The notes under the pieces were generated by a model. It searched no databases and had not been told where the DNA came from. It saw only the letters and a program-made list of their open reading frames with translations. From positions 1 through 42,840 of IMG/VR virus record IMGVR_UViG_3300032223_001256: 42,840 bases of DNA; one strand, given 5' to 3'. The position numbers were made by a program, and so were the translations under genes. Shown here in pieces: positions 1 through 42,840 of the stretch (positions are counted from its first letter, which is position 1; every line of letters begins with the position of its first letter). The DNA comes from a virus.

Positions 1-1
1 A

Positions 2-406
2 TTCACCGAGCGCGGCATCGTTACGGCAAAGATCTCTTTCTCCGGCGGCAACGACTCCGGCGCTTGTGATGACCACACGTTCTACGACGCCGACGGCAAT
101 AAGATCGACGGCATCAACACGCACTACATCAGCACAAGCCACAACGTTGACGGCAAGTGGGTGCAGCGTGAGTTGACCGACGAGGACAAGACGCACAATG
201 CTTTCATCAGCCTTATCGACGCTCCCATCTACTGGAAGTGGGGATCGTTTGCCGGTGAGTTTAGCGTTCACGGCACGATGTTCTACGACATCAGCCCGGA
301 CGCTGATCGTCCTGACGAGATCATGCAGGGTCACGTCGCCAAGGACGAGTACTGCAAGTTGGAGTATGAGGAGTCCTCTTACGAGTATCACGAGTCTTCG
401 TTCTGA
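2..406 (+). CDS. 5'-truncated conserved phage hypothetical protein
   Basis: The reading frame is open from the first full codon of the window to a TGA at 404-406, giving 134 visible residues with the true start upstream. The visible N-terminal part contains SFSGGNDSG, a glycine/aspartate-rich stretch seen in small phage and plasmid proteins of unknown function. The middle holds an aromatic YWKWGSF segment and the C-terminus is acidic and tyrosine-rich. A GTG at 161 could be mistaken for the start, but coding continues smoothly upstream of it and it has no ribosome binding site. Function is not recognised. Confidence 0.75.
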   Translation, partial: FTERGIVTAKISFSGGNDSGACDDHTFYDADGNKIDGINTHYISTSHNVDGKWVQRELTDEDKTHNAFISLIDAPIYWKWGSFAGEFSVHGTMFYDISPDADRPDEIMQGHVAKDEYCKLEYEESSYEYHESSF

Positions 407-603
407 TGCCTCTTGACATTGAGTGGTCTGCCGGATTGGAAGGGGTTCGGCAGACCGTCTACATTGACGGCAATCAAAGCCTCGTGATAATGCTCAACAA
501 CGAAGGCATCGCTATTGATCTTGTTGAGGACGGCGAGATCATCAGTAGCATGTGGGACACTTATGCCGACCTTAGTGGTCGGCTCGACAAGGAGCGACTG
601 TGA
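406..603 (+). CDS. Small hypothetical protein, 65 aa
   Basis: The ATG overlaps the previous stop (TGATG), so translation is probably coupled. The product is acidic and looks like a small beta-rich fold with alternating hydrophobic residues (TVYIDGNQSLVIML). No domain is recognised. It sits in an unbroken run of overlapping small genes, which supports it as real. Confidence 0.7.
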   Translation: MPLDIEWSAGLEGVRQTVYIDGNQSLVIMLNNEGIAIDLVEDGEIISSMWDTYADLSGRLDKERL

Positions 604-776
604 CGGATCTCCCGTTTGAGTCAGCAGACGACGTAGTCCCCGACTACGATGTTCCTACCTCCCCGGACGACCGGGGAGAGGAGATCACTTGGGCTAACGC
701 CCCGTTCGATGCCACTAGTCATGACATTGACAACTACCCCGAAGACTACAACCTTGCAGAAGCGGAGGAGCACTGA
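600..776 (+). CDS. Small acidic hypothetical protein, 58 aa
   Basis: A GTG start overlaps the previous stop (GTGA) and the stop overlaps the next ATG (TGATG), so the gene fills an otherwise empty 170-nt gap exactly. The product is very acidic (many Asp/Glu, DDVVPDYDVP near the start) with no cysteines or recognisable motif. Function unknown. It is included on the strength of the tight overlaps at both ends. Confidence 0.6.
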   Translation: MTDLPFESADDVVPDYDVPTSPDDRGEEITWANAPFDATSHDIDNYPEDYNLAEAEEH

Positions 777-1195
777 TGAGCGATTACGGAATCAAGGTCG
801 GCGAGTGCGGCGTTGATAGCGGTCAGATCATGATCGTTGACCCCTGCTACGTCGTCAAGCAGTACAAGGACGGCGAGGCAGACAAGAAGTACACCGAGGT
901 TTGCGAGGTGACTCTCTCCGACGAGGGGCACGGCAACATTCTTGGCGGCTTCGCCACCACCACCCTCTACGGTGATGGAGTGTACCCTGTCTACGCCGAG
1001 CTCAATGAGTTTGGCAAGGTCGCTCGACTGACCATTGACTTCGATCCGGGCAACGACAACAACCGCGAGGAGTGTCAGCGTTGCCCTGATCCTGCCGAAG
1101 AGGGCGAGGACTACTGCTGGCGCTGCGCCGAGTACCTCGAAGAAAAGGAAAAGGAAGACAACGAGTCCAAGGAGGACGAAGACGATGAGGACTAA
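776..1195 (+). CDS. DUF4241-like protein with C-terminal zinc-binding tail
   Basis: This 139-aa product starts behind a GGAGGAG box. Residues 12-26 contain SGQIMIVDPCYVV, the signature of DUF4241-like phage and bacterial proteins of unknown role. The middle has the family's GDGVYPVYAE segment, a glycine-led beta stretch. After about residue 100 there is an added region with CQRCPDP and CWRC, two CxxC pairs that could bind zinc, then a very acidic tail. The family call comes from recognising the SGQ..I.DPCY motif; the zinc role is inferred from cysteine spacing. Confidence 0.7.
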   Translation: MSDYGIKVGECGVDSGQIMIVDPCYVVKQYKDGEADKKYTEVCEVTLSDEGHGNILGGFATTTLYGDGVYPVYAELNEFGKVARLTIDFDPGNDNNREECQRCPDPAEEGEDYCWRCAEYLEEKEKEDNESKEDEDDED

Positions 1196-1418
1196 GATTT
1201 ACACTCGCCCGAAGACGAGCGAGGTCAAGGACTGGTACAAGCACTACCAGTCTGATCGTGTTACTGTTGAGCAGGCGATTGATCCGCTTTGTGACTTCTA
1301 CAAGGTCACGGTTGCGGGACAGCGACCTAAGTACTTCTTTGGTGAGTGTGCTTGGATGGACTCTCGTTGTCACGCTGCGGATGTTGACTTTGCAGCGTGG
1401 ACCTGCTTCGATAACTAG
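1185..1418 (+). CDS. Small basic hypothetical protein, 77 aa
   Basis: The ATG at 1185 lies 11 nt inside the end of the previous gene and follows an AAGGAGGA box at a good distance, so it is preferred over an ATG at 1035 that would overlap the upstream gene by 160 nt. The product begins MRTKIYTRPKTSEVKDWYKHY and has three cysteines and a tryptophan-rich C-terminus. No family recognised. Confidence 0.65.
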   Translation: MRTKIYTRPKTSEVKDWYKHYQSDRVTVEQAIDPLCDFYKVTVAGQRPKYFFGECAWMDSRCHAADVDFAAWTCFDN

Positions 1419-1440
1419 CAACTAGGTAAAGGAGAAACCT

Positions 1441-2298
1441 ATGCGACCCACCCCCGGTGCGTCTAACCTCGTCCTGAGCGTCGGCATTGTTGACGCTCCC
1501 ATCGCTCTCTATTCCATCGTGGATGAGAAGGTGGACGAGGTAAAGTTCAAGAACGTCGGCCCCGACGGCAACTTCCCTAAGCGTGTGGACATTCCTCTGT
1601 CCGCCGCCGTCCTTGACGCCAAGGGTGAGAAAGTCACCCACATCAAGGAGTGCGATCCCATCCGCTACGATCAGATGCAGAAGGGCTTTGAAATCTCCAA
1701 GGAGGAGATCGTTATCCTTGAGCAGGATGAGATCAATGCCCTCTTGCCAGAGAAGTGCTCGTCCATCACGATCACCAGCATCGTGCCGGTTGAGCAGATC
1801 AATCCGCTGAGGTTCAACGCCACCTACTACGTTGGTATTGCGACCAAGACGGGTGACGAAGAGCTCGCTGCCAATCGTCACCAGTTGGTCAGCGCGATGA
1901 TCGGCGACGGCTGGGCTGCTATCGGTGAGCTGGTGCTTCGCAACAAGCATCAGCAGGTTATGGTGTACAACCGCAACGGCAACCTGATGCTCACAACGCT
2001 GTGCAGCGTGGCTGCCGTCAATCCTGCTCCCGTCGTTGAGGGAGAAGCGAACTTGGATCTGCTTGAGGCTACCGCTGGACTCGTTGAGTCCATGCGTGGC
2101 ACCTACGATCCTTTCGCCTTCAGAAATGAGTACAAGGATGCGGTGCTGGAACTTGTTCGTGCCAAGGTGAACGGTCAGCCCATGCCGACGGTCACCAAGA
2201 AGTCCAAGGCTGCGGTGAGCGACGACATCCTGCTCGCCAATCTCAAGGCGGTCAGCCCGAGCAAGCCCAAGCCCAAGACGAAGTCCAAGGTCAACTAG
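1441..2298 (+). CDS. ku: Ku-family DNA end-binding protein
   Basis: A 285-aa product behind a strong AAAGGAGAAACC site. It follows bacterial/phage Ku: an N-terminal beta-barrel start (VGIVDAPIALYSIVDE), then a segment like EI.VLE.DEI.ALLPE followed by SITITSIVPVEQINPLRFNA, matching the Ku core block that runs into the FVP...DP..F pattern, then the barrel strands ending LTTLCSVAAVNP. The last 40 residues are lysine-rich (SKPKPKTKSK), like the basic tails of many bacterial Ku proteins that help DNA binding. Bacterial Ku is a homodimer that threads onto double-strand ends and recruits LigD. An ATP-dependent ligase gene lies 0.3 kb downstream in the same operon, which strengthens a DNA end-joining role. 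Confidence 0.9.
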   Translation: MRPTPGASNLVLSVGIVDAPIALYSIVDEKVDEVKFKNVGPDGNFPKRVDIPLSAAVLDAKGEKVTHIKECDPIRYDQMQKGFEISKEEIVILEQDEINALLPEKCSSITITSIVPVEQINPLRFNATYYVGIATKTGDEELAANRHQLVSAMIGDGWAAIGELVLRNKHQQVMVYNRNGNLMLTTLCSVAAVNPAPVVEGEANLDLLEATAGLVESMRGTYDPFAFRNEYKDAVLELVRAKVNGQPMPTVTKKSKAAVSDDILLANLKAVSPSKPKPKTKSKVN

Positions 2299-2305
2299 GA
2301 GGAAC

Positions 2306-2590
2306 ATGAGTCACATCTATCACGAGCCGATTGCCGAGGCTGGACTGTGCGAGGATTGTCCCGGTTGTGAGCGTCTGGCGGAGCACCCTCTCCACTACTT
2401 TGACGCGACCAATCTCAGGCACTACCTGATGCGCACCGTCAACTGGCTTCAGCACGAGGGTGACCCCGAGTGGATGCCGCGCAACAAGACGGAGAGCACA
2501 GCCATGCACAACCTTGAGGATGTGATCCGCACGGTTCGCACCATTGAGGACAAGGGTGTCATGGATATGGTCATCCTCAACAAGGGCTGA
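2306..2590 (+). CDS. Hypothetical protein between Ku and ligase, 94 aa
   Basis: Starts 8 nt after Ku behind AGGAGGAAC, and the ligase follows 3 nt after its stop, so the three genes are probably co-translated. The N-terminus has CEDCPGCERL, a close cysteine cluster, followed by histidines (HPLHYFD) that could form a metal site. The rest is helical and ends VRTIEDKGVMDMVILNKG. Similar small CxxC..C proteins occur in actinophages without known function. A role in end joining is possible only by position. Confidence 0.65.
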   Translation: MSHIYHEPIAEAGLCEDCPGCERLAEHPLHYFDATNLRHYLMRTVNWLQHEGDPEWMPRNKTESTAMHNLEDVIRTVRTIEDKGVMDMVILNKG

Positions 2591-2592
2591 CC

Positions 2593-3321
2593 ATGGACTT
2601 CGCCCTGTGCAAAGAGATTGTCGATCTGCCCGACACAACGGGCAACATGATCTGGCAGCAGAAACTCGATGGCGTCAGGGCGTTCATCTCTGAGAAAACC
2701 ATCCGGCTGCGGACAATCTCCTTCTCAAATGAGGGGGTGAGCGTCCCAGCCGGGTGCGTTCTCGACGGAGAGATTATCGGTGATCGCTTCTCCGATGTCG
2801 TCCCGGCACTAACCAAGCGGGATTGGAACTCAATCAAGTTCGTGCCTTTTGATATCGTCAAGCACGACGGTGACGACGTTCGTCGTGAGTCACTGCTTGT
2901 TCGACTCAACCTCCTCAACGAGGTTGCCAACAATGCTCTGCCAATCTTCGCCTTTCCCGACAGTGAGATGCCGAAGGTGCCTCTTGATTGGGAGGGCGTG
3001 ATCGGTAAGCCGATGCGCTCCACTTATCGTGCTGGTCGTGAGTCGTGGGTCAAGTGGAAGCACATCAACTTCATGGACGCTGTCATTCTCAATCTTGAGA
3101 ACGGCAAGGGACGCTGGTCAGACAGCGTGGGCAAGATTGTCTTCGGCACACCCGAAGGCAAGGTTCTAGGAACTGCCGCTGGCTTTGATGAGAGGACGCG
3201 CCGACTGATGACGCTGAACGGCGTCGACTACATCGGCAAGCCCTGTGTTATCAAGCACTACGGCATGAACAAGCGGCGGCTACGCAATCCAATCTTTCAC
3301 GGAATGAAGGAGGAGCAGTGA
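2593..3321 (+). CDS. ATP-dependent DNA ligase
   Basis: This 242-aa protein has the nucleotidyltransferase motifs of ATP-dependent DNA ligases in order: motif I KLDG at 24-27 with K24 as the AMP-accepting lysine, LDGEI at 58-62, FDI at 86-88, motif IV EGVIGK at 134-139 and motif V WVKWK at 152-156. An OB-fold-like domain follows (GRWSDSVGKIVFG, then GFDERTRRLM). The size equals a minimal ligase (catalytic plus OB domains), with no LigD polymerase or nuclease part. It would seal nicks or rejoined breaks using ATP. Its place next to Ku suggests the two act together. The ribosome binding site is weak (AAGGGC), consistent with coupling to the upstream gene. Confidence 0.88.
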   Translation: MDFALCKEIVDLPDTTGNMIWQQKLDGVRAFISEKTIRLRTISFSNEGVSVPAGCVLDGEIIGDRFSDVVPALTKRDWNSIKFVPFDIVKHDGDDVRRESLLVRLNLLNEVANNALPIFAFPDSEMPKVPLDWEGVIGKPMRSTYRAGRESWVKWKHINFMDAVILNLENGKGRWSDSVGKIVFGTPEGKVLGTAAGFDERTRRLMTLNGVDYIGKPCVIKHYGMNKRRLRNPIFHGMKEEQ

Positions 3322-3782
3322 TTAGCACCTATCTGTCCAGCAAGGACAGGAAAGAAGGCAAGGTTGATCTTCGCAACTGGATCGTCAGCGAGGATTACAA
3401 CGACGCTATCCGATGGCGTAAAGATCTCAAGGTGAAGGTTGATGACTTTCGTTACATGTCGCTTTACGATGGGCTGATCTACGATCCCGAGATCACATAC
3501 ACCGACGGTGGCAACTGGGTCTATGACGCTAGCGCATCAGGCGGAGCGTACATGGAGGGCGGCGTGAATGCCGAATACAAGTGCCCCTGCTGCGATGAGC
3601 GAATCGCCATTGATCTTGATCGTGGTGAAGTCTGGACGGGCGACGTGCAATGCGTGTGGGCTGATGACTTCCGATGGCAGCCTCATTATCACCACGGGGT
3701 TCTACTTTCGGTGAAGGTCAAGATCATCCCAAGCGATTGGACTCAAACTCGCACCATTATGGCTAACTACGTTAGGAGCTAA
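3318..3782 (+). CDS. Hypothetical protein with zinc-ribbon-like CPCC, 154 aa
   Basis: A GTG start overlaps the ligase stop (GTGA) behind AAGGAGGAG. The N-terminal part is basic and charged. A CPCCDERIAIDLDRGEV segment near residue 90 resembles one half of a zinc ribbon, with a later cysteine and an HYHHG histidine cluster as possible partners. No catalytic family recognised. Operon position with Ku and ligase is the only functional hint. Confidence 0.65.
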   Translation: MISTYLSSKDRKEGKVDLRNWIVSEDYNDAIRWRKDLKVKVDDFRYMSLYDGLIYDPEITYTDGGNWVYDASASGGAYMEGGVNAEYKCPCCDERIAIDLDRGEVWTGDVQCVWADDFRWQPHYHHGVLLSVKVKIIPSDWTQTRTIMANYVRS

Positions 3783-3783
3783 T

Positions 3784-4515
3784 ATGCTGAAGCGTTCGCA
3801 CGACCGCAAAGTCGCCAATCACGTCACCAATAAGAAGTCCCGCATCAAGAATGCGTTCGGGCTTCCGGCTGGTGAGTCCTGCCCCAACATGACTTCGATC
3901 TGCACGTTGATCTGTTATGCGGGGGTTCTTGAGAAGATCTACCCCGGAGTCTACGCTGTGCTTCGGCACAACTTCGATGCTCTGCTCGCTTGCGACGGAG
4001 ACATCAAGCAGATGGCTGCGCTGCTCAACGATATGATCGCTGAGTTCCGTGCCGACTGCGAGAAGCGTGGCGTTGAGGATCGCTTCTTTCGCATCCATTG
4101 GGACGGCGACTTCTTCTCCGGCTCCTACGCACGGGCTTGGCGTCGTGTCATCAACGCCAACCCCGACATCGACTTCTGGGTTTACACCCGAGTCCCCTTC
4201 GCTGCGCGGCTGCTTGATAAGACCGCAGCCACGGTGTACTTCTCTGCAGATGCGGAGAACGAGCCGGTAGCCAAGAAGCTCGCACGGGCAGGCATCAAGA
4301 TCGCCTACCTGCACGAGTCGTTTGAGGATGCGCGTGACGCCGCTGTTCGTCTGAACATCAAGGCGGTCAAGTGCCCCGAGAACAACAAGAAGATTCCGCT
4401 GATCACTGACAATAAGTCAGCCTGCGGATCGTGCGGCGTGTGCATTGAGGGCAGGAACAACGTCCTGTTCTCCCGTACGAAGAACAAGAAGCGCAAGCCG
4501 CTTCCTGTTTGTTAG
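3784..4515 (+). CDS. Gp88-family phage protein
   Basis: A 243-aa product behind TAGGAGCTAAT. It matches the actinophage 'gene product 88' family: an N-terminal NAFGLPAGESCPNMTSIC...CYA block, a central RIHWDGDFFSGSYARAWRRVI segment, then DIDFWVYTRVP and a C-terminal group of cysteines (CGSCGVC) like a zinc or iron-sulfur ligand set. The biochemical activity of this family is not established to my knowledge. The multiple conserved cysteines and the barrel-like layout have led others to compare it with metal-cluster enzymes, but that is speculative here. It is the last gene before a promoter, so it probably ends the Ku/ligase operon. Confidence 0.75.
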   Translation: MLKRSHDRKVANHVTNKKSRIKNAFGLPAGESCPNMTSICTLICYAGVLEKIYPGVYAVLRHNFDALLACDGDIKQMAALLNDMIAEFRADCEKRGVEDRFFRIHWDGDFFSGSYARAWRRVINANPDIDFWVYTRVPFAARLLDKTAATVYFSADAENEPVAKKLARAGIKIAYLHESFEDARDAAVRLNIKAVKCPENNKKIPLITDNKSACGSCGVCIEGRNNVLFSRTKNKKRKPLPVC

Positions 4516-4518
4516 TCC

Positions 4519-4551
4519 AGACTTGACAACTTGTCGTCAAGTCTGTATCTT
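4519..4551 (+). promoter_or_regulatory. Sigma70-like promoter overlapping a perfect 9-bp palindrome
   Basis: TTGACA at 4523-4528 and TATCTT at 4546-4551 are separated by 17 nt, close to consensus. AGACTTGAC (4519-4527) and its exact reverse complement (4536-4544) flank an 8-nt centre, so the -35 box and spacer lie inside the palindrome. This looks like an operator for a dimeric repressor. There is no T-run after it, so a terminator is less likely. It would drive the DUF932 gene at 4592. Confidence 0.7.
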
Positions 4552-4591
4552 TCCTGTTAGTAAGTCCACAGCTCAATAAAAGGAGAAACTC

Positions 4592-5620
4592 ATGAGCCAT
4601 GAACTTGAGATCCGCGCCGATGGAACCGGTGCAGCCGCCTACGCCTACAAGCCTGCGTGGCATGGGCTTGGCGTTGTCGTGGACGGTCTGATGACCGCCG
4701 AGGAGTGCTTGCATCGTGTGCCGGAGCTGGCTTCGCCCATCGTTCCGGAGCCGGTGTATGCGAAGAACCCGAACACGGGACTGTTTGTTCCGATTGACGG
4801 GTACGTCGCCAACGTCCGGTCGGAGGACTTCAAGCCGCTGGCTATCGTCGGCGAGCGGTACAAGATCCTCCAGAACGTCGAGGCGCTCTCGTTCCTCGAT
4901 GACCTCGTCGATTCCGGCGAGGCGAAGTACGAGGCTGTCATCAGCCTCAAGGACGGTGCCAAGGTCAGCCTGCTGGCTCGCCTGCCCCGCGAGGTCAAGA
5001 TCGGCGGCATGGAGGAACTGTCCACGTTCATCCTGCTGTCGAACTCGCACGATGGTTCGTCCGCCATCACTCTGGCTGCGACTCCTGTCCGGGTCGTCTG
5101 CCAGAACACTCTGACTCTCGCCCTCAGCACGGCGAAGCGCACCTTCAAGGTCCGCCACACGTCGTCGCTGTCGGGTCGTCTGTCGGAGGCTCGCACGGCG
5201 CTGGGTGTGGTCTTCAACTACATGGCGGAGTTCGAGGAGACGGCTGACCAGCTGCTCAACACCTCGTTCACCGACGCGCAGTTCGAGGAGTTCCTCGCCT
5301 CGCTCATCGTGATGCCGGAGGACGAGGGTCGTGGCAAGACCATCGCCACCAACACTCACGATGCGATCCGCTCCATCGCCTACAACAACCTCCGGGTTGA
5401 GGATGGCAACCGCAACGTGCAGGTCAACCTGCCGGACATGGAGCCGATCAAGAACACGAAGTGGTGGGCGCTGAATGCTGTCAGCACCTACAACCAGCAC
5501 TTCGCCACGAGCAAGAAGACGAAGCGCACCTCCGCTGAGGAGAACCGCTTCAAGCGTGTGATGGGTGACGGCAACACCAACATCACCGACAAGGCGTTCG
5601 GGCTGCTCACCGCAGTCTGA
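4592..5620 (+). CDS. DUF932 / phage-plasmid-like protein
   Basis: A 342-aa product behind AAAGGAGAAACTC and its own promoter. It matches the DUF932 (TIGR03299, phage/plasmid-like) family: KPAWHGLGVVVDGLMTAEE near residues 20-38, then VGERYKILQNVEAL and the family block from LSNSHDGSSAI to VRVVCQNTL, and a C-terminal NTKWWALNAVSTYNQH region. Family members are common in large phages, and their function is not settled. GC content and codon bias are higher than in the neighbours, with many CTC/CTG and GTC codons, which suits strong expression. The terminator-like hairpin just after it suggests a single-gene transcript. Confidence 0.85.
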   Translation: MSHELEIRADGTGAAAYAYKPAWHGLGVVVDGLMTAEECLHRVPELASPIVPEPVYAKNPNTGLFVPIDGYVANVRSEDFKPLAIVGERYKILQNVEALSFLDDLVDSGEAKYEAVISLKDGAKVSLLARLPREVKIGGMEELSTFILLSNSHDGSSAITLAATPVRVVCQNTLTLALSTAKRTFKVRHTSSLSGRLSEARTALGVVFNYMAEFEETADQLLNTSFTDAQFEEFLASLIVMPEDEGRGKTIATNTHDAIRSIAYNNLRVEDGNRNVQVNLPDMEPIKNTKWWALNAVSTYNQHFATSKKTKRTSAEENRFKRVMGDGNTNITDKAFGLLTAV

Positions 5621-5632
5621 CGATGAAAGGAG

Positions 5633-5660
5633 CCGGGTTGGGGAGCGATCCCCAGCCCGG
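5633..5660 (+). terminator. GC-rich 11-bp hairpin after the DUF932 gene
   Basis: CCGGGTTGGGG (5633-5643) pairs with CCCCAGCCCGG (5650-5660) around a 6-nt loop, with one G-U pair. No T-run follows (TAAACTTCCC), so it may be an actinobacterial-type terminator or an RNA-stability element. It sits 12 nt after the DUF932 stop and 22 nt before the next start. Confidence 0.55.
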
Positions 5661-5682
5661 TAAACTTCCCAAAGGGGGGAAC

Positions 5683-5976
5683 ATGGCAAGCATTCGAACG
5701 GCAGCAAGGGCGGCAGAGGGTGAGCCGCGTCCCGAGTGGCTCACTCTGATCCACGAGTCCAATCGGATCGACTCAAAGATGTTCACGACTCCGGTGCTTG
5801 GATCGTGGTGGGCGGGTGGCACCTGTGAAGAGTACGAGAATGCTCGTGTGCTTCATCGCGGCGATGGCACTGTGTCGGTTGTCAGCAAGACTGACCACGG
5901 TCACAAGGTGCTTGTTCAGGCCGCAGAAAATATCAACCTACCTTGGAGGCCGACGTGGCTAAAGGAGGACGCATGA
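5683..5976 (+). CDS. Hypothetical protein, 97 aa
   Basis: ATG 5683 follows an AAAGGGGGG box and is preferred over an in-frame ATG at 5623, which would place the hairpin at 5633-5660 inside the coding region. The product begins MASIRTAARAAEGEPRPEWL and contains a WWAGGTCEEYENARVLHRGDG segment. It looks like a small DNA-associated or beta-rich protein, but no family is recognised. The stop overlaps the next start (ATGA). Confidence 0.65.
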   Translation: MASIRTAARAAEGEPRPEWLTLIHESNRIDSKMFTTPVLGSWWAGGTCEEYENARVLHRGDGTVSVVSKTDHGHKVLVQAAENINLPWRPTWLKEDA

Positions 5977-6155
5977 AGACTGACGAGTATATCGTTTGGG
6001 CAGCACCCGATGGTTCGTGGGGTGCATGCGAGACAGGGGATCTAGTAGTTGTCCCCATGGATAAGGTTCCTGAGTTTTTTGAAGACGACATCTCCGAAGA
6101 TGAGGTCTATCAGGCTCTTCGGGATATTCGAAACAACCTTGAAAAGGGAGAGTGA
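5973..6155 (+). CDS. Small acidic hypothetical protein, 60 aa
   Basis: ATG 5973 has an AAAGGAGG box 5 nt upstream and overlaps the previous stop by the ATGA pattern. A start at 5943 in the same frame has no such site. The product is acidic (FFEDDISEDEV) with tryptophans in the first third (WAAPDGSW). Function unknown. Confidence 0.65.
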   Translation: MKTDEYIVWAAPDGSWGACETGDLVVVPMDKVPEFFEDDISEDEVYQALRDIRNNLEKGE

Positions 6156-6158
6156 GGC

Positions 6159-6416
6159 ATGAACCGGTACGAGGTAACTTGGAACGAGACGACTTCTTAC
6201 TACGGCGTCGTCTTCGCGGACAGTCCCGAAGAGGCTATTGCCGCCATCAAGGACGGCGACTTCAGCCCCCAAGACGTTAAGTCGAAGTGGAACGAGTGGG
6301 ACGATCACTCGTTCGTCGCAACGAAGAAGTGCCGCTGTGGCAACGAAGCAGACAAGGGCGACGTGTGCTGGCAGTGCGATGCGGTAGAAGATCAACGACA
6401 GATAGACAACGGATGA
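6159..6416 (+). CDS. Small protein with C-terminal zinc ribbon, 85 aa
   Basis: Starts 3 nt after the previous gene behind GGGAGAGTGAGG. The N-terminal half is MNRYEVTWNETTSYYGVVFADSPEEAI-like, a strand-helix pattern found in many short phage proteins. The C-terminal half has CRCGNEADKGDVCWQC, two CxC/CxxC pairs that could bind one zinc ion. Function unknown; the zinc ribbon suggests nucleic-acid or protein contacts. Confidence 0.65.
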   Translation: MNRYEVTWNETTSYYGVVFADSPEEAIAAIKDGDFSPQDVKSKWNEWDDHSFVATKKCRCGNEADKGDVCWQCDAVEDQRQIDNG

Positions 6417-6427
6417 AGGAGAACATC

Positions 6428-6628
6428 ATGACGATCATCAAGATTGAGGACATGACGGAGATCAACGAGCAGGCGCAGGGCGTGGTTGACGCGCTTGATC
6501 TGCTCGACTCTGCGATCTTCGTTGAGATCGATGACACGACCCACCCGGTCGTGATCGCGATGCAGAAGGCGAACGAGTACCTGTGCGAGGCACTCGACGC
6601 TATCGGTGCCGACTACAAGAAGCACTAG
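6428..6628 (+). CDS. Small helical hypothetical protein, 66 aa
   Basis: ATG 6428 follows an AAGGAGAACATC leader, so upstream in-frame starts that would overlap the previous gene are rejected. The product is acidic and predicted helical (INEQAQGVVDALDLLDSAI), ending GADYKKH. No family recognised. Confidence 0.65.
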   Translation: MTIIKIEDMTEINEQAQGVVDALDLLDSAIFVEIDDTTHPVVIAMQKANEYLCEALDAIGADYKKH

Positions 6629-6630
6629 CG

Positions 6631-6918
6631 ATGGAACGCACCCTTCTCAAGGCTCAACACGCCCATGCCGTCCGCACCGAGAACCGTGCGGAGATTGATC
6701 GTACGGAGAAGGAACTCGCCAAGCATGGTGTCATTGCCGACTGGCTTACCGCTGACGTGATGGTGTGGCGAGAGGGCGGCGACAAGAAGAAGCCGCGTAA
6801 GGCTGCCGCACCGAGCGGCGACTACTACCCAGACAGCGCCTGCACCGTGTGCAGCGCACCTATCGAGAAGACAGGCAAGCCGGGACGACGGCCTGCCAAG
6901 TGCCTACAGCATAGATAA
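6631..6918 (+). CDS. Hypothetical protein with C-terminal Cys motif and GRRP, 95 aa
   Basis: ATG 6631 lies 2 nt after the previous stop; there is little ribosome-binding signal, so coupling is likely. The N-terminal half is a charged helix (KAQHAHAVRTENRAEIDRTEKEL). The C-terminus has CTVCSAPIEKTGKPGRRP followed by a cysteine, almost the same as the N-terminal segment of the protein at 13727-13951 (CNVCGSFIPRTGKRGRPP). The GRRP/GRPP core resembles an AT-hook set beside a zinc-binding pair, so DNA binding is possible. Confidence 0.6.
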   Translation: MERTLLKAQHAHAVRTENRAEIDRTEKELAKHGVIADWLTADVMVWREGGDKKKPRKAAAPSGDYYPDSACTVCSAPIEKTGKPGRRPAKCLQHR

Positions 6919-6928
6919 GGAGAAGAAC

Positions 6929-7147
6929 ATGAGCAAGAATGAGAACACGATCACAGCACTAGTCACCGTCGAACTCACCGCCAACGAGGAGTTCTTTCAC
7001 GACTGGCTTGACGATCAGGGCGAGGGATACAGTAGTCTTCCCGCTGCCCTCGTTGATCAGTTCAAAGAGCATCTTGAGTATCACATCGATGCAATGGACA
7101 AAGACGATGTCCCTTACGACGCTAGCGTTGTCAGCGTCAGCCACTAA
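6929..7147 (+). CDS. Small acidic hypothetical protein, 72 aa
   Basis: Behind AAGGAGAAGAAC. The protein is acidic with a likely strand (ITALVTVELTA) followed by helices. It is the first of three adjacent acidic genes with similar leaders and 11-12 nt spacers. No motif recognised. Confidence 0.65.
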   Translation: MSKNENTITALVTVELTANEEFFHDWLDDQGEGYSSLPAALVDQFKEHLEYHIDAMDKDDVPYDASVVSVSH

Positions 7148-7158
7148 AGGAGAACAGC

Positions 7159-7482
7159 ATGATCAACACCCTTCTGATCCGCGACATCAACGAGTCGCTC
7201 AAGCCCAAGTGGCAGGAGTTTGAGGACGAATACGAGGAGGTTGATGAAGATGAACACGATCACACTCACGAGTTCGTGATCAACTCCCCGGCGCACAACA
7301 CTCCCATCTCAGTGACGATGAGCATGGAGCCGAACAGCATGATGCTCATTGCAGAGTTTGATTTCCCGCTGCCCGACAACTGGACTGTCAGTTGGGAAGA
7401 TGATTACAACGACGAGTGGAGCGAGCCGTATGACGGCACCAACTGCAACACCCTGCAAATCCGCATCTACGATCCCCGCTAA
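7159..7482 (+). CDS. Acidic hypothetical protein, 107 aa
   Basis: Behind AAAGGAGAACAGC. Residues 20-40 are a run of acidic and histidine residues (EEVDEDEHDHTHEF). The remainder is beta-rich (NSMMLIAEFDFPLPDNWTVSW). No family recognised. The acidic His-rich part could bind a metal ion or mimic DNA, but this is conjecture. Confidence 0.65.
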   Translation: MINTLLIRDINESLKPKWQEFEDEYEEVDEDEHDHTHEFVINSPAHNTPISVTMSMEPNSMMLIAEFDFPLPDNWTVSWEDDYNDEWSEPYDGTNCNTLQIRIYDPR

Positions 7483-7494
7483 AAGGAGAACAAC

Positions 7495-7899
7495 ATGAAC
7501 GAGCTTATTGATTACGCTAAGGACGTGGCGAATGCACGGGCGCTCTGCGAAGACCCGTCTTTCGATCTGTCGGCTCACACCGACACTCGTTGGAGTTTCA
7601 CCTACACGGGAGACGAAAGCCTAGAGCATTCGTTCTTCCGCTCGCTGGTGACAGCGTTTCTGGAGAATGCTCGAACGCACGACCTGTGGCTGGAGATCAC
7701 GGTGGAGAGCGCGACGGGTGAACGCTACACCGTCTGCTGTGTGCCGACCGGCAACACGAAGGCGCAGGGTACAGAGTGGGGCACCTCTTCCACTCCGTAT
7801 GTGGAGGTGTTGGAGTACTTCCCCGAGACCGAGAGTGTTCGGCGCGGTGCTCCGATCAAGGTGTACCTGCATCAGATCCTCAACATCAACCTCCCGTAA
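7495..7899 (+). CDS. Hypothetical protein, paralogue of the gene at 9890
   Basis: A 134-aa product behind AAAAGGAGAACAAC. It shares layout with the 137-aa product at 9890-10303: an N-terminal helix, a W.(F/I)TY.GD(E/I) strand, a helix containing (L)ENAR/LNCVVEAG, then LEITVESATGERYTVCC against LVLEDALGNRLAFDC, a G..WG segment, and a C-terminus KVYLHQILNINLP against KVYLHTICNIHFP. The two genes are therefore diverged duplicates 2.4 kb apart. Function unknown. Confidence 0.7.
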   Translation: MNELIDYAKDVANARALCEDPSFDLSAHTDTRWSFTYTGDESLEHSFFRSLVTAFLENARTHDLWLEITVESATGERYTVCCVPTGNTKAQGTEWGTSSTPYVEVLEYFPETESVRRGAPIKVYLHQILNINLP

Positions 7900-7911
7900 A
7901 GGAGACAGGAC

Positions 7912-8103
7912 ATGACGCCCGTCATTTTGTTTTCAGACGAAGATCTTGATCACATCGGTGCTGCTCTTTCGCACACCGCGTGGCGCATCGAGGGTCAGAA
8001 GGGTGCGGAGGAGATCATTGAAGCCTACCGCACGATCATTGAGCGGCTGCCCAACAACCATCGGTTCAGCCTGCCGCCTAGTGCGGTTCTGAGCCATTCG
8101 TAA
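7912..8103 (+). CDS. Small hypothetical protein, 63 aa
   Basis: Behind AAAGGAGACAGGAC. Helical, with a conserved-looking DEDLDHIGAALSHTAWRIEG start and a proline-serine tail. No family recognised. It ends the run of close-packed genes; a 73-nt gap follows before the next start. Confidence 0.6.
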   Translation: MTPVILFSDEDLDHIGAALSHTAWRIEGQKGAEEIIEAYRTIIERLPNNHRFSLPPSAVLSHS

Positions 8104-8176
8104 ACATTCCGTTAAGCCTGTAAGGTTGACGGCGCAAGTCGCGACAACCCTGCGAACCAACCCGAAAGGAGACTCC

Positions 8177-8527
8177 ATGAGCGAGTCCACCCCCTCCCCC
8201 GCTCCCTCGATCACCGACGAGCAGCTCAACTCGATTGTTGAGCAGATCACCATGGATGCGACCATCCTCGCATTCTCCAAGATGTCCGAGGGCGTCTTGA
8301 TCGGTCTTGACGGCTGCCGCGATAACGGCTGGGATCTGAACGACCGTCAAAAGGTTGAGATCCTGCAGTGCCTCAACTTCACGTTCCGTGACTACGAGTC
8401 GCAGCTGCGTAACTACGCTGCGATCATCGTCGCCATGGCGACCTCAGTCCTCACGGACGAGGACAAGAAGTTCGTCGCCGATATGATTGAGGCGGCGCAC
8501 AAGAAGGACGAGGAGCAGCAGGGCTGA
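8177..8527 (+). CDS. Helical hypothetical protein, 116 aa
   Basis: ATG 8177 follows GAAAGGAGACTCC and is preferred over a TTG at 8126. The product is mainly helical (DEQLNSIVEQITMDATILAFSKM) and ends in a charged tail (KKDEEQQG). A perfect 13-bp hairpin follows, so this gene probably ends a transcript. Codon use is GC-rich, as in the DUF932 gene. Function unknown. Confidence 0.65.
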   Translation: MSESTPSPAPSITDEQLNSIVEQITMDATILAFSKMSEGVLIGLDGCRDNGWDLNDRQKVEILQCLNFTFRDYESQLRNYAAIIVAMATSVLTDEDKKFVADMIEAAHKKDEEQQG

Positions 8528-8534
8528 TCACTGT

Positions 8535-8569
8535 GGGCGGGTTGGCATTGGTGTGGTGCCAACCCGCCC
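8535..8569 (+). terminator. Perfect 13-bp hairpin, terminator-like
   Basis: GGGCGGGTTGGCA (8535-8547) pairs perfectly with TGCCAACCCGCCC (8557-8569) around a 9-nt loop. The sequence after it is CTTCAATCT, only weakly T-rich. It starts 7 nt after a stop codon. It is likely an intrinsic terminator with a short tail. Confidence 0.65.
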
Positions 8570-8589
8570 CTTCAATCTACAGGAGAGAT

Positions 8590-8832
8590 ATGTCTGTTTC
8601 TGAACGTAAGTCCGTCGCCGACCGACGGGCGGATGAGATTGACGAAATGCTTGAGCGAGTTGAGGCAATGTTTCCCAACTCTAAAGATGGATTCGGCAAG
8701 GACTTCCGTCTACTACTTGACATTGCCGATTACCATCGTAACCGTTTCACGTTCAGCACGACGATCAGCGTGTTGAATGTAGTGGGTGAACTGATTACTA
8801 GAATGGAGGACGACCATGAGCAAGATGTCTGA
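8590..8832 (+). CDS. Small hypothetical protein, 80 aa
   Basis: ATG 8590 follows AGGAGAG; a GTG at 8533 in the same frame would start inside the 13-bp hairpin and is rejected. The product is helical (VADRRADEIDEMLERVEAMF). Its end overlaps the next gene by 17 nt. Function unknown. Confidence 0.65.
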   Translation: MSVSERKSVADRRADEIDEMLERVEAMFPNSKDGFGKDFRLLLDIADYHRNRFTFSTTISVLNVVGELITRMEDDHEQDV

Positions 8833-9052
8833 TCTGCACATTGAGATGCAGGAGAGCGGCGAGATCGTTCAGTGCCCTGCCTGCGAGCACGGCTTCTACA
8901 CCCCCTACGGTGTAACGAAGACGGAGATCATGCCGCCTTATCCGGCGCTCAGTCGGCGCGACAACAAGACTTACATCTGTAGTCCTTGTGGCAACCGAGA
9001 GGCGTTTGAAGACTTTGAGCGCGTTTACGGAATCAAGATTGAGGAGGCATAA
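8816..9052 (+). CDS. Small zinc-ribbon protein, 78 aa
   Basis: Two cysteine pairs, QCPACEHG near residue 19 and ICSPCGN near residue 54, are spaced 30-35 residues apart as in a classic zinc ribbon. The protein ends FEDFERVYGIKIEEA. Start ATG 8816 follows GGAGGACGACC and overlaps the previous gene; ATG 8825 is an alternative. Probably a small nucleic-acid or protein-binding factor; function unknown. Confidence 0.68.
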   Translation: MSKMSDLHIEMQESGEIVQCPACEHGFYTPYGVTKTEIMPPYPALSRRDNKTYICSPCGNREAFEDFERVYGIKIEEA

Positions 9053-9228
9053 TGTACGTTTTTGAGAGCACCCTTCAGGTGTCTATCGCAACTCCGAGCA
9101 GCGAGAGCGTTGCCCGAGAGATCCACGACCGTCTGTTTGATGCGTGGGAGCAGATCGTGCATGACGAGAACATGGTCAGTGATGGCACGATCATTTACCT
9201 GAACTTCAGTCCGGTAAAGGAGGACTAA
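9052..9228 (+). CDS. Small hypothetical protein, 58 aa
   Basis: The ATG overlaps the previous stop (TAATG) behind GAGGAGGC, and its stop overlaps the next ATG (TAATG), so it fills the gap exactly. The product begins MYVFESTLQVSIATPSSESV and ends TIIYLNFSPVKED, a strand-helix-strand pattern. No family recognised. Confidence 0.62.
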   Translation: MYVFESTLQVSIATPSSESVAREIHDRLFDAWEQIVHDENMVSDGTIIYLNFSPVKED

Positions 9229-9695
9229 TGACCACCCTTAGCGTTAAGAATGTAAAGTATGCCGAGTTCGCATCGGAGGAGACGATGTGCTTTGAGGCTA
9301 CGCTGTACGTTGACGGCAAGTCCGTCGGTCGTGTCAGCAATGCGGGACGCGGCGGTCCGAACGACTACGAGTTCGACACCACCGATCTGGAAGCCACCAT
9401 CAAGGAGGCGGACATCAAGGTTGACTTCCTTGGTCATACTCTGACCAAGGATCTTGACATCATCGTTGACGAACTTGTCAATGATGTTCTGATTGCCAAG
9501 GACGCCAAGTCCTTCCGCACCAAGGTCGCCAAGAAGAACAACCTCACGTCCGAGCAGGTACGAGTGTTCCTCTGCGATAACGGTGAGCTCGTTGCTCGTG
9601 GCGTCAACGGCACGAGCGATGACGAGGTTGCTGCGGACATCGGCAACAATGCTCGCCGTATTGACAACGTCACTGCCCCTAGTGTTACCATCTAA
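9228..9695 (+). CDS. Conserved phage hypothetical protein, 155 aa
   Basis: Behind AAAGGAGGAC. The N-terminus VKNVKYAEFASEETMCFEAT followed by LYVDGKSVGRVSNAGRGG matches a family of small proteins found in many phages and mobile elements, in which a short beta domain is followed by helices. No activity is established for it. The C-terminal half is charged and helical. Recognition is from the KYAEFASEET.CFEA.LYVDGK pattern. Confidence 0.7.
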   Translation: MTTLSVKNVKYAEFASEETMCFEATLYVDGKSVGRVSNAGRGGPNDYEFDTTDLEATIKEADIKVDFLGHTLTKDLDIIVDELVNDVLIAKDAKSFRTKVAKKNNLTSEQVRVFLCDNGELVARGVNGTSDDEVAADIGNNARRIDNVTAPSVTI

Positions 9696-9704
9696 GGAGG
9701 AAGC

Positions 9705-9893
9705 ATGACCGATAATGGACACGTCTACGACCCGAAGACTGATCGCTGCATGTACTGCGAATGTCGTCCTTGGGGAGACTGGGCGCAAGAGCCGTGCGGC
9801 GCAACCGAACTAAGCAAGCCGCCAATGAACGAAGAGCAGTGGGACGCCAAGTTGCGTCTTTATTCTGAACTGAAAGAGAAGGGAATCGTATGA
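9705..9893 (+). CDS. Small Cys-containing hypothetical protein, 62 aa
   Basis: Behind AAGGAGGAAGC. The N-terminus HVYDPKTDRCMYCECRPWGDWAQEPC provides a CxxCxC plus a later cysteine that may bind a metal ion. The rest is a charged helix. The stop overlaps the next start (ATGA). Function unknown. Confidence 0.62.
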   Translation: MTDNGHVYDPKTDRCMYCECRPWGDWAQEPCGATELSKPPMNEEQWDAKLRLYSELKEKGIV

Positions 9894-10303
9894 GCACCAC
9901 CGAGATCGACAAGTACACCCGTACATTCAAGGAGATCGCCGCGACGGGCGCTTCAAATGAGGAGCTGCCGACTGACATTGACGGCATCGGCTCTGCATGG
10001 AGCATCACATACGGCGGAGACATTGGACTTGACAGCAGGATCTACACGCCCATCTTGGAGGCGGCGCTGAACTGCGTCGTCGAGGCGGGTATGTACCTGA
10101 CTCTTGTCCTTGAGGACGCGCTTGGTAACAGGCTTGCGTTTGACTGTACCGTCACCTCTCCCGTCAAGACTCTGGGCAAGGGGTGGGGCAACGAGGACGA
10201 TCCGCATGTCTTCGTCTACCCGTACTTTGCGAAGACCAGCAGCGTGGGCATCTATCCGCATAAGGTCTACCTGCACACCATCTGCAACATCCACTTCCCG
10301 TAG
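9890..10303 (+). CDS. Hypothetical protein, paralogue of the gene at 7495
   Basis: A 137-aa product that aligns over its full length with the 134-aa product at 7495-7899, with the strongest match at the C-terminus (KVYLHTICNIHFP against KVYLHQILNINLP) and a shared W.ITYGGD strand. Start overlaps the previous stop. Both copies look intact. The divergence suggests different partners or substrates, but nothing points to a function. Confidence 0.7.
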   Translation: MSTTEIDKYTRTFKEIAATGASNEELPTDIDGIGSAWSITYGGDIGLDSRIYTPILEAALNCVVEAGMYLTLVLEDALGNRLAFDCTVTSPVKTLGKGWGNEDDPHVFVYPYFAKTSSVGIYPHKVYLHTICNIHFP

Positions 10304-10311
10304 GAGGAAGC

Positions 10312-10743
10312 ATGAGCATGAATCTCATCATCGAAGAGATCGCCCATCACCGCAACGGTGTCAGCGGCGAGAGTTTCGATGTTATCAAGTTCGTCTGCCC
10401 TGAGAACGGCAACATGATTGGCATCGTGTTTGATCTGAATTGGATTCACGATCATAAGACGCAGACCGCACGGCAACAAACATGGAATGGTCGTGTCGCT
10501 GTGCTCAACCGCGATCTGCTTGCCGAGGGCAACATCCGCTTCGGCGAGAACTCGTGGCGAGGTGATCACTACGAGCAGGATCTTCGTGATGCGATCCAGA
10601 AGAAGTGGGACGAGTGGGACGCTGAACTCAAGCGGCGCTGCGCCGCCAACGATGTAGCGTTCGACGGGGAACTGCTCTCTCTCGATCCTCGTGAGGCTAT
10701 CATGAACGCGTGGGACGGCGAGCGTCCTCAGCCTGTAATCTAA
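10312..10743 (+). CDS. Hypothetical protein, 143 aa
   Basis: Behind TAGGAGGAAGC, 8 nt after the previous gene. The N-terminal third is IIEEIAHHRNGVSGESFDVIKF-like beta structure; the middle is a helix rich in Trp and charged residues (KKWDEWDAELKRR). The N-terminal pattern (E.I.HHRNGV.G..F.V..F) resembles phage proteins of unknown function. No catalytic motif seen. Confidence 0.65.
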   Translation: MSMNLIIEEIAHHRNGVSGESFDVIKFVCPENGNMIGIVFDLNWIHDHKTQTARQQTWNGRVAVLNRDLLAEGNIRFGENSWRGDHYEQDLRDAIQKKWDEWDAELKRRCAANDVAFDGELLSLDPREAIMNAWDGERPQPVI

Positions 10744-10752
10744 GGAGACAGC

Positions 10753-10944
10753 ATGGCAACCATCGGTAGCACCAAGAAGAAGAAGTTGGATGCGGCGAAG
10801 ATGCGTCGCATCCTGCGGGGCGCAAAGAGGCTGGGTAACCCGCTGCCCGGGCACGGCAAGAACACGGTCACGGCAGACGTGGATAAACTCAAGGAGCAGG
10901 TCAATACCGTCCTGCCTTACTGGAAGGGAAGCAGCAATGTCTAG
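10753..10944 (+). CDS. Small basic hypothetical protein, 63 aa
   Basis: Behind AAGGAGACAGC. Very basic N-terminal half (STKKKKLDAAKMRRILRGAKR), consistent with nucleic-acid binding, then a shorter neutral part. The stop lies inside the next gene by 8 nt. Function unknown. Confidence 0.6.
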   Translation: MATIGSTKKKKLDAAKMRRILRGAKRLGNPLPGHGKNTVTADVDKLKEQVNTVLPYWKGSSNV

Positions 10945-11212
10945 CACATACAAGGAAGAGCGCGATCAGGCTGAAAGCGATCTTGATTGCGCGATTGCTC
11001 TAATCGACTGGATCATCGACATTCCTATGTTCGACGATCATCGCATCGCCACCTTTGCTGCGTGGGCTGGGTTCAACGATGCGATGGCGGGTGGCGGCAA
11101 GTACCATTGGAAGTTTCTCAAGGACTGTGGTCTGCTGCGTAGTCAAGTGAAGTCCGCAAAGGTCGAGTACAAGATCCACAAGAAACTGTACAGGAAGCGC
11201 TATTCCTCTTGA
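10937..11212 (+). CDS. Hypothetical protein, 91 aa
   Basis: ATG 10937 overlaps the previous gene and follows GGAAGCAGCA; an upstream in-frame start at 10790 would overlap too much. The N-terminal half is an acidic helix (KEERDQAESDLDCAIALIDW) and the C-terminus is strongly basic (KKLYRKRYSS). Function unknown. Confidence 0.6.
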   Translation: MSSTYKEERDQAESDLDCAIALIDWIIDIPMFDDHRIATFAAWAGFNDAMAGGGKYHWKFLKDCGLLRSQVKSAKVEYKIHKKLYRKRYSS

Positions 11213-11448
11213 AGATAATCGGACCGTTCACCCTGCACGAGCATCTGACGGACAATCCCGAGTACGAACTACAATTTGAGTGGGACGAGGCATTCGACAG
11301 TCGAGGCTTGAAGATTACTCAGATTTTTCAAGATGAGACGGGCGGTGCTGCCGTCACTATCTGGATGAACCGAACGGAGGCACAGCAGTTGCATAAGTAT
11401 CTGTTTGGCTGCGTCAACTACCGTCCTCTTCCTGAGGAACTGCAATGA
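11209..11448 (+). CDS. Small hypothetical protein, 79 aa, TTG start
   Basis: TTG 11209 overlaps the previous TGA and the stop overlaps the methyltransferase start by 4 nt, so the frame fits exactly between two genes. The product is beta-rich and ends in a helix with TEAQQLHKYLFG. A rare start codon and weak ribosome binding site suggest coupled, low translation. Function unknown. Confidence 0.6.
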   Translation: MKIIGPFTLHEHLTDNPEYELQFEWDEAFDSRGLKITQIFQDETGGAAVTIWMNRTEAQQLHKYLFGCVNYRPLPEELQ

Positions 11449-12641
11449 AGGTAGGCAGCACATTTACCGGAGTCGGCGGTGCCGACCTTGGGTTTGAGTG
11501 GGCGGGATTCGATATCGCTTGGCAGTGCGAGCTGGACAAGTGGAAGCGTCAGGTGCTTGCCGCACACTGGCCCGACATTCCGATCTACGAAGACATCACA
11601 CAACTACATGACCCGGAGCCTGTCGATCTGTTGATGGGCGGCTTCCCCTGTCAGGATTTGTCCGTGGCAGGACGACGGAAAGGATTTACAGGTGAGCGAT
11701 CAGTCCTTGCTTTCGAGTTCCTCCGACTCGCAGAGAATATTCGACCTCGCTGGATGCTCTTGGAAAACGTACCGGGACTCCTTAGCAGCAATCGCGGAAG
11801 AGACTTCGCCCGACTCATCGATGAAGTGGTCGATTGCGGGTACGGCATCGGCTGGCGAGTTCTCGATGCCCAGTTTTTCGGCACGGCGCAGCGGAGACGG
11901 AGAACATACATTGTCGCCCGTCGTATCGAGTCTGGTCTCGATTCTAGAGACGCAGGTTTCGCCGCACTATCTGCTCTCCTCGAAAGCGGCGAAGGGGATA
12001 TTACTTCGTGCCTCACGCCGGAACAAATCGCTTCCCTCCGAGTTGGAGGCGGCGTTGAAGGAGGCGGCGGAGCGCGACGACGAGTAGTCCCGATTCAGAA
12101 CACGGTCATCGGTCGCTCCGACAAGGCGGGACCCAATGGACGTGGACACGGTGACGTTGACGGCGTGATGTTCACGCTGGATCGCAGCGGTCCTCACGCT
12201 ATCGCAGCCGTGCCGATTCAGGACGGACGTGCGATGGACAAGAAGCAGAACGGGCTGGGCGTTGGTGCCGAGGGTGATCCGTCCTATACTCTCGACCGCA
12301 CGGGCGCTCAGAGCGTGGCTGCCTACCGCAAGAGCAGCCGTGCTCGTTCGGCTGACGGATACGAGACGTGGGTTGAGGACGGCGTGTCCAACACGCTCAA
12401 TCGATTCGACGTGGGCGATGTGCGTTCGACGCAGATCGTCACCGAGGGTTCGGTAGTCAGGCGGCTCACGCCCCGGGAGACTGAGCGTCTCCAAGGATGG
12501 CCGGACGACTTCACCGCGCCCGAGGGCGTGGACGCGCCGGACAATAAGCGGTACGCTGCGTGTGGCGACGGCATTGCTGCTCCGGTAGCATACTGGATCG
12601 CAAAGCGAATTATGGAAATCGACAAGGAGATGAATGCGTAA
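11445..12641 (+). CDS. dcm: DNA (cytosine-5) methyltransferase
   Basis: A 398-aa Dcm-type enzyme that would transfer a methyl group from S-adenosylmethionine to C5 of cytosine. Motif I is FTGVGGADLGFEWAGF (7-22), motif IV GFPCQ (66-70) with C69 as the catalytic cysteine, motif VI ENV (107-109), motif VIII QRRRR (149-153), and motifs IX-X are RLTPRETERLQGWPDDF and GDGIAAPVAYWIAKRI near the C-terminus. The target recognition region lies between residues 160 and 340 and is low in complexity. No restriction endonuclease is adjacent, so it is likely an orphan enzyme protecting phage DNA. Residues 83-214 are encoded by DNA that also encodes another protein in a second frame (11692-12087). Confidence 0.92.
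   Translation: MKVGSTFTGVGGADLGFEWAGFDIAWQCELDKWKRQVLAAHWPDIPIYEDITQLHDPEPVDLLMGGFPCQDLSVAGRRKGFTGERSVLAFEFLRLAENIRPRWMLLENVPGLLSSNRGRDFARLIDEVVDCGYGIGWRVLDAQFFGTAQRRRRTYIVARRIESGLDSRDAGFAALSALLESGEGDITSCLTPEQIASLRVGGGVEGGGGARRRVVPIQNTVIGRSDKAGPNGRGHGDVDGVMFTLDRSGPHAIAAVPIQDGRAMDKKQNGLGVGAEGDPSYTLDRTGAQSVAAYRKSSRARSADGYETWVEDGVSNTLNRFDVGDVRSTQIVTEGSVVRRLTPRETERLQGWPDDFTAPEGVDAPDNKRYAACGDGIAAPVAYWIAKRIMEIDKEMNA
11692..12087 (+). CDS. Overprinted gene inside the methyltransferase gene, 131 aa
   Basis: In the +1 frame relative to the methyltransferase, a GTG at 11692 follows GGAAAGGA with a 7-nt spacer. The product ends with SLVSILETQVSPHYLLSSKA, AKGILLRASRRNKSLPSELE and a charged tail. That end matches a widespread phage protein type whose C-terminus reads roughly SL..VLE......YYLS..A..GILRRA.RRG..LP..L..AL. 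The upstream part (SMKWSIAGTASAGEFSMPS) also fits that type, which usually has a W...GTA/GM....C/E motif there. A chance frame would not reproduce this pattern, so I regard it as a real, fully nested gene. Its function is unknown; homologues I recall tend to sit beside or inside phage methylase genes. Confidence 0.75.
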   Translation: MSDQSLLSSSSDSQRIFDLAGCSWKTYRDSLAAIAEETSPDSSMKWSIAGTASAGEFSMPSFSARRSGDGEHTLSPVVSSLVSILETQVSPHYLLSSKAAKGILLRASRRNKSLPSELEAALKEAAERDDE

Positions 12642-13209
12642 TTGTGTATCTTGCGGTGCCGCTGTTGCACCGCGTTTCAAGTACTGTGACGACTGTCGCG
12701 ACACTGCCGCAGTGTGGCGTCCAGACTACGACGGCATCAGTCGTGCGACCAAGCGGCTCAAGATTACAGTCCCGGTTGTGATCCGCAGGGTTACGACAAA
12801 CAAACTTCTTGGTCGCTACCACGGGATCAAACTGCGAGACGATCATCCGACAGACATGGATGTTATCGTGCAGATGTCAGACGACGAGCTTCGACAGTAC
12901 ATGTATCACTTCATCACCGTCTCTGCTCGCATCACACCTGACCGCGCAAGTCGTGTTCTCTGGCACGAACTTACCCATGCATCGCAGATGGAGAACGTTG
13001 ATAACTACAAGACTCTTTACGATACTGAGTATCGCATCATCAAAGAGCATGCCGCAGAGCTTAACATTCCGCTTGCTGCCGCATACAAACTGATCTCTTT
13101 TGAGGTCGAAGCAATCAAGAACGAGGACAGGCACAAGAAGACGCCCCTCACTCTTGCTAACCGTCGTGCTGTCAAGCCTAAGCGTGGCTTGATCGCCGTC
13201 GGCAAGTAA
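12634..13209 (+). CDS. Zinc-finger plus HELTH metallopeptidase-like protein
   Basis: A 191-aa product whose start overlaps the methyltransferase stop by 8 nt, behind AAGGAGATGA. The N-terminus CVSCGAAVAPRFKYCDDC is a four-cysteine zinc finger. The central WHELTHASQME contains HExxH, the zinc-binding and catalytic motif of zincins, within a helix typical of phage and ImmA/IrrE- or SprT-like peptidases. The third ligand is not obvious; a Glu or His in the following helix could serve. It would be a cytoplasmic zinc peptidase or a structural relative. A paralogue lies directly downstream. Confidence 0.72.
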   Translation: MRNCVSCGAAVAPRFKYCDDCRDTAAVWRPDYDGISRATKRLKITVPVVIRRVTTNKLLGRYHGIKLRDDHPTDMDVIVQMSDDELRQYMYHFITVSARITPDRASRVLWHELTHASQMENVDNYKTLYDTEYRIIKEHAAELNIPLAAAYKLISFEVEAIKNEDRHKKTPLTLANRRAVKPKRGLIAVGK

Positions 13210-13220
13210 AGGAGAAATAA

Positions 13221-13730
13221 ATGGTTTCGTGGGAGGTCGACAGGGCGTTGCTCCGTGACGCCTGCGAACGACTCGTTGTCCGGTATAACGTCATCGTTAC
13301 TCCGGCTAAACTTCCAGATCGTGTCAAGGGTCGCTACTGCGGTTTCGATTATGTCCGCAAGGTTCTTGGTCACGACATTCGTATCTCTCGTTATCTCTCG
13401 CCCGAGGACGCAAGCCGCTGCCTCTGGCACGAGCTCACTCATGTGTCTCAGTTTGAGGACAGTCCGTCCACGTTCTACGACGAGTACGAGCGATACGACC
13501 GCAAGTACAAGCAACTGCTCGCGTCCGGAGTGGCGAGTGCAGACGCTTATCTTTCCAATCCATTTGAAGCCGCAGCCAAGGCAAACGAGCGACTTCACGA
13601 TGAGGTTGGCTCGCTAATGCTTACGAAGGCGGGAGTTGATCATATCGATACGTTTGAGGCTCAACTGAAGCGTGCGGCAAACCTCTCTCATATCCAGAAG
13701 GCTGCGGATATGATAGGGTTGAGTTCGTGA
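13221..13730 (+). CDS. Second HELTH metallopeptidase-like protein
   Basis: A 169-aa product behind AAAGGAGAAATAA, 11 nt after its paralogue. It shares the block (I)(S/T)(R/P)...ASR(C/V)LWHELTH(V/A)SQ(F/M)E and the preceding GRY(C/H)G segment, but lacks the N-terminal zinc finger. Downstream residues form long charged helices (YDEYERYDRKYKQLLASG). The pair looks like a tandem duplication in which one copy kept or gained the zinc finger. Substrate unknown. Confidence 0.72.
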   Translation: MVSWEVDRALLRDACERLVVRYNVIVTPAKLPDRVKGRYCGFDYVRKVLGHDIRISRYLSPEDASRCLWHELTHVSQFEDSPSTFYDEYERYDRKYKQLLASGVASADAYLSNPFEAAAKANERLHDEVGSLMLTKAGVDHIDTFEAQLKRAANLSHIQKAADMIGLSS

Positions 13731-13951
13731 AGTATTACGATCAACCATGTAACGTGTGTGGTTCGTTCATCCCTCGCACTGGAAAGAGAGGGCGACCGCC
13801 CGTCAAGTGCGAGCCATGCAGCACACATAAGAAGCCGGGACGAGAGTGTCCTCGCTGCGGAGACGAGGTCAGGGATCGCAACCGCAAGTTCTGTCGTCCC
13901 TGCTTCGAGCATCTGTCCACGCTTTATAGCGAGACAGAAACCCCGTTCTAA
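13727..13951 (+). CDS. Double zinc-finger protein with GRPP core, 74 aa
   Basis: GTG 13727 overlaps the previous stop (GTGA). The protein has two cysteine sets: CNVCGSFIPRTGKRGRPP followed by KCEPC, and CPRCGDEV....KFCRPC. The GKRGRPP core is like an AT-hook. The first half is closely similar to the C-terminus of the protein at 6631-6918. Such a small protein probably binds DNA or another nucleic acid; no specific function is assigned. Confidence 0.68.
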   Translation: MKYYDQPCNVCGSFIPRTGKRGRPPVKCEPCSTHKKPGRECPRCGDEVRDRNRKFCRPCFEHLSTLYSETETPF

Positions 13952-14060
13952 TAGGTAGAGGCACCGCAGGATTGCCCCCGGCGGTCGGAACTAATCATTG
14001 GGGCGACGTTCGATTCGTCGGGTGCTACTATTCTTCCTGCGATCTTGACTAACCATTGAC
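13952..14060 (+). other. Structured intergenic segment with tRNA-T-loop-like hairpin
   Basis: This 109-nt gap has CGCAGGA (13965-13971) complementary to TCCTGCG (14035-14041), a CGACG-TTCGATT-CGTCG hairpin (14004-14020) that looks like a tRNA T-arm, and GCCCC/GGGGC within. No acceptor, D-arm or anticodon arm can be built around the T-arm, so it is not an intact tRNA. An extended -10 element (14023-14031) follows the hairpin. It may be a decayed tRNA whose 3' end became a promoter, or a regulatory leader. Confidence 0.4.
14023..14031 (+). promoter_or_regulatory. Extended -10 promoter element TGCTACTAT
   Basis: TG-C-TACTAT fits an extended -10 box and is preceded by G, giving GTGCTACTAT, like the elements at 16833 and 17989. 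Transcription would begin near 14038, about 23 nt before the ATG at 14061. No clear -35 box is seen. Confidence 0.45.
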
Positions 14061-14951
14061 ATGCCCTACTATCAAGTGTATTGTGCTTTTACGAACCCTT
14101 CTTCGGTTCCGCAAATTGATGTTTCTCAACTGAGCACACCACCTGTCGAAAACGACAAAGAAAGAAACATTGGTCTTCATGTGTCCGCTTTGAAGACAGA
14201 GCCAATGACTCCGAACTATGCAAAGACTGCAGAGAACGCAGCAAAAACTCTTGCGAATCTTTCAATCACTCAGCACGGAGCACCCGCTTTTAACATAACA
14301 AACGCTACTCTTTTCGAAAACGACCCGAGAGCTGCGGAGGTTGAACAGGGAATGTATGTTTATATTCTGTCAAGCCCAAAAGCAACAGAGATTATGAACT
14401 CAATTGCGGGTTACATGCAGAAGAAGTTCTCCGGTCCAAGGGGCGACAGAAAAGTTGTTCGAAGCATTGGAGACGGCAATGGGTCGTTTCACATCTCAAT
14501 GTATTACAAACCTACGAACGCTAACGACAATGCGCTTCTTCCAAATCTGATGAAGGAAGCAGCCGCACAAAGTCCGACGATTGAATTCAACAATTTCTAC
14601 ACAAACCCCAACCTCATTAAAGGAAGCATGACAAAGATAAGCTTCAGCAAGGTCAGTGCCGCCGAGTACCGTGAGCATCTGTCCAAGCTTTCCGAGAAAG
14701 ATCTTGCAGACATCATCTTCATCTCTGGTGCCAACGACGAGAACGTCGATGAGTTTGGCAACAAGACCTCTGCCTCTATGCTTGCGGCAGACGAGATCAT
14801 GATTCGCAACAGCATTCTTATCGATCCCTCAACTGTGGTTGACCAAGAGGGAGTCGACGCTGATGGTGTTCGTCAATACTCAGCGCACCTGCAGCGAATT
14901 GCTGCGAAGCGTGGTATATTCTCAGACTCAGCGGAAGATCTTTTCCGCTAA
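14061..14951 (+). CDS. Unrecognised protein, 296 aa
   Basis: Starts at ATG 14061 with no clear ribosome binding site in the leader. GC content is lower than in its neighbours, with codons such as AAA, GAA and AGA, and this ends around 14640 where GC rises again. The product has asparagine-rich stretches (AFNITNATLFENDPRAAEVE, NNFYTNPNLIKGSMTKIS) and a C-terminal charged helix ending GIFSDSAEDLFR. No catalytic motif, signal peptide or membrane segment is visible. The low-GC first two thirds hint at a later acquisition. It may belong with the helicase 37 nt downstream. Confidence 0.75.
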   Translation: MPYYQVYCAFTNPSSVPQIDVSQLSTPPVENDKERNIGLHVSALKTEPMTPNYAKTAENAAKTLANLSITQHGAPAFNITNATLFENDPRAAEVEQGMYVYILSSPKATEIMNSIAGYMQKKFSGPRGDRKVVRSIGDGNGSFHISMYYKPTNANDNALLPNLMKEAAAQSPTIEFNNFYTNPNLIKGSMTKISFSKVSAAEYREHLSKLSEKDLADIIFISGANDENVDEFGNKTSASMLAADEIMIRNSILIDPSTVVDQEGVDADGVRQYSAHLQRIAAKRGIFSDSAEDLFR

Positions 14952-14988
14952 ACCTAGTTCGTAAATAAGACACAAGAAAGGAGATCCT

Positions 14989-16830
14989 GTGTCTAGACCC
15001 TTCAAGCACTTCGGTGCTCTCAAGAACGGTAACGGCTTTGGCATTGCCGTTGACGAGATCAGTCCCGCCGAGAAGCGGGAGATCGAGATGATGCTGCGCA
15101 ACCTCAAGTCGCAGGTTCGTGGCGTTAAGTTCCACCCGAACTACTACCCTCGTGGCGGCAAGATGCTGAACGCTTGGGTCATCCCAGCGCATGGCGAAGC
15201 GATTGATCCCATGCTGGAGATCATTGATCGCTTTGAGTTCCGCCGCACCGAGTCTGCCAATCGTCTGATCGAGCAGATCAGGGATCTGGAGGCGGAGCAG
15301 GAGGCAGAGCAGGACGCCAATGACGGTCTCTCTGTCGCTCATGACGGACCTGCTATCAACGTCCCCTATCTCAAGACGCCGCTTCGTAACTACCAGCGAG
15401 CCGCTGTAGATTGGGTGCTTCGCAATCGACGCGTCTACATCGGTGACGAGATGGGCACCGGCAAGACGCTCTCGTCGCTGGCTGCAGTTCTTGCTGGCGG
15501 GGCTATGCCCGTCGTCGTGCTCTGCCCGGCTTCGATCAAGCTGGGCTGGCTTCGACAGATCGAGAGGCACTTCCCTGCTCTAGCCAGCAAGACCTTCATC
15601 TGCTCTGGTCGCAAGCCTCAGCCGATCCCGAAGGATACTCAGATCATCGTGATCAACTACGACATCATTGGCTCTTGGACGACGGCTATCCAGACCTTCG
15701 GTTATCACGCCGTGATTCTTGATGAGGCTCACTTCATCAAGAACGCCAAGGCAAAGCGCAGCCGTGCTGCTGCGGTCATTGCTCAGCGTGCTTCGATCCG
15801 AATCGCTATGTCGGGCACCCCGATCACCAGCCGTCCTATCGATCTTGTCGCTCAGCTCAGTGCCATTGGCAGGCTCAATGACTTTGCCAGTGGACCTCGT
15901 AGCGCCAAGTGGGCTTTCGTTGAGCGGTACTGCCGTCCTGTCTACAACGGCTACGGCTGGGATTTGCGCGGCTCCAGCAACCTGCTCGAACTCAACGACA
16001 AGTTGCGGCGCTACGGTATTCTGATCCGTCGTCGCAAGGAGGACGTGCTGGTCGACCTGCCGCCCAAGGAGCGGGTTTCGATTCCGCTGCCCCTGTCCAA
16101 CCGCAAGGACTACGACAGGGTTCGCAACGATATCGCCTTCTGGGTTGAGTCGCAGATCTCTGGCGACGAGAAGTTCAACGACGAGATCAAGGACCTGTCT
16201 CCTGACGCCAAGGCTCAGGCTCGTGAGCAAATGATCAACTACAAGATCTCTCGTGCTAACGCCGCCATTGCAATCACCCGACTCAACGCTCTGCGTCAGG
16301 TCTGCATGCGTGGCAAGATCAACGCCTCCATCGAATGGATCGATGACTTCCTGACCTCCGAGGAAAAGCTGGTCGTCTTCTGCACCCATCGTGAGGGCGT
16401 TGAGACGCTGTCTAAGCACTACGGCGACAAGGCAGTCAAGGTCATCGGTGGCATGGGCGCAGAGGCTAAGCAGGCTGCTATCGATGCCTTTATCGATAAC
16501 GAGGATGTGCGGATCGTGATCGCCAACATCGACGCTGCCGCAGAGGGTATCGACGGCTGGCAGAACGTCTGCTCCAACGTCGCCTTCCTCGAGTTGACGT
16601 GGACTCCGACCAAGCATCATCAGGCAGAGGATCGCTGTCACCGCAGCGGTCAGAACAATCCGGTCACCTGCTACTACCTCATGGCAACCGGCACCATCGA
16701 TGAGTACCTCGCTGGGCTGATCGACCGCAAGGGTGCTGTTGTTGCAGCGGTTGTCGACCGCATGGAGATCGCAGACGACGACAAGATCCTGACGGATCTC
16801 CTGCGTCGGATCGCCGACAAGGAGTTCTGA
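14989..16830 (+). CDS. SNF2-family DNA helicase/translocase
   Basis: A 613-aa protein starting at GTG behind AAAGGAGATCCT. After about 125 N-terminal residues with a coiled-coil acidic part (LEAEQEAEQDAND) come the SNF2 motifs: Q-like LRNYQRAAVDW, Walker A GDEMGTGKT (152-160), DEAH (245-248), SGTPIT (275-280), a RRRKEDVL linker block, and the second RecA domain ending in QAEDRCHRSGQ, the motif VI arginine finger typical of SNF2/SMARCAL1-type ATPases. It would use ATP to move on double-stranded DNA, remodelling forks or recombination intermediates. Phage SNF2 proteins are usually replication or repair associated. No nuclease domain is fused. Confidence 0.92.
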   Translation: MSRPFKHFGALKNGNGFGIAVDEISPAEKREIEMMLRNLKSQVRGVKFHPNYYPRGGKMLNAWVIPAHGEAIDPMLEIIDRFEFRRTESANRLIEQIRDLEAEQEAEQDANDGLSVAHDGPAINVPYLKTPLRNYQRAAVDWVLRNRRVYIGDEMGTGKTLSSLAAVLAGGAMPVVVLCPASIKLGWLRQIERHFPALASKTFICSGRKPQPIPKDTQIIVINYDIIGSWTTAIQTFGYHAVILDEAHFIKNAKAKRSRAAAVIAQRASIRIAMSGTPITSRPIDLVAQLSAIGRLNDFASGPRSAKWAFVERYCRPVYNGYGWDLRGSSNLLELNDKLRRYGILIRRRKEDVLVDLPPKERVSIPLPLSNRKDYDRVRNDIAFWVESQISGDEKFNDEIKDLSPDAKAQAREQMINYKISRANAAIAITRLNALRQVCMRGKINASIEWIDDFLTSEEKLVVFCTHREGVETLSKHYGDKAVKVIGGMGAEAKQAAIDAFIDNEDVRIVIANIDAAAEGIDGWQNVCSNVAFLELTWTPTKHHQAEDRCHRSGQNNPVTCYYLMATGTIDEYLAGLIDRKGAVVAAVVDRMEIADDDKILTDLLRRIADKEF

Positions 16831-16832
16831 TG

Positions 16833-16841
16833 TGCTAGAGT
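16833..16841 (+). promoter_or_regulatory. Possible extended -10 element TGCTAGAGT
   Basis: GATGTGCTAGAGT begins at the helicase stop and resembles GATGTGCTACAAT at 17985-17997. It lies about 57 nt before the secreted protein gene at 16898. A second candidate, TATACT at 16880-16885, lies nearer that gene. Neither has a convincing -35 box. Confidence 0.35.
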
Positions 16842-16897
16842 GAGGGGAGACAGGGCTACTACAATAGAACCACTGTCTTATACTGAAGAAACAGATC

Positions 16898-17521
16898 ATG
16901 AAACGCTACTCGCTAGCTATCATGCTTGTCCTCCTCCTGTGGGTAGGGGTGGCGCAAGCCGCAAAGCCCCTCCCCTACGGGCATCGCCCTGCCGTGGGTC
17001 GTGAATACATCGTGAATACCACAACCTTTGGCGGCACCTCGTGGGATGACAACGGCATTGGATACTTCGGTGGCATTGATCTATTCAGACTCAAATGGGG
17101 AGTCGCCGAGCTGGGCATGAACTCAGCGATGGGCGGCCTACCCGGAGGAACACGGATCCTTGTCAGGCACGGACGCTACGCCGTTAAGACGGTAGTCGCG
17201 GACATCGGCAGCGGTGGTTGTTGCTACTGGCAGTTGGATCTCCACATTGGTGTGGCACAGGCTCTTCATGTGCCTAACCCAGCGGGGTGGGTAGGGAAGG
17301 TGCGAATAATCGTGCTTCCCGGGAGGCCCAGCCGCTTGACACCGGCAACGGTTGACAGAGTCCGCAGGACTCTAGGCCCTGTCGCCTCTGGCTATCGACC
17401 AGAGAAAGGACTCCCGAGAGTCAGGAGACATCGTGAAGGTGCTTTTAGCCCTCATACTAACCCTGCTGGTCGTGGCTGCACCAGCGTCTGCCAAGCACAT
17501 AAGGCGAGACAACTCAAGTAG
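16898..17521 (+). CDS. Secreted double-psi beta-barrel (RlpA/expansin)-like protein
   Basis: A 207-aa protein with a clear signal peptide (MKRYSLAIMLVLLLWVGVAQA, cleavage after AQA). The mature part contains GTRILVRHGRYAVKTVVADI then GSGG, LDLHIGVAQALHVPNPAGW and VGKVRIIVLPG. This fits the double-psi barrel pattern of RlpA/expansin-like cell-wall proteins, where a ...V.V.D.G....LDLS..A...L....G.G.V.V.. series is typical. It would act on or bind peptidoglycan outside the membrane. The ribosome binding site is weak. The last 29 codons overlap the next gene's signal-peptide region in another frame, an unusually long overlap. Confidence 0.65.
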   Translation: MKRYSLAIMLVLLLWVGVAQAAKPLPYGHRPAVGREYIVNTTTFGGTSWDDNGIGYFGGIDLFRLKWGVAELGMNSAMGGLPGGTRILVRHGRYAVKTVVADIGSGGCCYWQLDLHIGVAQALHVPNPAGWVGKVRIIVLPGRPSRLTPATVDRVRRTLGPVASGYRPEKGLPRVRRHREGAFSPHTNPAGRGCTSVCQAHKARQLK

Positions 17522-17873
17522 CCGCACCCTTCGGCTTTGGCCTAACCCTCAGCCGATCAAGAACTGGAGATTCTTCCGAGCCATCGGGCGGTGCGAACAA
17601 CCCGCCCCCGCTGGCGCACAGAGGAAGGACGGAACGTGGCCCAAGCGATATATGTGGGGCATTGATTGGCACCATCAAGGAGCCAGCTACCCCGGTGGAC
17701 TTGGCGTATGGGCACCGCTGTGGAGAGAGAAGGGGATTGCCGGAACCGACATGGCTCCGTCCCCTGAGAAGGCGACTCCCCGAGAACAGATGATTCAGGC
17801 ACAGCGTATCGTTCGACGCTATGGTCTGTATGCTTGGGGTTGCGCAGGCGTTGCTTTGGCTAGAACGTCTTAA
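17433..17873 (+). CDS. Secreted Rpf-like lysozyme/transglycosylase
   Basis: A GTG start behind CAGGAGACATC gives a 146-aa protein with a signal peptide (MKVLLALILTLLVVAAPASA). The mature domain follows the resuscitation-promoting-factor fold: FFRAIGRCEQP with E55 as the expected catalytic glutamate, SYPGGLGVW as the GGL(Q) block, and TPREQMIQAQRIVRRYGLYA ending in WGC. C54 and C137 are placed for the disulfide seen in Rpf proteins. It would cleave peptidoglycan, probably for lysis or entry in an actinobacterial host. It overlaps the upstream gene by 89 nt in another frame. An insertion (PAPAGAQRKDGTWPKRYMW) enlarges the loop after the catalytic residue. Confidence 0.78.
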   Translation: MKVLLALILTLLVVAAPASAKHIRRDNSSSRTLRLWPNPQPIKNWRFFRAIGRCEQPAPAGAQRKDGTWPKRYMWGIDWHHQGASYPGGLGVWAPLWREKGIAGTDMAPSPEKATPREQMIQAQRIVRRYGLYAWGCAGVALARTS

Positions 17874-17889
17874 TCAAAAGGAGAAACAA

Positions 17890-17985
17890 ATGCCGGTACT
17901 AGTTGTCATCATCTTTCTGGTGATCGTGATTGCCTACTTCCTTCGAGCTCCGAACTGGAAGAGGGAGATTAAGCGCAAGAAGTAG
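17890..17985 (+). CDS. 31-aa single-span membrane peptide, holin-like candidate
   Basis: ATG 17890 follows AAAAGGAGAAACAA, a strong site for such a short frame. The product starts MPVLVVIIFLVIVIAYFLRA, one membrane helix, and ends in a basic cytoplasmic tail (NWKREIKRKK). The position right after two secreted cell-wall proteins suggests a lysis-cassette role such as a small holin or regulator. Size and layout also fit a generic phage membrane micropeptide. Confidence 0.6.
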   Translation: MPVLVVIIFLVIVIAYFLRAPNWKREIKRKK

Positions 17986-17988
17986 ATG

Positions 17989-17997
17989 TGCTACAAT
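17989..17997 (+). promoter_or_regulatory. Extended -10 promoter TGCTACAAT for the structured RNA
   Basis: TG-C-TACAAT fits the extended -10 consensus. A weak -35 (TTAAGC, 17969-17974) sits at 17 nt. The predicted start is near 18004, right at the first base-paired strand of the structured RNA at 18001-18116. Confidence 0.65.
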
Positions 17998-18000
17998 CAT

Positions 18001-18116
18001 GAAGTCCCCGGTTCGCATCCGGGTCGTAGACCGTTAGAGGGTCGAGTCTAGACGTGGGATGCGCGACACGTTGGGTAGCAGGCTGACCATAACAGCCGGG
18101 TGGGAACCGGGGCTTC
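18001..18116 (+). ncRNA. Structured noncoding RNA of unknown family
   Basis: GAAG-T-CCCCGGTTC (18001-18014) pairs with GAACCGGGGCTTC (18104-18116), a 13-bp closing stem with one bulged T. Inside are GGTC-GTA-GACC (18022-18032), CGTG...CACG (18053-18070) and GGCTG-ACCATAA-CAGCC (18081-18097), a 5-bp stem with a 7-nt loop like a CAU anticodon arm. An alternative 5' hairpin CCCGG-TTCGCAT-CCGGG (18007-18023) looks like a tRNA T-arm. The T-rich TGTACTTTCTTTT that follows the closing stem could end transcription. A promoter lies just upstream. No open frame with a ribosome binding site covers it. It is not a standard tRNA; tRNA-like parts occur in permuted order. Confidence 0.6.
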
Positions 18117-18198
18117 TGTACTTTCTTTTGACTAACGAACTAATCAACTAAAAGACAAAAGACTCAAGAGAAAAAAAAGAAAAGGGGATAAACGGAAA

Positions 18199-18627
18199 AT
18201 GAACCATATCGATATCAGCGATTTCTACGTTGAAGATCCGGAAACAGAGAACGAGATTGAGTATGACTGCCTGACAGTCGTTGACGCAATGAAGATCGCA
18301 GATGAGGCTTGGGATCTTGGCGCGGGTTTCGATGTCAACGCAAAGATCCTCGCGAGGATCACCGAAACAAGCATTGTAAAGATCGTTCAGTTTGACAACG
18401 TCAAGGTAAACGGTCACAACATGTGTGTTCTTTGGGGTAAGGTAGAACTTGACGACCTTGACTTTGAGGTCTCAATTCGATTTTATGCTCTTGAGTCTAG
18501 ATACAAAGAGTGTATGTTTAAGCACAAGACCTACCATCCTGATCGATCTGTTGATCTTCAGACTTACATCTCCAAGATTCAGGAGATAGAAGATCGTAGC
18601 TGGGAGCGTCTCCTTAGTGAGTGGTGA
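18199..18627 (+). CDS. Acidic hypothetical protein, 142 aa
   Basis: Behind AAAAGGGGATAAACGG, after an A-rich stretch at 18150-18185. The product begins MNHIDISDFYVEDPETENE and alternates beta strands and helices; it ends EDRSWERLLSEW. It overlaps the next gene by 11 nt. No family recognised. Confidence 0.65.
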   Translation: MNHIDISDFYVEDPETENEIEYDCLTVVDAMKIADEAWDLGAGFDVNAKILARITETSIVKIVQFDNVKVNGHNMCVLWGKVELDDLDFEVSIRFYALESRYKECMFKHKTYHPDRSVDLQTYISKIQEIEDRSWERLLSEW

Positions 18628-18910
18628 TAACTTTGAGCAGATCTATGGTGATGTCCGCTTTGATCTAGACGAGGGATATGACGTTCTGATTCCCAAGTTG
18701 CACAAGATCCTTGCCTCTCTTGATCAAACAAGGTGCGGTCGATTAGAAGAGGCATACTCTGACGTGTTGAGGAACATTGAGTTCTCGTCGGACGAGAACA
18801 AGAACTTTCTCTTTGATGACCTTGCCTCTGCGATAGATCTCTCTTGCGATGGCTGGACGTTCGGCCCCGAGGAAGAGTTCTCCGTTGTCTACGGTTTCTG
18901 GCGCATCTAG
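18617..18910 (+). CDS. Acidic hypothetical protein, 97 aa
   Basis: GTG 18617 overlaps the previous gene's end by 11 nt behind GGGAGCG. The product is acidic and helical (DVLIPKLHKILASLDQ) and ends VVYGFWRI. The close overlap suggests the two proteins are made together. Function unknown. Confidence 0.6.
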   Translation: MSGDNFEQIYGDVRFDLDEGYDVLIPKLHKILASLDQTRCGRLEEAYSDVLRNIEFSSDENKNFLFDDLASAIDLSCDGWTFGPEEEFSVVYGFWRI

Positions 18911-18967
18911 GGTTGCATCGCTGAATCTCTTACGCTATCGTGGGAACCCCTACGGAGAAGGAGAGAG

Positions 18968-19216
18968 ATGCGGGACAATCAGAAACTTGCCGAACTGATC
19001 GGCATTCAGATTGGGAACATGATCGCCGGGACGACATCCGAGATCTTTGCCAAGTGCGAAGAGAACGACTTTCCGTTGTCCAAGGAGCAGAAGGCTGTCG
19101 TTCTGGGTGGCTTCATTCAGTCCGTGCTCAGTCTTCCAACGCGCATCTGCGCAACCTTGGATTTCAGCGATCTCACTAACGATCTTGACAACCCTCCGGA
19201 CGAGGCAGCCGAATGA
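18968..19216 (+). CDS. Hypothetical protein, 82 aa
   Basis: Behind GAAGGAGAGAG. Helical, with IQIGNMIAGTTSEIFAKCEE and a likely amphipathic helix KAVVLGGFIQSVLSL. The stop overlaps the dUTPase start (ATGA), so the two genes are coupled. The preceding 57 nt hold no gene and no clear promoter. Function unknown. Confidence 0.65.
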   Translation: MRDNQKLAELIGIQIGNMIAGTTSEIFAKCEENDFPLSKEQKAVVLGGFIQSVLSLPTRICATLDFSDLTNDLDNPPDEAAE

Positions 19217-19746
19217 ACATTGACGTAAAGAAGATTTTGCCGACTGCTATCTTTCCCAAGAAGGCTCATGAATCCGATGCCGCCTTTGATCTCTACTCTT
19301 CTGGGCTGGCAGTTATTGCACCGGGAGAAACCGAGACGATTGGAACCGGCATCGCCTTGAGCATGCCGGATGGTATCTGCTCCTTTGTGCTGAGTCGCTC
19401 TGGACTCGCTGCCAAGAACGCTGTCTTCGTTCTCAATTCTCCGGGGCTTATCGACACGGGGTATCGGGGCGAGGTTAAGGTGATCCTGCACAATGCGGGG
19501 CGCGAGTCCTATCCAGTCACCCCCGGTGATCGAATCGCTCAACTCTTTTTCAGCACTGTCCTTGATGTTGCCCTTCGAGAGAACAGTCTGTTCGGTGAAG
19601 AGACTGACCGAGGCGAGGACGGGTTGGGATCAACCGGTACTTGCGGACACAAGAACATCGTCTTTGATGCTGAGCAGGACTCGTTTGTTTGCCCCCGCTG
19701 CTACACATGGTTCAGCGAAGAGCAGATCAACGCGGAACGCGAGTGA
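19213..19746 (+). CDS. dut: dUTPase with appended zinc ribbon
   Basis: A 177-aa trimeric-type dUTPase that would hydrolyse dUTP to dUMP and keep uracil out of phage DNA. Motifs: I DAAFDLYS (22-29), II RSGLAAK (62-68), III GLIDTGYRGE (78-87), IV GDRIAQL (105-111), V RGEDGLGSTG (133-142). Motif V has Leu where Phe is usual (GLGSTG), which could alter base stacking. After motif V, where the enzyme normally ends, about 35 residues follow with CGH (144-146) and CPRC (160-163), a zinc-ribbon-like set. The added domain is uncommon and may link the enzyme to a partner or to nucleic acid. Confidence 0.9.
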   Translation: MNIDVKKILPTAIFPKKAHESDAAFDLYSSGLAVIAPGETETIGTGIALSMPDGICSFVLSRSGLAAKNAVFVLNSPGLIDTGYRGEVKVILHNAGRESYPVTPGDRIAQLFFSTVLDVALRENSLFGEETDRGEDGLGSTGTCGHKNIVFDAEQDSFVCPRCYTWFSEEQINAERE

Positions 19747-19752
19747 CAATCC

Positions 19753-19825
19753 CCGCCCGTAGCTCAACGGATAGAGCAACAGACTTCTAATCTGTAGGTT
19801 GCACGTTCGAGTCGTGCCGGGCGGA
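19753..19825 (+). tRNA. tRNA-Arg(UCU): tRNA-Arg (anticodon UCU)
   Basis: A full cloverleaf: acceptor CCGCCCG/CGGGCGG, D-arm GCTC-AACGGATA-GAGC, anticodon arm ACAGA-CTTCTAA-TCTGT with anticodon TCT, variable AGGTT, T-arm GCACG-TTCGAGT-CGTGC, discriminator A. CCA is not encoded. It reads AGA/AGG codons, which are common in the tail genes of this window and rare in the early block. Confidence 0.95.
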
Positions 19826-19842
19826 TCTAACAAGGAGACACC

Positions 19843-20130
19843 ATGAGGAACAAAGAGAAAGAAGAACTCTATAGGCGGCTTGATCGTCTTGAGAGCAATA
19901 TAATCAGCCTTGCGATCACCGTTGGCAAACTGTCCAACCAGTCCAGCGAGCCGCCAAGCGAGCCGCCAAGAGGAACCGTCGTCCTTGATAAGCACGGGTA
20001 CGCATGGCAGCACAATGGGTTCCGCCAAGCCACCCCATGGGGGACAGACGCGGCAACAGAACGATGGGACACATTGAACGAACTACACGGTCCTCTCAAG
20101 ATCATTCATCCCGGAGACAACGTTGACTGA
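19843..20130 (+). CDS. Hypothetical protein with coiled-coil start, 95 aa
   Basis: Behind AAGGAGACACC, 17 nt after the tRNA. Residues 3-33 form a charged coiled coil (KEKEELYRRLDRLESNIISL), followed by a proline-rich linker (SSEPPSEPPRG) and a beta-like C-terminal part (VVLDKHGYAWQHNGFRQ). Function unknown; it may oligomerise. Confidence 0.65.
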   Translation: MRNKEKEELYRRLDRLESNIISLAITVGKLSNQSSEPPSEPPRGTVVLDKHGYAWQHNGFRQATPWGTDAATERWDTLNELHGPLKIIHPGDNVD

Positions 20131-20518
20131 CCTTCCCCGCCTACTTCCCATCGCCCCTCTGCTTCCATGGATCAATGAGCGCATTGAGGCTGAGACTGTT
20201 GAGGGCTTTGCTGAGCGCGTAGGCTGGTCGGCGAGAAGGATCGCTGAGTTCACGTCGGGTAGATCGAATAGGATCACCTTTGACAAGCTGGATCAGTTCC
20301 TTGCAAAAGAGGGAAGCAGATCGATCATCGACTTCTATCCCGAGTACGATGATGATGTAGCCTTTGCCGAGTACGAGAAAGAGGTCGCTCCGGCAAAGCC
20401 GAAGAGTCGCAGGACGTGTAGCGTTGATGGGTGTGATGTCGCTCATCACAGCAAGGGTCTTTGCGCCAGCCATTACGGCAAACAGATGCGACCAAAGAAA
20501 AACAAGGTTACCGCTTGA
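20123..20518 (+). CDS. HTH plus zinc-finger DNA-binding-like protein
   Basis: TTG 20123 overlaps the previous gene by 8 nt with GGAG 6 nt upstream; other starts lack support. Residues 22-55 (AETVEGFAERVGWSARRIAE and the following DKLDQFLA region) look like a lambda/Xre-type helix-turn-helix. The C-terminus has CSVDGCDVAHHSKGLCASHY, a Cys/His set seen in phage HNH and related zinc-finger proteins. It is probably a small transcription factor. Being next to a new promoter at its end fits a regulatory role. Confidence 0.62.
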   Translation: MTDLPRLLPIAPLLPWINERIEAETVEGFAERVGWSARRIAEFTSGRSNRITFDKLDQFLAKEGSRSIIDFYPEYDDDVAFAEYEKEVAPAKPKSRRTCSVDGCDVAHHSKGLCASHYGKQMRPKKNKVTA

Positions 20519-20543
20519 CAATGTCTTCGGGGGTATGTAATCT
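20515..20543 (+). promoter_or_regulatory. Sigma70-like promoter before the HTH gene at 20587
   Basis: TTGACA (20515-20520) overlaps the previous stop. The -10 could be TGTAAT (20536-20541, spacer 15) or TAATCT (20538-20543, spacer 17). It would start a transcript covering the two DNA-binding-like genes that end at the terminator at 21366. Confidence 0.6.
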
Positions 20544-20586
20544 CCCGGATGCGTCAAACACCGCTCGTCTAGAAAAGGAGAAAATC

Positions 20587-20922
20587 ATGACGACGAACAC
20601 CAAGCAGACGGCAGACTTCCTTGCCGTCAATGAGTACATTGAGAAGAACGAGGGCGTCTCCAAGAAGATGGCTATCGCTGAGGCGGCAAAGAACCGTGGT
20701 TGCTCTGTCTCTACGGTGACCGCCAACTACTACCGCGAGGCTCGCAAGCAGAACGCTCCGCTCCTTCAGCGCCGCCCCCGCAAGGCGACGAAGAAGACGG
20801 CGAAGAACCTCACCCTCAACGGCGTCCGCAACTCCCTTAATGACGCTCTCAAGCTCATTGATCAGATGGAGAAGCGCAACGCCGAGCTGGAGAAGAAGAT
20901 CCAGCTGATCAAGTCCCTCTAA
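20587..20922 (+). CDS. HTH DNA-binding-like protein with coiled coil, 111 aa
   Basis: ATG 20587 follows AAAAGGAGAAAATC. Residues 12-50 (NEYIEKNEGVSKKMAIAEAA then GCSVSTVTANYYREA) fit a helix-turn-helix; a basic linker (RRPRKATKKTAK) and a C-terminal coiled coil (DALKLIDQMEKRNAELEKKI) follow, suggesting a dimeric DNA-binding protein. Codon use is GC-rich, consistent with strong expression. Confidence 0.65.
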   Translation: MTTNTKQTADFLAVNEYIEKNEGVSKKMAIAEAAKNRGCSVSTVTANYYREARKQNAPLLQRRPRKATKKTAKNLTLNGVRNSLNDALKLIDQMEKRNAELEKKIQLIKSL

Positions 20923-20944
20923 GTCGTAAAGGAGAATGTACGAC

Positions 20945-21298
20945 ATGGCAGCCAACCCGAAGAACGACAGCAAGATCAGCGGCGACAACTGGACACGGGA
21001 GAATCTGATCCGTGCTGGCGAGTTGTACCACGCTAAGTACGGCGAAGTCCCTTCGCAGATCCATTTCTACCCAGCAATGGCGAAGAAGTCGAACAATCCG
21101 AAGCGCGACGAGTTCATCAGCCGCTTCATCAACGACGGCGTCTGGCCCTCGTCCTCCACGATCATCAAGCACTTCAAGTCCTTCGGAGAGTTCCAGAAGG
21201 CTTGCGGTTTTGAGCCGACCTCCTCGCGTGGCAGCGGTGCTGCCTCCAAGAAGTTGGAGGGGCTTCGTGCCCTTGAGAAGGAACTCTTCGCTTCCTAA
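20945..21298 (+). CDS. DNA-binding-like protein with homing-type repeat, 117 aa
   Basis: ATG 20945 lies 10 nt after AAAGGAG; an ATG at 20936 is too close to that box. The C-terminal half WPSSSTIIKHFKSFGEFQKA fits the small helical repeat (P....I...FG.W..A...AG) found in phage HNH-associated and DNA-binding proteins. The N-terminal WTRENLIRAGELYHAKYGEV has a similar spacing and may be a first copy. Likely a DNA-binding factor; target unknown. Confidence 0.62.
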   Translation: MAANPKNDSKISGDNWTRENLIRAGELYHAKYGEVPSQIHFYPAMAKKSNNPKRDEFISRFINDGVWPSSSTIIKHFKSFGEFQKACGFEPTSSRGSGAASKKLEGLRALEKELFAS

Positions 21299-21365
21299 GT
21301 TTCCTCCGCCGGACTCGTCTCCGGCAAACCATCAGACCTCGATAGGGGTCGTCTCTCTCCTCAGG

Positions 21366-21397
21366 AGCCGTCCCCTTCGGGGGGCGGCTCTCTTTTT
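21366..21397 (+). terminator. Strong intrinsic terminator
   Basis: AGCCGTCCCC (21366-21375), loop TTCG, GGGGGCGGCT (21380-21389), then CTCTTTTT. The stem has one G-U pair. It closes the regulatory operon and separates region 2 from the virion genes. The 67 nt before it also hold a GCCGGA/TCCGGC hairpin but no gene. Confidence 0.9.
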
Positions 21398-21410
21398 GGG
21401 ACGTAGGTCA

Positions 21411-21416
21411 CATAAC
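21411..21416 (+). promoter_or_regulatory. Possible -10 for a leaderless transcript (weak)
   Basis: CATAAC lies 7 nt before the ATG at 21424, downstream of a strong terminator, so some promoter is needed here. The hexamer matches consensus at only 4 of 6 positions. Confidence 0.3.
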
Positions 21417-21423
21417 TAGAAGA

Positions 21424-22554
21424 ATGGCAGACAAGAGAAACTGGGTTGTTGTGCTTCCCGTCAAGGGTGAAGCCGTCACAAAGATTGGTCCCGAGCAGCA
21501 CTTTATGCTTCTTCAGCAGATTGCGCCCGACCTCAAGCCCGAGATTAATCTTTGGGCTGCGAACGTTCCGGCTCCGAGGAACGACCGCTACGTTGTCGCT
21601 CGTGGATTCGTGAACCCCTTCGGTAGGATCTGCTTTGATGAATGCTCTCATCAGGGCAGCCTTCGCAATCAGGTTTACGATGCCGTCTTCTCAACTCTCA
21701 ATGGTGCAAAGGTTGCAAAGAAAGATGATGATGAGTTCGTTCCAACTCCTTATACTGACCCTGTAAAGATTCTAAACCTCTTTGCGGCCAGAGCTATGAA
21801 CGAGCACATCCCGAATGAGGATGATCTTCTAGCCATTTCCCGATACGGTATGGGAATCTCTAGCGTAGATCGGGAAGAGAAACTGAAGTACCTCAACATG
21901 ATCATGGAGGCTGAGAATCCTGCCGCCGCTATTCGTCTGGCTCAGGAGACAAAATGCTTACGCTTCCTTCTCCCCGACGTTGCTGACGCTAAGGGTTTCT
22001 GGCAGCGGTACAAGAAGACATCTAGCGAGTTGTTTGAGCATCTGCTTCACACTCTTGATTACGTTGCAAAGCACAGTGACGATAGGGATCTTCGCTGGGC
22101 GGCTCTGCTCCATGACATTGGAAAGATTGAGTCCGTGTGGGTTGATGAGGATGGACGCACTCACTTTCGCAAAGGACCTGAAGGTCAAGGGGCTAACCAT
22201 GAAGAGGTGGGTCCCGAAATGATCAAGCGCATGTTCGACAATCTTGCGGTGCCCGAGGAGATGACAAACCGAGTCTGCTTCTTTGTTCGTGAACACATGT
22301 TCGACCACTTCGACAACAAAAAGGGAGCCAAGAAGTTCCTAGAACAGATGGGCGGTCCCGAGCAGGCACACGCAATGCTCACTCTTAGAGGCGGAGACGT
22401 GCAGGGCAAGCCCGGTCAGGCCGAGGCTGAAGAAGAGATCGTTGAAATGAGAAAGCTTATCGATAAGGTTCTCAAAAAAGACGACAACGAATGGGAAGTT
22501 GTCCCAGAGGACAGTGACTTTTTTGTTGTTCTTGTGGATCATGATATAATCTGA
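21424..22554 (+). CDS. HD-domain protein, CCA-adding-enzyme-like
   Basis: A 376-aa product with no clear ribosome binding site. The HD phosphohydrolase set is visible: H206 in LFEHLLHTLDYV, H230-D231 in WAALLHDIGK, then GRTHFRKGPEGQGANHEEVG and VREHMFDHF. The order RWAALLHDIGK....GR.HF...G..HEEVG is typical of the HD domain of bacterial tRNA nucleotidyltransferases. The first 150 residues do not show the GGxxR/DxD catalytic motif of that enzyme. The function could be phosphodiesterase or phosphatase activity on nucleotides or tRNA 3' ends. It is the first gene after a terminator and before tail genes. Confidence 0.75.
   Translation: MADKRNWVVVLPVKGEAVTKIGPEQHFMLLQQIAPDLKPEINLWAANVPAPRNDRYVVARGFVNPFGRICFDECSHQGSLRNQVYDAVFSTLNGAKVAKKDDDEFVPTPYTDPVKILNLFAARAMNEHIPNEDDLLAISRYGMGISSVDREEKLKYLNMIMEAENPAAAIRLAQETKCLRFLLPDVADAKGFWQRYKKTSSELFEHLLHTLDYVAKHSDDRDLRWAALLHDIGKIESVWVDEDGRTHFRKGPEGQGANHEEVGPEMIKRMFDNLAVPEEMTNRVCFFVREHMFDHFDNKKGAKKFLEQMGGPEQAHAMLTLRGGDVQGKPGQAEAEEEIVEMRKLIDKVLKKDDNEWEVVPEDSDFFVVLVDHDII
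22542..22550 (+). promoter_or_regulatory. Extended -10 TGATATAAT, leaderless start
   Basis: TG-A-TATAAT is a perfect extended -10. Only 6 nt separate it from the ATG at 22557, so transcription would start at the A of the start codon. A TTGTTG -35-like box lies at 22523-22528 with a 16-nt spacer. There is no Shine-Dalgarno. It sits inside the end of the HD gene. Confidence 0.72.
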
Positions 22555-22556
22555 GC

Positions 22557-23099
22557 ATGAGTGAAGAAGAGGAAGAACCCGAGAAGGAGGAAGCAGATGC
22601 CGATATGCCATTTGAGCAGCGCGATAGCGACGGCAACTTCCTTCTTACCAAGAAGCCTATTGGATCCAACGAAGAGGATCACACTCTTGCTCGCAAGTTT
22701 GCGCAGCAGACTCTTGACGAATACCTGACAATCAAGTCGGAGGATCGTCAAACGGAATGCTGGTCTCCAGACTGTGTCGCTCCTCCGATAGCATGGGTGC
22801 GGGAAATTCAATTCGATATGCTTGGCGACAAGGCTGGCATCAATCAAAATATTGTTTCAAGCCGGGACTATGTGGGTCCAGTCCCGGGCTTCTGTGTAAA
22901 GCACATTGCAACAGGACCTCCACAGCTCGCAGAACGCGTCTACTGGGATCAGACAGAGATTTCTCTGGGTTTACGTCCCCGTAAATGGTGGGTGATCTTT
23001 ACCGATGGCACCAAGCAAGGTGGCTTATGCGAGGTCCTCAATCCTAAGAATCTTAAACCGATTACTCAGGATCTGCACATGAAAAACTCAACCAACTGA
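22557..23099 (+). CDS. Hypothetical protein, 180 aa, probably leaderless
   Basis: The first 30 residues are very acidic (EEEEEPEKEEADAD). The middle has CWSPDCVAPPIAWVREIQFD and a later C..H pair (GFCVKHIATGPP) that could form a zinc site. The C-terminal part is KWWVIFTDGTKQGG-like. It is expressed from TGATATAAT without a ribosome binding site. No family recognised; position before the tail genes suggests a virion or assembly role. Confidence 0.65.
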   Translation: MSEEEEEPEKEEADADMPFEQRDSDGNFLLTKKPIGSNEEDHTLARKFAQQTLDEYLTIKSEDRQTECWSPDCVAPPIAWVREIQFDMLGDKAGINQNIVSSRDYVGPVPGFCVKHIATGPPQLAERVYWDQTEISLGLRPRKWWVIFTDGTKQGGLCEVLNPKNLKPITQDLHMKNSTN

Positions 23100-23133
23100 A
23101 CATAAGCATTAGAAAACTAGGAGAAAAGCACGA

Positions 23134-23628
23134 ATGGCTTACATTCTATTCAATAAGGGTGAGCGAAGCCTAATCAACACTTGGCTTGGCGGTTTCACCA
23201 ACCTTAGCGATGGCGTTCCCGGATCCAACGTATATGTTGGTATGGCCACTCGCGCTATTGCAAGCACAACAAAGGCAAGCAATCTAACAAATACGGGCGG
23301 CGCAGAGGATCTTATTGAGATCGGTTGCGTTAACTCCGGCGGTTACTCTCGCTTTGCCATCGGTAGAACCGCTGGTTCCCCGTCTGGCTCGACATGGCCC
23401 GACGCACGGCTAGTTGGCACCAGCTACCAAACGATATCAAATCAGGCGCTTTTCACATTCAGCAACACACCAGAGGTCAACGGTGCCCGAATGTGGTTCG
23501 TTGCGCTAAGCGGTCCGACCCCAAGTCGTGGCAGCAATGACGCAATCTTCGGCGCTGACCTTGCAGCACAGCGCAACTTTGCTGCCGGTGACACCGAGCG
23601 CATCACAATCACCTACCGCCAAACATAA
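23134..23628 (+). CDS. Virion structural protein, tail-fibre-associated type
   Basis: A 164-aa product behind TAGGAGAAAAGCACG. It has the small, beta-rich, Gly/Ser/Thr-rich composition of phage tail proteins: LINTWLGGFTNLSDGVPGSN, VYVGMATRAI, then GGYSRFAIGR and ARMWFVAL. The layout resembles its downstream neighbour and phage proteins in which a 'VYVGL.T' strand is followed by 'GY.R....'. Likely a minor tail or fibre-attachment subunit. Confidence 0.6.
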   Translation: MAYILFNKGERSLINTWLGGFTNLSDGVPGSNVYVGMATRAIASTTKASNLTNTGGAEDLIEIGCVNSGGYSRFAIGRTAGSPSGSTWPDARLVGTSYQTISNQALFTFSNTPEVNGARMWFVALSGPTPSRGSNDAIFGADLAAQRNFAAGDTERITITYRQT

Positions 23629-23640
23629 GGGAGATAGAAA

Positions 23641-24096
23641 ATGGCAGGCAATAAATCCAACTATCTCGCTAAGAAGGTTCTTGATCACGTCCTAGGCAAG
23701 ACGACTTACACCGCTCCGTCTACGATCTACTTCGGTCTTTGGACAGCGACTCTTGGCGATTCGTCCACCGGTACAACGGCTGGCGAGCCGACAGATCTGT
23801 ATGATTCTGGTACTGGGCTAGGGTATAGAAGAGTGTCGAAGACGAACAACACTTCGTTCTGGCCGAACGCCCTTGGTAGTGACGTTGCGACTAAGTCGAA
23901 CAACGACGCTCTCACTTGGTCTACGGCTGCGGCCGATTGGGGAACTATCACTCACTTCGCAATTCTGGATGATGGTCCCACCGCAGGTGCTGCTGCAAAC
24001 GTTCTTTATTGGGGTCAACTCACCTCGCCCAAGATCATCAGCACGGGCGACACCGCAAGTTTCTCTAGCACCGCTCTTGTGGTCACAGAAGACTAA
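23641..24096 (+). CDS. Phage tail-fibre-family small protein
   Basis: A 151-aa product behind GGGAGATAGAAA. It starts MAGNKSNYLAKKVLDHVLGK followed by TTYTAPSTIYFGLWTATLGD, the pattern SNYLE..LLDHVLG...Y..P...Y.GL.T found in a common family of phage minor tail/structural proteins, with GLGYRRV and ITHFAILDDG later. It would be part of the virion. A terminator follows. Confidence 0.72.
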   Translation: MAGNKSNYLAKKVLDHVLGKTTYTAPSTIYFGLWTATLGDSSTGTTAGEPTDLYDSGTGLGYRRVSKTNNTSFWPNALGSDVATKSNNDALTWSTAAADWGTITHFAILDDGPTAGAAANVLYWGQLTSPKIISTGDTASFSSTALVVTED

Positions 24097-24114
24097 TCAA
24101 CTACTCGTTGGCTT

Positions 24115-24166
24115 CAGCCCTCGCGCCCTCTCCGGACGGTTTGGACGCGAGGGCTGTAGTGTTTTT
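24115..24166 (+). terminator. Intrinsic terminator with 11-bp stem
   Basis: CAGCCCTCGCG (24115-24125) pairs perfectly with CGCGAGGGCTG (24146-24156); the 20-nt loop may fold further. TAGTGTTTTT follows. The long loop is unusual, but the stem and T-run are convincing. It ends the transcript of the two small tail genes. Confidence 0.85.
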
Positions 24167-24212
24167 GGTCTCTCCTTTCATGTAAATAGTGAACCCTAGA
24201 AGGATAAGGTAA

Positions 24213-24653
24213 ATGGCTCTTAATCGTGGCGTCCAATTCATTTGGAATAACGAATCTACTGGCGAATATACGGGTCCGACCGGACCGACAGGGGCATCCG
24301 AATACGCAGTTGTTGGTGCTCAAACAAATGTTGCCGTTCATGTTGAAGTAAGCGGCGCGACAACGATTAGAGTTCAGGCGGCATATCCAGTTGATCGCTC
24401 TGTGGGTAGAAACTACATGCCCACCGGTCCTGACGCTCATGATTACTATTCGATTTATTCGAACGACTCCTATCTTGCGACTGGTCCCAACCCCAGTGAT
24501 GCACAGGCAGTCTTTGTCCGCAGACCTCTTGAATTCGTATTTGAGGGTGCTGGTAAGGCATCGTTTGATATCTCGCCCTACACTCCCAAGTTCTTGCGTC
24601 TTACTAGCACGAACGATGTGACAGCAACGGCGGCAATCGAAGTCGTCGGGTAA
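24213..24653 (+). CDS. Virion protein with GPTG segment, 146 aa
   Basis: Behind AAGGATAAGGTAA. The product has GEYTGPTGPTGASEY near residue 18, a short collagen-like Gly-Pro-Thr tract, followed by a beta-rich domain (VAVHVEVSGATTIRVQA). It ends LRLTSTNDVTATAAIEVVG. It lies 2 nt before the long tail fibre gene, so it is probably a fibre-associated or fibre-connecting subunit. Confidence 0.65.
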   Translation: MALNRGVQFIWNNESTGEYTGPTGPTGASEYAVVGAQTNVAVHVEVSGATTIRVQAAYPVDRSVGRNYMPTGPDAHDYYSIYSNDSYLATGPNPSDAQAVFVRRPLEFVFEGAGKASFDISPYTPKFLRLTSTNDVTATAAIEVVG

Positions 24654-24655
24654 CA

Positions 24656-27598
24656 ATGACAAGTTTCCCTGACGGACTACCAACCAAGCCGGTCGATATC
24701 ATATCGGGACAGTATGTTCAGGCAGAGCATGTTGACCCCCTGTGGGATGAGGTTATCGCCGTTGAGAACGTTCTTCTTGGTGGCGCAACTCTTGCTTCGT
24801 CGCTCTCGCTTAAGCCGACTGGTCCCTCGTATACGCCGCTTACTGTAAGAGGTGTTGCATCGCAGTCGGCACCAATCATGAGCGTCGGCGATGTCAGCGA
24901 TGCCGATAAGCGCGTTGCGGTTACGTCCGATGGTAAACTTCAAATTGGTTCTGATAGATATCTTTACCGTTCTGCTGTTGGCATAGAGACAACAAACAAA
25001 CTGTCTCTAACAACTCAGGGTTCAGGCGGCGGCATCGTTATGGGAACGGACGCTGTTCTTTATCGTGGTTCTGGTGCCACCCTTGAGACGACATCCTCTG
25101 CGTTTTCCTCAATTCGAACGAACACAACCGATTCTGCTTTTCAAACGCAGGTCTCCGGAGATTCGTCAAACCGTGTAGTCGTTCGTGCTGACGGTCGAAT
25201 CTCTTTTGGTGCTGGTGGAGCTACAGGACCGGACGCTTACATAGAATATGCGGGAAGTGGCTCCCTAGGCGTTACACTGGGAAGCGGCGGGACTCTAGCG
25301 GTTACGGGCAATCTCAGCGTCACAGGATCCTTGCAGCGCAATGGTGTTGATGTTGTTGCCACAACTGACACTCGCTTATACGACTCTCGTACCCCGCAGG
25401 GTGCAGCTGGTGGCGATCTTACTGGCTACTATCCAAATCCGTTATTGGCTGCGGCGGGAACAGCAGGAACTTACACCAAGGTCACAACAGACACCAAGGG
25501 TCGCGTTACTTCGGGATCAAACCCAACAACTCTTGACGGTTACGGGATAACAGACTCAGTCAAGAGCGTTGCTCTTTCGCTTCCAAGCATCTTCTCAGTA
25601 TCTGGATCGCCTATTCAATCCGGAGCAACAACAGGCGTTTCGGGCACTCTTTCAGCTACGCTCGCAAACCAGAACATCAACACCGTGCTTGCCGGTCCGG
25701 GTTCAGGCGCAAGCGGTCCGCCTACGTTCAGGTCTCTTATTGCGGCAGATCTTCCATCACACACTCATCCTTATGATCAGATCACTGGTCTTGGAACGGC
25801 GGCGATAAAAGACGTACCCGCCACTGGAAACGCGACCAGTATTCAGGTCGTCCTTGGAAGTGACACACGTCTCACCAATTCAAGAACACCGACCGGACCC
25901 GCAAGCGGTGATCTCGCTGGCACTTATGAGGGCGGTCCCACTCTTGCCGCTGTCGGAACAGCAGGCACCTCCTACACAGCGGTAACGACAGACTCCAAGG
26001 GCAGAGTTACGGCGGGATCTTACCCAACATCTGTTGGTTATGTCACGGGTCCCAGCGGCAGACTGACATTCTCTAGCGCAACCTCGTCTACCGGTCCAAC
26101 AGGAACCACAGCCATCTCACTTGATCTTGTGTCCGGTGTGGCTACTCCTGATACTTACAGATCAGTGACGGTTGACACCTATGGTCGCGTTACGGCAGGC
26201 ACAAAGCCAACAACTCTTGATGGTTACGCCATTACAGACGCCATAAAGAGCGTTGCCCTATCGCTTCCTTCGATATTCAACGTTTCGGGTTCTCCCATCA
26301 CTTCTGGTGCTACTACTGGTCCCACGGGCAGCCTTTCAGCGACTCTTGCGAGTCAAAGCATCAATACTGTGTTTGCCGGTCCGACAGGTGGGTCGAGCGC
26401 CGCTCCTACGTTTAGATCCCTTGTCGTAGATGATCTTCCAGCGCACACCCACACCTTGTCGCAGATTACAGGGATAGGTACTTCAGCTTCAAGGAACGCT
26501 CCTGCGACCGGAAATGCCACGAGCACTCAGGTTGTTCTTGGAAGCGATACACGCCTTACCGACTCAAGAACACCGACCGGTCCTGCCGGTGGCGACCTTT
26601 CCGGTACATACGAAGGCGGTCCGACTCTTGCTGCTGTGGGCACCGCTGGCACCTACACGTCTGTGACAACAGACTCTAAGGGTCGCGTCACGTCTGGCAC
26701 GAACCCCGTACTTGTCACCAGCGTCACTGGTCCTAGTGGTCAGTTAACGTTCAGCGTTACTGGTCCGACGGGTGCAAATGCGATCACTGTTGGTCTTGCA
26801 ACAACAGGCTCTGCCGGAACGTACACATCTGTGACAACAGATGCTTACGGTCGTGTTACGTCGGGGTCTAATCCAACGCCAAGCAAAGCAACAAACGTTG
26901 CTGGTGGTTTAGCCGGTCAAATTCATTATCAATCTGCGGCGGACACGACAGCATTCCTTGCTACTGGTCCCACAGGATCGGTGCTTACGGCAAACGGTGT
27001 TGCTGCTCCCTCCTACACTGCTCAGTCTTCGCTAACTGCCGGAAAAGCAACCGCTGTTGCTGGTGGTCTTGCCGGTCAAATTCCCTATCAGTCTGCCGCC
27101 GACACAACAGCGTTCTTAGCAACAGGTCCGGCCGGTGCCGTCTTAACATCATTTGGTGGAGCAACCGGTCCAGTATGGTCAACAACAATCTCTAACGCAA
27201 ACGTTGTTGGGCCAACAGAAACGTTTGCCACTCGTGCGGCGCTTACCGGCCCCACAGCAGCAAACTTTGACGCTAAGACTCAGTCAGTTCTTTATGCGAA
27301 TAGCAATGCGGGAGGAAACTGGACGCTTAACGTTCGCGGCAATTCAACAACAACGCTTGACTCAATGCTTTCGGTTGGGCAGTCGATGACCATTGTTCTT
27401 ATGAATCAGAATGGTTCTCCCGCCTACTATCAAACCGCAATGACAATTGATGGAACAAGCGTTACACCTAAGTGGTTCACCGGAACAGCACCGACAAGTG
27501 GCAACATAAACTCAACAGATGTGTATACTTTCACAATTATGAAGACAGCGGCAACTCCCACGTATACGGTTCTTGCTTCTACGGCTAAGTTCGCTTAA
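24656..27598 (+). CDS. Repetitive tail fibre protein, 980 aa
   Basis: A long Gly/Ser/Thr/Pro-rich protein with a distinct N-terminus (residues 1-60, probably tail attachment) and tandem repeats. Three copies of (S)DTRL.(D/N)SRTP.G...GDL.G.Y start near residues 236, 401 and 629; five or more copies of T.VT.D..GRVT.G are present; two copies each of KSVALSLPSIF.VSGSPI.SG, FRSL...DLP.HTH and VAGGLAGQI.YQSAADTTAF occur. GPTG collagen-like triplets are scattered. The C-terminal 100 residues lack repeats (MTIVLMNQNGSPAYYQTAMT) and may form the tip. It is likely a trimeric fibre. AGA codons are frequent, unlike region 1. Confidence 0.85.
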   Translation: MTSFPDGLPTKPVDIISGQYVQAEHVDPLWDEVIAVENVLLGGATLASSLSLKPTGPSYTPLTVRGVASQSAPIMSVGDVSDADKRVAVTSDGKLQIGSDRYLYRSAVGIETTNKLSLTTQGSGGGIVMGTDAVLYRGSGATLETTSSAFSSIRTNTTDSAFQTQVSGDSSNRVVVRADGRISFGAGGATGPDAYIEYAGSGSLGVTLGSGGTLAVTGNLSVTGSLQRNGVDVVATTDTRLYDSRTPQGAAGGDLTGYYPNPLLAAAGTAGTYTKVTTDTKGRVTSGSNPTTLDGYGITDSVKSVALSLPSIFSVSGSPIQSGATTGVSGTLSATLANQNINTVLAGPGSGASGPPTFRSLIAADLPSHTHPYDQITGLGTAAIKDVPATGNATSIQVVLGSDTRLTNSRTPTGPASGDLAGTYEGGPTLAAVGTAGTSYTAVTTDSKGRVTAGSYPTSVGYVTGPSGRLTFSSATSSTGPTGTTAISLDLVSGVATPDTYRSVTVDTYGRVTAGTKPTTLDGYAITDAIKSVALSLPSIFNVSGSPITSGATTGPTGSLSATLASQSINTVFAGPTGGSSAAPTFRSLVVDDLPAHTHTLSQITGIGTSASRNAPATGNATSTQVVLGSDTRLTDSRTPTGPAGGDLSGTYEGGPTLAAVGTAGTYTSVTTDSKGRVTSGTNPVLVTSVTGPSGQLTFSVTGPTGANAITVGLATTGSAGTYTSVTTDAYGRVTSGSNPTPSKATNVAGGLAGQIHYQSAADTTAFLATGPTGSVLTANGVAAPSYTAQSSLTAGKATAVAGGLAGQIPYQSAADTTAFLATGPAGAVLTSFGGATGPVWSTTISNANVVGPTETFATRAALTGPTAANFDAKTQSVLYANSNAGGNWTLNVRGNSTTTLDSMLSVGQSMTIVLMNQNGSPAYYQTAMTIDGTSVTPKWFTGTAPTSGNINSTDVYTFTIMKTAATPTYTVLASTAKFA
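25360..27150 (+). repeat. Degenerate tandem repeats within the tail fibre gene
   Basis: Protein-level repeat units of about 165-230 residues recur with diverged DNA. Copies keep the same block order: DTRL..SRTP, GDL.G.Y, T.VT.D..GRVT.G, then the SLPSIF block and the FRSL..DLP.HTH block in the first two copies. The last two units are shortened to VAGGLAGQI.YQSAADTTAFLA. The pattern suggests expansion by recombination. Confidence 0.75.
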
Positions 27599-27609
27599 GG
27601 ATTAATGTA

Positions 27610-28653
27610 ATGCCAATTCGTTCTAGTTTAGGCGGACTATCAGTAAGAGGATTCTTTCCCGGCGCTGGTGTGCCGGGCGCTCCAACCAGCGTCAGCACCT
27701 CTGCCGGTGCCACGACATCTGCTCCAACGGTTAACGTATCATGGACTGCACCAACAAACAATGGCGGCGCTCCAATTACATCGTACAGGGTAACGGCTAG
27801 TCCGGGTGGAGCGTTCGCAACAAGCGCAACAACAAGCGCGACAGTCAGTGGTTTATCTGTCGGAACATCTTACACTTTCACAGTCACGGCAACTAATGTT
27901 GTTGGTACTGGACCATCTTCAACAGCCTCTAGTTCGTTCACAACTTGGAATGCTACTGGTGGATCTGTAAGTACTTCTGGCGGATATAAATACCATGTGT
28001 TTACCGCTGCCTCAAATACATTTACAGCGGTCGGCACGCCATCTAAAAGCATTGCTATATTTTTGTGTGGCGGCGGCGGCGGTGGTGGTGGTGGAAACGA
28101 CCAAAATCCTGATGTTACCGCAGCCGGTGGATCCGGTGCTGGTGGAGCCGTCTATCTGAATGACTCTGTTTCTGTAGGTGCTGGCTCTATCGCTGTCACT
28201 GTTGGTGATGGAGGTGCTGCGTGTGTTGACGATTTCAGCGATGGTAGCGGCGGCGGAGCATCTTACTTTGGGGGTTATGGAGCAGGCGGTGGAGGCGGAG
28301 GCGGCGTCGCTCCGGTACACTACATTGGTGGCGGTGGTGGATCGACATCCGCAAATATCAACGGCTCAGTAACTAACTATTCTGGTGGCCCCGGCGCTAA
28401 TAATGTTGGTTTTGCAAATTACGGCGGCGGTGGCGCTGGTGCCGGTGGTAACGGCGGTGGCGGTAGTGGAAGTAATGAAGGCGCTGGCGGTAATGGCTAC
28501 AGTCCTTGGGGCCTTGGACCGTATGGTTACGGCGCAGGAAGCGGTTGGGGAGGCAGCGGAGCAGCCAACACAGGTAATGGTGGTCAGGGCAGTGCGGGCT
28601 ATGGCGGCGGCAATGGGGGTTCGGGTATTGTCATTGTTAGATACCCATGGTAA
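27610..28653 (+). CDS. FnIII plus glycine-rich tail adhesin, 347 aa
   Basis: Behind AAGGATTAATGTA. Residues 20-115 form a fibronectin type III domain (GAPTSVSTSAGATTSAPTVN, WTAPTNNGGAPITSYRV, GLSVGTSYTFTVTATN). After about residue 145 comes a long glycine-rich domain with G5-G9 runs and YGGGGAGAGG patterns, ending GGSGIVIVRYPW, a typical end of phage glycine-rich tip domains. Such domains form polyglycine-II-type bundles in receptor-binding tips of other phages. Likely a receptor-binding or host-recognition protein at the fibre end. Confidence 0.8.
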   Translation: MPIRSSLGGLSVRGFFPGAGVPGAPTSVSTSAGATTSAPTVNVSWTAPTNNGGAPITSYRVTASPGGAFATSATTSATVSGLSVGTSYTFTVTATNVVGTGPSSTASSSFTTWNATGGSVSTSGGYKYHVFTAASNTFTAVGTPSKSIAIFLCGGGGGGGGGNDQNPDVTAAGGSGAGGAVYLNDSVSVGAGSIAVTVGDGGAACVDDFSDGSGGGASYFGGYGAGGGGGGGVAPVHYIGGGGGSTSANINGSVTNYSGGPGANNVGFANYGGGGAGAGGNGGGGSGSNEGAGGNGYSPWGLGPYGYGAGSGWGGSGAANTGNGGQGSAGYGGGNGGSGIVIVRYPW

Positions 28654-28698
28654 TCCTAAAGCAATAAAACAAACCGCCGCAGCCACTTAAATATTAGT

Positions 28699-31680
28699 AT
28701 GAACTATCTAGGGCTGACCGTTTTCGCCGGTAACACACCCGGCCTCATTCTTGATTTTGATTCGGCCACAAAAGAATACACCGTTGAATTTGAGGACGGT
28801 CGTGTGGTCAAGAGCGCAACCGTGTATTGGGAAACAAACATACCTGCAGATACTGAGGTTGCTCTTTATCGCAAAGCCTCTATTGGCAGTGGCGAAAAGC
28901 TTACATATGATCCTCAAGACGGCTGGGATATCGTCAGCAATGACGAGTCGGAAGCCGATGACGAGTGTGACTACTGCGGTGGTCAGGGCGTAGACGACGA
29001 CGGTAGCCTCTGCTCTCATTGCGACGGCAGGGGTCACATGAACATGCAGCATTCGCTTCAGGTTGCTGCAGCACAAATGCAGGTGACCGACCAACCAACC
29101 GATCTCAACGAATGGGTTGACGAACTTCATGATGAGAGCGACGGCGAATACACACCCGACGGCGAGTATGGTCCGAACGCTCCATCCTCAACAATGGGCG
29201 ACCCCGATCTAGGCGCTCACAAAAGCATTGACAATAAGATCAAGAAGCTTGAAGACAAGATCGATCATCTAACTGAAATGCTTGAGGGCAAGGATCTTAA
29301 GGGCGAAGACGGCGAAGAGATTAGCCCTGAGGGGATTCAGCTCGTTGATCATGACGCCGTTGAGGACAACTACTACGAGCGTCAGACAAAGCCGAATCCC
29401 AACCTTGATGAGCAGTACCCATCCGGCACACACTCTGAGCGTTACCCCGGTACGCTGAACCCAACCGCAAAGGTTGCAAAGGATTGCAATTGCTGGGACG
29501 GCTACAAGCGCGTCCCCGGTACAAAGCCTTGCGCTCCCGGCTCATGCGAGAAGTGCGACTCTGCTCGCAAAGAAGCTGCCGCAAAGAAGAAAAAGCAAAG
29601 CCCCGACGAGGCTGTGAAGAAGGTTAATACCGTTCCTCCTCAGGGCGTCCGTGCTGCCGCCAAGCGTGGTCTTAAGTACTACGAAGAGGGCAAGGCTGGT
29701 GACGGTTTTGAGGCTGCTACTGCTGACCGCGCTCGTCGTATCGCCGCAGGTGAGGCACTAACAGAAGAGCACATCAATCGCATGCACTCGTTCTTTGAAC
29801 GTCATGCTGGCGGTCGTTCCAAGAAAGCCAAGCCCGGTGAGGTCACCGCTTGGGATGTTGCGTGGCTATGCTGGGGCGGAGACGCTGGTCGCTCGTGGGC
29901 ATCGAAGGTTGACTCTCAACTGCACAAGGCTCGTCATCCTAACTCCAAGGGCAAGCACTCGTATGTTGACAACACCGAGGTTTCTTATGCGCCAACACCC
30001 GGAACCTTTGACGGTCAACGCATCACACCGCTTGAGCAGTGGGATCGCTCAACTACCGACGAAGAGAACGGCGAAGCAAATTACATCGCCGATGGTGTTG
30101 AGAAGGGTCTTGGCGCTAGCCCAATTGAATTGGATCGTTCTGGCAACCCGCTTATGAGAACGGAAGAGGCTGAGGACTACCCTCAAAAAGAAGACGTTCC
30201 GTTCCCAGACGCACCGACAGACATCGTCAAGGCTATGACTGAGCATCGTGACAAGAAGGAAAACATGAATCCAAATAAAGACGTTTGGGATCAGGTCGTT
30301 CATTCTCATGTGAGAGAGGAAGCAGCGTGGGAGGATGCTCGCGTTGCAAGCCCTGAGTGTTCTGCCTGTGGTGATCCGCTTGTCAATGGTGACTGTCACT
30401 CCTGCGGTGAGCGCATGAGCAAGAAAGAGATCAAGCAGGCATCTCGTCAGCAGAAGATCGCGGCTCGTGATCAAAAGGTTATCGACTCCCTCAAGCCTCG
30501 AGCTGCAGAGCTTGGTCGTCTATTCGGTGAAGCGTTCGCTGGTCGCACTGCCACAACTGAAGACAGTTCAGCGGAAGGGATTTTTGTTCCTGTTCCGATT
30601 CGTGGTGAAAATTCAAATCCTTATGACGCTGGTGGTACCGGTGGTAACAACGCAACGCGTGGAGACGCTCCTGAGCTCCTGAAGGACATTCTTGGCGAGG
30701 GCAACGCCATGACGCAAGACTCCAACAAGGGAAACAATTCGGACAAGGATGGCGACAGACCTTTGTCTGATCTGTTCTCTGATGGAATGGGCGTCGTCAT
30801 TGAGTTCGCCGACAGCGATGAATCCGCCAAGGGTAACAAGATGGTTGAAGAACTAAGCAATGCCCTTGAGGGTGTTCTTGGTGAGGTGTTCGCAGAAAAC
30901 AAGAACGACGCAAAAGAAAAGAAAGAGTCGTCGATGCAGCAGCAGATGATGCTCAAGGCGGACGACTACGTTGAAGCTGTGATCGACGGCGTCAAGGCTC
31001 TTGTTCCCAGAACCATGCTGAACCAACTTAGAGGAATAACAGGTCCGACGGCTCCAGCACAACAGCAGCAACAGCGACAGCAGCCGTCTTCAGGAAACCC
31101 AACAACACCCTCCATGGGCTATGTCAACAACGGCATTCCCGGTGCTTTTGGTAGTGTAAAACAATCCATAATGGATGACGACGGCATTGAAACTGAAGAA
31201 GACATTACCGATGTAGACGGCAATAAACTTGTTCCGGGTGATGAATACAACCTTTATGCAACCGTTGATGACGAGCCAGAACTCGTGACGGTCGAAAGCG
31301 TTACTCCAACGAGCGTCGTTCTCAATAGAGATGACTCTAAATTTGAACCACAGACTATCACCATTGAAGACTTCAACGCAAACAACCTCAGATTCGATCC
31401 GGTTGTCAAGGACGATGCCCTTGACGGCACTCCAGAGACAATGGACGATGCTGGTCCCGGTCAGGATGATATCCCCGGTGAGCGCAACATGAGCACCGAC
31501 AATCCCGGCGGTCCAAAGATTGCTGGCCGTAGCTACTACCCACACCAGCAGAAGGAATTCATCAACGAGTCCGGTAGAGCACGCAACCTAGACAAGTTAG
31601 ATCTTGAAGGTACGCATTACACGAATGGCGAAACAACCGCTAGCGACAACATTGACGACGACTTTCTGTTTGGTGTCTAA
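28699..31680 (+). CDS. Large acidic virion-associated protein with DnaJ-type zinc motif, 993 aa
   Basis: No ribosome binding site; TTAAAT lies 6 nt before the ATG. Residues 90-112 hold CDYCGGQG and CSHCDGRG, two CxxCxGxG repeats as in DnaJ zinc fingers. Residues 310-410 contain VRAAAKRGLKYYEEGKAGDG, HINRMHSFFERHAGG and AWDVAWLCWGGDAGRSWASK, a block (R..MH.FF.RH....AWLLWGGDAGR.WA) I recall from other phage proteins near head genes. A later four-cysteine set is CSACGDPL....CHSCG. The rest is acidic and low in complexity, with a poly-Gln patch near 790. Function unknown; probably a structural or assembly protein. Confidence 0.7.
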   Translation: MNYLGLTVFAGNTPGLILDFDSATKEYTVEFEDGRVVKSATVYWETNIPADTEVALYRKASIGSGEKLTYDPQDGWDIVSNDESEADDECDYCGGQGVDDDGSLCSHCDGRGHMNMQHSLQVAAAQMQVTDQPTDLNEWVDELHDESDGEYTPDGEYGPNAPSSTMGDPDLGAHKSIDNKIKKLEDKIDHLTEMLEGKDLKGEDGEEISPEGIQLVDHDAVEDNYYERQTKPNPNLDEQYPSGTHSERYPGTLNPTAKVAKDCNCWDGYKRVPGTKPCAPGSCEKCDSARKEAAAKKKKQSPDEAVKKVNTVPPQGVRAAAKRGLKYYEEGKAGDGFEAATADRARRIAAGEALTEEHINRMHSFFERHAGGRSKKAKPGEVTAWDVAWLCWGGDAGRSWASKVDSQLHKARHPNSKGKHSYVDNTEVSYAPTPGTFDGQRITPLEQWDRSTTDEENGEANYIADGVEKGLGASPIELDRSGNPLMRTEEAEDYPQKEDVPFPDAPTDIVKAMTEHRDKKENMNPNKDVWDQVVHSHVREEAAWEDARVASPECSACGDPLVNGDCHSCGERMSKKEIKQASRQQKIAARDQKVIDSLKPRAAELGRLFGEAFAGRTATTEDSSAEGIFVPVPIRGENSNPYDAGGTGGNNATRGDAPELLKDILGEGNAMTQDSNKGNNSDKDGDRPLSDLFSDGMGVVIEFADSDESAKGNKMVEELSNALEGVLGEVFAENKNDAKEKKESSMQQQMMLKADDYVEAVIDGVKALVPRTMLNQLRGITGPTAPAQQQQQRQQPSSGNPTTPSMGYVNNGIPGAFGSVKQSIMDDDGIETEEDITDVDGNKLVPGDEYNLYATVDDEPELVTVESVTPTSVVLNRDDSKFEPQTITIEDFNANNLRFDPVVKDDALDGTPETMDDAGPGQDDIPGERNMSTDNPGGPKIAGRSYYPHQQKEFINESGRARNLDKLDLEGTHYTNGETTASDNIDDDFLFGV

Positions 31681-33150
31681 ATGAGAAACTCGAAAAACGG
31701 AAGACTCAGAGTATGGGATCGAGCAGTTGACTCGTTCAACTCTGACGATCTTGTCTACAACTTCGACACAATCGATTGGCTGTTTGGTGGCAAAAGTGGT
31801 ACCACTGGAGCCACAGGTGACACCTTCTCCGGCAATGCGTCGACATGGCTTGGAAGAGGCGACTCCTTCGCCACTAACATCTATCCCGGAACAAAGAACA
31901 GCGGCTTTGAAGATCAAACGTCCGGAGCAAGAACTCTTTATTCCGTTGTCTCTGGTCTAAATTACAACGATGTCCCTCTTGGCACTGTGATCCAATGGTG
32001 GAGGCCAACTGCTTCAACAGATGCTGGCTCCGGTGCTGGTGCCATTCCAGATGGATGGGTGCCCTGTGACGGTCGAACCCTAACCGCCGAACAGCACTCT
32101 TATGGTGCTCTCTCCATTGTTGTTCCAGATCTTCGCAATAAGTTTGTTCTTGGCGCTGATGCGACCGTTGCTGGAATCAATGCCGTTACCGCTTATCGTC
32201 ATGAAGATGGTGCCGTTTCCGCAAGCAACATGAATAACGACTGGACGGGGTCGAAGAAAGCTGACGGAACGACCGGCGCTCCCGGTCTTGGCTACGATTC
32301 TGGACTTGAGAATGTAAGCGTAAATTCAAAAACGGGCAGCAACCTGCTTCGAGATTTGAATCACAATCACGCTTCAGGATCTGACACCAGTTCAGGACTG
32401 AAGATAAGAGATCACGTTCATGAAAGCGATCATGCTCATTCGTTAAATAGTCATTCTCATACGATCCCTAGACATGCTCACAGAATGGATCATGAGCATT
32501 TTATTCCTAATCATATTCATTACTTCAACCTCACTTCCGATTTTGATTCTGGCCCCAACAAGAGTCCCGGAAGCGATACCGTTCGAGTCGCCACGGTGAG
32601 CAGTGGTGGAGCGTTAGTTCCTAGAGACAATCACGTTCACAACATTCATTTATCCAAGGATAATGGGACGGGTGGTAGGGACTTTCTGCCCGGCTTTATT
32701 CAAGACTCGCCGGGCTTTCCTGACATATGGACTTCAGAGTTTTGGTATTTTAACGGCGTGCCTCCGGAAAGTCTTAATTGGAGAGGTTGGACTCCACTAT
32801 CTATTTCGTCGTATCCGATATCCGCTTCGACAGCTAATGGTTTGAATATCTCTCGTCAATACAATACCTCATCTGTAGACCTTTTGACATATCCTAGTGG
32901 TGGCGGATTGACGGGCAGGAGAGAGAAGAACGGACTATTCAACCCCAATACTGGTACAATTGCAGGATCGACAACCGGAACAAGTTCGACAGATATCGCT
33001 TACGCAAAAGGAATTGACGGAAACACCGCAGATGCAACTTGGAATTCCTCTTCTTCCTCTGTGAATTCGCAAAACAAATTAAACGTCCGCCCACAGTATG
33101 TCGGTCTTCTCTACCTCATAAAGGTTAGAGTCGCAAAGAACTTAATCTAA
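31681..33150 (+). CDS. Tail-collar domain receptor-binding protein with His-rich segment
   Basis: A 489-aa product whose ATG directly follows the previous stop. Residues 98-165 (VPLGTVIQWWRPTA, IPDGWVPCDGRTL, VPDLRNKFVLGAD) form a phage tail collar domain. Residues 240-285 contain HVHESDHAHSLNSHSHTIPR, HAHRMDHEHF and HIHYF, a string of HxH motifs like those that coordinate metal ions in T4 short and long tail fibre tips. The C-terminus NVRPQYVGLLYLIKVRV matches the usual end of such fibres. It would be a trimeric receptor-binding fibre. Confidence 0.85.
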   Translation: MRNSKNGRLRVWDRAVDSFNSDDLVYNFDTIDWLFGGKSGTTGATGDTFSGNASTWLGRGDSFATNIYPGTKNSGFEDQTSGARTLYSVVSGLNYNDVPLGTVIQWWRPTASTDAGSGAGAIPDGWVPCDGRTLTAEQHSYGALSIVVPDLRNKFVLGADATVAGINAVTAYRHEDGAVSASNMNNDWTGSKKADGTTGAPGLGYDSGLENVSVNSKTGSNLLRDLNHNHASGSDTSSGLKIRDHVHESDHAHSLNSHSHTIPRHAHRMDHEHFIPNHIHYFNLTSDFDSGPNKSPGSDTVRVATVSSGGALVPRDNHVHNIHLSKDNGTGGRDFLPGFIQDSPGFPDIWTSEFWYFNGVPPESLNWRGWTPLSISSYPISASTANGLNISRQYNTSSVDLLTYPSGGGLTGRREKNGLFNPNTGTIAGSTTGTSSTDIAYAKGIDGNTADATWNSSSSSVNSQNKLNVRPQYVGLLYLIKVRVAKNLI

Positions 33151-33161
33151 GAGGAACTGTT

Positions 33162-34151
33162 TTGAAAGAACTCGTCATCAAAAGACAGGCGAATGTTACA
33201 AGCGCCGATGCGCTTGATGAGATAAATGCCGCTTACCCTCATGCGGAAGTCCTTTCGTTCCGCAGAATAAGGGATGCCGCAAGCGAAGCCGATCTCTTTG
33301 TTACACGAATTAGAGTAGCTGCCGACATGTTCGATGAGTCCACGCCGGAAGAATCCTTGCCAGAGGAAGACGTTGTTGTTGAGGGCAAGCAACACGAAGA
33401 TGAGGAAGAGGCGATGATGAAGGACATGCTTGATCTTCTTCGCCAAATCAAAGACATCGTTTCGGACGAAGAGGCAGAAGATGTTGAGTCGGAAGAGCCT
33501 GAGCGTATTGAGACTGAGGAAGAGATTGAAAGAAAGCACAAGGCGAAGCCTCTTCCGGAACCGTCTGAACCTCCATTTGCCGCTGCAGGCGTAGGTCAAA
33601 TGACTCCCGTTGCCTCTGTCGTCGCTCAGCGTCCTGCCACCATTTCGAAGACGGCAGCTCGACTTGAACTTATTCGTGAGTTCTCAAACGATTATGTGAT
33701 CGGCGAAATCGAAAAGCGCGATGGGGTTTTTGTCGCCAGCCTCACTAAGAAGTCTGAGATCGATACTGAGAACATGGCTGACCCCAAGCAAAAGGGCATC
33801 CTTGAAATGATGGGCGTTGAGCCTACGGAAGATTCCAAAGACGAAACGTCGAGCGAAAGTCCCGATGAAGAATACGATGACGTAAACAGAACCGGGATCT
33901 CGTTTATGGATCCGCTCTCTCCTTGGGTTCGCTGGAAAGAATACAAGAAGAATCAAAAGCCCGGAGATCTTTCTCGCTTCAAAGATTATGTCCACCCCAC
34001 TCGTCTTGATGAACAGATTAAAGAGAAGCAGGACGCAGCGCTAAAGGCAATGGAAGAGCGAGGCGAAGACGTTCCCAGCAAGAAGGATCAAGCAAGAGAG
34101 CGAAGTGAAGCCAGACCTCAACCGCTTCGCCTGACCCGCAATCAAACATGA
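33162..34151 (+). CDS. Acidic assembly/structural protein, 329 aa, TTG start
   Basis: TTG 33162 follows AAGAGGAACTGT. The N-terminus is compact; residues 60-130 are extremely acidic and helical (EEDVVVEGKQHEDEEEAMMK; EEPERIETEEEIERKHKAK), and the C-terminus is basic. This charge layout is common in scaffold or portal-associated factors. The stop overlaps the protease gene start (ATGA). No enzyme motif is seen. Confidence 0.65.
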   Translation: MKELVIKRQANVTSADALDEINAAYPHAEVLSFRRIRDAASEADLFVTRIRVAADMFDESTPEESLPEEDVVVEGKQHEDEEEAMMKDMLDLLRQIKDIVSDEEAEDVESEEPERIETEEEIERKHKAKPLPEPSEPPFAAAGVGQMTPVASVVAQRPATISKTAARLELIREFSNDYVIGEIEKRDGVFVASLTKKSEIDTENMADPKQKGILEMMGVEPTEDSKDETSSESPDEEYDDVNRTGISFMDPLSPWVRWKEYKKNQKPGDLSRFKDYVHPTRLDEQIKEKQDAALKAMEERGEDVPSKKDQARERSEARPQPLRLTRNQT

Positions 34152-36595
34152 TTACCAAATTCGCCAAAGCAGAAATTCTTGACGTTCGCACCAGCAAGAG
34201 CAGGCACAAGAACGCATCCCTAAGCAAGTTCGCCGCTATCGGCGATGGCGATACTCAGTATCGCCTAGAGGATGGGTACATCTACACCAAGGTGCGTGCC
34301 ATCTCAAGCCGTGTCAACAAGAACAACGACGGCTGGCCATCGGAAGAACTAGCCAAGGCTTACAGCACATTCGTCGGCAAGCCGATCTTTGTTGATCACA
34401 ACAACAGCGATCCCGAAAAGGCTCGCGGTGTTGTGGTGGATGCTCGTCTTCATGTTGAAGATGATCTGCAGAAGGCCTCTGCTCTTGATCCGTACTACGC
34501 CACCGCTCCTGAGAACCACAAGCCTCCGACATGGATTGAGCTTCTTTTGGAGACGGATGCTCGTCAGTTCCCCAAGTTGGCTATGGCTATTGTTGCTGGC
34601 GACATTGACTCCGTTTCAATGGGCGCAAATGTTGATCGAACACAGTGCAACATCTGTCACAACTGGGCGACAAACGTTCAAGAATATTGCGATCACATCA
34701 AGAGCAAAGGCGCTTCGTTTGATTTCTTTGAGGCAAGCAGTGGTCAGAAGACCAGCCGAAAGTCTTACGAGGACTGCTATGATGTTCACTTCTTTGAGAT
34801 TTCGTATGTCTTTGATCCTGCCGACCCAACAGCTCTAGTGCTCGATAAGGTATCTAGCAATAAGACGGCGCTAAAGCCACAGTCTGATCTTCCCAAGATG
34901 CCGCAAGAGGTTGATACAGATCGTCAGATGGGACTCTGTCCTCAGTGCGGTAACAACGAGATGGAGAAGGGTCAGCCCTGCAAAATCTGCAAGTACGAAC
35001 AGCCGGACGAAGTCAACCTAAGCGAAGATCAAACTCCGCAAGGAATGGACGATCCGGATATTGGGCAGGCTCAGGAAAACCTGCAGTCTCGGGAAGAAAT
35101 GCTTCCCGGTCCAAGCGGGGACATGATCCCCGATGCACCTCCGGGTGCGCCTCAACCAGTTCTCAAGGGTGATGCCTCAGCAATGAATCCTCTTGAGAAC
35201 ACTATGGGATTGCCTGTTACGGGCACTGTAAATAGTAGTGAATCAAAAACTGTAAATAGCGAATGGGAAATTGTTAAAGATGCAGGTCTTCTGACAAAAG
35301 TCGAGAAGCCGATCCTACCTCCCAATCGTATTACGAACGACAGGGTAGTCAATCCCAAAACTATCAAGAACCCGACGAAGCCTGTCGAATCAAATACGAA
35401 GGAAACCAACAATATGAGCAAAACAGATAAACTTGATGAGGTTCTGGGCGATCTAGAGGCATACCTTGCCTCCAAGACTGCTGCTGAACCCGCGTGGAGC
35501 GACGGGAAGACAGAGCATCAGGACCCCAATAAGGCTGTTGATGCCGGTCCCGCCCCGCATACCATGACATTCCCTGACGAAGGTCAGGAGGATCCCGTCA
35601 CCTCCGAAATCGGCTCCGCCGGTTCGGGTCCTATTGGCGTTGCTGCGGCTGCCAAGAAGGAGATGCCTGACTTCATCAAAGAAAAGATGAAGGGCAAGGG
35701 CAAGGACGACGAGTCCGAAGAGGATGAAGACGACGAGTCCGAAGAGAAGGACGAGAAGTCTGAGAAGAAGGAAGCGAGCAAGGACAAGGACGAAGACGAT
35801 GTCTGCGAGGACTGCGGCAAGTCCCCTTGTAAGTGCGATGACGACGAGGACAAGAAGACCTCCGCTTCGAAGTCGGAAGATGACGACGAAGAAGAAGAGG
35901 ACGAGGACTCCAAGAAGGACGAGGACAAGAAGGATAAGAAAGCCTCGAAGAGAATGGCTAAGATCCTCGGTGTTGAGGGTCATCAGGTCATTGCGATGCT
36001 TCATGCCGCCGGTACTGATCTTGTCCTTGATGTCGTCGAAGAGATGATTTACGACAAGAAGGCTGTCAAGAAGGCTGTCAAGCAGGCTCGCAAAGAGGCT
36101 GCTGCTAGCGGCACACAGGGCGCTCCCGGTTCGGAGGCGCAGGATCGTGTTGCTGTCGATGGTCCCCTTCTTGAGGAGGTCGCACCCAGCACCATGACAT
36201 TCGGTTCGGATGATTTCCATATCACCGATCCGGTCACAACTGGCGAGAACGCCAACGAACTGGGCGGTCCGATTGGTACCGCCTTCGCCAGCGAGGACGA
36301 CGTGCGTTCGCACATCTTCCGCTCGCTGAAGATCGCGGAGACTGAGGCAGGTCTAGGTCTCATTGAAGAGTCTGAGAAGTTTGAGCGTGCTGCTTCCCTA
36401 GAGAAGGAGTCTTCGCAGGAACTGGACGCCCGTGAGGAAACCCTCCGCCGCGTTCGCAAGTCGGACAACCAGCGCTCGGCATCCAAGAAGGTCGCCGGTC
36501 GCATTCCCCCACTAAACAAGACAGCAGCGTTTGAGACACAATCTTCGATTATTGTCTCGTCCGAAGAAGCGGACGACGCTGCAATGTTCATGTGA
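34148..36595 (+). CDS. Prohead protease-scaffold fusion, 815 aa
   Basis: The N-terminal 190 residues look like a capsid maturation protease: NDGWPSEELAKAYSTFVGKP leading to FVDHNN with H84, then GDIDSVSMGA with S155/S157, the His and Ser expected in herpes/phage-type prohead proteases. An inserted CNICHNW...EYCDHI (167-183) and CPQCGNNEMEKGQPCKIC (near 263-282) may bind zinc. From about residue 420 the protein is highly charged and helical (KDDESEEDEDDESEEKDEKS), as in scaffold proteins. An internal start at 35414 probably makes the scaffold part alone. It lies just before the decoration and capsid genes. I am surer of the scaffold than of the catalytic residues. Confidence 0.75.
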   Translation: MITKFAKAEILDVRTSKSRHKNASLSKFAAIGDGDTQYRLEDGYIYTKVRAISSRVNKNNDGWPSEELAKAYSTFVGKPIFVDHNNSDPEKARGVVVDARLHVEDDLQKASALDPYYATAPENHKPPTWIELLLETDARQFPKLAMAIVAGDIDSVSMGANVDRTQCNICHNWATNVQEYCDHIKSKGASFDFFEASSGQKTSRKSYEDCYDVHFFEISYVFDPADPTALVLDKVSSNKTALKPQSDLPKMPQEVDTDRQMGLCPQCGNNEMEKGQPCKICKYEQPDEVNLSEDQTPQGMDDPDIGQAQENLQSREEMLPGPSGDMIPDAPPGAPQPVLKGDASAMNPLENTMGLPVTGTVNSSESKTVNSEWEIVKDAGLLTKVEKPILPPNRITNDRVVNPKTIKNPTKPVESNTKETNNMSKTDKLDEVLGDLEAYLASKTAAEPAWSDGKTEHQDPNKAVDAGPAPHTMTFPDEGQEDPVTSEIGSAGSGPIGVAAAAKKEMPDFIKEKMKGKGKDDESEEDEDDESEEKDEKSEKKEASKDKDEDDVCEDCGKSPCKCDDDEDKKTSASKSEDDDEEEEDEDSKKDEDKKDKKASKRMAKILGVEGHQVIAMLHAAGTDLVLDVVEEMIYDKKAVKKAVKQARKEAAASGTQGAPGSEAQDRVAVDGPLLEEVAPSTMTFGSDDFHITDPVTTGENANELGGPIGTAFASEDDVRSHIFRSLKIAETEAGLGLIEESEKFERAASLEKESSQELDAREETLRRVRKSDNQRSASKKVAGRIPPLNKTAAFETQSSIIVSSEEADDAAMFM
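35414..36595 (+). CDS. Nested in-frame scaffold protein, 393 aa
   Basis: ATG 35414 (Met 423 of the fusion) follows AAGGAAACCAACAAT, a good ribosome binding site in the middle of a reading frame, at the end of a low-complexity linker. The product begins MSKTDKLDEVLGDLEAYLAS and contains the whole charged scaffold region. This is the arrangement of lambda C/Nu3, in which the scaffold is translated separately from the 3' part of the protease gene. It carries two copies of a TMTF...DPVT...GPIG motif. Confidence 0.65.
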   Translation: MSKTDKLDEVLGDLEAYLASKTAAEPAWSDGKTEHQDPNKAVDAGPAPHTMTFPDEGQEDPVTSEIGSAGSGPIGVAAAAKKEMPDFIKEKMKGKGKDDESEEDEDDESEEKDEKSEKKEASKDKDEDDVCEDCGKSPCKCDDDEDKKTSASKSEDDDEEEEDEDSKKDEDKKDKKASKRMAKILGVEGHQVIAMLHAAGTDLVLDVVEEMIYDKKAVKKAVKQARKEAAASGTQGAPGSEAQDRVAVDGPLLEEVAPSTMTFGSDDFHITDPVTTGENANELGGPIGTAFASEDDVRSHIFRSLKIAETEAGLGLIEESEKFERAASLEKESSQELDAREETLRRVRKSDNQRSASKKVAGRIPPLNKTAAFETQSSIIVSSEEADDAAMFM

Positions 36596-36626
36596 AATCA
36601 AAAGAGAAACAGGAGATAATTCCAAC

Positions 36627-37187
36627 ATGCTAAGACTACAAAAGCTAGCAAATGTCAACAAGCGCCGCACGCTCCGCGCCCTCTACGCGCAGACACAGGC
36701 ATACCCCTATGCCGCGACGCTTGATCACAGCGTTGACCGTCACGCCACAGATCCTTTCAGTGGCATTGAGGCCGGCAAGGCTGCAATTTGGCCCGGTATG
36801 GTCGCTCTAAAGACTGTCGGCGAGAACGTTCGTCCGCAATTCGACAACGCCGGGGGCAACCCCGGTGCGCGCCGTCCGTTCGGTCTCTTCGCCAACTTCA
36901 TCGGCGGCGAGCTTGACGAGATCGGTGATCGCAACGAGGTCGGTGTTTGGCGCGGCGTTGGCGGCGTCTTTGAGATCCTCGCCCCCGTGTTTGTCGACAC
37001 TGGTCTTGGTGCTGAAGCCGCACGCGAAGACGGATCGGCCTCTAAGGAGATCTACTTGACCGCTGACGACACCAGTCGTCTTTTCTGGGACAATGACGCT
37101 CGTCCCGGCATCGACTGGCACAACTCGACAGCCCGTCTCGTCCGTCGTGTTTCGGACAAGGCAATCATCATCGAACTTCTAGTCTAA
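36627..37187 (+). CDS. Probable head decoration/structural protein, 186 aa
   Basis: ATG 36627 follows CAGGAGATAATTCCAAC; upstream in-frame starts would overlap the protease gene. The product is beta-rich with DPFSGIEAGKAAIWPGMVAL, GLFANFIGGELDEIG and VWRGVGGVFEILAPVF blocks, then charged residues. It sits between scaffold and major capsid genes, the usual place for a capsid decoration protein, and has the Gly/Ala-rich composition of that class. Confidence 0.65.
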   Translation: MLRLQKLANVNKRRTLRALYAQTQAYPYAATLDHSVDRHATDPFSGIEAGKAAIWPGMVALKTVGENVRPQFDNAGGNPGARRPFGLFANFIGGELDEIGDRNEVGVWRGVGGVFEILAPVFVDTGLGAEAAREDGSASKEIYLTADDTSRLFWDNDARPGIDWHNSTARLVRRVSDKAIIIELLV

Positions 37188-37209
37188 TCGAAAAATAAGG
37201 AAACCAGTT

Positions 37210-38265
37210 ATGAGCCTAGTTACAGCCAGAAAAGCGGTCTCCTCGGCGGAGTACGAGCAGAAGCTATCCAATCTTCCTAAGCTAACCAACGCACAGAAGA
37301 AGGAGCGCCTCGCTCAAATCCTCGCCGACAAGACCAACGCGATGCAACGCATCGGTCAGGGTATGATCGGTCCAATCCAGATCCGTCTTCGCTACGAGGG
37401 TATTGTTCGCAACGTCCTCATCGAAGACACACTGGAGCGCGGTCCTCTCATGCCTTACGACATCCTTGACGATCTCGGTATGGCGTATGTCCTTAACCAG
37501 ACAGACGCTGAGGTCAAGGTGCAGGTCTTCGAGGGCAAGCAAGCCTTCCCGCAGCTCTTCCGCATCGCGGCGTTCCCCCGCGTCCGCAAGGAAGATCTGT
37601 ACTACCTCCGCGTCAACGCCATTGAGTACGCTCAAGACGAGTCGCGTCAGGCAATCCAGAAGCAGGAGGACTACCGTCTCATCCTGCTCCTAGAGTCCGC
37701 CATCACCGATTACGGTACGGCTGGTCTCAACCCCGTCGGTGGTACTCAGACCGGCATCTCGTCGGGTCCGTCGGGCTACGAGAATGAGAAGACTGTCCTC
37801 ATCGGTGCAGGCGCACCGCTTGAGCCAGTCGACTTCTACTCGGCAGTCTCGCAGATCGAGATCGAGCAACTAGAGGCTCGTCGCGTGCTCATGCACCCGC
37901 AGGACATGCGCGACCTCTACACATGGGACATCAACGTCACAGGCTGGGCCTTCAAGGACAAGACCGTCGCTGGTGAGAAGATCACACAGTTCGGCGAGTT
38001 TGACCTCATGAAGTCGGTCATCGTGCCACAGGGCGAGGTCTTCCTCGCTGCTGAGCCGAACTACGTCGGCGTGTTCCCCGTCATGTACTCGCTTGACGTG
38101 GAAGAGAACCATCAGGTCGAGCAGTTCTACAAGGGCTTCGTCATGGACGAGCTCGTGGGCATGCTCGTGCTCAACGCTCGCGGTCTGTCGCGTATCCTCA
38201 AGTCGGATGCGTACGCCTCCAGCGGTGTCATCACCAACATCGCCGAGCGCGGTCTCTACTCGTAA
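37210..38265 (+). CDS. Major capsid protein
   Basis: A 351-aa product behind AATAAGGAAACCAGTT. It follows protease, scaffold and decoration genes and is followed by a strong terminator. The N-terminal 50 residues are charged and helical (a possible cleaved delta region); later blocks RVLMHPQDMRDLYTWDINVT, KSVIVPQGEVFLAAEPNYVG and YKGFVMDELVGMLVLNARGL are typical of HK97-fold capsid proteins with an E-loop and P-domain. Strong bias to C-ending codons (CTC, ATC, CGC) suggests very high expression. No direct sequence proof of the fold is possible here. Confidence 0.8.
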   Translation: MSLVTARKAVSSAEYEQKLSNLPKLTNAQKKERLAQILADKTNAMQRIGQGMIGPIQIRLRYEGIVRNVLIEDTLERGPLMPYDILDDLGMAYVLNQTDAEVKVQVFEGKQAFPQLFRIAAFPRVRKEDLYYLRVNAIEYAQDESRQAIQKQEDYRLILLLESAITDYGTAGLNPVGGTQTGISSGPSGYENEKTVLIGAGAPLEPVDFYSAVSQIEIEQLEARRVLMHPQDMRDLYTWDINVTGWAFKDKTVAGEKITQFGEFDLMKSVIVPQGEVFLAAEPNYVGVFPVMYSLDVEENHQVEQFYKGFVMDELVGMLVLNARGLSRILKSDAYASSGVITNIAERGLYS

Positions 38266-38290
38266 TCCTTACGAAACAGAGTGTGAGATT

Positions 38291-38323
38291 AGGGTCGTCT
38301 CCTTCGGGAGGCGGCCCTTTTCT
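38291..38323 (+). terminator. Strong intrinsic terminator after the capsid gene
   Basis: AGGGTCGTCTCC (38291-38302), TTCG loop, GGAGGCGGCCCT (38307-38318), then TTTCTTTT. The 12-bp stem has two G-U pairs. Its core CGTCtCC-TTCG-GGaGGCGG resembles the terminator at 21366. Confidence 0.9.
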
Positions 38324-38340
38324 TTTGGTCAACAACTCCG

Positions 38341-38346
38341 TGTAAT
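38341..38346 (+). promoter_or_regulatory. Possible -10 TGTAAT for a leaderless gene
   Basis: TGTAAT matches five of six -10 positions and lies 7 nt before the ATG at 38354. It follows a terminator, so a promoter is expected here. Confidence 0.4.
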
Positions 38347-38353
38347 GAGTGTT

Positions 38354-38383
38354 ATGGCATTCAGATTTGAAACAGCAAACGAG
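38354..38383 (+). repeat. 30-bp exact direct repeat, copy 1
   Basis: Identical to 38637-38666. It covers the start codon and first nine further codons of each of two adjacent genes; identity drops sharply after it, though the protein match extends to residue 12. Confidence 0.9.
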
Positions 38384-38635
38384 AGATGGAAGAGCTACAA
38401 ACAGTCCATGGACTGGGAGCGCGACGACAACGGTAATGCCGTTACCCCAAGCAATTGGGCGCTTGGTTTTCCTGATGATGTCGGTGAGTACGAATTTCCT
38501 CAGCAGTCAATGGAGAATATTAAGCAGCGCTTGCACGAAGGTGCAACAATGGAAGAGATCAAGCAGGAGTTTGCAAAATTTATTGCAGAGAATAATCTCA
38601 CCGATAATGATCTTTACGAGATTGGCATAAATTAA
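38354..38635 (+). CDS. Small protein with MAFRFETANERW N-terminus (copy 1), 93 aa
   Basis: ATG 38354 is chosen because the next gene begins with the same residues at its start and because a -10 hexamer lies 7 nt upstream; ATG 38345 is an alternative. The first 12 residues equal those of the following gene, with 30 identical bases, while the rest differs. The C-terminal half is helical (QQSMENIKQRLHEGATMEEI). It lies just after the capsid gene, so it may be a virion cargo or assembly protein. Confidence 0.65.
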   Translation: MAFRFETANERWKSYKQSMDWERDDNGNAVTPSNWALGFPDDVGEYEFPQQSMENIKQRLHEGATMEEIKQEFAKFIAENNLTDNDLYEIGIN

Positions 38636-38636
38636 A

Positions 38637-38666
38637 ATGGCATTCAGATTTGAAACAGCAAACGAG
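38637..38666 (+). repeat. 30-bp exact direct repeat, copy 2
   Basis: Second copy of the repeat at 38354-38383, 283 bp downstream. Preservation of synonymous positions suggests a recent duplication or gene conversion of the 5' end, or selection on the nucleotide sequence itself. Confidence 0.9.
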
Positions 38667-38996
38667 CGTTGGTCTTGGTATAGAGGCGTTAAACCGAACG
38701 ACAATGACAACGCGCTTGCTCTTAATCGAGAAGATATGAGTCCGGGCGAAACGAATCAGATGGATGTTAACGCAATGATTAGATCTTTTGAAAAGGGCTG
38801 GACACCGCGTAATGTTTTTGATCAAATGTCTGCCGGAGGCGGTCAACAATCAACACCTCCTCCACGCTTTGATGAAATTCAGGCGGTTTACGATCAATGG
38901 AAGAATTCGGATTCTTATTGGCTCGACGAATGGGCCGCAGACGATTCTGACGGTGACTTCGATGAGCCAATCATATACGCTTCACCGCAGTCTTAA
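38637..38996 (+). CDS. Small protein with MAFRFETANERW N-terminus (copy 2), 119 aa
   Basis: Starts 1 nt after the previous stop with no ribosome binding site, so it is probably coupled. After the shared N-terminal 12 residues, the product has a helical middle (DVNAMIRSFEKGWTPRNVFD), a Pro/Gln-rich linker and an acidic C-terminus (WLDEWAADDSDGDFDE). No family recognised. Confidence 0.65.
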   Translation: MAFRFETANERWSWYRGVKPNDNDNALALNREDMSPGETNQMDVNAMIRSFEKGWTPRNVFDQMSAGGGQQSTPPPRFDEIQAVYDQWKNSDSYWLDEWAADDSDGDFDEPIIYASPQS

Positions 38997-38998
38997 CC

Positions 38999-39019
38999 TT
39001 TTAGCATATCTGCTAAAAT
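38999..39019 (+). promoter_or_regulatory. Extended -10 promoter inside an 8-bp palindrome
   Basis: TTTTAGCA (38999-39006) and TGCTAAAA (39011-39018) are perfect inverted repeats around TATC. The right arm forms TG-C-TAAAAT, an extended -10. Transcription would start near 39026 and give a 48-nt leader with a CCAAGA-ATGA-TCTTGG hairpin. The palindrome may be an operator; on the other strand it could act as a weak terminator. Confidence 0.55.
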
Positions 39020-39073
39020 AAAATAGCCATGCATCCAAGAATGATCTTGGAGCAGTCACATTAGGAGAACATC

Positions 39074-39616
39074 ATGGCGACCAAGAGCACCAAGAAGATT
39101 ATCCGTAATCTTCATGCAGTACCAGTGAACCTTAGATTCGGTTCACGCAAGGATCCGTACTACCTCACTCTGAACCGCAGAGGTGAGAGCGGTGACTGGG
39201 TAGAAGTACCCGGTGACTTCACGGAGCATCCTGACTTTAACCGCAACCTTGGTCTCGCATTTGAGATCATCAGCTCGGCTGAGGCTGGCAAGATCCAGTA
39301 TGGTGAAAGATCTAGCAAGCCTGCGATTGAAGAGGATAGAACGTTTAAGCTTGAACGCATGAGCGACACGTCCACAACCATCGGCATGGTCGACGCCGAT
39401 GCGAAGGCAGGTATCACTCGTGCCACGAACGTCGGTCCAATGCGATCCAACGCAACGGGCACAGTCGACAATCCTGTTCCTGCAGAGCGCCCTGTGGCAG
39501 AAGCCGACGGAGACACCCCTCCTGTGTCTCCTGAGCTCCCTGCTTTCGGTGGTGTGGAAAAGGGTGTAAGCGCCCCTAGCACGCCGCAGAGGGCAACCAG
39601 AGCGCGTAAGAAGTAG
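39074..39616 (+). CDS. Virion-region hypothetical protein, 180 aa
   Basis: Behind TAGGAGAACATC. The N-terminus is basic and beta-like (KKIIRNLHAVPVNLRFGSRK, YYLTLNRRGESGDWVEVPG), a pattern common in small phage head-tail proteins. The C-terminal half is Pro/Thr-rich and disordered, ending in RATRARKK. It is flanked by its own promoter and terminator, so it is transcribed alone and probably abundant. Confidence 0.65.
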   Translation: MATKSTKKIIRNLHAVPVNLRFGSRKDPYYLTLNRRGESGDWVEVPGDFTEHPDFNRNLGLAFEIISSAEAGKIQYGERSSKPAIEEDRTFKLERMSDTSTTIGMVDADAKAGITRATNVGPMRSNATGTVDNPVPAERPVAEADGDTPPVSPELPAFGGVEKGVSAPSTPQRATRARKK

Positions 39617-39620
39617 TCGC

Positions 39621-39659
39621 ATGGGGGCTATCTCTTTGTAGGTAGCCCCCATCTTCTTT
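39621..39659 (+). terminator. Intrinsic terminator
   Basis: ATGGGGGCTA (39621-39630) pairs perfectly with TAGCCCCCAT (39643-39652) around a 12-nt loop, followed by CTTCTTTA. Confidence 0.85.
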
Positions 39660-39684
39660 ATCCCGTCTATCACTAATAGGTAGG

Positions 39685-40530
39685 ATGTCCTTTGGCTACG
39701 AGAGACAGAAGCGGGTCTTTGTTCATGACACGGCGCTTCTAGAAGCATATATCTATGAGGCGGATAACGAAACCCTGATTCCGCTTACGGCTATTCAGGC
39801 GGCTCTGTTCACCATCAAGAAGCCCTCTGAGACTGCGCCCTCCATTGTCAGCGACCCGGGTACAATCGTTGCGGATGGTCACGCTCAGTACCTTGTAGCT
39901 GGTGAGGTCGTTACAGAACCGGGTGAGTACCTTGCCACTTGTCAGTTCCTTCTAGTGAACGGCGAGAAGAGAACTGTCGTTGTCGACTTCGATGTCGTTG
40001 ACCCCTTTGAGACAATCGGTCCAAGCAGTGTGGATCCTTGGATCGACCTCACATGGAGAAAGCTGGAAGACTGCTTTGACTCTGAGATCGGCGGTCCTTG
40101 GCTCAGAGATATGACAATGGCTCGCTTTGACAAGTCGAAACTTCATACGCTTCTCCCGGACGTGCTGCTTGACATCAACGTCCAGCAGCCTATCACCGCA
40201 TTCACAGAGACCTCTTTCCCTCTTGACCATAACGGTGGCGCTCTTCTATCGCAAGGGCTTCTCGTGGCAACTATCCGACATCTCATGCGCTCCTATGCAG
40301 AGCAGCCCGACACCGACAACTCTCCTGTGGCTTGGCTTGATCGCCGCCGCTATCAAGAGACGTGGGGAAAGATGCTTGAGGTCGAGGAGACACAGTATCG
40401 TCGCGTGCTCACGCTCTGGAAGCGCCAGTACTTCGGCTTCGGCATGACCAAGTCTCTTGTTGCGACAAAGGCTGGGCGTCTCATTCCTGCTCCTATGCGT
40501 AGTAGATACATGGGTCGTGGATACACCTAA
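39685..40530 (+). CDS. Virion structural/connector-like protein, 281 aa
   Basis: The start has only a weak TAGG; ACTAAT lies 7 nt upstream, so a leaderless start is possible. The N-terminal 110 residues form an Ig-like or beta domain (YIYEADNETLIPLTAIQAAL, GEYLATCQFLLVNGEKRTVV); the C-terminal part is helical and ends in a basic KAGRLIPAPMRSRYMGRGYT. It resembles the gene at 41625 in starting with an extended beta domain. Position after the capsid suggests a head completion or connector role. Confidence 0.62.
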   Translation: MSFGYERQKRVFVHDTALLEAYIYEADNETLIPLTAIQAALFTIKKPSETAPSIVSDPGTIVADGHAQYLVAGEVVTEPGEYLATCQFLLVNGEKRTVVVDFDVVDPFETIGPSSVDPWIDLTWRKLEDCFDSEIGGPWLRDMTMARFDKSKLHTLLPDVLLDINVQQPITAFTETSFPLDHNGGALLSQGLLVATIRHLMRSYAEQPDTDNSPVAWLDRRRYQETWGKMLEVEETQYRRVLTLWKRQYFGFGMTKSLVATKAGRLIPAPMRSRYMGRGYT

Positions 40531-40534
40531 GATT

Positions 40535-40543
40535 TGATATAAT
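40535..40543 (+). promoter_or_regulatory. Extended -10 TGATATAAT, leaderless start
   Basis: The same nine bases as at 22542-22550. Seven nt separate it from the ATG at 40551, and no Shine-Dalgarno is present, so the glycosyltransferase mRNA is probably leaderless. Confidence 0.7.
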
Positions 40544-40550
40544 AGTCGGC

Positions 40551-41621
40551 ATGAAGGTTGCTGTCTATAACATATCTAAGAACGAAGAGCAGTTCATCAA
40601 ACGTTGGTCCGAGTCTGCCAAAGACGCCGATCTGATTCTTCTTGCTGATACCGGCTCTACCGACAACACCGTGGCTCTTGCCAAGGAGTGTGGTGTTGAG
40701 GTTGTGGAGATCAAGGTTGATCCGTGGCGTTTTGATGTCGCTCGCAATCTGTCTCTTGATGCTGTGCCTGAGGATTTTGATTACTGCATCGCTCTTGATG
40801 TGGACGAAGTCCTACTACCCGGTTGGCGAGAAGGTATTGAAAAGGCTCACGCTGCTGGCATTACGCGTCCCCGTTACAAATATGTCTGGTCATGGAACCC
40901 CGACGGCTCTGAGGGCCTGACCTATGGCGGCGACAAAATCCATGCTCGCAAGGATTATCGCTGGAAGCATCCTGTCCACGAGGTCATTGGATCTACCACA
41001 GGGAACGAGACACAACAGTGGTACGAAGAGATTCAGATTCATCACTACCCCGATCACACTAAGTCTCGTGGTCAGTACTTCCCGCTTCTTGAGTTGTCGG
41101 TGCAGGAAGATCCAGATGATGATCGTAATGCCTATTACTACGCTCGTGAACTCTACTTTCACCGCCATGAGGGAGACAACTATCAGAAGGCGATCAATGA
41201 GTTCAAGCGACATCTGGCTCTACCACGCGCTGTGTGGCGTCCAGAACGCGCCAGAGGGATGCGCTATCTAGCTGAGTTAGAACTAAACGAAAGAGAGACG
41301 TGGCTCCTGAGAGCCTGTGCAGAGGCTCCTGACAGGCGCGAGGGCTGGGTGGAGTTATCCCTTTACTATCATGACCAACAGCGCTGGGAGGCATGTCTAG
41401 CGGCCTCTAAGAGGGCTTTGGAGATCAAAGAGAAGCCGCTGGAGTATCTTTGCGAGGAACCTGCATGGGGTTCTCTGCCGTGGGATCTGGCTGCTGTGTC
41501 GTCTTATCAGCTGGGATTGGTGTCTCAGGCTCTTCACTACGGAGAGAAGGCTGTTGAGTTTGAACCCAATAACGAGCGTCTCTGCACGAATTTGGAGGCG
41601 TATCGCGCATCTAATATGTAG
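40551..41621 (+). CDS. Family 2-like glycosyltransferase with TPR C-terminus
   Basis: A 356-aa GT-A fold enzyme. The N-terminus MKVAVYNISKNEEQFIKRW and DTGSTDNT (33-40) match the nucleotide-sugar binding block; DVDE (83-86) is the DxD-like metal site. Residues 100-170 hold the acceptor part (HARKDYRWKHPVHE, then HHYPD). From about residue 190 the protein is helical with TPR-like repeats (YYYARELYFHRHEGDNYQKA; VELSLYYHDQQRWEACLAAS; VSSYQLGLVSQALHYGEKAV). It would add a sugar to a protein or glycan. Lying among virion genes, capsid or tail glycosylation is plausible; host-surface modification is the alternative. Confidence 0.85.
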   Translation: MKVAVYNISKNEEQFIKRWSESAKDADLILLADTGSTDNTVALAKECGVEVVEIKVDPWRFDVARNLSLDAVPEDFDYCIALDVDEVLLPGWREGIEKAHAAGITRPRYKYVWSWNPDGSEGLTYGGDKIHARKDYRWKHPVHEVIGSTTGNETQQWYEEIQIHHYPDHTKSRGQYFPLLELSVQEDPDDDRNAYYYARELYFHRHEGDNYQKAINEFKRHLALPRAVWRPERARGMRYLAELELNERETWLLRACAEAPDRREGWVELSLYYHDQQRWEACLAASKRALEIKEKPLEYLCEEPAWGSLPWDLAAVSSYQLGLVSQALHYGEKAVEFEPNNERLCTNLEAYRASNM

Positions 41622-41624
41622 GCT

Positions 41625-42671
41625 ATGACTCTTTATGTGAACCCTAGTAGTTATTTTGAGGCTACGTTCGATTCCGTCTACACTGGTTTGGAGGGACTGG
41701 TTCGCATAAGCATCATCAACACGCCTACTGAAGAGGTGTTTCTTGCCCCTACGGCTCAGGGCATTTATGAGACCGACACAATCGTTGATGACTTTAGGGG
41801 CATCTATGCGTGGTCTGGTTACGCACCACCTGTAACTGGACAGTACACAATCATATGGGACGATGGCAGCGAGCCTGATCCAGAGGTCTATGCCGTTGAA
41901 GATCTGATTGTAACCGGTCAGGCTATCGACATTGCGAACAGTCAGAACCAACTAGTTGGCGGTCTGCTGAGCAAGGGCAAGACCCACATCGTTGACATGA
42001 AGGATGTTGGTCCTCCATCAACGCCTCAAGAGATTAAGAGAATGCGTCGTCAGGTAGGCGATATGCTTCGCCGCTACGGTCAACCGGTGATTCACAGGCA
42101 TATGTACACTCTTGATGACGTGGACAATGGCGTCGCTAGCAAGTGCCCTGCCTGTTACGACGAGGCATACAATCAAACTAGAAACGATTGTCCTGTCTGT
42201 TTCTCTATGGGTTTTGTGTCGACTGAGAAGGACACTCATCGATGGATCGATGAATACGGGAACTACTCTCTTGAGGACACGGGCACTCCTGCTCCGAAGT
42301 GGGGAGGCTTTGCAGAGCCAAGACTAACGCTCATCCTTCAGCCCGACGTTCCCATTGATCTGTTCAAACTCAATGAGCGTGGTGCTCTTACTCGTGTTGA
42401 GCAAGCGCATGCACATACCTACTTCACTCCGTACTTCGCGGACAATGACCTCCTTATCATGGTGAAGATCGATCAAGACGGATATACCATTAAAGAGATC
42501 CTAGACTACTATCAAGCGAAGAACGCGAATCAATTGACCATCCGTGGCTGGGGAAAGAAAGTAAGAGATCAGAACCAGCACATCATCTCGCAATCTTTTG
42601 AGATGGCGCTAATCCCGCCAAACAATATCCTTCACAAGGTGCCACCGGGCACCGTCATCTACGAGGACTAA
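41625..42671 (+). CDS. Virion structural protein with zinc-ribbon motif, 348 aa
   Basis: Starts 3 nt after the glycosyltransferase without a ribosome binding site. The N-terminal 110 residues form a beta domain (YVNPSSYFEATFDSVYTGLE; GQYTIIWDDGSEPDPEVYA) like that of the gene at 39685. Residues 175-200 hold KCPACYDEAYNQTRNDCPVC, two CxxC pairs spaced as a zinc ribbon. The C-terminal part is beta-rich and ends VPPGTVIYED. Likely a head-closure or tail-joining protein. Confidence 0.68.
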   Translation: MTLYVNPSSYFEATFDSVYTGLEGLVRISIINTPTEEVFLAPTAQGIYETDTIVDDFRGIYAWSGYAPPVTGQYTIIWDDGSEPDPEVYAVEDLIVTGQAIDIANSQNQLVGGLLSKGKTHIVDMKDVGPPSTPQEIKRMRRQVGDMLRRYGQPVIHRHMYTLDDVDNGVASKCPACYDEAYNQTRNDCPVCFSMGFVSTEKDTHRWIDEYGNYSLEDTGTPAPKWGGFAEPRLTLILQPDVPIDLFKLNERGALTRVEQAHAHTYFTPYFADNDLLIMVKIDQDGYTIKEILDYYQAKNANQLTIRGWGKKVRDQNQHIISQSFEMALIPPNNILHKVPPGTVIYED

Positions 42672-42840
42672 TGCCAAGCATCGTTCAGACATACGCCATT
42701 GGGGTGAGCGACATATCTGCTGAGATCTATAGCAATGTTTCTGAGTTCGCCCTGCCTGTTGAGGGATCTGCAACCGTTGTCGGAGAGCTAATCAAGATAG
42801 GAAGCAGCACAGCATATGTGCGTGGCATGTCGTACATTTC
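42671..42840 (+). CDS. 3'-truncated virion-region protein
   Basis: The ATG overlaps the previous stop (TAATG) and the frame is open to the end of the window, giving 56 residues that begin MPSIVQTYAIGVSDISAEIY. It looks beta-rich (ATVVGELIKIGSSTAYVRGM). It continues the structural operon; nothing more can be said. Confidence 0.65.
   Translation, partial: MPSIVQTYAIGVSDISAEIYSNVSEFALPVEGSATVVGELIKIGSSTAYVRGMSYI

Follow-up and report, generated by a model that had tools for sequence, protein, structure and literature searches.

A candidate end-joining module on a phage genome fragment: a Ku homologue and a minimal ATP-dependent DNA ligase encoded in one gene run

The Ku–ligase gene run

The window analyzed here, the whole 42,840-base stretch of the viral record IMGVR_UViG_3300032223_001256, is apparently a fragment, and terminal repeats are absent from it. 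On its plus strand lies a tight run of four genes encoding a Ku homologue (285 aa, 1441–2298), a 94-aa protein with a CxxCxxC motif (2306–2590), a minimal ATP-dependent DNA ligase (242 aa, 2593–3321), and a 154-aa ORF with no assigned function (3318–3782). The gaps between them are 7, 2, and −4 nt, the last being an overlap with the ligase stop. Two further plus-strand genes follow, encoding a GP88-family protein (3784–4515; PF17338, 2.2e-45) and a DUF932 protein (4592–5620; PF06067, 4.6e-55), which we treat as neighbors only. The preliminary description of this DNA, which had placed a Ku, a small CxxC protein, and a ligase with a full set of nucleotidyltransferase motifs in one compact operon, is borne out as far as these genes, their motifs, and their spacing are concerned.

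The Ku assignment is based on matches to PF02735 (E 3.5e-12; 47 bits against a curated cut-off of 25) and to phrog_4873, annotated as Ku-like DNA end binding (2.3e-21). The β-barrel core spans approximately residues 17 to 187. Matches to solved bacterial Ku structures reach 1.5e-10 at best, with the others weaker, and the score against TIGR02772, the NCBIfam equivalog model for bacterial NHEJ Ku, is 112.4 bits, under its cut-off of 150. Alignment reveals a C-terminal segment, LLANLKAV, followed by a short lysine-rich tail (2230–2289, plus strand); this segment aligns with the minimal C terminus (D/LL-A-L-A pattern) of bacterial Ku proteins.

The ligase, comprising a nucleotidyltransferase domain and an OB fold, matches phrog_114 (1.6e-19) and scores 26.0 bits against Pfam DNA_ligase_A_M, barely below the cut-off of 26.2; its match to DNA_ligase_OB_2 is likewise below threshold. 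In the standard numbering, the intact motifs are I (KLDGVR, residues 24–29), III (LDGE, 57–60), IIIa (FDIV, 86–89), IV (EGVIGK, 134–139), V (WVKWK, 152–156), and a VI-like motif (RNPIFHGMK, 231–239). Motifs I, III, IIIa, IV, V, and VI together with the OB fold place the protein in the ATP-dependent DNA ligase superfamily, and its key residues are invariant across six aligned phage ligases. The best PDB match is the ligase domain of Mycobacterium tuberculosis LigD (2.8e-7). The best of 11 NCBIfam models is TIGR02779 (NHEJ_ligase_lig), at 58 bits and far below its cut-off of 227.75; the same model ranks first for the ligases of two related records, G001 and G018, described below. AlphaFold models of Ku and the ligase, built from two-row alignments, reached pLDDT values of 31.6 and 28.7, respectively, and were discarded.

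The source phage and its relatives

Among the matches listed, the major capsid protein of the window (37210–38265; family phrog_2522) is 52 to 56% identical to those of Cluster C mycobacteriophages, and the Rhodococcus phages E3 and Finch and the Gordonia phages Skog and Pupper fall within the same range. A second record, IMGVR_UViG_3300043446_001855 (G001; 71.5 kb), encodes a capsid protein 92% identical to that of the window, runs collinear with the window for most of its length, and contains a match to a tail-sheath C-terminal domain (22.9 bits, below the cut-off of 26.9). Judging from the capsid affinities, together with this domain and the collinearity, the window is most likely a piece of a large myovirus of Actinomycetota. 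Neither the window nor G001 matched PF03237, the one Pfam family with which terminase was sought. Elsewhere, the window carries a C5-cytosine DNA methyltransferase gene (11445–12641; PF00145, 1.2e-58), a single tRNA-Arg gene with a TCT anticodon (19753–19825), and, among the structural genes, a β-1,4-glycosyltransferase-like gene (40551–41621; phrog_13126, 5.9e-116).

The Ku and ligase of G001 are 60% and 79% identical to those of the window, and their genes adjoin directly: Ku ends in TAA, and the ligase starts at the next base, with 0 nt between them. NG86 dN/dS values between the two records are 0.29/0.90 for Ku and 0.14/1.39 for the ligase, indicating purifying selection on both. Whereas the window has the order Ku, 94-aa gene, ligase, GP88, and DUF932, in G001 the homologue of the 94-aa gene and the GP88 gene come first, followed by DUF932, directly upstream of Ku, and then Ku and the ligase. 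The order of the neighbors has thus been reshuffled, and Ku and ligase stayed together through it while the 94-aa gene did not; this conservation of adjacency within the family extends over two records, the window and G001.

It had been suggested in the preliminary description that the 94-aa protein may be an unrecognized partner, a third NHEJ component; its position between Ku and the ligase, with gaps of 7 and 2 nt, speaks for this. The protein matches no family among the Pfam, PHROG, and NCBIfam profiles. Its homologue in G001 lies 2.4 kb from Ku, adjoins neither Ku nor the ligase, and has diverged fast (31% identity, dN 0.83). No homologue was found in an 18-kb stretch around the Ku gene of another relative, G041, and a viral contig with a Ku–ligase pair of its own, L242, has an unrelated DUF7352 protein in the corresponding place. 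Since the homologue sits elsewhere in G001, the 94-aa protein is not, as judged by gene order, a conserved partner of Ku and the ligase, and we consider a third-component role extremely improbable.

We kept 80 of 94 capsid-related loci and looked for Ku and ligase in the 47 whose contigs are 9 kb or longer. Ku occurs in three of these 47 records (G001, G018, and G041) and a phage-type ligase in four (G001, G012, G017, and G018). The distant relative G018 carries both genes, 57 kb apart, with an AAA ATPase and a metallopeptidase-like protein encoded just upstream of its Ku (L125:3303–5873). In G012 and G017, the ligase is present and Ku was not found. G041, whose capsid protein is 93% identical to that of the window, has a divergent Ku and no ligase on 76 kb; its Ku (L114:9353–10069, minus strand) stops right after the core and so lacks the C-terminal segment that, by alignment, is present in G001 and in similar form in G018. 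This correlation between C terminus and ligase covers four Ku sequences, and G041, with neither ligase nor segment, provides a natural comparison with the window and G001, which have both, for the role of the Ku C terminus.

Ligase is found in two of the three Ku carriers and in two of the 44 other records (Fisher p 0.016, a value that ignores kinship and unequal fragment length). Among the 12 records 120 kb or longer, one of which (G018) has Ku, the same co-occurrence gives p 0.17. A match to the ligase profile in G040 was weak (E 0.006) and was not confirmed by phrog_114. Pfam searches of Skog, Myrna, E3, Finch, Pupper, and Dietrick found Ku in none of the six and DNA ligase in none. Domains of the LigD type, namely polymerase (PF21686) and phosphoesterase (PF13298), were found in none of four phage records, three of which are shorter than 80 kb. 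Because many of the records may be fragments, absences in the relatives are soft. No relative turned up in a viral scan with the window Ku alone; when the query was the DUF932 protein, the ligase, the ligase pair, or the Ku pair, the G001 contig was the sole match each time.

These distributions bear on the proposal that Ku and the ligase could circularize or repair the ends of phage DNA. In the first case, the pair would circularize the injected genome via short overhangs, with its own ligase replacing host LigD; a precedent exists in Corndog and Omega, which have 4-nt 3′ overhangs as well as Ku and which are thought to circularize by NHEJ (PMC4351075, PMC3706429). Against this reading, 44 of the 47 capsid relatives yielded no Ku, and a 160.8-kb relative with a 127-bp terminal repeat (G019) has neither gene. 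Cluster C phages use headful packaging. The genome of a Cluster C1 relative assembled as circularly permuted (PMC9583779), and in such a case terminal redundancy would suffice. Because most relatives lack Ku, obligatory circularization is less likely than accessory repair or end protection. We regard circularization as rather improbable.

Ku and ligase in other viruses and in cells

We searched 50,697 named phage records with five Ku queries, which matched 33, 82, 84, 81, and 82 records. Those among the matches listed are mycobacteriophages of the Cluster O and Cluster J types and one short fecal fragment, the exceptions being two Gaia rows, which match through an Lsr2-like tail only, and Nebkiss, in which the Ku match is partial. 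No Rhizobium phages are named in the organism tallies of the five queries; the Rhizobium phage vB_RleM_PPF1 has a gene annotated as a non-homologous end-joining DNA ligase (NC_025427.1, 27820–28707). Pfam searches of three Ku phages, Firecracker, WXIN, and Ryadel, found a DNA ligase in none, in agreement with the earlier view that this phage, unlike known Ku phages, brings a ligase of its own. The same search of the viral records of L006, L008, and L009 also found none (0 of 3); the Ku proteins of L006 and L008 are of bacterial type and may be host sequence inside provirus predictions. The Ku of MT838252 (L003), labeled as phage, looks like part of a bacterial fragment, judging by the other reading frames and by its tree position, and it was not counted. 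A limited literature search found no published description of a phage Ku paired with a phage DNA ligase.

A wider viral scan yielded 17 Ku loci, around which we ran a ligase profile on approximately 8 kb on each side where present. One of the 17, contig L242, has a ligase near Ku: the genes for Ku (7995–8792), a DUF7352 protein, and a 315-aa ligase (9291–10238) lie in a row, with typical phage genes around them. The L242 Ku is 26% identical to that of the window, and blastp detects no similarity between the two ligases; L242 therefore looks like a separate Ku–ligase pairing with another small protein between. On the same contig, a MoxR/CbbQ-like AAA ATPase and a VWA protein (CoxE/CobT-like) join Ku, DUF7352, and the ATP ligase in one row (L242:4163–10238). 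The pair is partly conserved: it is adjacent in G001, L242 has a like pair, and among the capsid relatives both genes are patchy (Ku in 3 of 47, ligase in 4 of 47, G041 without ligase).

The Ku tree separates the Omega/Corndog types from a group that unites the G041 and G001 sequences with that of the window (SH-aLRT 99); the Ku of G018 lies far off. The ligase tree places the viral ligases together (support 70), on very long branches and outside the cellular ligases. Both placements are unsure because of the long branches. Capture of a LigD domain from a host, as the origin of the ligase, was set aside, since the tree, with these branches, gives it no support. The best-scoring cellular matches of the ligase include archaeal stand-alone ligases of approximately 291 aa, encoded by genes that overlap or abut Ku. 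Ku-adjacent ligases, 26 of the 80 cellular matches, rank higher than the others (Mann–Whitney p 0.0026), a weak signal; among the top 5, 10, or 20 of the 80, they are not significantly enriched.

A possible end-joining role and its place among known systems

Published work has the LIG domain bound by the Ku core and shows that a minimal Ku C terminus suffices to stimulate isolated LIG (PMC9638933). Since the phage Ku consists of a core, a minimal C terminus, and a basic tail, and the ligase is a LIG-type core, the simplest reading is that Ku would hold the ends and the ligase would seal them. We give an even chance to the reading that, in a large phage, the two form an accessory end-joining module of two components that is self-sufficient for ligase. 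In such a module, a Ku homodimer would thread onto DNA double-strand ends and bracket them, and the co-expressed 242-aa ligase, comparable to a LigD reduced to its LIG domain, with neither polymerase nor phosphoesterase domain, would seal ends that are already ligatable, namely blunt ends or short complementary overhangs with a 5′-phosphate and a 3′-OH. Because no polymerase or phosphoesterase was found in the four phage records searched, unclean ends could not be processed. The most likely occasion would be the repair or protection of phage DNA after breakage by the host or its defenses or during replication, and the module would work where host NHEJ is absent or unusable; it would not be an obligatory circularization device. 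We infer DNA binding, ligation, contact between Ku and ligase, co-expression, and the biological substrate.

The main rival is Gam-like protection by Ku alongside an unrelated replication ligase: Ku would shield the ends of injected or replicating phage DNA from the host nucleases RecBCD, AddAB, or AdnAB as Mu Gam does, and the ligase would be a replication nick-sealer and a chance neighbor. Gam-type end binding is described as blocking RecBCD loading (PMC12407980), and an ATP ligase is a common gene in phages that lack Ku, with 177 records matching the L242 ligase at E ≤ 1e-3 and G012 and G017 as further cases. The Ku of G041, which lacks the C-terminal segment and has no ligase with it, the ligases of G012 and G017 without Ku, and the placement, unsure on its long branches, of the window ligase outside the NHEJ ligases all count against an end-joining module and would fit independence. 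However, the adjacency of Ku and ligase is kept in G001, and the two genes lie near each other in the unrelated L242; on the whole, we consider independent action possible but less likely.

Discussion of phage NHEJ has so far centered on borrowing from the host, of LigD by Ku or of a ligase by Gam. With a phage-borne ligase, ends could be joined in hosts lacking NHEJ, and the end-joining module proposed here would rank among the smallest possible sets, offering a direct test of whether Ku and a bare ligase suffice. More tentatively, Ku and a LIG-only ligase might amount in some phages to a complete minimal NHEJ system, assembled more than once, that would repair defense-cut DNA without a template and independently of host LigD, the Ku C-terminal segment being kept with the ligase and lost in a sibling without it. 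A phage with its own ligase also offers a testable idea of how phages may survive double-strand cuts made by restriction or CRISPR.

Among known systems, the Ku proteins of Omega (Cluster J) and Corndog (Cluster O) resemble that of the window in being phage-encoded, single-domain, and members of phrog_4873. In the primary NHEJ paper on these phages, the phage Ku reportedly works with host LigD. The window differs in having a ligase, whereas Firecracker, Ryadel, and WXIN, of the Omega/Corndog type, have no DNA ligase match; moreover, Ku proteins of this type are 23 to 28% identical to the window Ku, lie on another branch of the tree (with long branches), and belong to another type of phage. Mu Gam is a Ku-type phage end-binding protein that works with an Escherichia coli ligase (PMC8136500, PMC12407980); Gam thus uses a host ligase, whereas the phage of the window encodes a ligase gene. 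Bacterial Ku and LigD likewise combine Ku with an ATP ligase, and it is a LigD domain, that of M. tuberculosis, that the window ligase matches best in the PDB, but the window has the ligase domain alone, and both of its proteins score below the NCBIfam equivalog cut-offs. In archaeo-prokaryotic NHEJ of the Methanocella type (Ku, Lig, Pol, and PE), the subunits are described as separate yet co-expressed (PMC4797286). By comparison, neither Pol nor PE was found in the four phage records searched, and the window ligase is approximately 50 aa shorter and is not nested with the archaeal ligases. As in the window, however, a stand-alone ligase lies beside Ku, and the archaeal Ku tails, among those shown, are mostly of the minimal C-terminal type, like that of the window Ku. 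By gene arrangement and sequence comparison, these archaeal stand-alone ligases abutting Ku are the nearest cellular counterpart of the arrangement in the window.

Follow-up and report, generated by a model that had tools for sequence, protein, structure and literature searches.

The nested open reading frame (ORF) that we describe here, located in the +1 frame of a phage C5-cytosine DNA methyltransferase (MTase) gene, is probably a separately initiated gene for the small (beta) subunit of a naturally split enzyme. Both frames of the shared DNA are under selection. In the window itself, that is, the entire stretch of 42,840 nucleotides analysed from IMG/VR record IMGVR_UViG_3300032223_001256, demonstrable selection in the +1 frame is limited to the C-terminal block of the nested ORF. 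An unannotated second gene is present inside the MTases of hundreds of phages, whose hosts are Gram-negative, Gram-positive and actinobacterial and which include the classic phage P1. These genes provide a clear natural case of an enzyme part that changes its reading frame while both frames are still selected.

The methyltransferase gene and its nested reading frame

The MTase gene (11445..12641, + strand) encodes a protein of 398 aa, the proposed large (alpha) subunit, with matches to PF00145 (E=1.2e-58), to phrog_116 (E=6e-86) and to M.HaeIII and M.HhaI. Its own frame, referred to as frame 0, contains motifs I-VIII, a variable region and motifs IX-X. The PF00145 match, together with the PCQ, ENV and QxRxR signatures and motifs IX-X, all invariant in alignments, identifies the protein as a C5-cytosine MTase. 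Motif VIII (QRRRR; 11889..11903, + strand), invariant in the MTase alignments, is located within the overlap with the nested ORF, and motif IX (RRLTPRETERLQGWPDDF; 12459..12512, + strand), placed by alignment, is located outside it. Structure prediction of alpha alone yields a low-confidence model for the variable region (alpha residues 192-328; 12018..12428, + strand), most of which has a pLDDT <50 (segments 192-297, 305-307 and 312-328).

Short modules (e.g. AYRKSSRARSADGYETWVEDGVSNTLNRFDVGDVRSTQ) recur between positions 12150 and 12430 of the window and in the variable regions of the closest IMG/VR MTases (L010-L017), in an order that differs between phages; this reshuffling resembles modular multi-target recognition domains. 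Directly 3' of the MTase gene, and overlapping its stop codon, the gene at 12634-13209 has a weak Peptidase_M78/IrrE match (E=7e-4, below the Pfam cut-off), and its neighbour at 13221-13730 has a similar HELTH motif. A DUF932 protein (PF06067, E=5e-55) is encoded at 4592-5620.

The nested ORF (11692..12087, + strand), the proposed beta gene, extends from just past motif IV, across motif VIII, into the variable region. A sequence-only reading of this DNA had proposed a protein of 131 aa at this place, with a GTG start and a ribosome-binding site, and both signals are indeed present: the Shine-Dalgarno-like GGAAAGGA (11677..11684, + strand) stands 7 nt 5' of the GTG codon (11692..11694, + strand). 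This arrangement is identical in three members of the window clade (L010, L012 and L013), where the start codon likewise stands at +15 codons from PCQ; in L011 it is found one codon earlier. In the main clade, the nested start is an ATG or TTG located 11 codons before PCQ, with TTTAAGGAGTGG upstream and AAGGAG about 8 nt 5' of the start codon. The lysine codon within this AAGGAG is AAG in 33/37 cases, against 139/367 in the remainder of these genes (p=9e-10), and the glutamate codon is GAG in 27/34 cases, against 190/474 (p=7e-6), p-values that are optimistic because the sequences share ancestry. Synonymous codons of the MTase are chosen so that the Shine-Dalgarno sequence of the nested gene is kept.

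AlphaFold2 predicts residues 1-75 of the nested protein to be disordered and its C-terminus (~79-128) to be confidently helical, with helices at 79-87, 97-109 and 116-128 and a pLDDT of 86-97 for residues 91-130. The C-terminus consists of an L.DILE..V..YYLS element, to which a short tail of helical structure, GILRRA.KRGK.LP..L..AL, is fused. Its conserved block (VVSSLVSILETQVSPHYLLSSKAAKGILLRASRRNKSLPSELEAAL; 11917..12060, + strand) stands out by the shuffle score, the codon-position pattern and the match to monomeric MTases presented below. No Pfam or NCBIfam family matches the nested protein, a Foldseek search with its model gave no match at E<=0.001, and searches of PDB sequences, run both for the nested family and for the beta subunit of phage MM1, gave no relevant match. 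The gene is recognized by its conservation beyond that of the frame-0 protein, by an ORF shared with L010-L017 and by phrog_16143 ('DNA methyltransferase', 139 aa), which matches the nested proteins of the window (E=0.001) and of L004 (E=4e-14). The phrog_16143 record is named after the MTase and is silent on an origin in a second frame.

Both frames of the shared DNA are under selection

ORF length was dropped as evidence for the nested gene: when the MTase codons are resampled synonymously, the length of the window ORF falls within the null (p=0.16). We scored the +1 peptides with a profile built from those of other phages, leaving out the window and its close relatives. The window peptide obtained 105.6 bits, compared with 24±8 (maximum 58.5) in 2000 synonymous-codon shuffles. 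The C-terminal block alone obtained 61.0 bits against 0.2±3.2 in the shuffles (z=19), and the N-terminal half of the window peptide was within the shuffle null (43.9 against 40.6±9; z=0.4). Of the 16 members tested, most reach z=4-7.5 for the N-terminal half, the exceptions being the window and its two close relatives.

The distribution of differences over codon positions was determined after masking the search pattern, in a sample selected through frame-0 motifs. Within the YYLS block, the differences per frame-0 codon position 1/2/3 are 0.404, 0.256 and 0.203, compared with 0.232, 0.173 and 0.520 on the 5' side of the overlap and 0.360, 0.289 and 0.612 on its 3' side. The ratio of position 3 to position 1 is 0.36-0.50 in the block versus 1.5-3.8 elsewhere in the MTase gene; for the window clade alone, it is 0.52 versus 3.6 and 2.4. 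As position 1 of frame 0 is position 3 of the +1 frame, the YYLS block shows the pattern of a sequence that codes in the +1 frame. Where the overlap covers the catalytic core, third positions remain the most variable, but their variability is damped.

The shuffle tests, the reversal of the codon-position pattern and the frame-0 sample described below all support the earlier claim that both frames code for real proteins. Among the MTases of the clade examined, we found no substitution that breaks the nested frame while the MTase is kept.

Distribution across phages

The C-terminal pattern put forward from the sequence, YYLS..A..GILRRA, proved to be correct and widespread in phages, and homologues of the 131-aa product do exist. 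The MTase protein, rather than the nested product, served as query for the closest IMG/VR MTases (L010-L017); each of them contains the same +1 ORF, which is 152-183 codons long and has the end ..LSAKA..GIL.RA or one very similar to it. Prevalence has to be read from MTases picked by frame-0 motifs (ENVPG[VL]LS; E[CTV]E[RA]L[QM]G; counted where the frame was readable), because L018-L097 were retrieved with the +1 motif itself. In this frame-0 sample, ranked by similarity to a member carrying the nested ORF, the +1 ORF and its motif are present in 79/79 MTases (77 with the strict pattern and 2 by eye). In all of these 79 genes, the stretch between ENV and the YYLS motif is open in the +1 frame, the median open length being 162 codons, compared with 40 in the +2 frame. 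On viral contigs, a search with the nested alignment gave at least 599 pattern matches, of which at least 595 were confirmed.

The earlier description of a widespread phage protein can be refined: widespread it is, and each time it lies inside an MTase gene, in the +1 frame. All 93 motif occurrences examined are in the +1 register over an MTase-frame ORF (89 by automatic signature and 4 over a long MTase-frame ORF), and no free-standing copy of the nested protein was found among these 93 matches or in the named phages examined. At least 172 named phage records carry the nested ORF (E<=1e-3), nearly always unannotated. Carriers include the dmt genes of P1, P7 and RCS47, mycobacteriophages, and phages of Vibrio, Streptococcus, Akkermansia, Caulobacter, Pseudomonas and Roseobacter. 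A scan of genome contigs with a single protein gave one locus, in a MAG (L178). Automatic gene callers systematically lose the nested gene because fully nested ORFs get rejected.

A recognition-domain element present in either of two frames

The monomeric MTases of Staphylococcus phage IME-SA4 and related phages, which served as controls, have the element (LVDILEKDVDESYYLSEEKTRKL) in frame 0, immediately behind motif VIII, and none in the +1 frame. This segment aligns with NTFVKDLLLPDSEVEHLVIDRKDL of M.HhaI (~residues 188-212), at the start of the recognition domain (TRD). A profile of the nested C-termini scores 4.9-11.5 bits against the in-frame elements of these monomeric Staphylococcus phage MTases, a short match (~18 residues) with modest scores; the scores of the controls, alpha frames and reversed sequences, are negative throughout. 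When 200 MTase loci were searched with both profiles, the element was found only in the +1 frame in 176, only in frame 0 in 19 and in neither in 5, and never in both frames or in +2. Our case for homology to monomers is based on the unselected hmmsearch together with this frame count, the hhalign score being biased by segments picked by pattern.

The element occupies at most one frame per locus, and the nested protein therefore carries an MTase piece that has no counterpart in its host frame. Judged from these sequence comparisons, the nested C-terminal element and the in-frame element that opens the TRD in monomeric MTases are homologues. The term 'overprinting', which had been applied to the whole nested gene, consequently fits its N-terminal half better than its C-terminal block, because the latter matches an in-frame element of the monomers.

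Relatives of the IME-SA4 type in Staphylococcus prophages (L209-L229) are cut to ~190 codons in the first frame, the rest being found in other frames; these MTase copies are likely decayed or further split. The Faecalibacterium phages Toutatis and Lelie (L002 and L009) show either a fusion of MTase halves to the nested-frame block or a circular permutation; in the Lelie MTase, the N-terminal motif is located at the C-terminus. Both arrangements suggest local recombination within the MTase gene.

A probable split enzyme and its alternatives

Two observations suggest that the window MTase belongs with the natural two-subunit enzymes: a second polypeptide is specified by an overlapping ORF in another frame that is under selection, and the large ORF lacks a conserved MTase element that the small ORF has. 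Alpha keeps motifs I-X and lacks the L.DILE..V..YYLS.. element, which in monomeric C5-MTases comes after motif VIII and opens the TRD. In the mechanism that we propose, ribosomes would initiate the nested gene at its own Shine-Dalgarno sequence and GTG, and one message would yield both subunits. Beta would then dock on alpha, supply the TRD-start element and complete the recognition-domain/hinge region. We infer that the nested gene is translated in cells, that its product binds alpha and that it is needed for activity, although alpha might be active on its own. Several observations speak against a subunit: in the window protein, the N-terminal half is no more conserved than the MTase frame requires and is predicted to be disordered, the match to monomers is short, Foldseek gave no significant match, and motif IX, unlike in M.EcoHK31I, remains in alpha.

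It is unlikely, although it deserves consideration, that the nested gene is real and encodes an independent phage protein, such as a regulator or a counter-defence factor, that shares the DNA of the MTase. Strong +1 selection, a basic helical C-terminus and the lack of a structural match would all suit such a protein. However, it was never seen apart from an MTase in the 93 motif matches and the named phages examined, and its element is homologous to an MTase piece that alpha lacks, with perfect mutual exclusion between the frames.

We give slightly less weight still to a programmed frameshift from the MTase frame that would fuse the MTase N-terminus to the DILE-YYLS block without separate initiation. 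Such an event would be consistent with the restriction of clear selection to the C-terminal block in the window, and Toutatis has an MTase N-terminus and the block in one frame. Yet the Shine-Dalgarno sequence and start codon are conserved, with synonymous codons chosen for the former, selection on the N-terminal half is seen across the wider family, and the frameshift product would be devoid of motifs IX-X.

It is highly improbable that the nested ORF is a by-product of MTase conservation and codon bias and that the second protein is nonexistent: this would agree with the length of the window ORF, but the shuffle z of 10-19, the Shine-Dalgarno codon choice and the in-frame counterpart in monomers contradict it, and the reversed codon-position pattern already refutes it. 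A homing endonuclease inserted out of frame, as in ShiLan (PMC11855218), has a negligible probability, for the window ORF, albeit likewise out of frame in a phage methylase and starting with GTG, overlaps the conserved catalytic core and not an insert, recurs in every one of the 79 sampled siblings and has no HNH and no Pfam domain.

Returning to the split enzyme, we consider the chances about even that an in-frame MTase element moved to a nested gene in a shifted frame and that a large share of phage C5-MTases, P1 Dmt included, are obligate heterodimers with an overlooked second gene; the nested subunit could also be a separate switch or effector. Should beta prove to be required as a subunit, any phage MTase cloned as one polypeptide would lack activity or be misread.

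Comparison with known systems

As split C5-MTases and one annotated nested beta gene exist, the kind of gene described here is already known. A TRD-start element in the nested gene with motif IX in alpha, the breadth of its occurrence among phages, P1 included, and the swapping of the element between frames appear to be undescribed as far as the openly licensed literature shows. In that literature, we found no described nested ORF in P1 dmt or in phage C5-MTases beyond ShiLan.

ShiLan-type genes are homing endonuclease ORFs with a GTG start that are inserted out of frame in phage methylases (PMC11855218). The likeness to the window is one of position inside a phage methylase, without measured homology; in contrast to the nested ORF, they are mobile insertions with an HNH domain and a sporadic distribution. 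A ShiLan-like case is seen in Gordonia phage Bibwit (L192), whose MTase is annotated as a two-piece join (1501-3210) with an HNH endonuclease gene inside (1886-2341).

The pneumophage SpSL1 encodes an m5C MTase that is active in vivo, with 102/113 RCGRC sites methylated in the bisulfite methylome (PMC6755750). We found the same nested-ORF layout in this MTase, the nested ORF ending in SLSDILEENVPEEFFLS. Enzymes with this arrangement are therefore active in nature, which does not imply a need for beta. In the pneumococcal (Streptococcus) phage MM1 1998 (DQ113772), orf14 is annotated as 'C5 methyltransferase beta subunit' and is located inside orf13, the alpha subunit; we found no experimental test of this beta subunit in the literature searched. 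Like the window ORF, orf14 is nested in the +1 frame and has an SLSDILE..V..YFLS ending, so that both share the end L.DILE..V..YfLS (SLVSILETQVSPHYLLS in the window, SLSDILEEEVDERYFLS in MM1), but it is devoid of the GILRRA.KRGK.LP tail. The tblastn link between the window and MM1 runs through L008.

The small gene of M.EcoHK31I is also located inside the large gene, in another frame. A second kind of +1 ORF over C5-MTases, found in Caudoviricetes ctjLE16 (L006), Paenibacillus phage Xenia (L189) and Mycobacterium phage Obama12 (L186), corresponds to the M.EcoHK31I arrangement: it is rich in 'LPTPTASD' and has a motif-IX-like end, '(N)PEWVECLMGFPIGWT'. The ORF of L006 matches phrog_1008, and in L183 and L184 the segment corresponding to the motif-IX-like end (EWMMGWPIGW) is in frame 0.

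M.AquI and M.EcoHK31I are established two-polypeptide C5-MTases (PMC3404938). M.AquI (alpha/beta) resembles the window MTase in being naturally split over two polypeptides (PMC3404938); unlike in the window, the split is in tandem, and M.AquI beta comprises the distal variable region and motifs IX-X. For M.EcoHK31I (YGGCCR; Lee et al., 1995), motifs I-VIII and X are assigned to the large subunit and only motif IX to the small one (PMC3404938). M.EcoHK31I and the window MTase both have a small subunit, proposed in our case, with a conserved piece that is missing from the large one. They differ in the piece concerned, which is motif IX in M.EcoHK31I and the DILE..YYLS element in the window, where motif IX is kept by alpha.

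Follow-up and report, generated by a model that had tools for sequence, protein, structure and literature searches.

A conserved structured RNA of about 116 nt in a probable actinobacterial virus and its suggestive likeness to the cluster A origin RNA

Results and Discussion

The virus genome examined in this study (IMG/VR record IMGVR_UViG_3300032223_001256, 42,840 bases; this whole stretch of DNA is called the window) contains a structured RNA of 116 nt on the + strand (18001-18116), which is conserved in related viruses, lies behind a promoter-like box and has no tRNA or Rfam identity. The RNA is a new family, a conserved and covarying phage RNA without an Rfam entry that was found from raw sequence, and a literature search returned no description of it or of a module shared with cluster A phages. 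Its 5' part (hairpin H1, a UCGUAG linker and hairpin A) may correspond to a module of the replication-origin RNA of cluster A mycobacteriophages, and by analogy the window RNA may likewise work at a replication origin; we regard the cluster A link as suggestive. The first-pass annotation had proposed a new structured phage RNA with its own promoter, a proposal now supported by homologues, the predicted fold, changes at paired positions and the box.

Genomic context and promoter-like box

The RNA is placed between a transglycosylase-like gene (PF06737; 17433-17873, +), syntenic in the related loci L002, L003 and L167, with a 31-codon open reading frame read by eye (17890-17985), and a gene for a 142-aa protein without known family (18199-18627, +); a protein about 30% identical to the latter is encoded after the RNA in L002 and L003. 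The major head protein of the window shares 92-93% identity with its counterparts in contigs L002 and L003 and about 55% with those of phages of actinobacteria, Skog and Myrna among them, and because of this second identity the host of the window virus is likely an actinobacterium. Phage Pol I and tyrosine integrase were not found in the window-type records, which may be fragments. Elsewhere in the window, positions 1441-3321 encode a phage end-joining pair, namely a Ku-like DNA end-binding protein and, after it, an ATP-dependent DNA ligase.

Just behind the 31-codon frame and a few bases before the RNA stands the extended -10 box of the first-pass annotation, TGCTACAAT (17989-17997, +), which was confirmed. 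The pattern TGNTAYAAT occurs four times in the window compared to 0.9 expected; the three further boxes (22542, 32952 and 40535, all +) possibly form a set of extended -10 phage promoters. A possible but weak -35 element, TTAAGC (17969-17974, +), was read 17 nt before the -10, and a promoter consensus scan of the window found no full promoter on the + strand. A TG-N-TANAAT box also precedes the RNA in L002 (TGATATAAT) and L003 (TGGTATAAT), where the RNA is found at the same place, and in L167 (TGCTACAAT), where TTGTCA lies 16 nt upstream of TACAAT.

Distribution of the RNA among viruses

A search with the upstream lysin gave three relatives; in two of these (L002 and L003) the RNA is again present, at the corresponding position. 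A lysin profile gave eight loci, including L002, L003 and L167, the last with a fourth copy of the RNA that scored 107.8 bits with model R1, trained without L167; the other five loci gave no RNA match. At the site of the window RNA, directly behind the lysin gene, two of these five, L163 (the same locus as L004) and L164, carry a tRNA-Arg. Plain blastn of the window or L167 RNA against 50,697 phage records returned no match, and the L173 RNA, described below, returned short chance pieces only. Two further patterns were searched: the T-arm-like hairpin gave 60 stretches, none of which is a member by R1 (best 15.5 bits, L017), and the 3' segment gave 12 matches, two of them real and already known, the other ten being rejected after inspection by eye.

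Capsid relatives of the window comprised 80 loci, of which 79 (all but L086) were searched as whole records, within a set of 98 records. The first 50 records gave three matches (two strong and the doubtful G018/L159), and the remaining 48 gave 11, comprising the strong G055, three of L173 type and seven to the short core only, although one of these seven, G058/L171, is also of L173 type. The doubtful L159 stretch (1501-1652; R1 20.6 bits) comes from a phage of 132 kb whose head protein is related, and it has a hairpin GUCC-GUUAGAG-GGAC, but its outer stems are broken and no matching outer stem is present. Among the cultured capsid relatives Phabba, Skog, Finch and McWolfish, nothing scored above 17.3 bits.

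The hairpin A core pattern, run against 2.9 million viral contigs, identified 13 stretches: three known copies, four loci (L171, L173, L176 and L178) that are near-identical to each other and come from a different kind of phage, and six others that match at the core only and were taken for chance. The alignment of this diverged L173 group to the window RNA covers most of the length and takes in GGCUG..AACAGC as well as the closing CCGGG; in this group a gene that fuses an HNH domain to terminase comes directly after the RNA. With R1, L173 scored 22.1 bits (E about 3e-4 in 825 kb), whereas the best of 30 core matches from bacterial and archaeal genomes scored 17.0 bits; model R2 gave 102-103 bits for the L173 group, on which it was trained. 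Those 30 matches were found with a shorter core pattern in genomes of 84,980 bacterial and archaeal species and include no full-length member, while a longer core pattern had no match in the same species. Stem P2 of the window RNA is not preserved in the L173 group, which leaves the closing structure of these copies uncertain, and the L173 and L171 stretches fold no better than shuffles (z -0.9 and -0.5). In L173 a gene at 8096-9967 encodes an HNH domain and a large terminase subunit in an in-frame fusion.

Secondary structure and identity of the RNA

The RNA alone has a predicted folding energy of -56.1 kcal/mol compared to -41.6 for shuffles (z -3.9; none of 200 shuffles as good), and a wider stretch of 146 nt has z -2.5 (two of 200 as good); since the RNA is conserved in relatives, a chance origin of the structure is untenable. 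All of its parts are given on the + strand. As described in the first-pass annotation, the ends pair over 13 bp, here with one bulged U at 18005: the 5' strand of this terminal stem P1 is GAAG, the bulge and CCCCGGTTC (18001-18014), and the 3' strand is GAACCGGGG followed by CTTC (18104-18116). The outer pair is A-U in the window, U-A in L002 and G-C in L003, and the outer part is not kept in L167. In the predicted fold, P2 pairs CATCC (18016-18020; CACTC in L167) with 18098-18102. Inside the closing stem lie hairpin A (GACC-GTTAGAG-GGTC, loop GUYAGAK; 18029-18043), hairpin B (GACGTG/CACGTT; 18051-18072) and hairpin C (GGCTG-ACCATAA-CAGCC; 18081-18097), and GGT at 18074-18076 can pair with ACC at 18086-18088 in the loop of hairpin C, whose first three bases thus look like a pseudoknot strand.

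Compensatory changes in related phage loci, a check named beforehand, were found. Hairpin A is paired in all 84 cells of 21 sequences from all groups, with three of four pairs changed on both sides and a covariation score of 0.548 compared to 0.109 in shuffles; the Gordonia phage Schiebs was omitted from alignment A6, and hence from this count, because its H1 loop has 12 nt. In the MAFFT alignment hairpin B of L173 is three columns out of place, so pairs were recounted with anchors in six sequences (window, L002, L003, L167, L173 and L171), which showed hairpin B paired in every cell except one, with as many as four pair types at a position, and the 3-bp pseudoknot as GGU/ACC, GGC/GCC and CGC/GCG in three lineages; the anchors were chosen by hand, so these two counts lean towards the analyst's reading. 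The stem of hairpin C, GGCTG/CAGCC, becomes GGCAA/TTGCC in L003, and its outermost pair is lost from L173 and L171. Among the window, L002 and L003, five of 41 predicted pairs are changed on both sides. By comparison of these sequences, the changes support hairpins A, B and C and the 3-bp pseudoknot.

Two features of the first-pass annotation were retained only in part. The T-rich tail (18117-18131, +) is present in the window but is not kept in L002 or L003, and there is therefore no conserved terminator. The sequence read as a T-arm, CCCGG-TTCGCAT-CCGGG (hairpin H1; 18007-18023, +), is also present; however, the terminal stem uses the same bases, and H1 has probability 0 in the full-length fold, where the long terminal stem forms instead. 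H1 does form in 40-50 nt prefixes from the 5' end of the window RNA and, with shifts, in other homologues. Comparison of prefix and full-length folds suggests a sequential switch, whereby H1 would be displaced by the 3' segment.

The 5-bp stems with 7-nt loops of H1 and hairpin C, the latter with CAU, had raised the idea of a permuted or decayed tRNA or a tRNA decoy, which we now consider hardly credible. ARAGORN and Rfam found no tRNA or tmRNA at the RNA, and both found a tRNA-Arg (anticodon TCT) at 19753-19825 of the window. The tRNA-like loops are the variable parts of an otherwise conserved molecule: the T-loop-like TTCGCAT is TCAGCAT in L003 and is gone in L173, and ACCATAA of the CAU loop becomes ACCAGAA, ACCGAAA, GCCGATAA or GCGGTCAA in relatives. 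What is kept instead is the loop GUYAGAK, the pairings and, in the window group, the closing stem, and the likeness to tRNA or tmRNA is superficial. A match to a known RNA family was also looked for in Rfam 15 at the gathering score, with none for the window RNA or its relatives; a search of 17950-18160 down to E 10 gave two chance-level matches only.

Similarity to the cluster A origin RNA

A relaxed scan of viral contigs, with one stem position loosened, gave 49 stretches, 13 of which were already known, and nine of the 36 new ones satisfy Y and K of the loop and the pairing. Six of the nine (L225, L229, L230, L235, L250 and L251) share a single near-identical, repeated sequence that contains a U-G pair and were judged coding by eye; an open-frame test for noncoding sequence was dropped, as it is useless in GC-rich DNA and calls the Luchador RNA coding. 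The remaining three are L221 and the Mycobacterium phages Luchador (L222) and Echild (L231), and none of these stretches matches Rfam at the gathering threshold. The Luchador/Echild stretch matches 132 phage records (130 Mycobacterium and two Gordonia). According to Wetzel et al. 2020 (PMC7157519), the region adjoins parA and expresses a noncoding RNA opposite to the neighbouring genes; in cluster A mycobacteriophages with non-RepA parABS systems the RNA region suffices for autonomous replication, while Alma and LadyBird need it for stable lysogeny and not for lytic growth. Phages of this kind include RedRock, Alma, LadyBird and Gladiator, and the searched text of PMC7157519 names the RNA region and gives no secondary structure.

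Fourteen cluster-A-type RNA regions were fetched for comparison. In 13 of these (all but Schiebs) a 5-bp stem closing a loop of 7 nt, in most cases CUNGCCA, is followed by GUCGUC and then by a GUYAGAK-loop hairpin closed by C-G or G-C, the exceptions in the loop being BobSwaget (UUUAGAU) and Loser (A at K); in Schiebs, CCGTTAGAGGG follows a hairpin whose loop is longer. In cluster A the transcribed strand carries the module, whose GUYAGAK loop is nearly invariant and whose stem covaries. RNAalifold predicted both H1 and hairpin A for 14 cluster-A-type RNAs (12 of the fetched cluster A RNAs, Luchador and Daredevil), with both-side changes at four of five and three of four pairs, respectively, so that H1 too has a putative counterpart with a covarying stem in the cluster A noncoding RNA. 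The likeness to the window RNA comprises the 5-bp hairpin with its 7-nt loop, (G)UCGU(A/C)G and the covarying GUYAGAK hairpin, all on the transcribed strand. In addition, L221 holds the window core and has, over another piece of 39 nt, independent matches to the Schiebs RNA (E 9e-5) and to phage Phlei (E 0.01); going by these matches, L221 is a putative bridge between the window core and the Schiebs-type RNA.

There are also clear differences. The cluster A RNA is several hundred nucleotides long and has many more conserved elements that are absent from the window; its long conserved 3' part, for example the GATAGATAGAAGGACAGCCCGACC stretch, has no counterpart there as judged by eye in alignment A7 (12 fetched cluster A RNAs, Luchador and Daredevil). 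The cluster A origin system has a linked parABS, whereas no AAA_31 ParA was found in the window-type records (the window, G001, G002 and G055), which may be fragments. Profiles trained on one side only fail to link the two RNAs: a 38-nt module profile built on 13 sequences (12 of cluster A plus Daredevil) did not find the window group in 2.0 Mb, the window module being absent from its 46 best matches, and a window-side profile gave Luchador 14.9 bits, below several chance core matches (L219, 20.0). Model R3 gives the window 45.5 bits, which is circular, as R3 was trained on both groups. Two of the 30 core matches from bacterial and archaeal genomes also fit the two-hairpin descriptor. Since the one-sided profiles fail, the link rests on the recovery of two lineages of a rare RNA among 36 matches and on the shared loop and neighbouring hairpin. 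From these sequence comparisons we consider that the window RNA and the cluster A module are probably truly related; given a true relation, a shared replication function seems to us about an even prospect.

Several observations were made in passing. R3 had other matches at 17-19 bits (L283, L284, L285 and L287). The cluster A origin RNA itself (L256-L269, A7) has 20 predicted pairs changed on both sides and is a good candidate for an Rfam family. Cluster-A-type noncoding RNAs were also located in the Gordonia phages Daredevil (L265; record position 3433 onward) and Schiebs (L266; about 13.36-13.65 kb of the record). Daredevil has an integrase and no ParA; the cluster-A-type RNA is therefore not limited to parABS phages and need not mean extrachromosomal replication.

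Possible functions

There are several potential explanations for the role of the RNA. Structured RNAs with a known function include the prohead RNA (pRNA) of phi29, which is about 110-120 nt long with a long closing stem and a branched interior, and the length and closing stem of the window RNA are similar. A packaging RNA of this kind would also fit the position of the L173 copy near a terminase gene and of the cluster-A-type RNA near terminase in Daredevil. However, neither the window RNA nor its relatives match the Rfam pRNA, the gene context differs, no terminase was recognised near the RNA in the window, and cluster A phages lacking the RNA region grow normally according to PMC7157519, all of which makes packaging very unlikely.

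Alternatively, the molecule may be a small RNA acting in trans by binding a protein of host or phage, or RNA polymerase, or by pairing with messages. Its compact closed form, its own promoter-like box and its nearly invariant single-stranded GUYAGAK loop would suit such a role, but no target or partner was identified and the window-type copies hold one fixed position relative to genes; we consider this explanation unlikely, though less so than packaging.

The main rival to an origin function is that the RNA forms the 5' leader of the downstream mRNA with an effect in cis, which could consist in protection of the 5' end, in binding of RNA polymerase for read-through of terminators or in the sensing of a ligand. 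The second mode has a precedent in the put RNAs of HK022, which also are structured RNAs at or near the start of a phage transcript that work without a protein product; according to PMC9378689, these lie downstream of early promoters, are only about 70 nt long and have just two stem-loops, and the likeness is one of description. A leader would explain that the box stands directly at the 5' end in all four window-type loci, that an open reading frame in the same direction begins about 25-80 nt downstream with no conserved terminator in between, and that the gene for the HNH-terminase fusion follows the L173 copy at about 70 nt. On the other hand, the downstream gene differs in L167 and L173, and the cluster A module sits in a free-standing RNA with flanking genes on the other strand. 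It is possible, on balance, that the RNA is a leader.

An origin or initiator RNA is our leading mechanism, held tentatively. The locus would make a conserved noncoding RNA of about 116 nt starting a few bases after the extended -10, closed by the long stem and containing hairpin A, hairpin B and hairpin C with its pseudoknot. H1 would form first during transcription and then be opened by the complementary 3' segment CCGGGUGGGAACCGGGG, and the folded RNA would prime replication or bring replication proteins to the site, or else determine how frequent initiation is. Such a switch could let an origin RNA select one of two states, and it could equally serve a leader to show hairpin A early to RNA polymerase. 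GC skew shows no switch at the RNA in the window, L002, L003 or L167, and the leader-like distance to the co-directed reading frame weakens the origin reading.

A broader proposal is that actinophages share the H1 and GUYAGAK-hairpin module as the working core of RNA-based initiation of replication, with the window RNA as its smallest version of about 116 nt under its own promoter; we consider this somewhat doubtful. If the cluster A link is true, it offers a 38-nt module that can be mutated in an already existing plasmid system, and such mutations would show how RNA alone starts the replication of phages and plasmids in actinobacteria; should the link fail, what remains is a new phage RNA, either of leader type or a small RNA. 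The proposed carriers of the module differ in genome size, from 14.6 kb in Schiebs through 53 kb in cluster A to 70-90 kb in the window-type phages and Daredevil.
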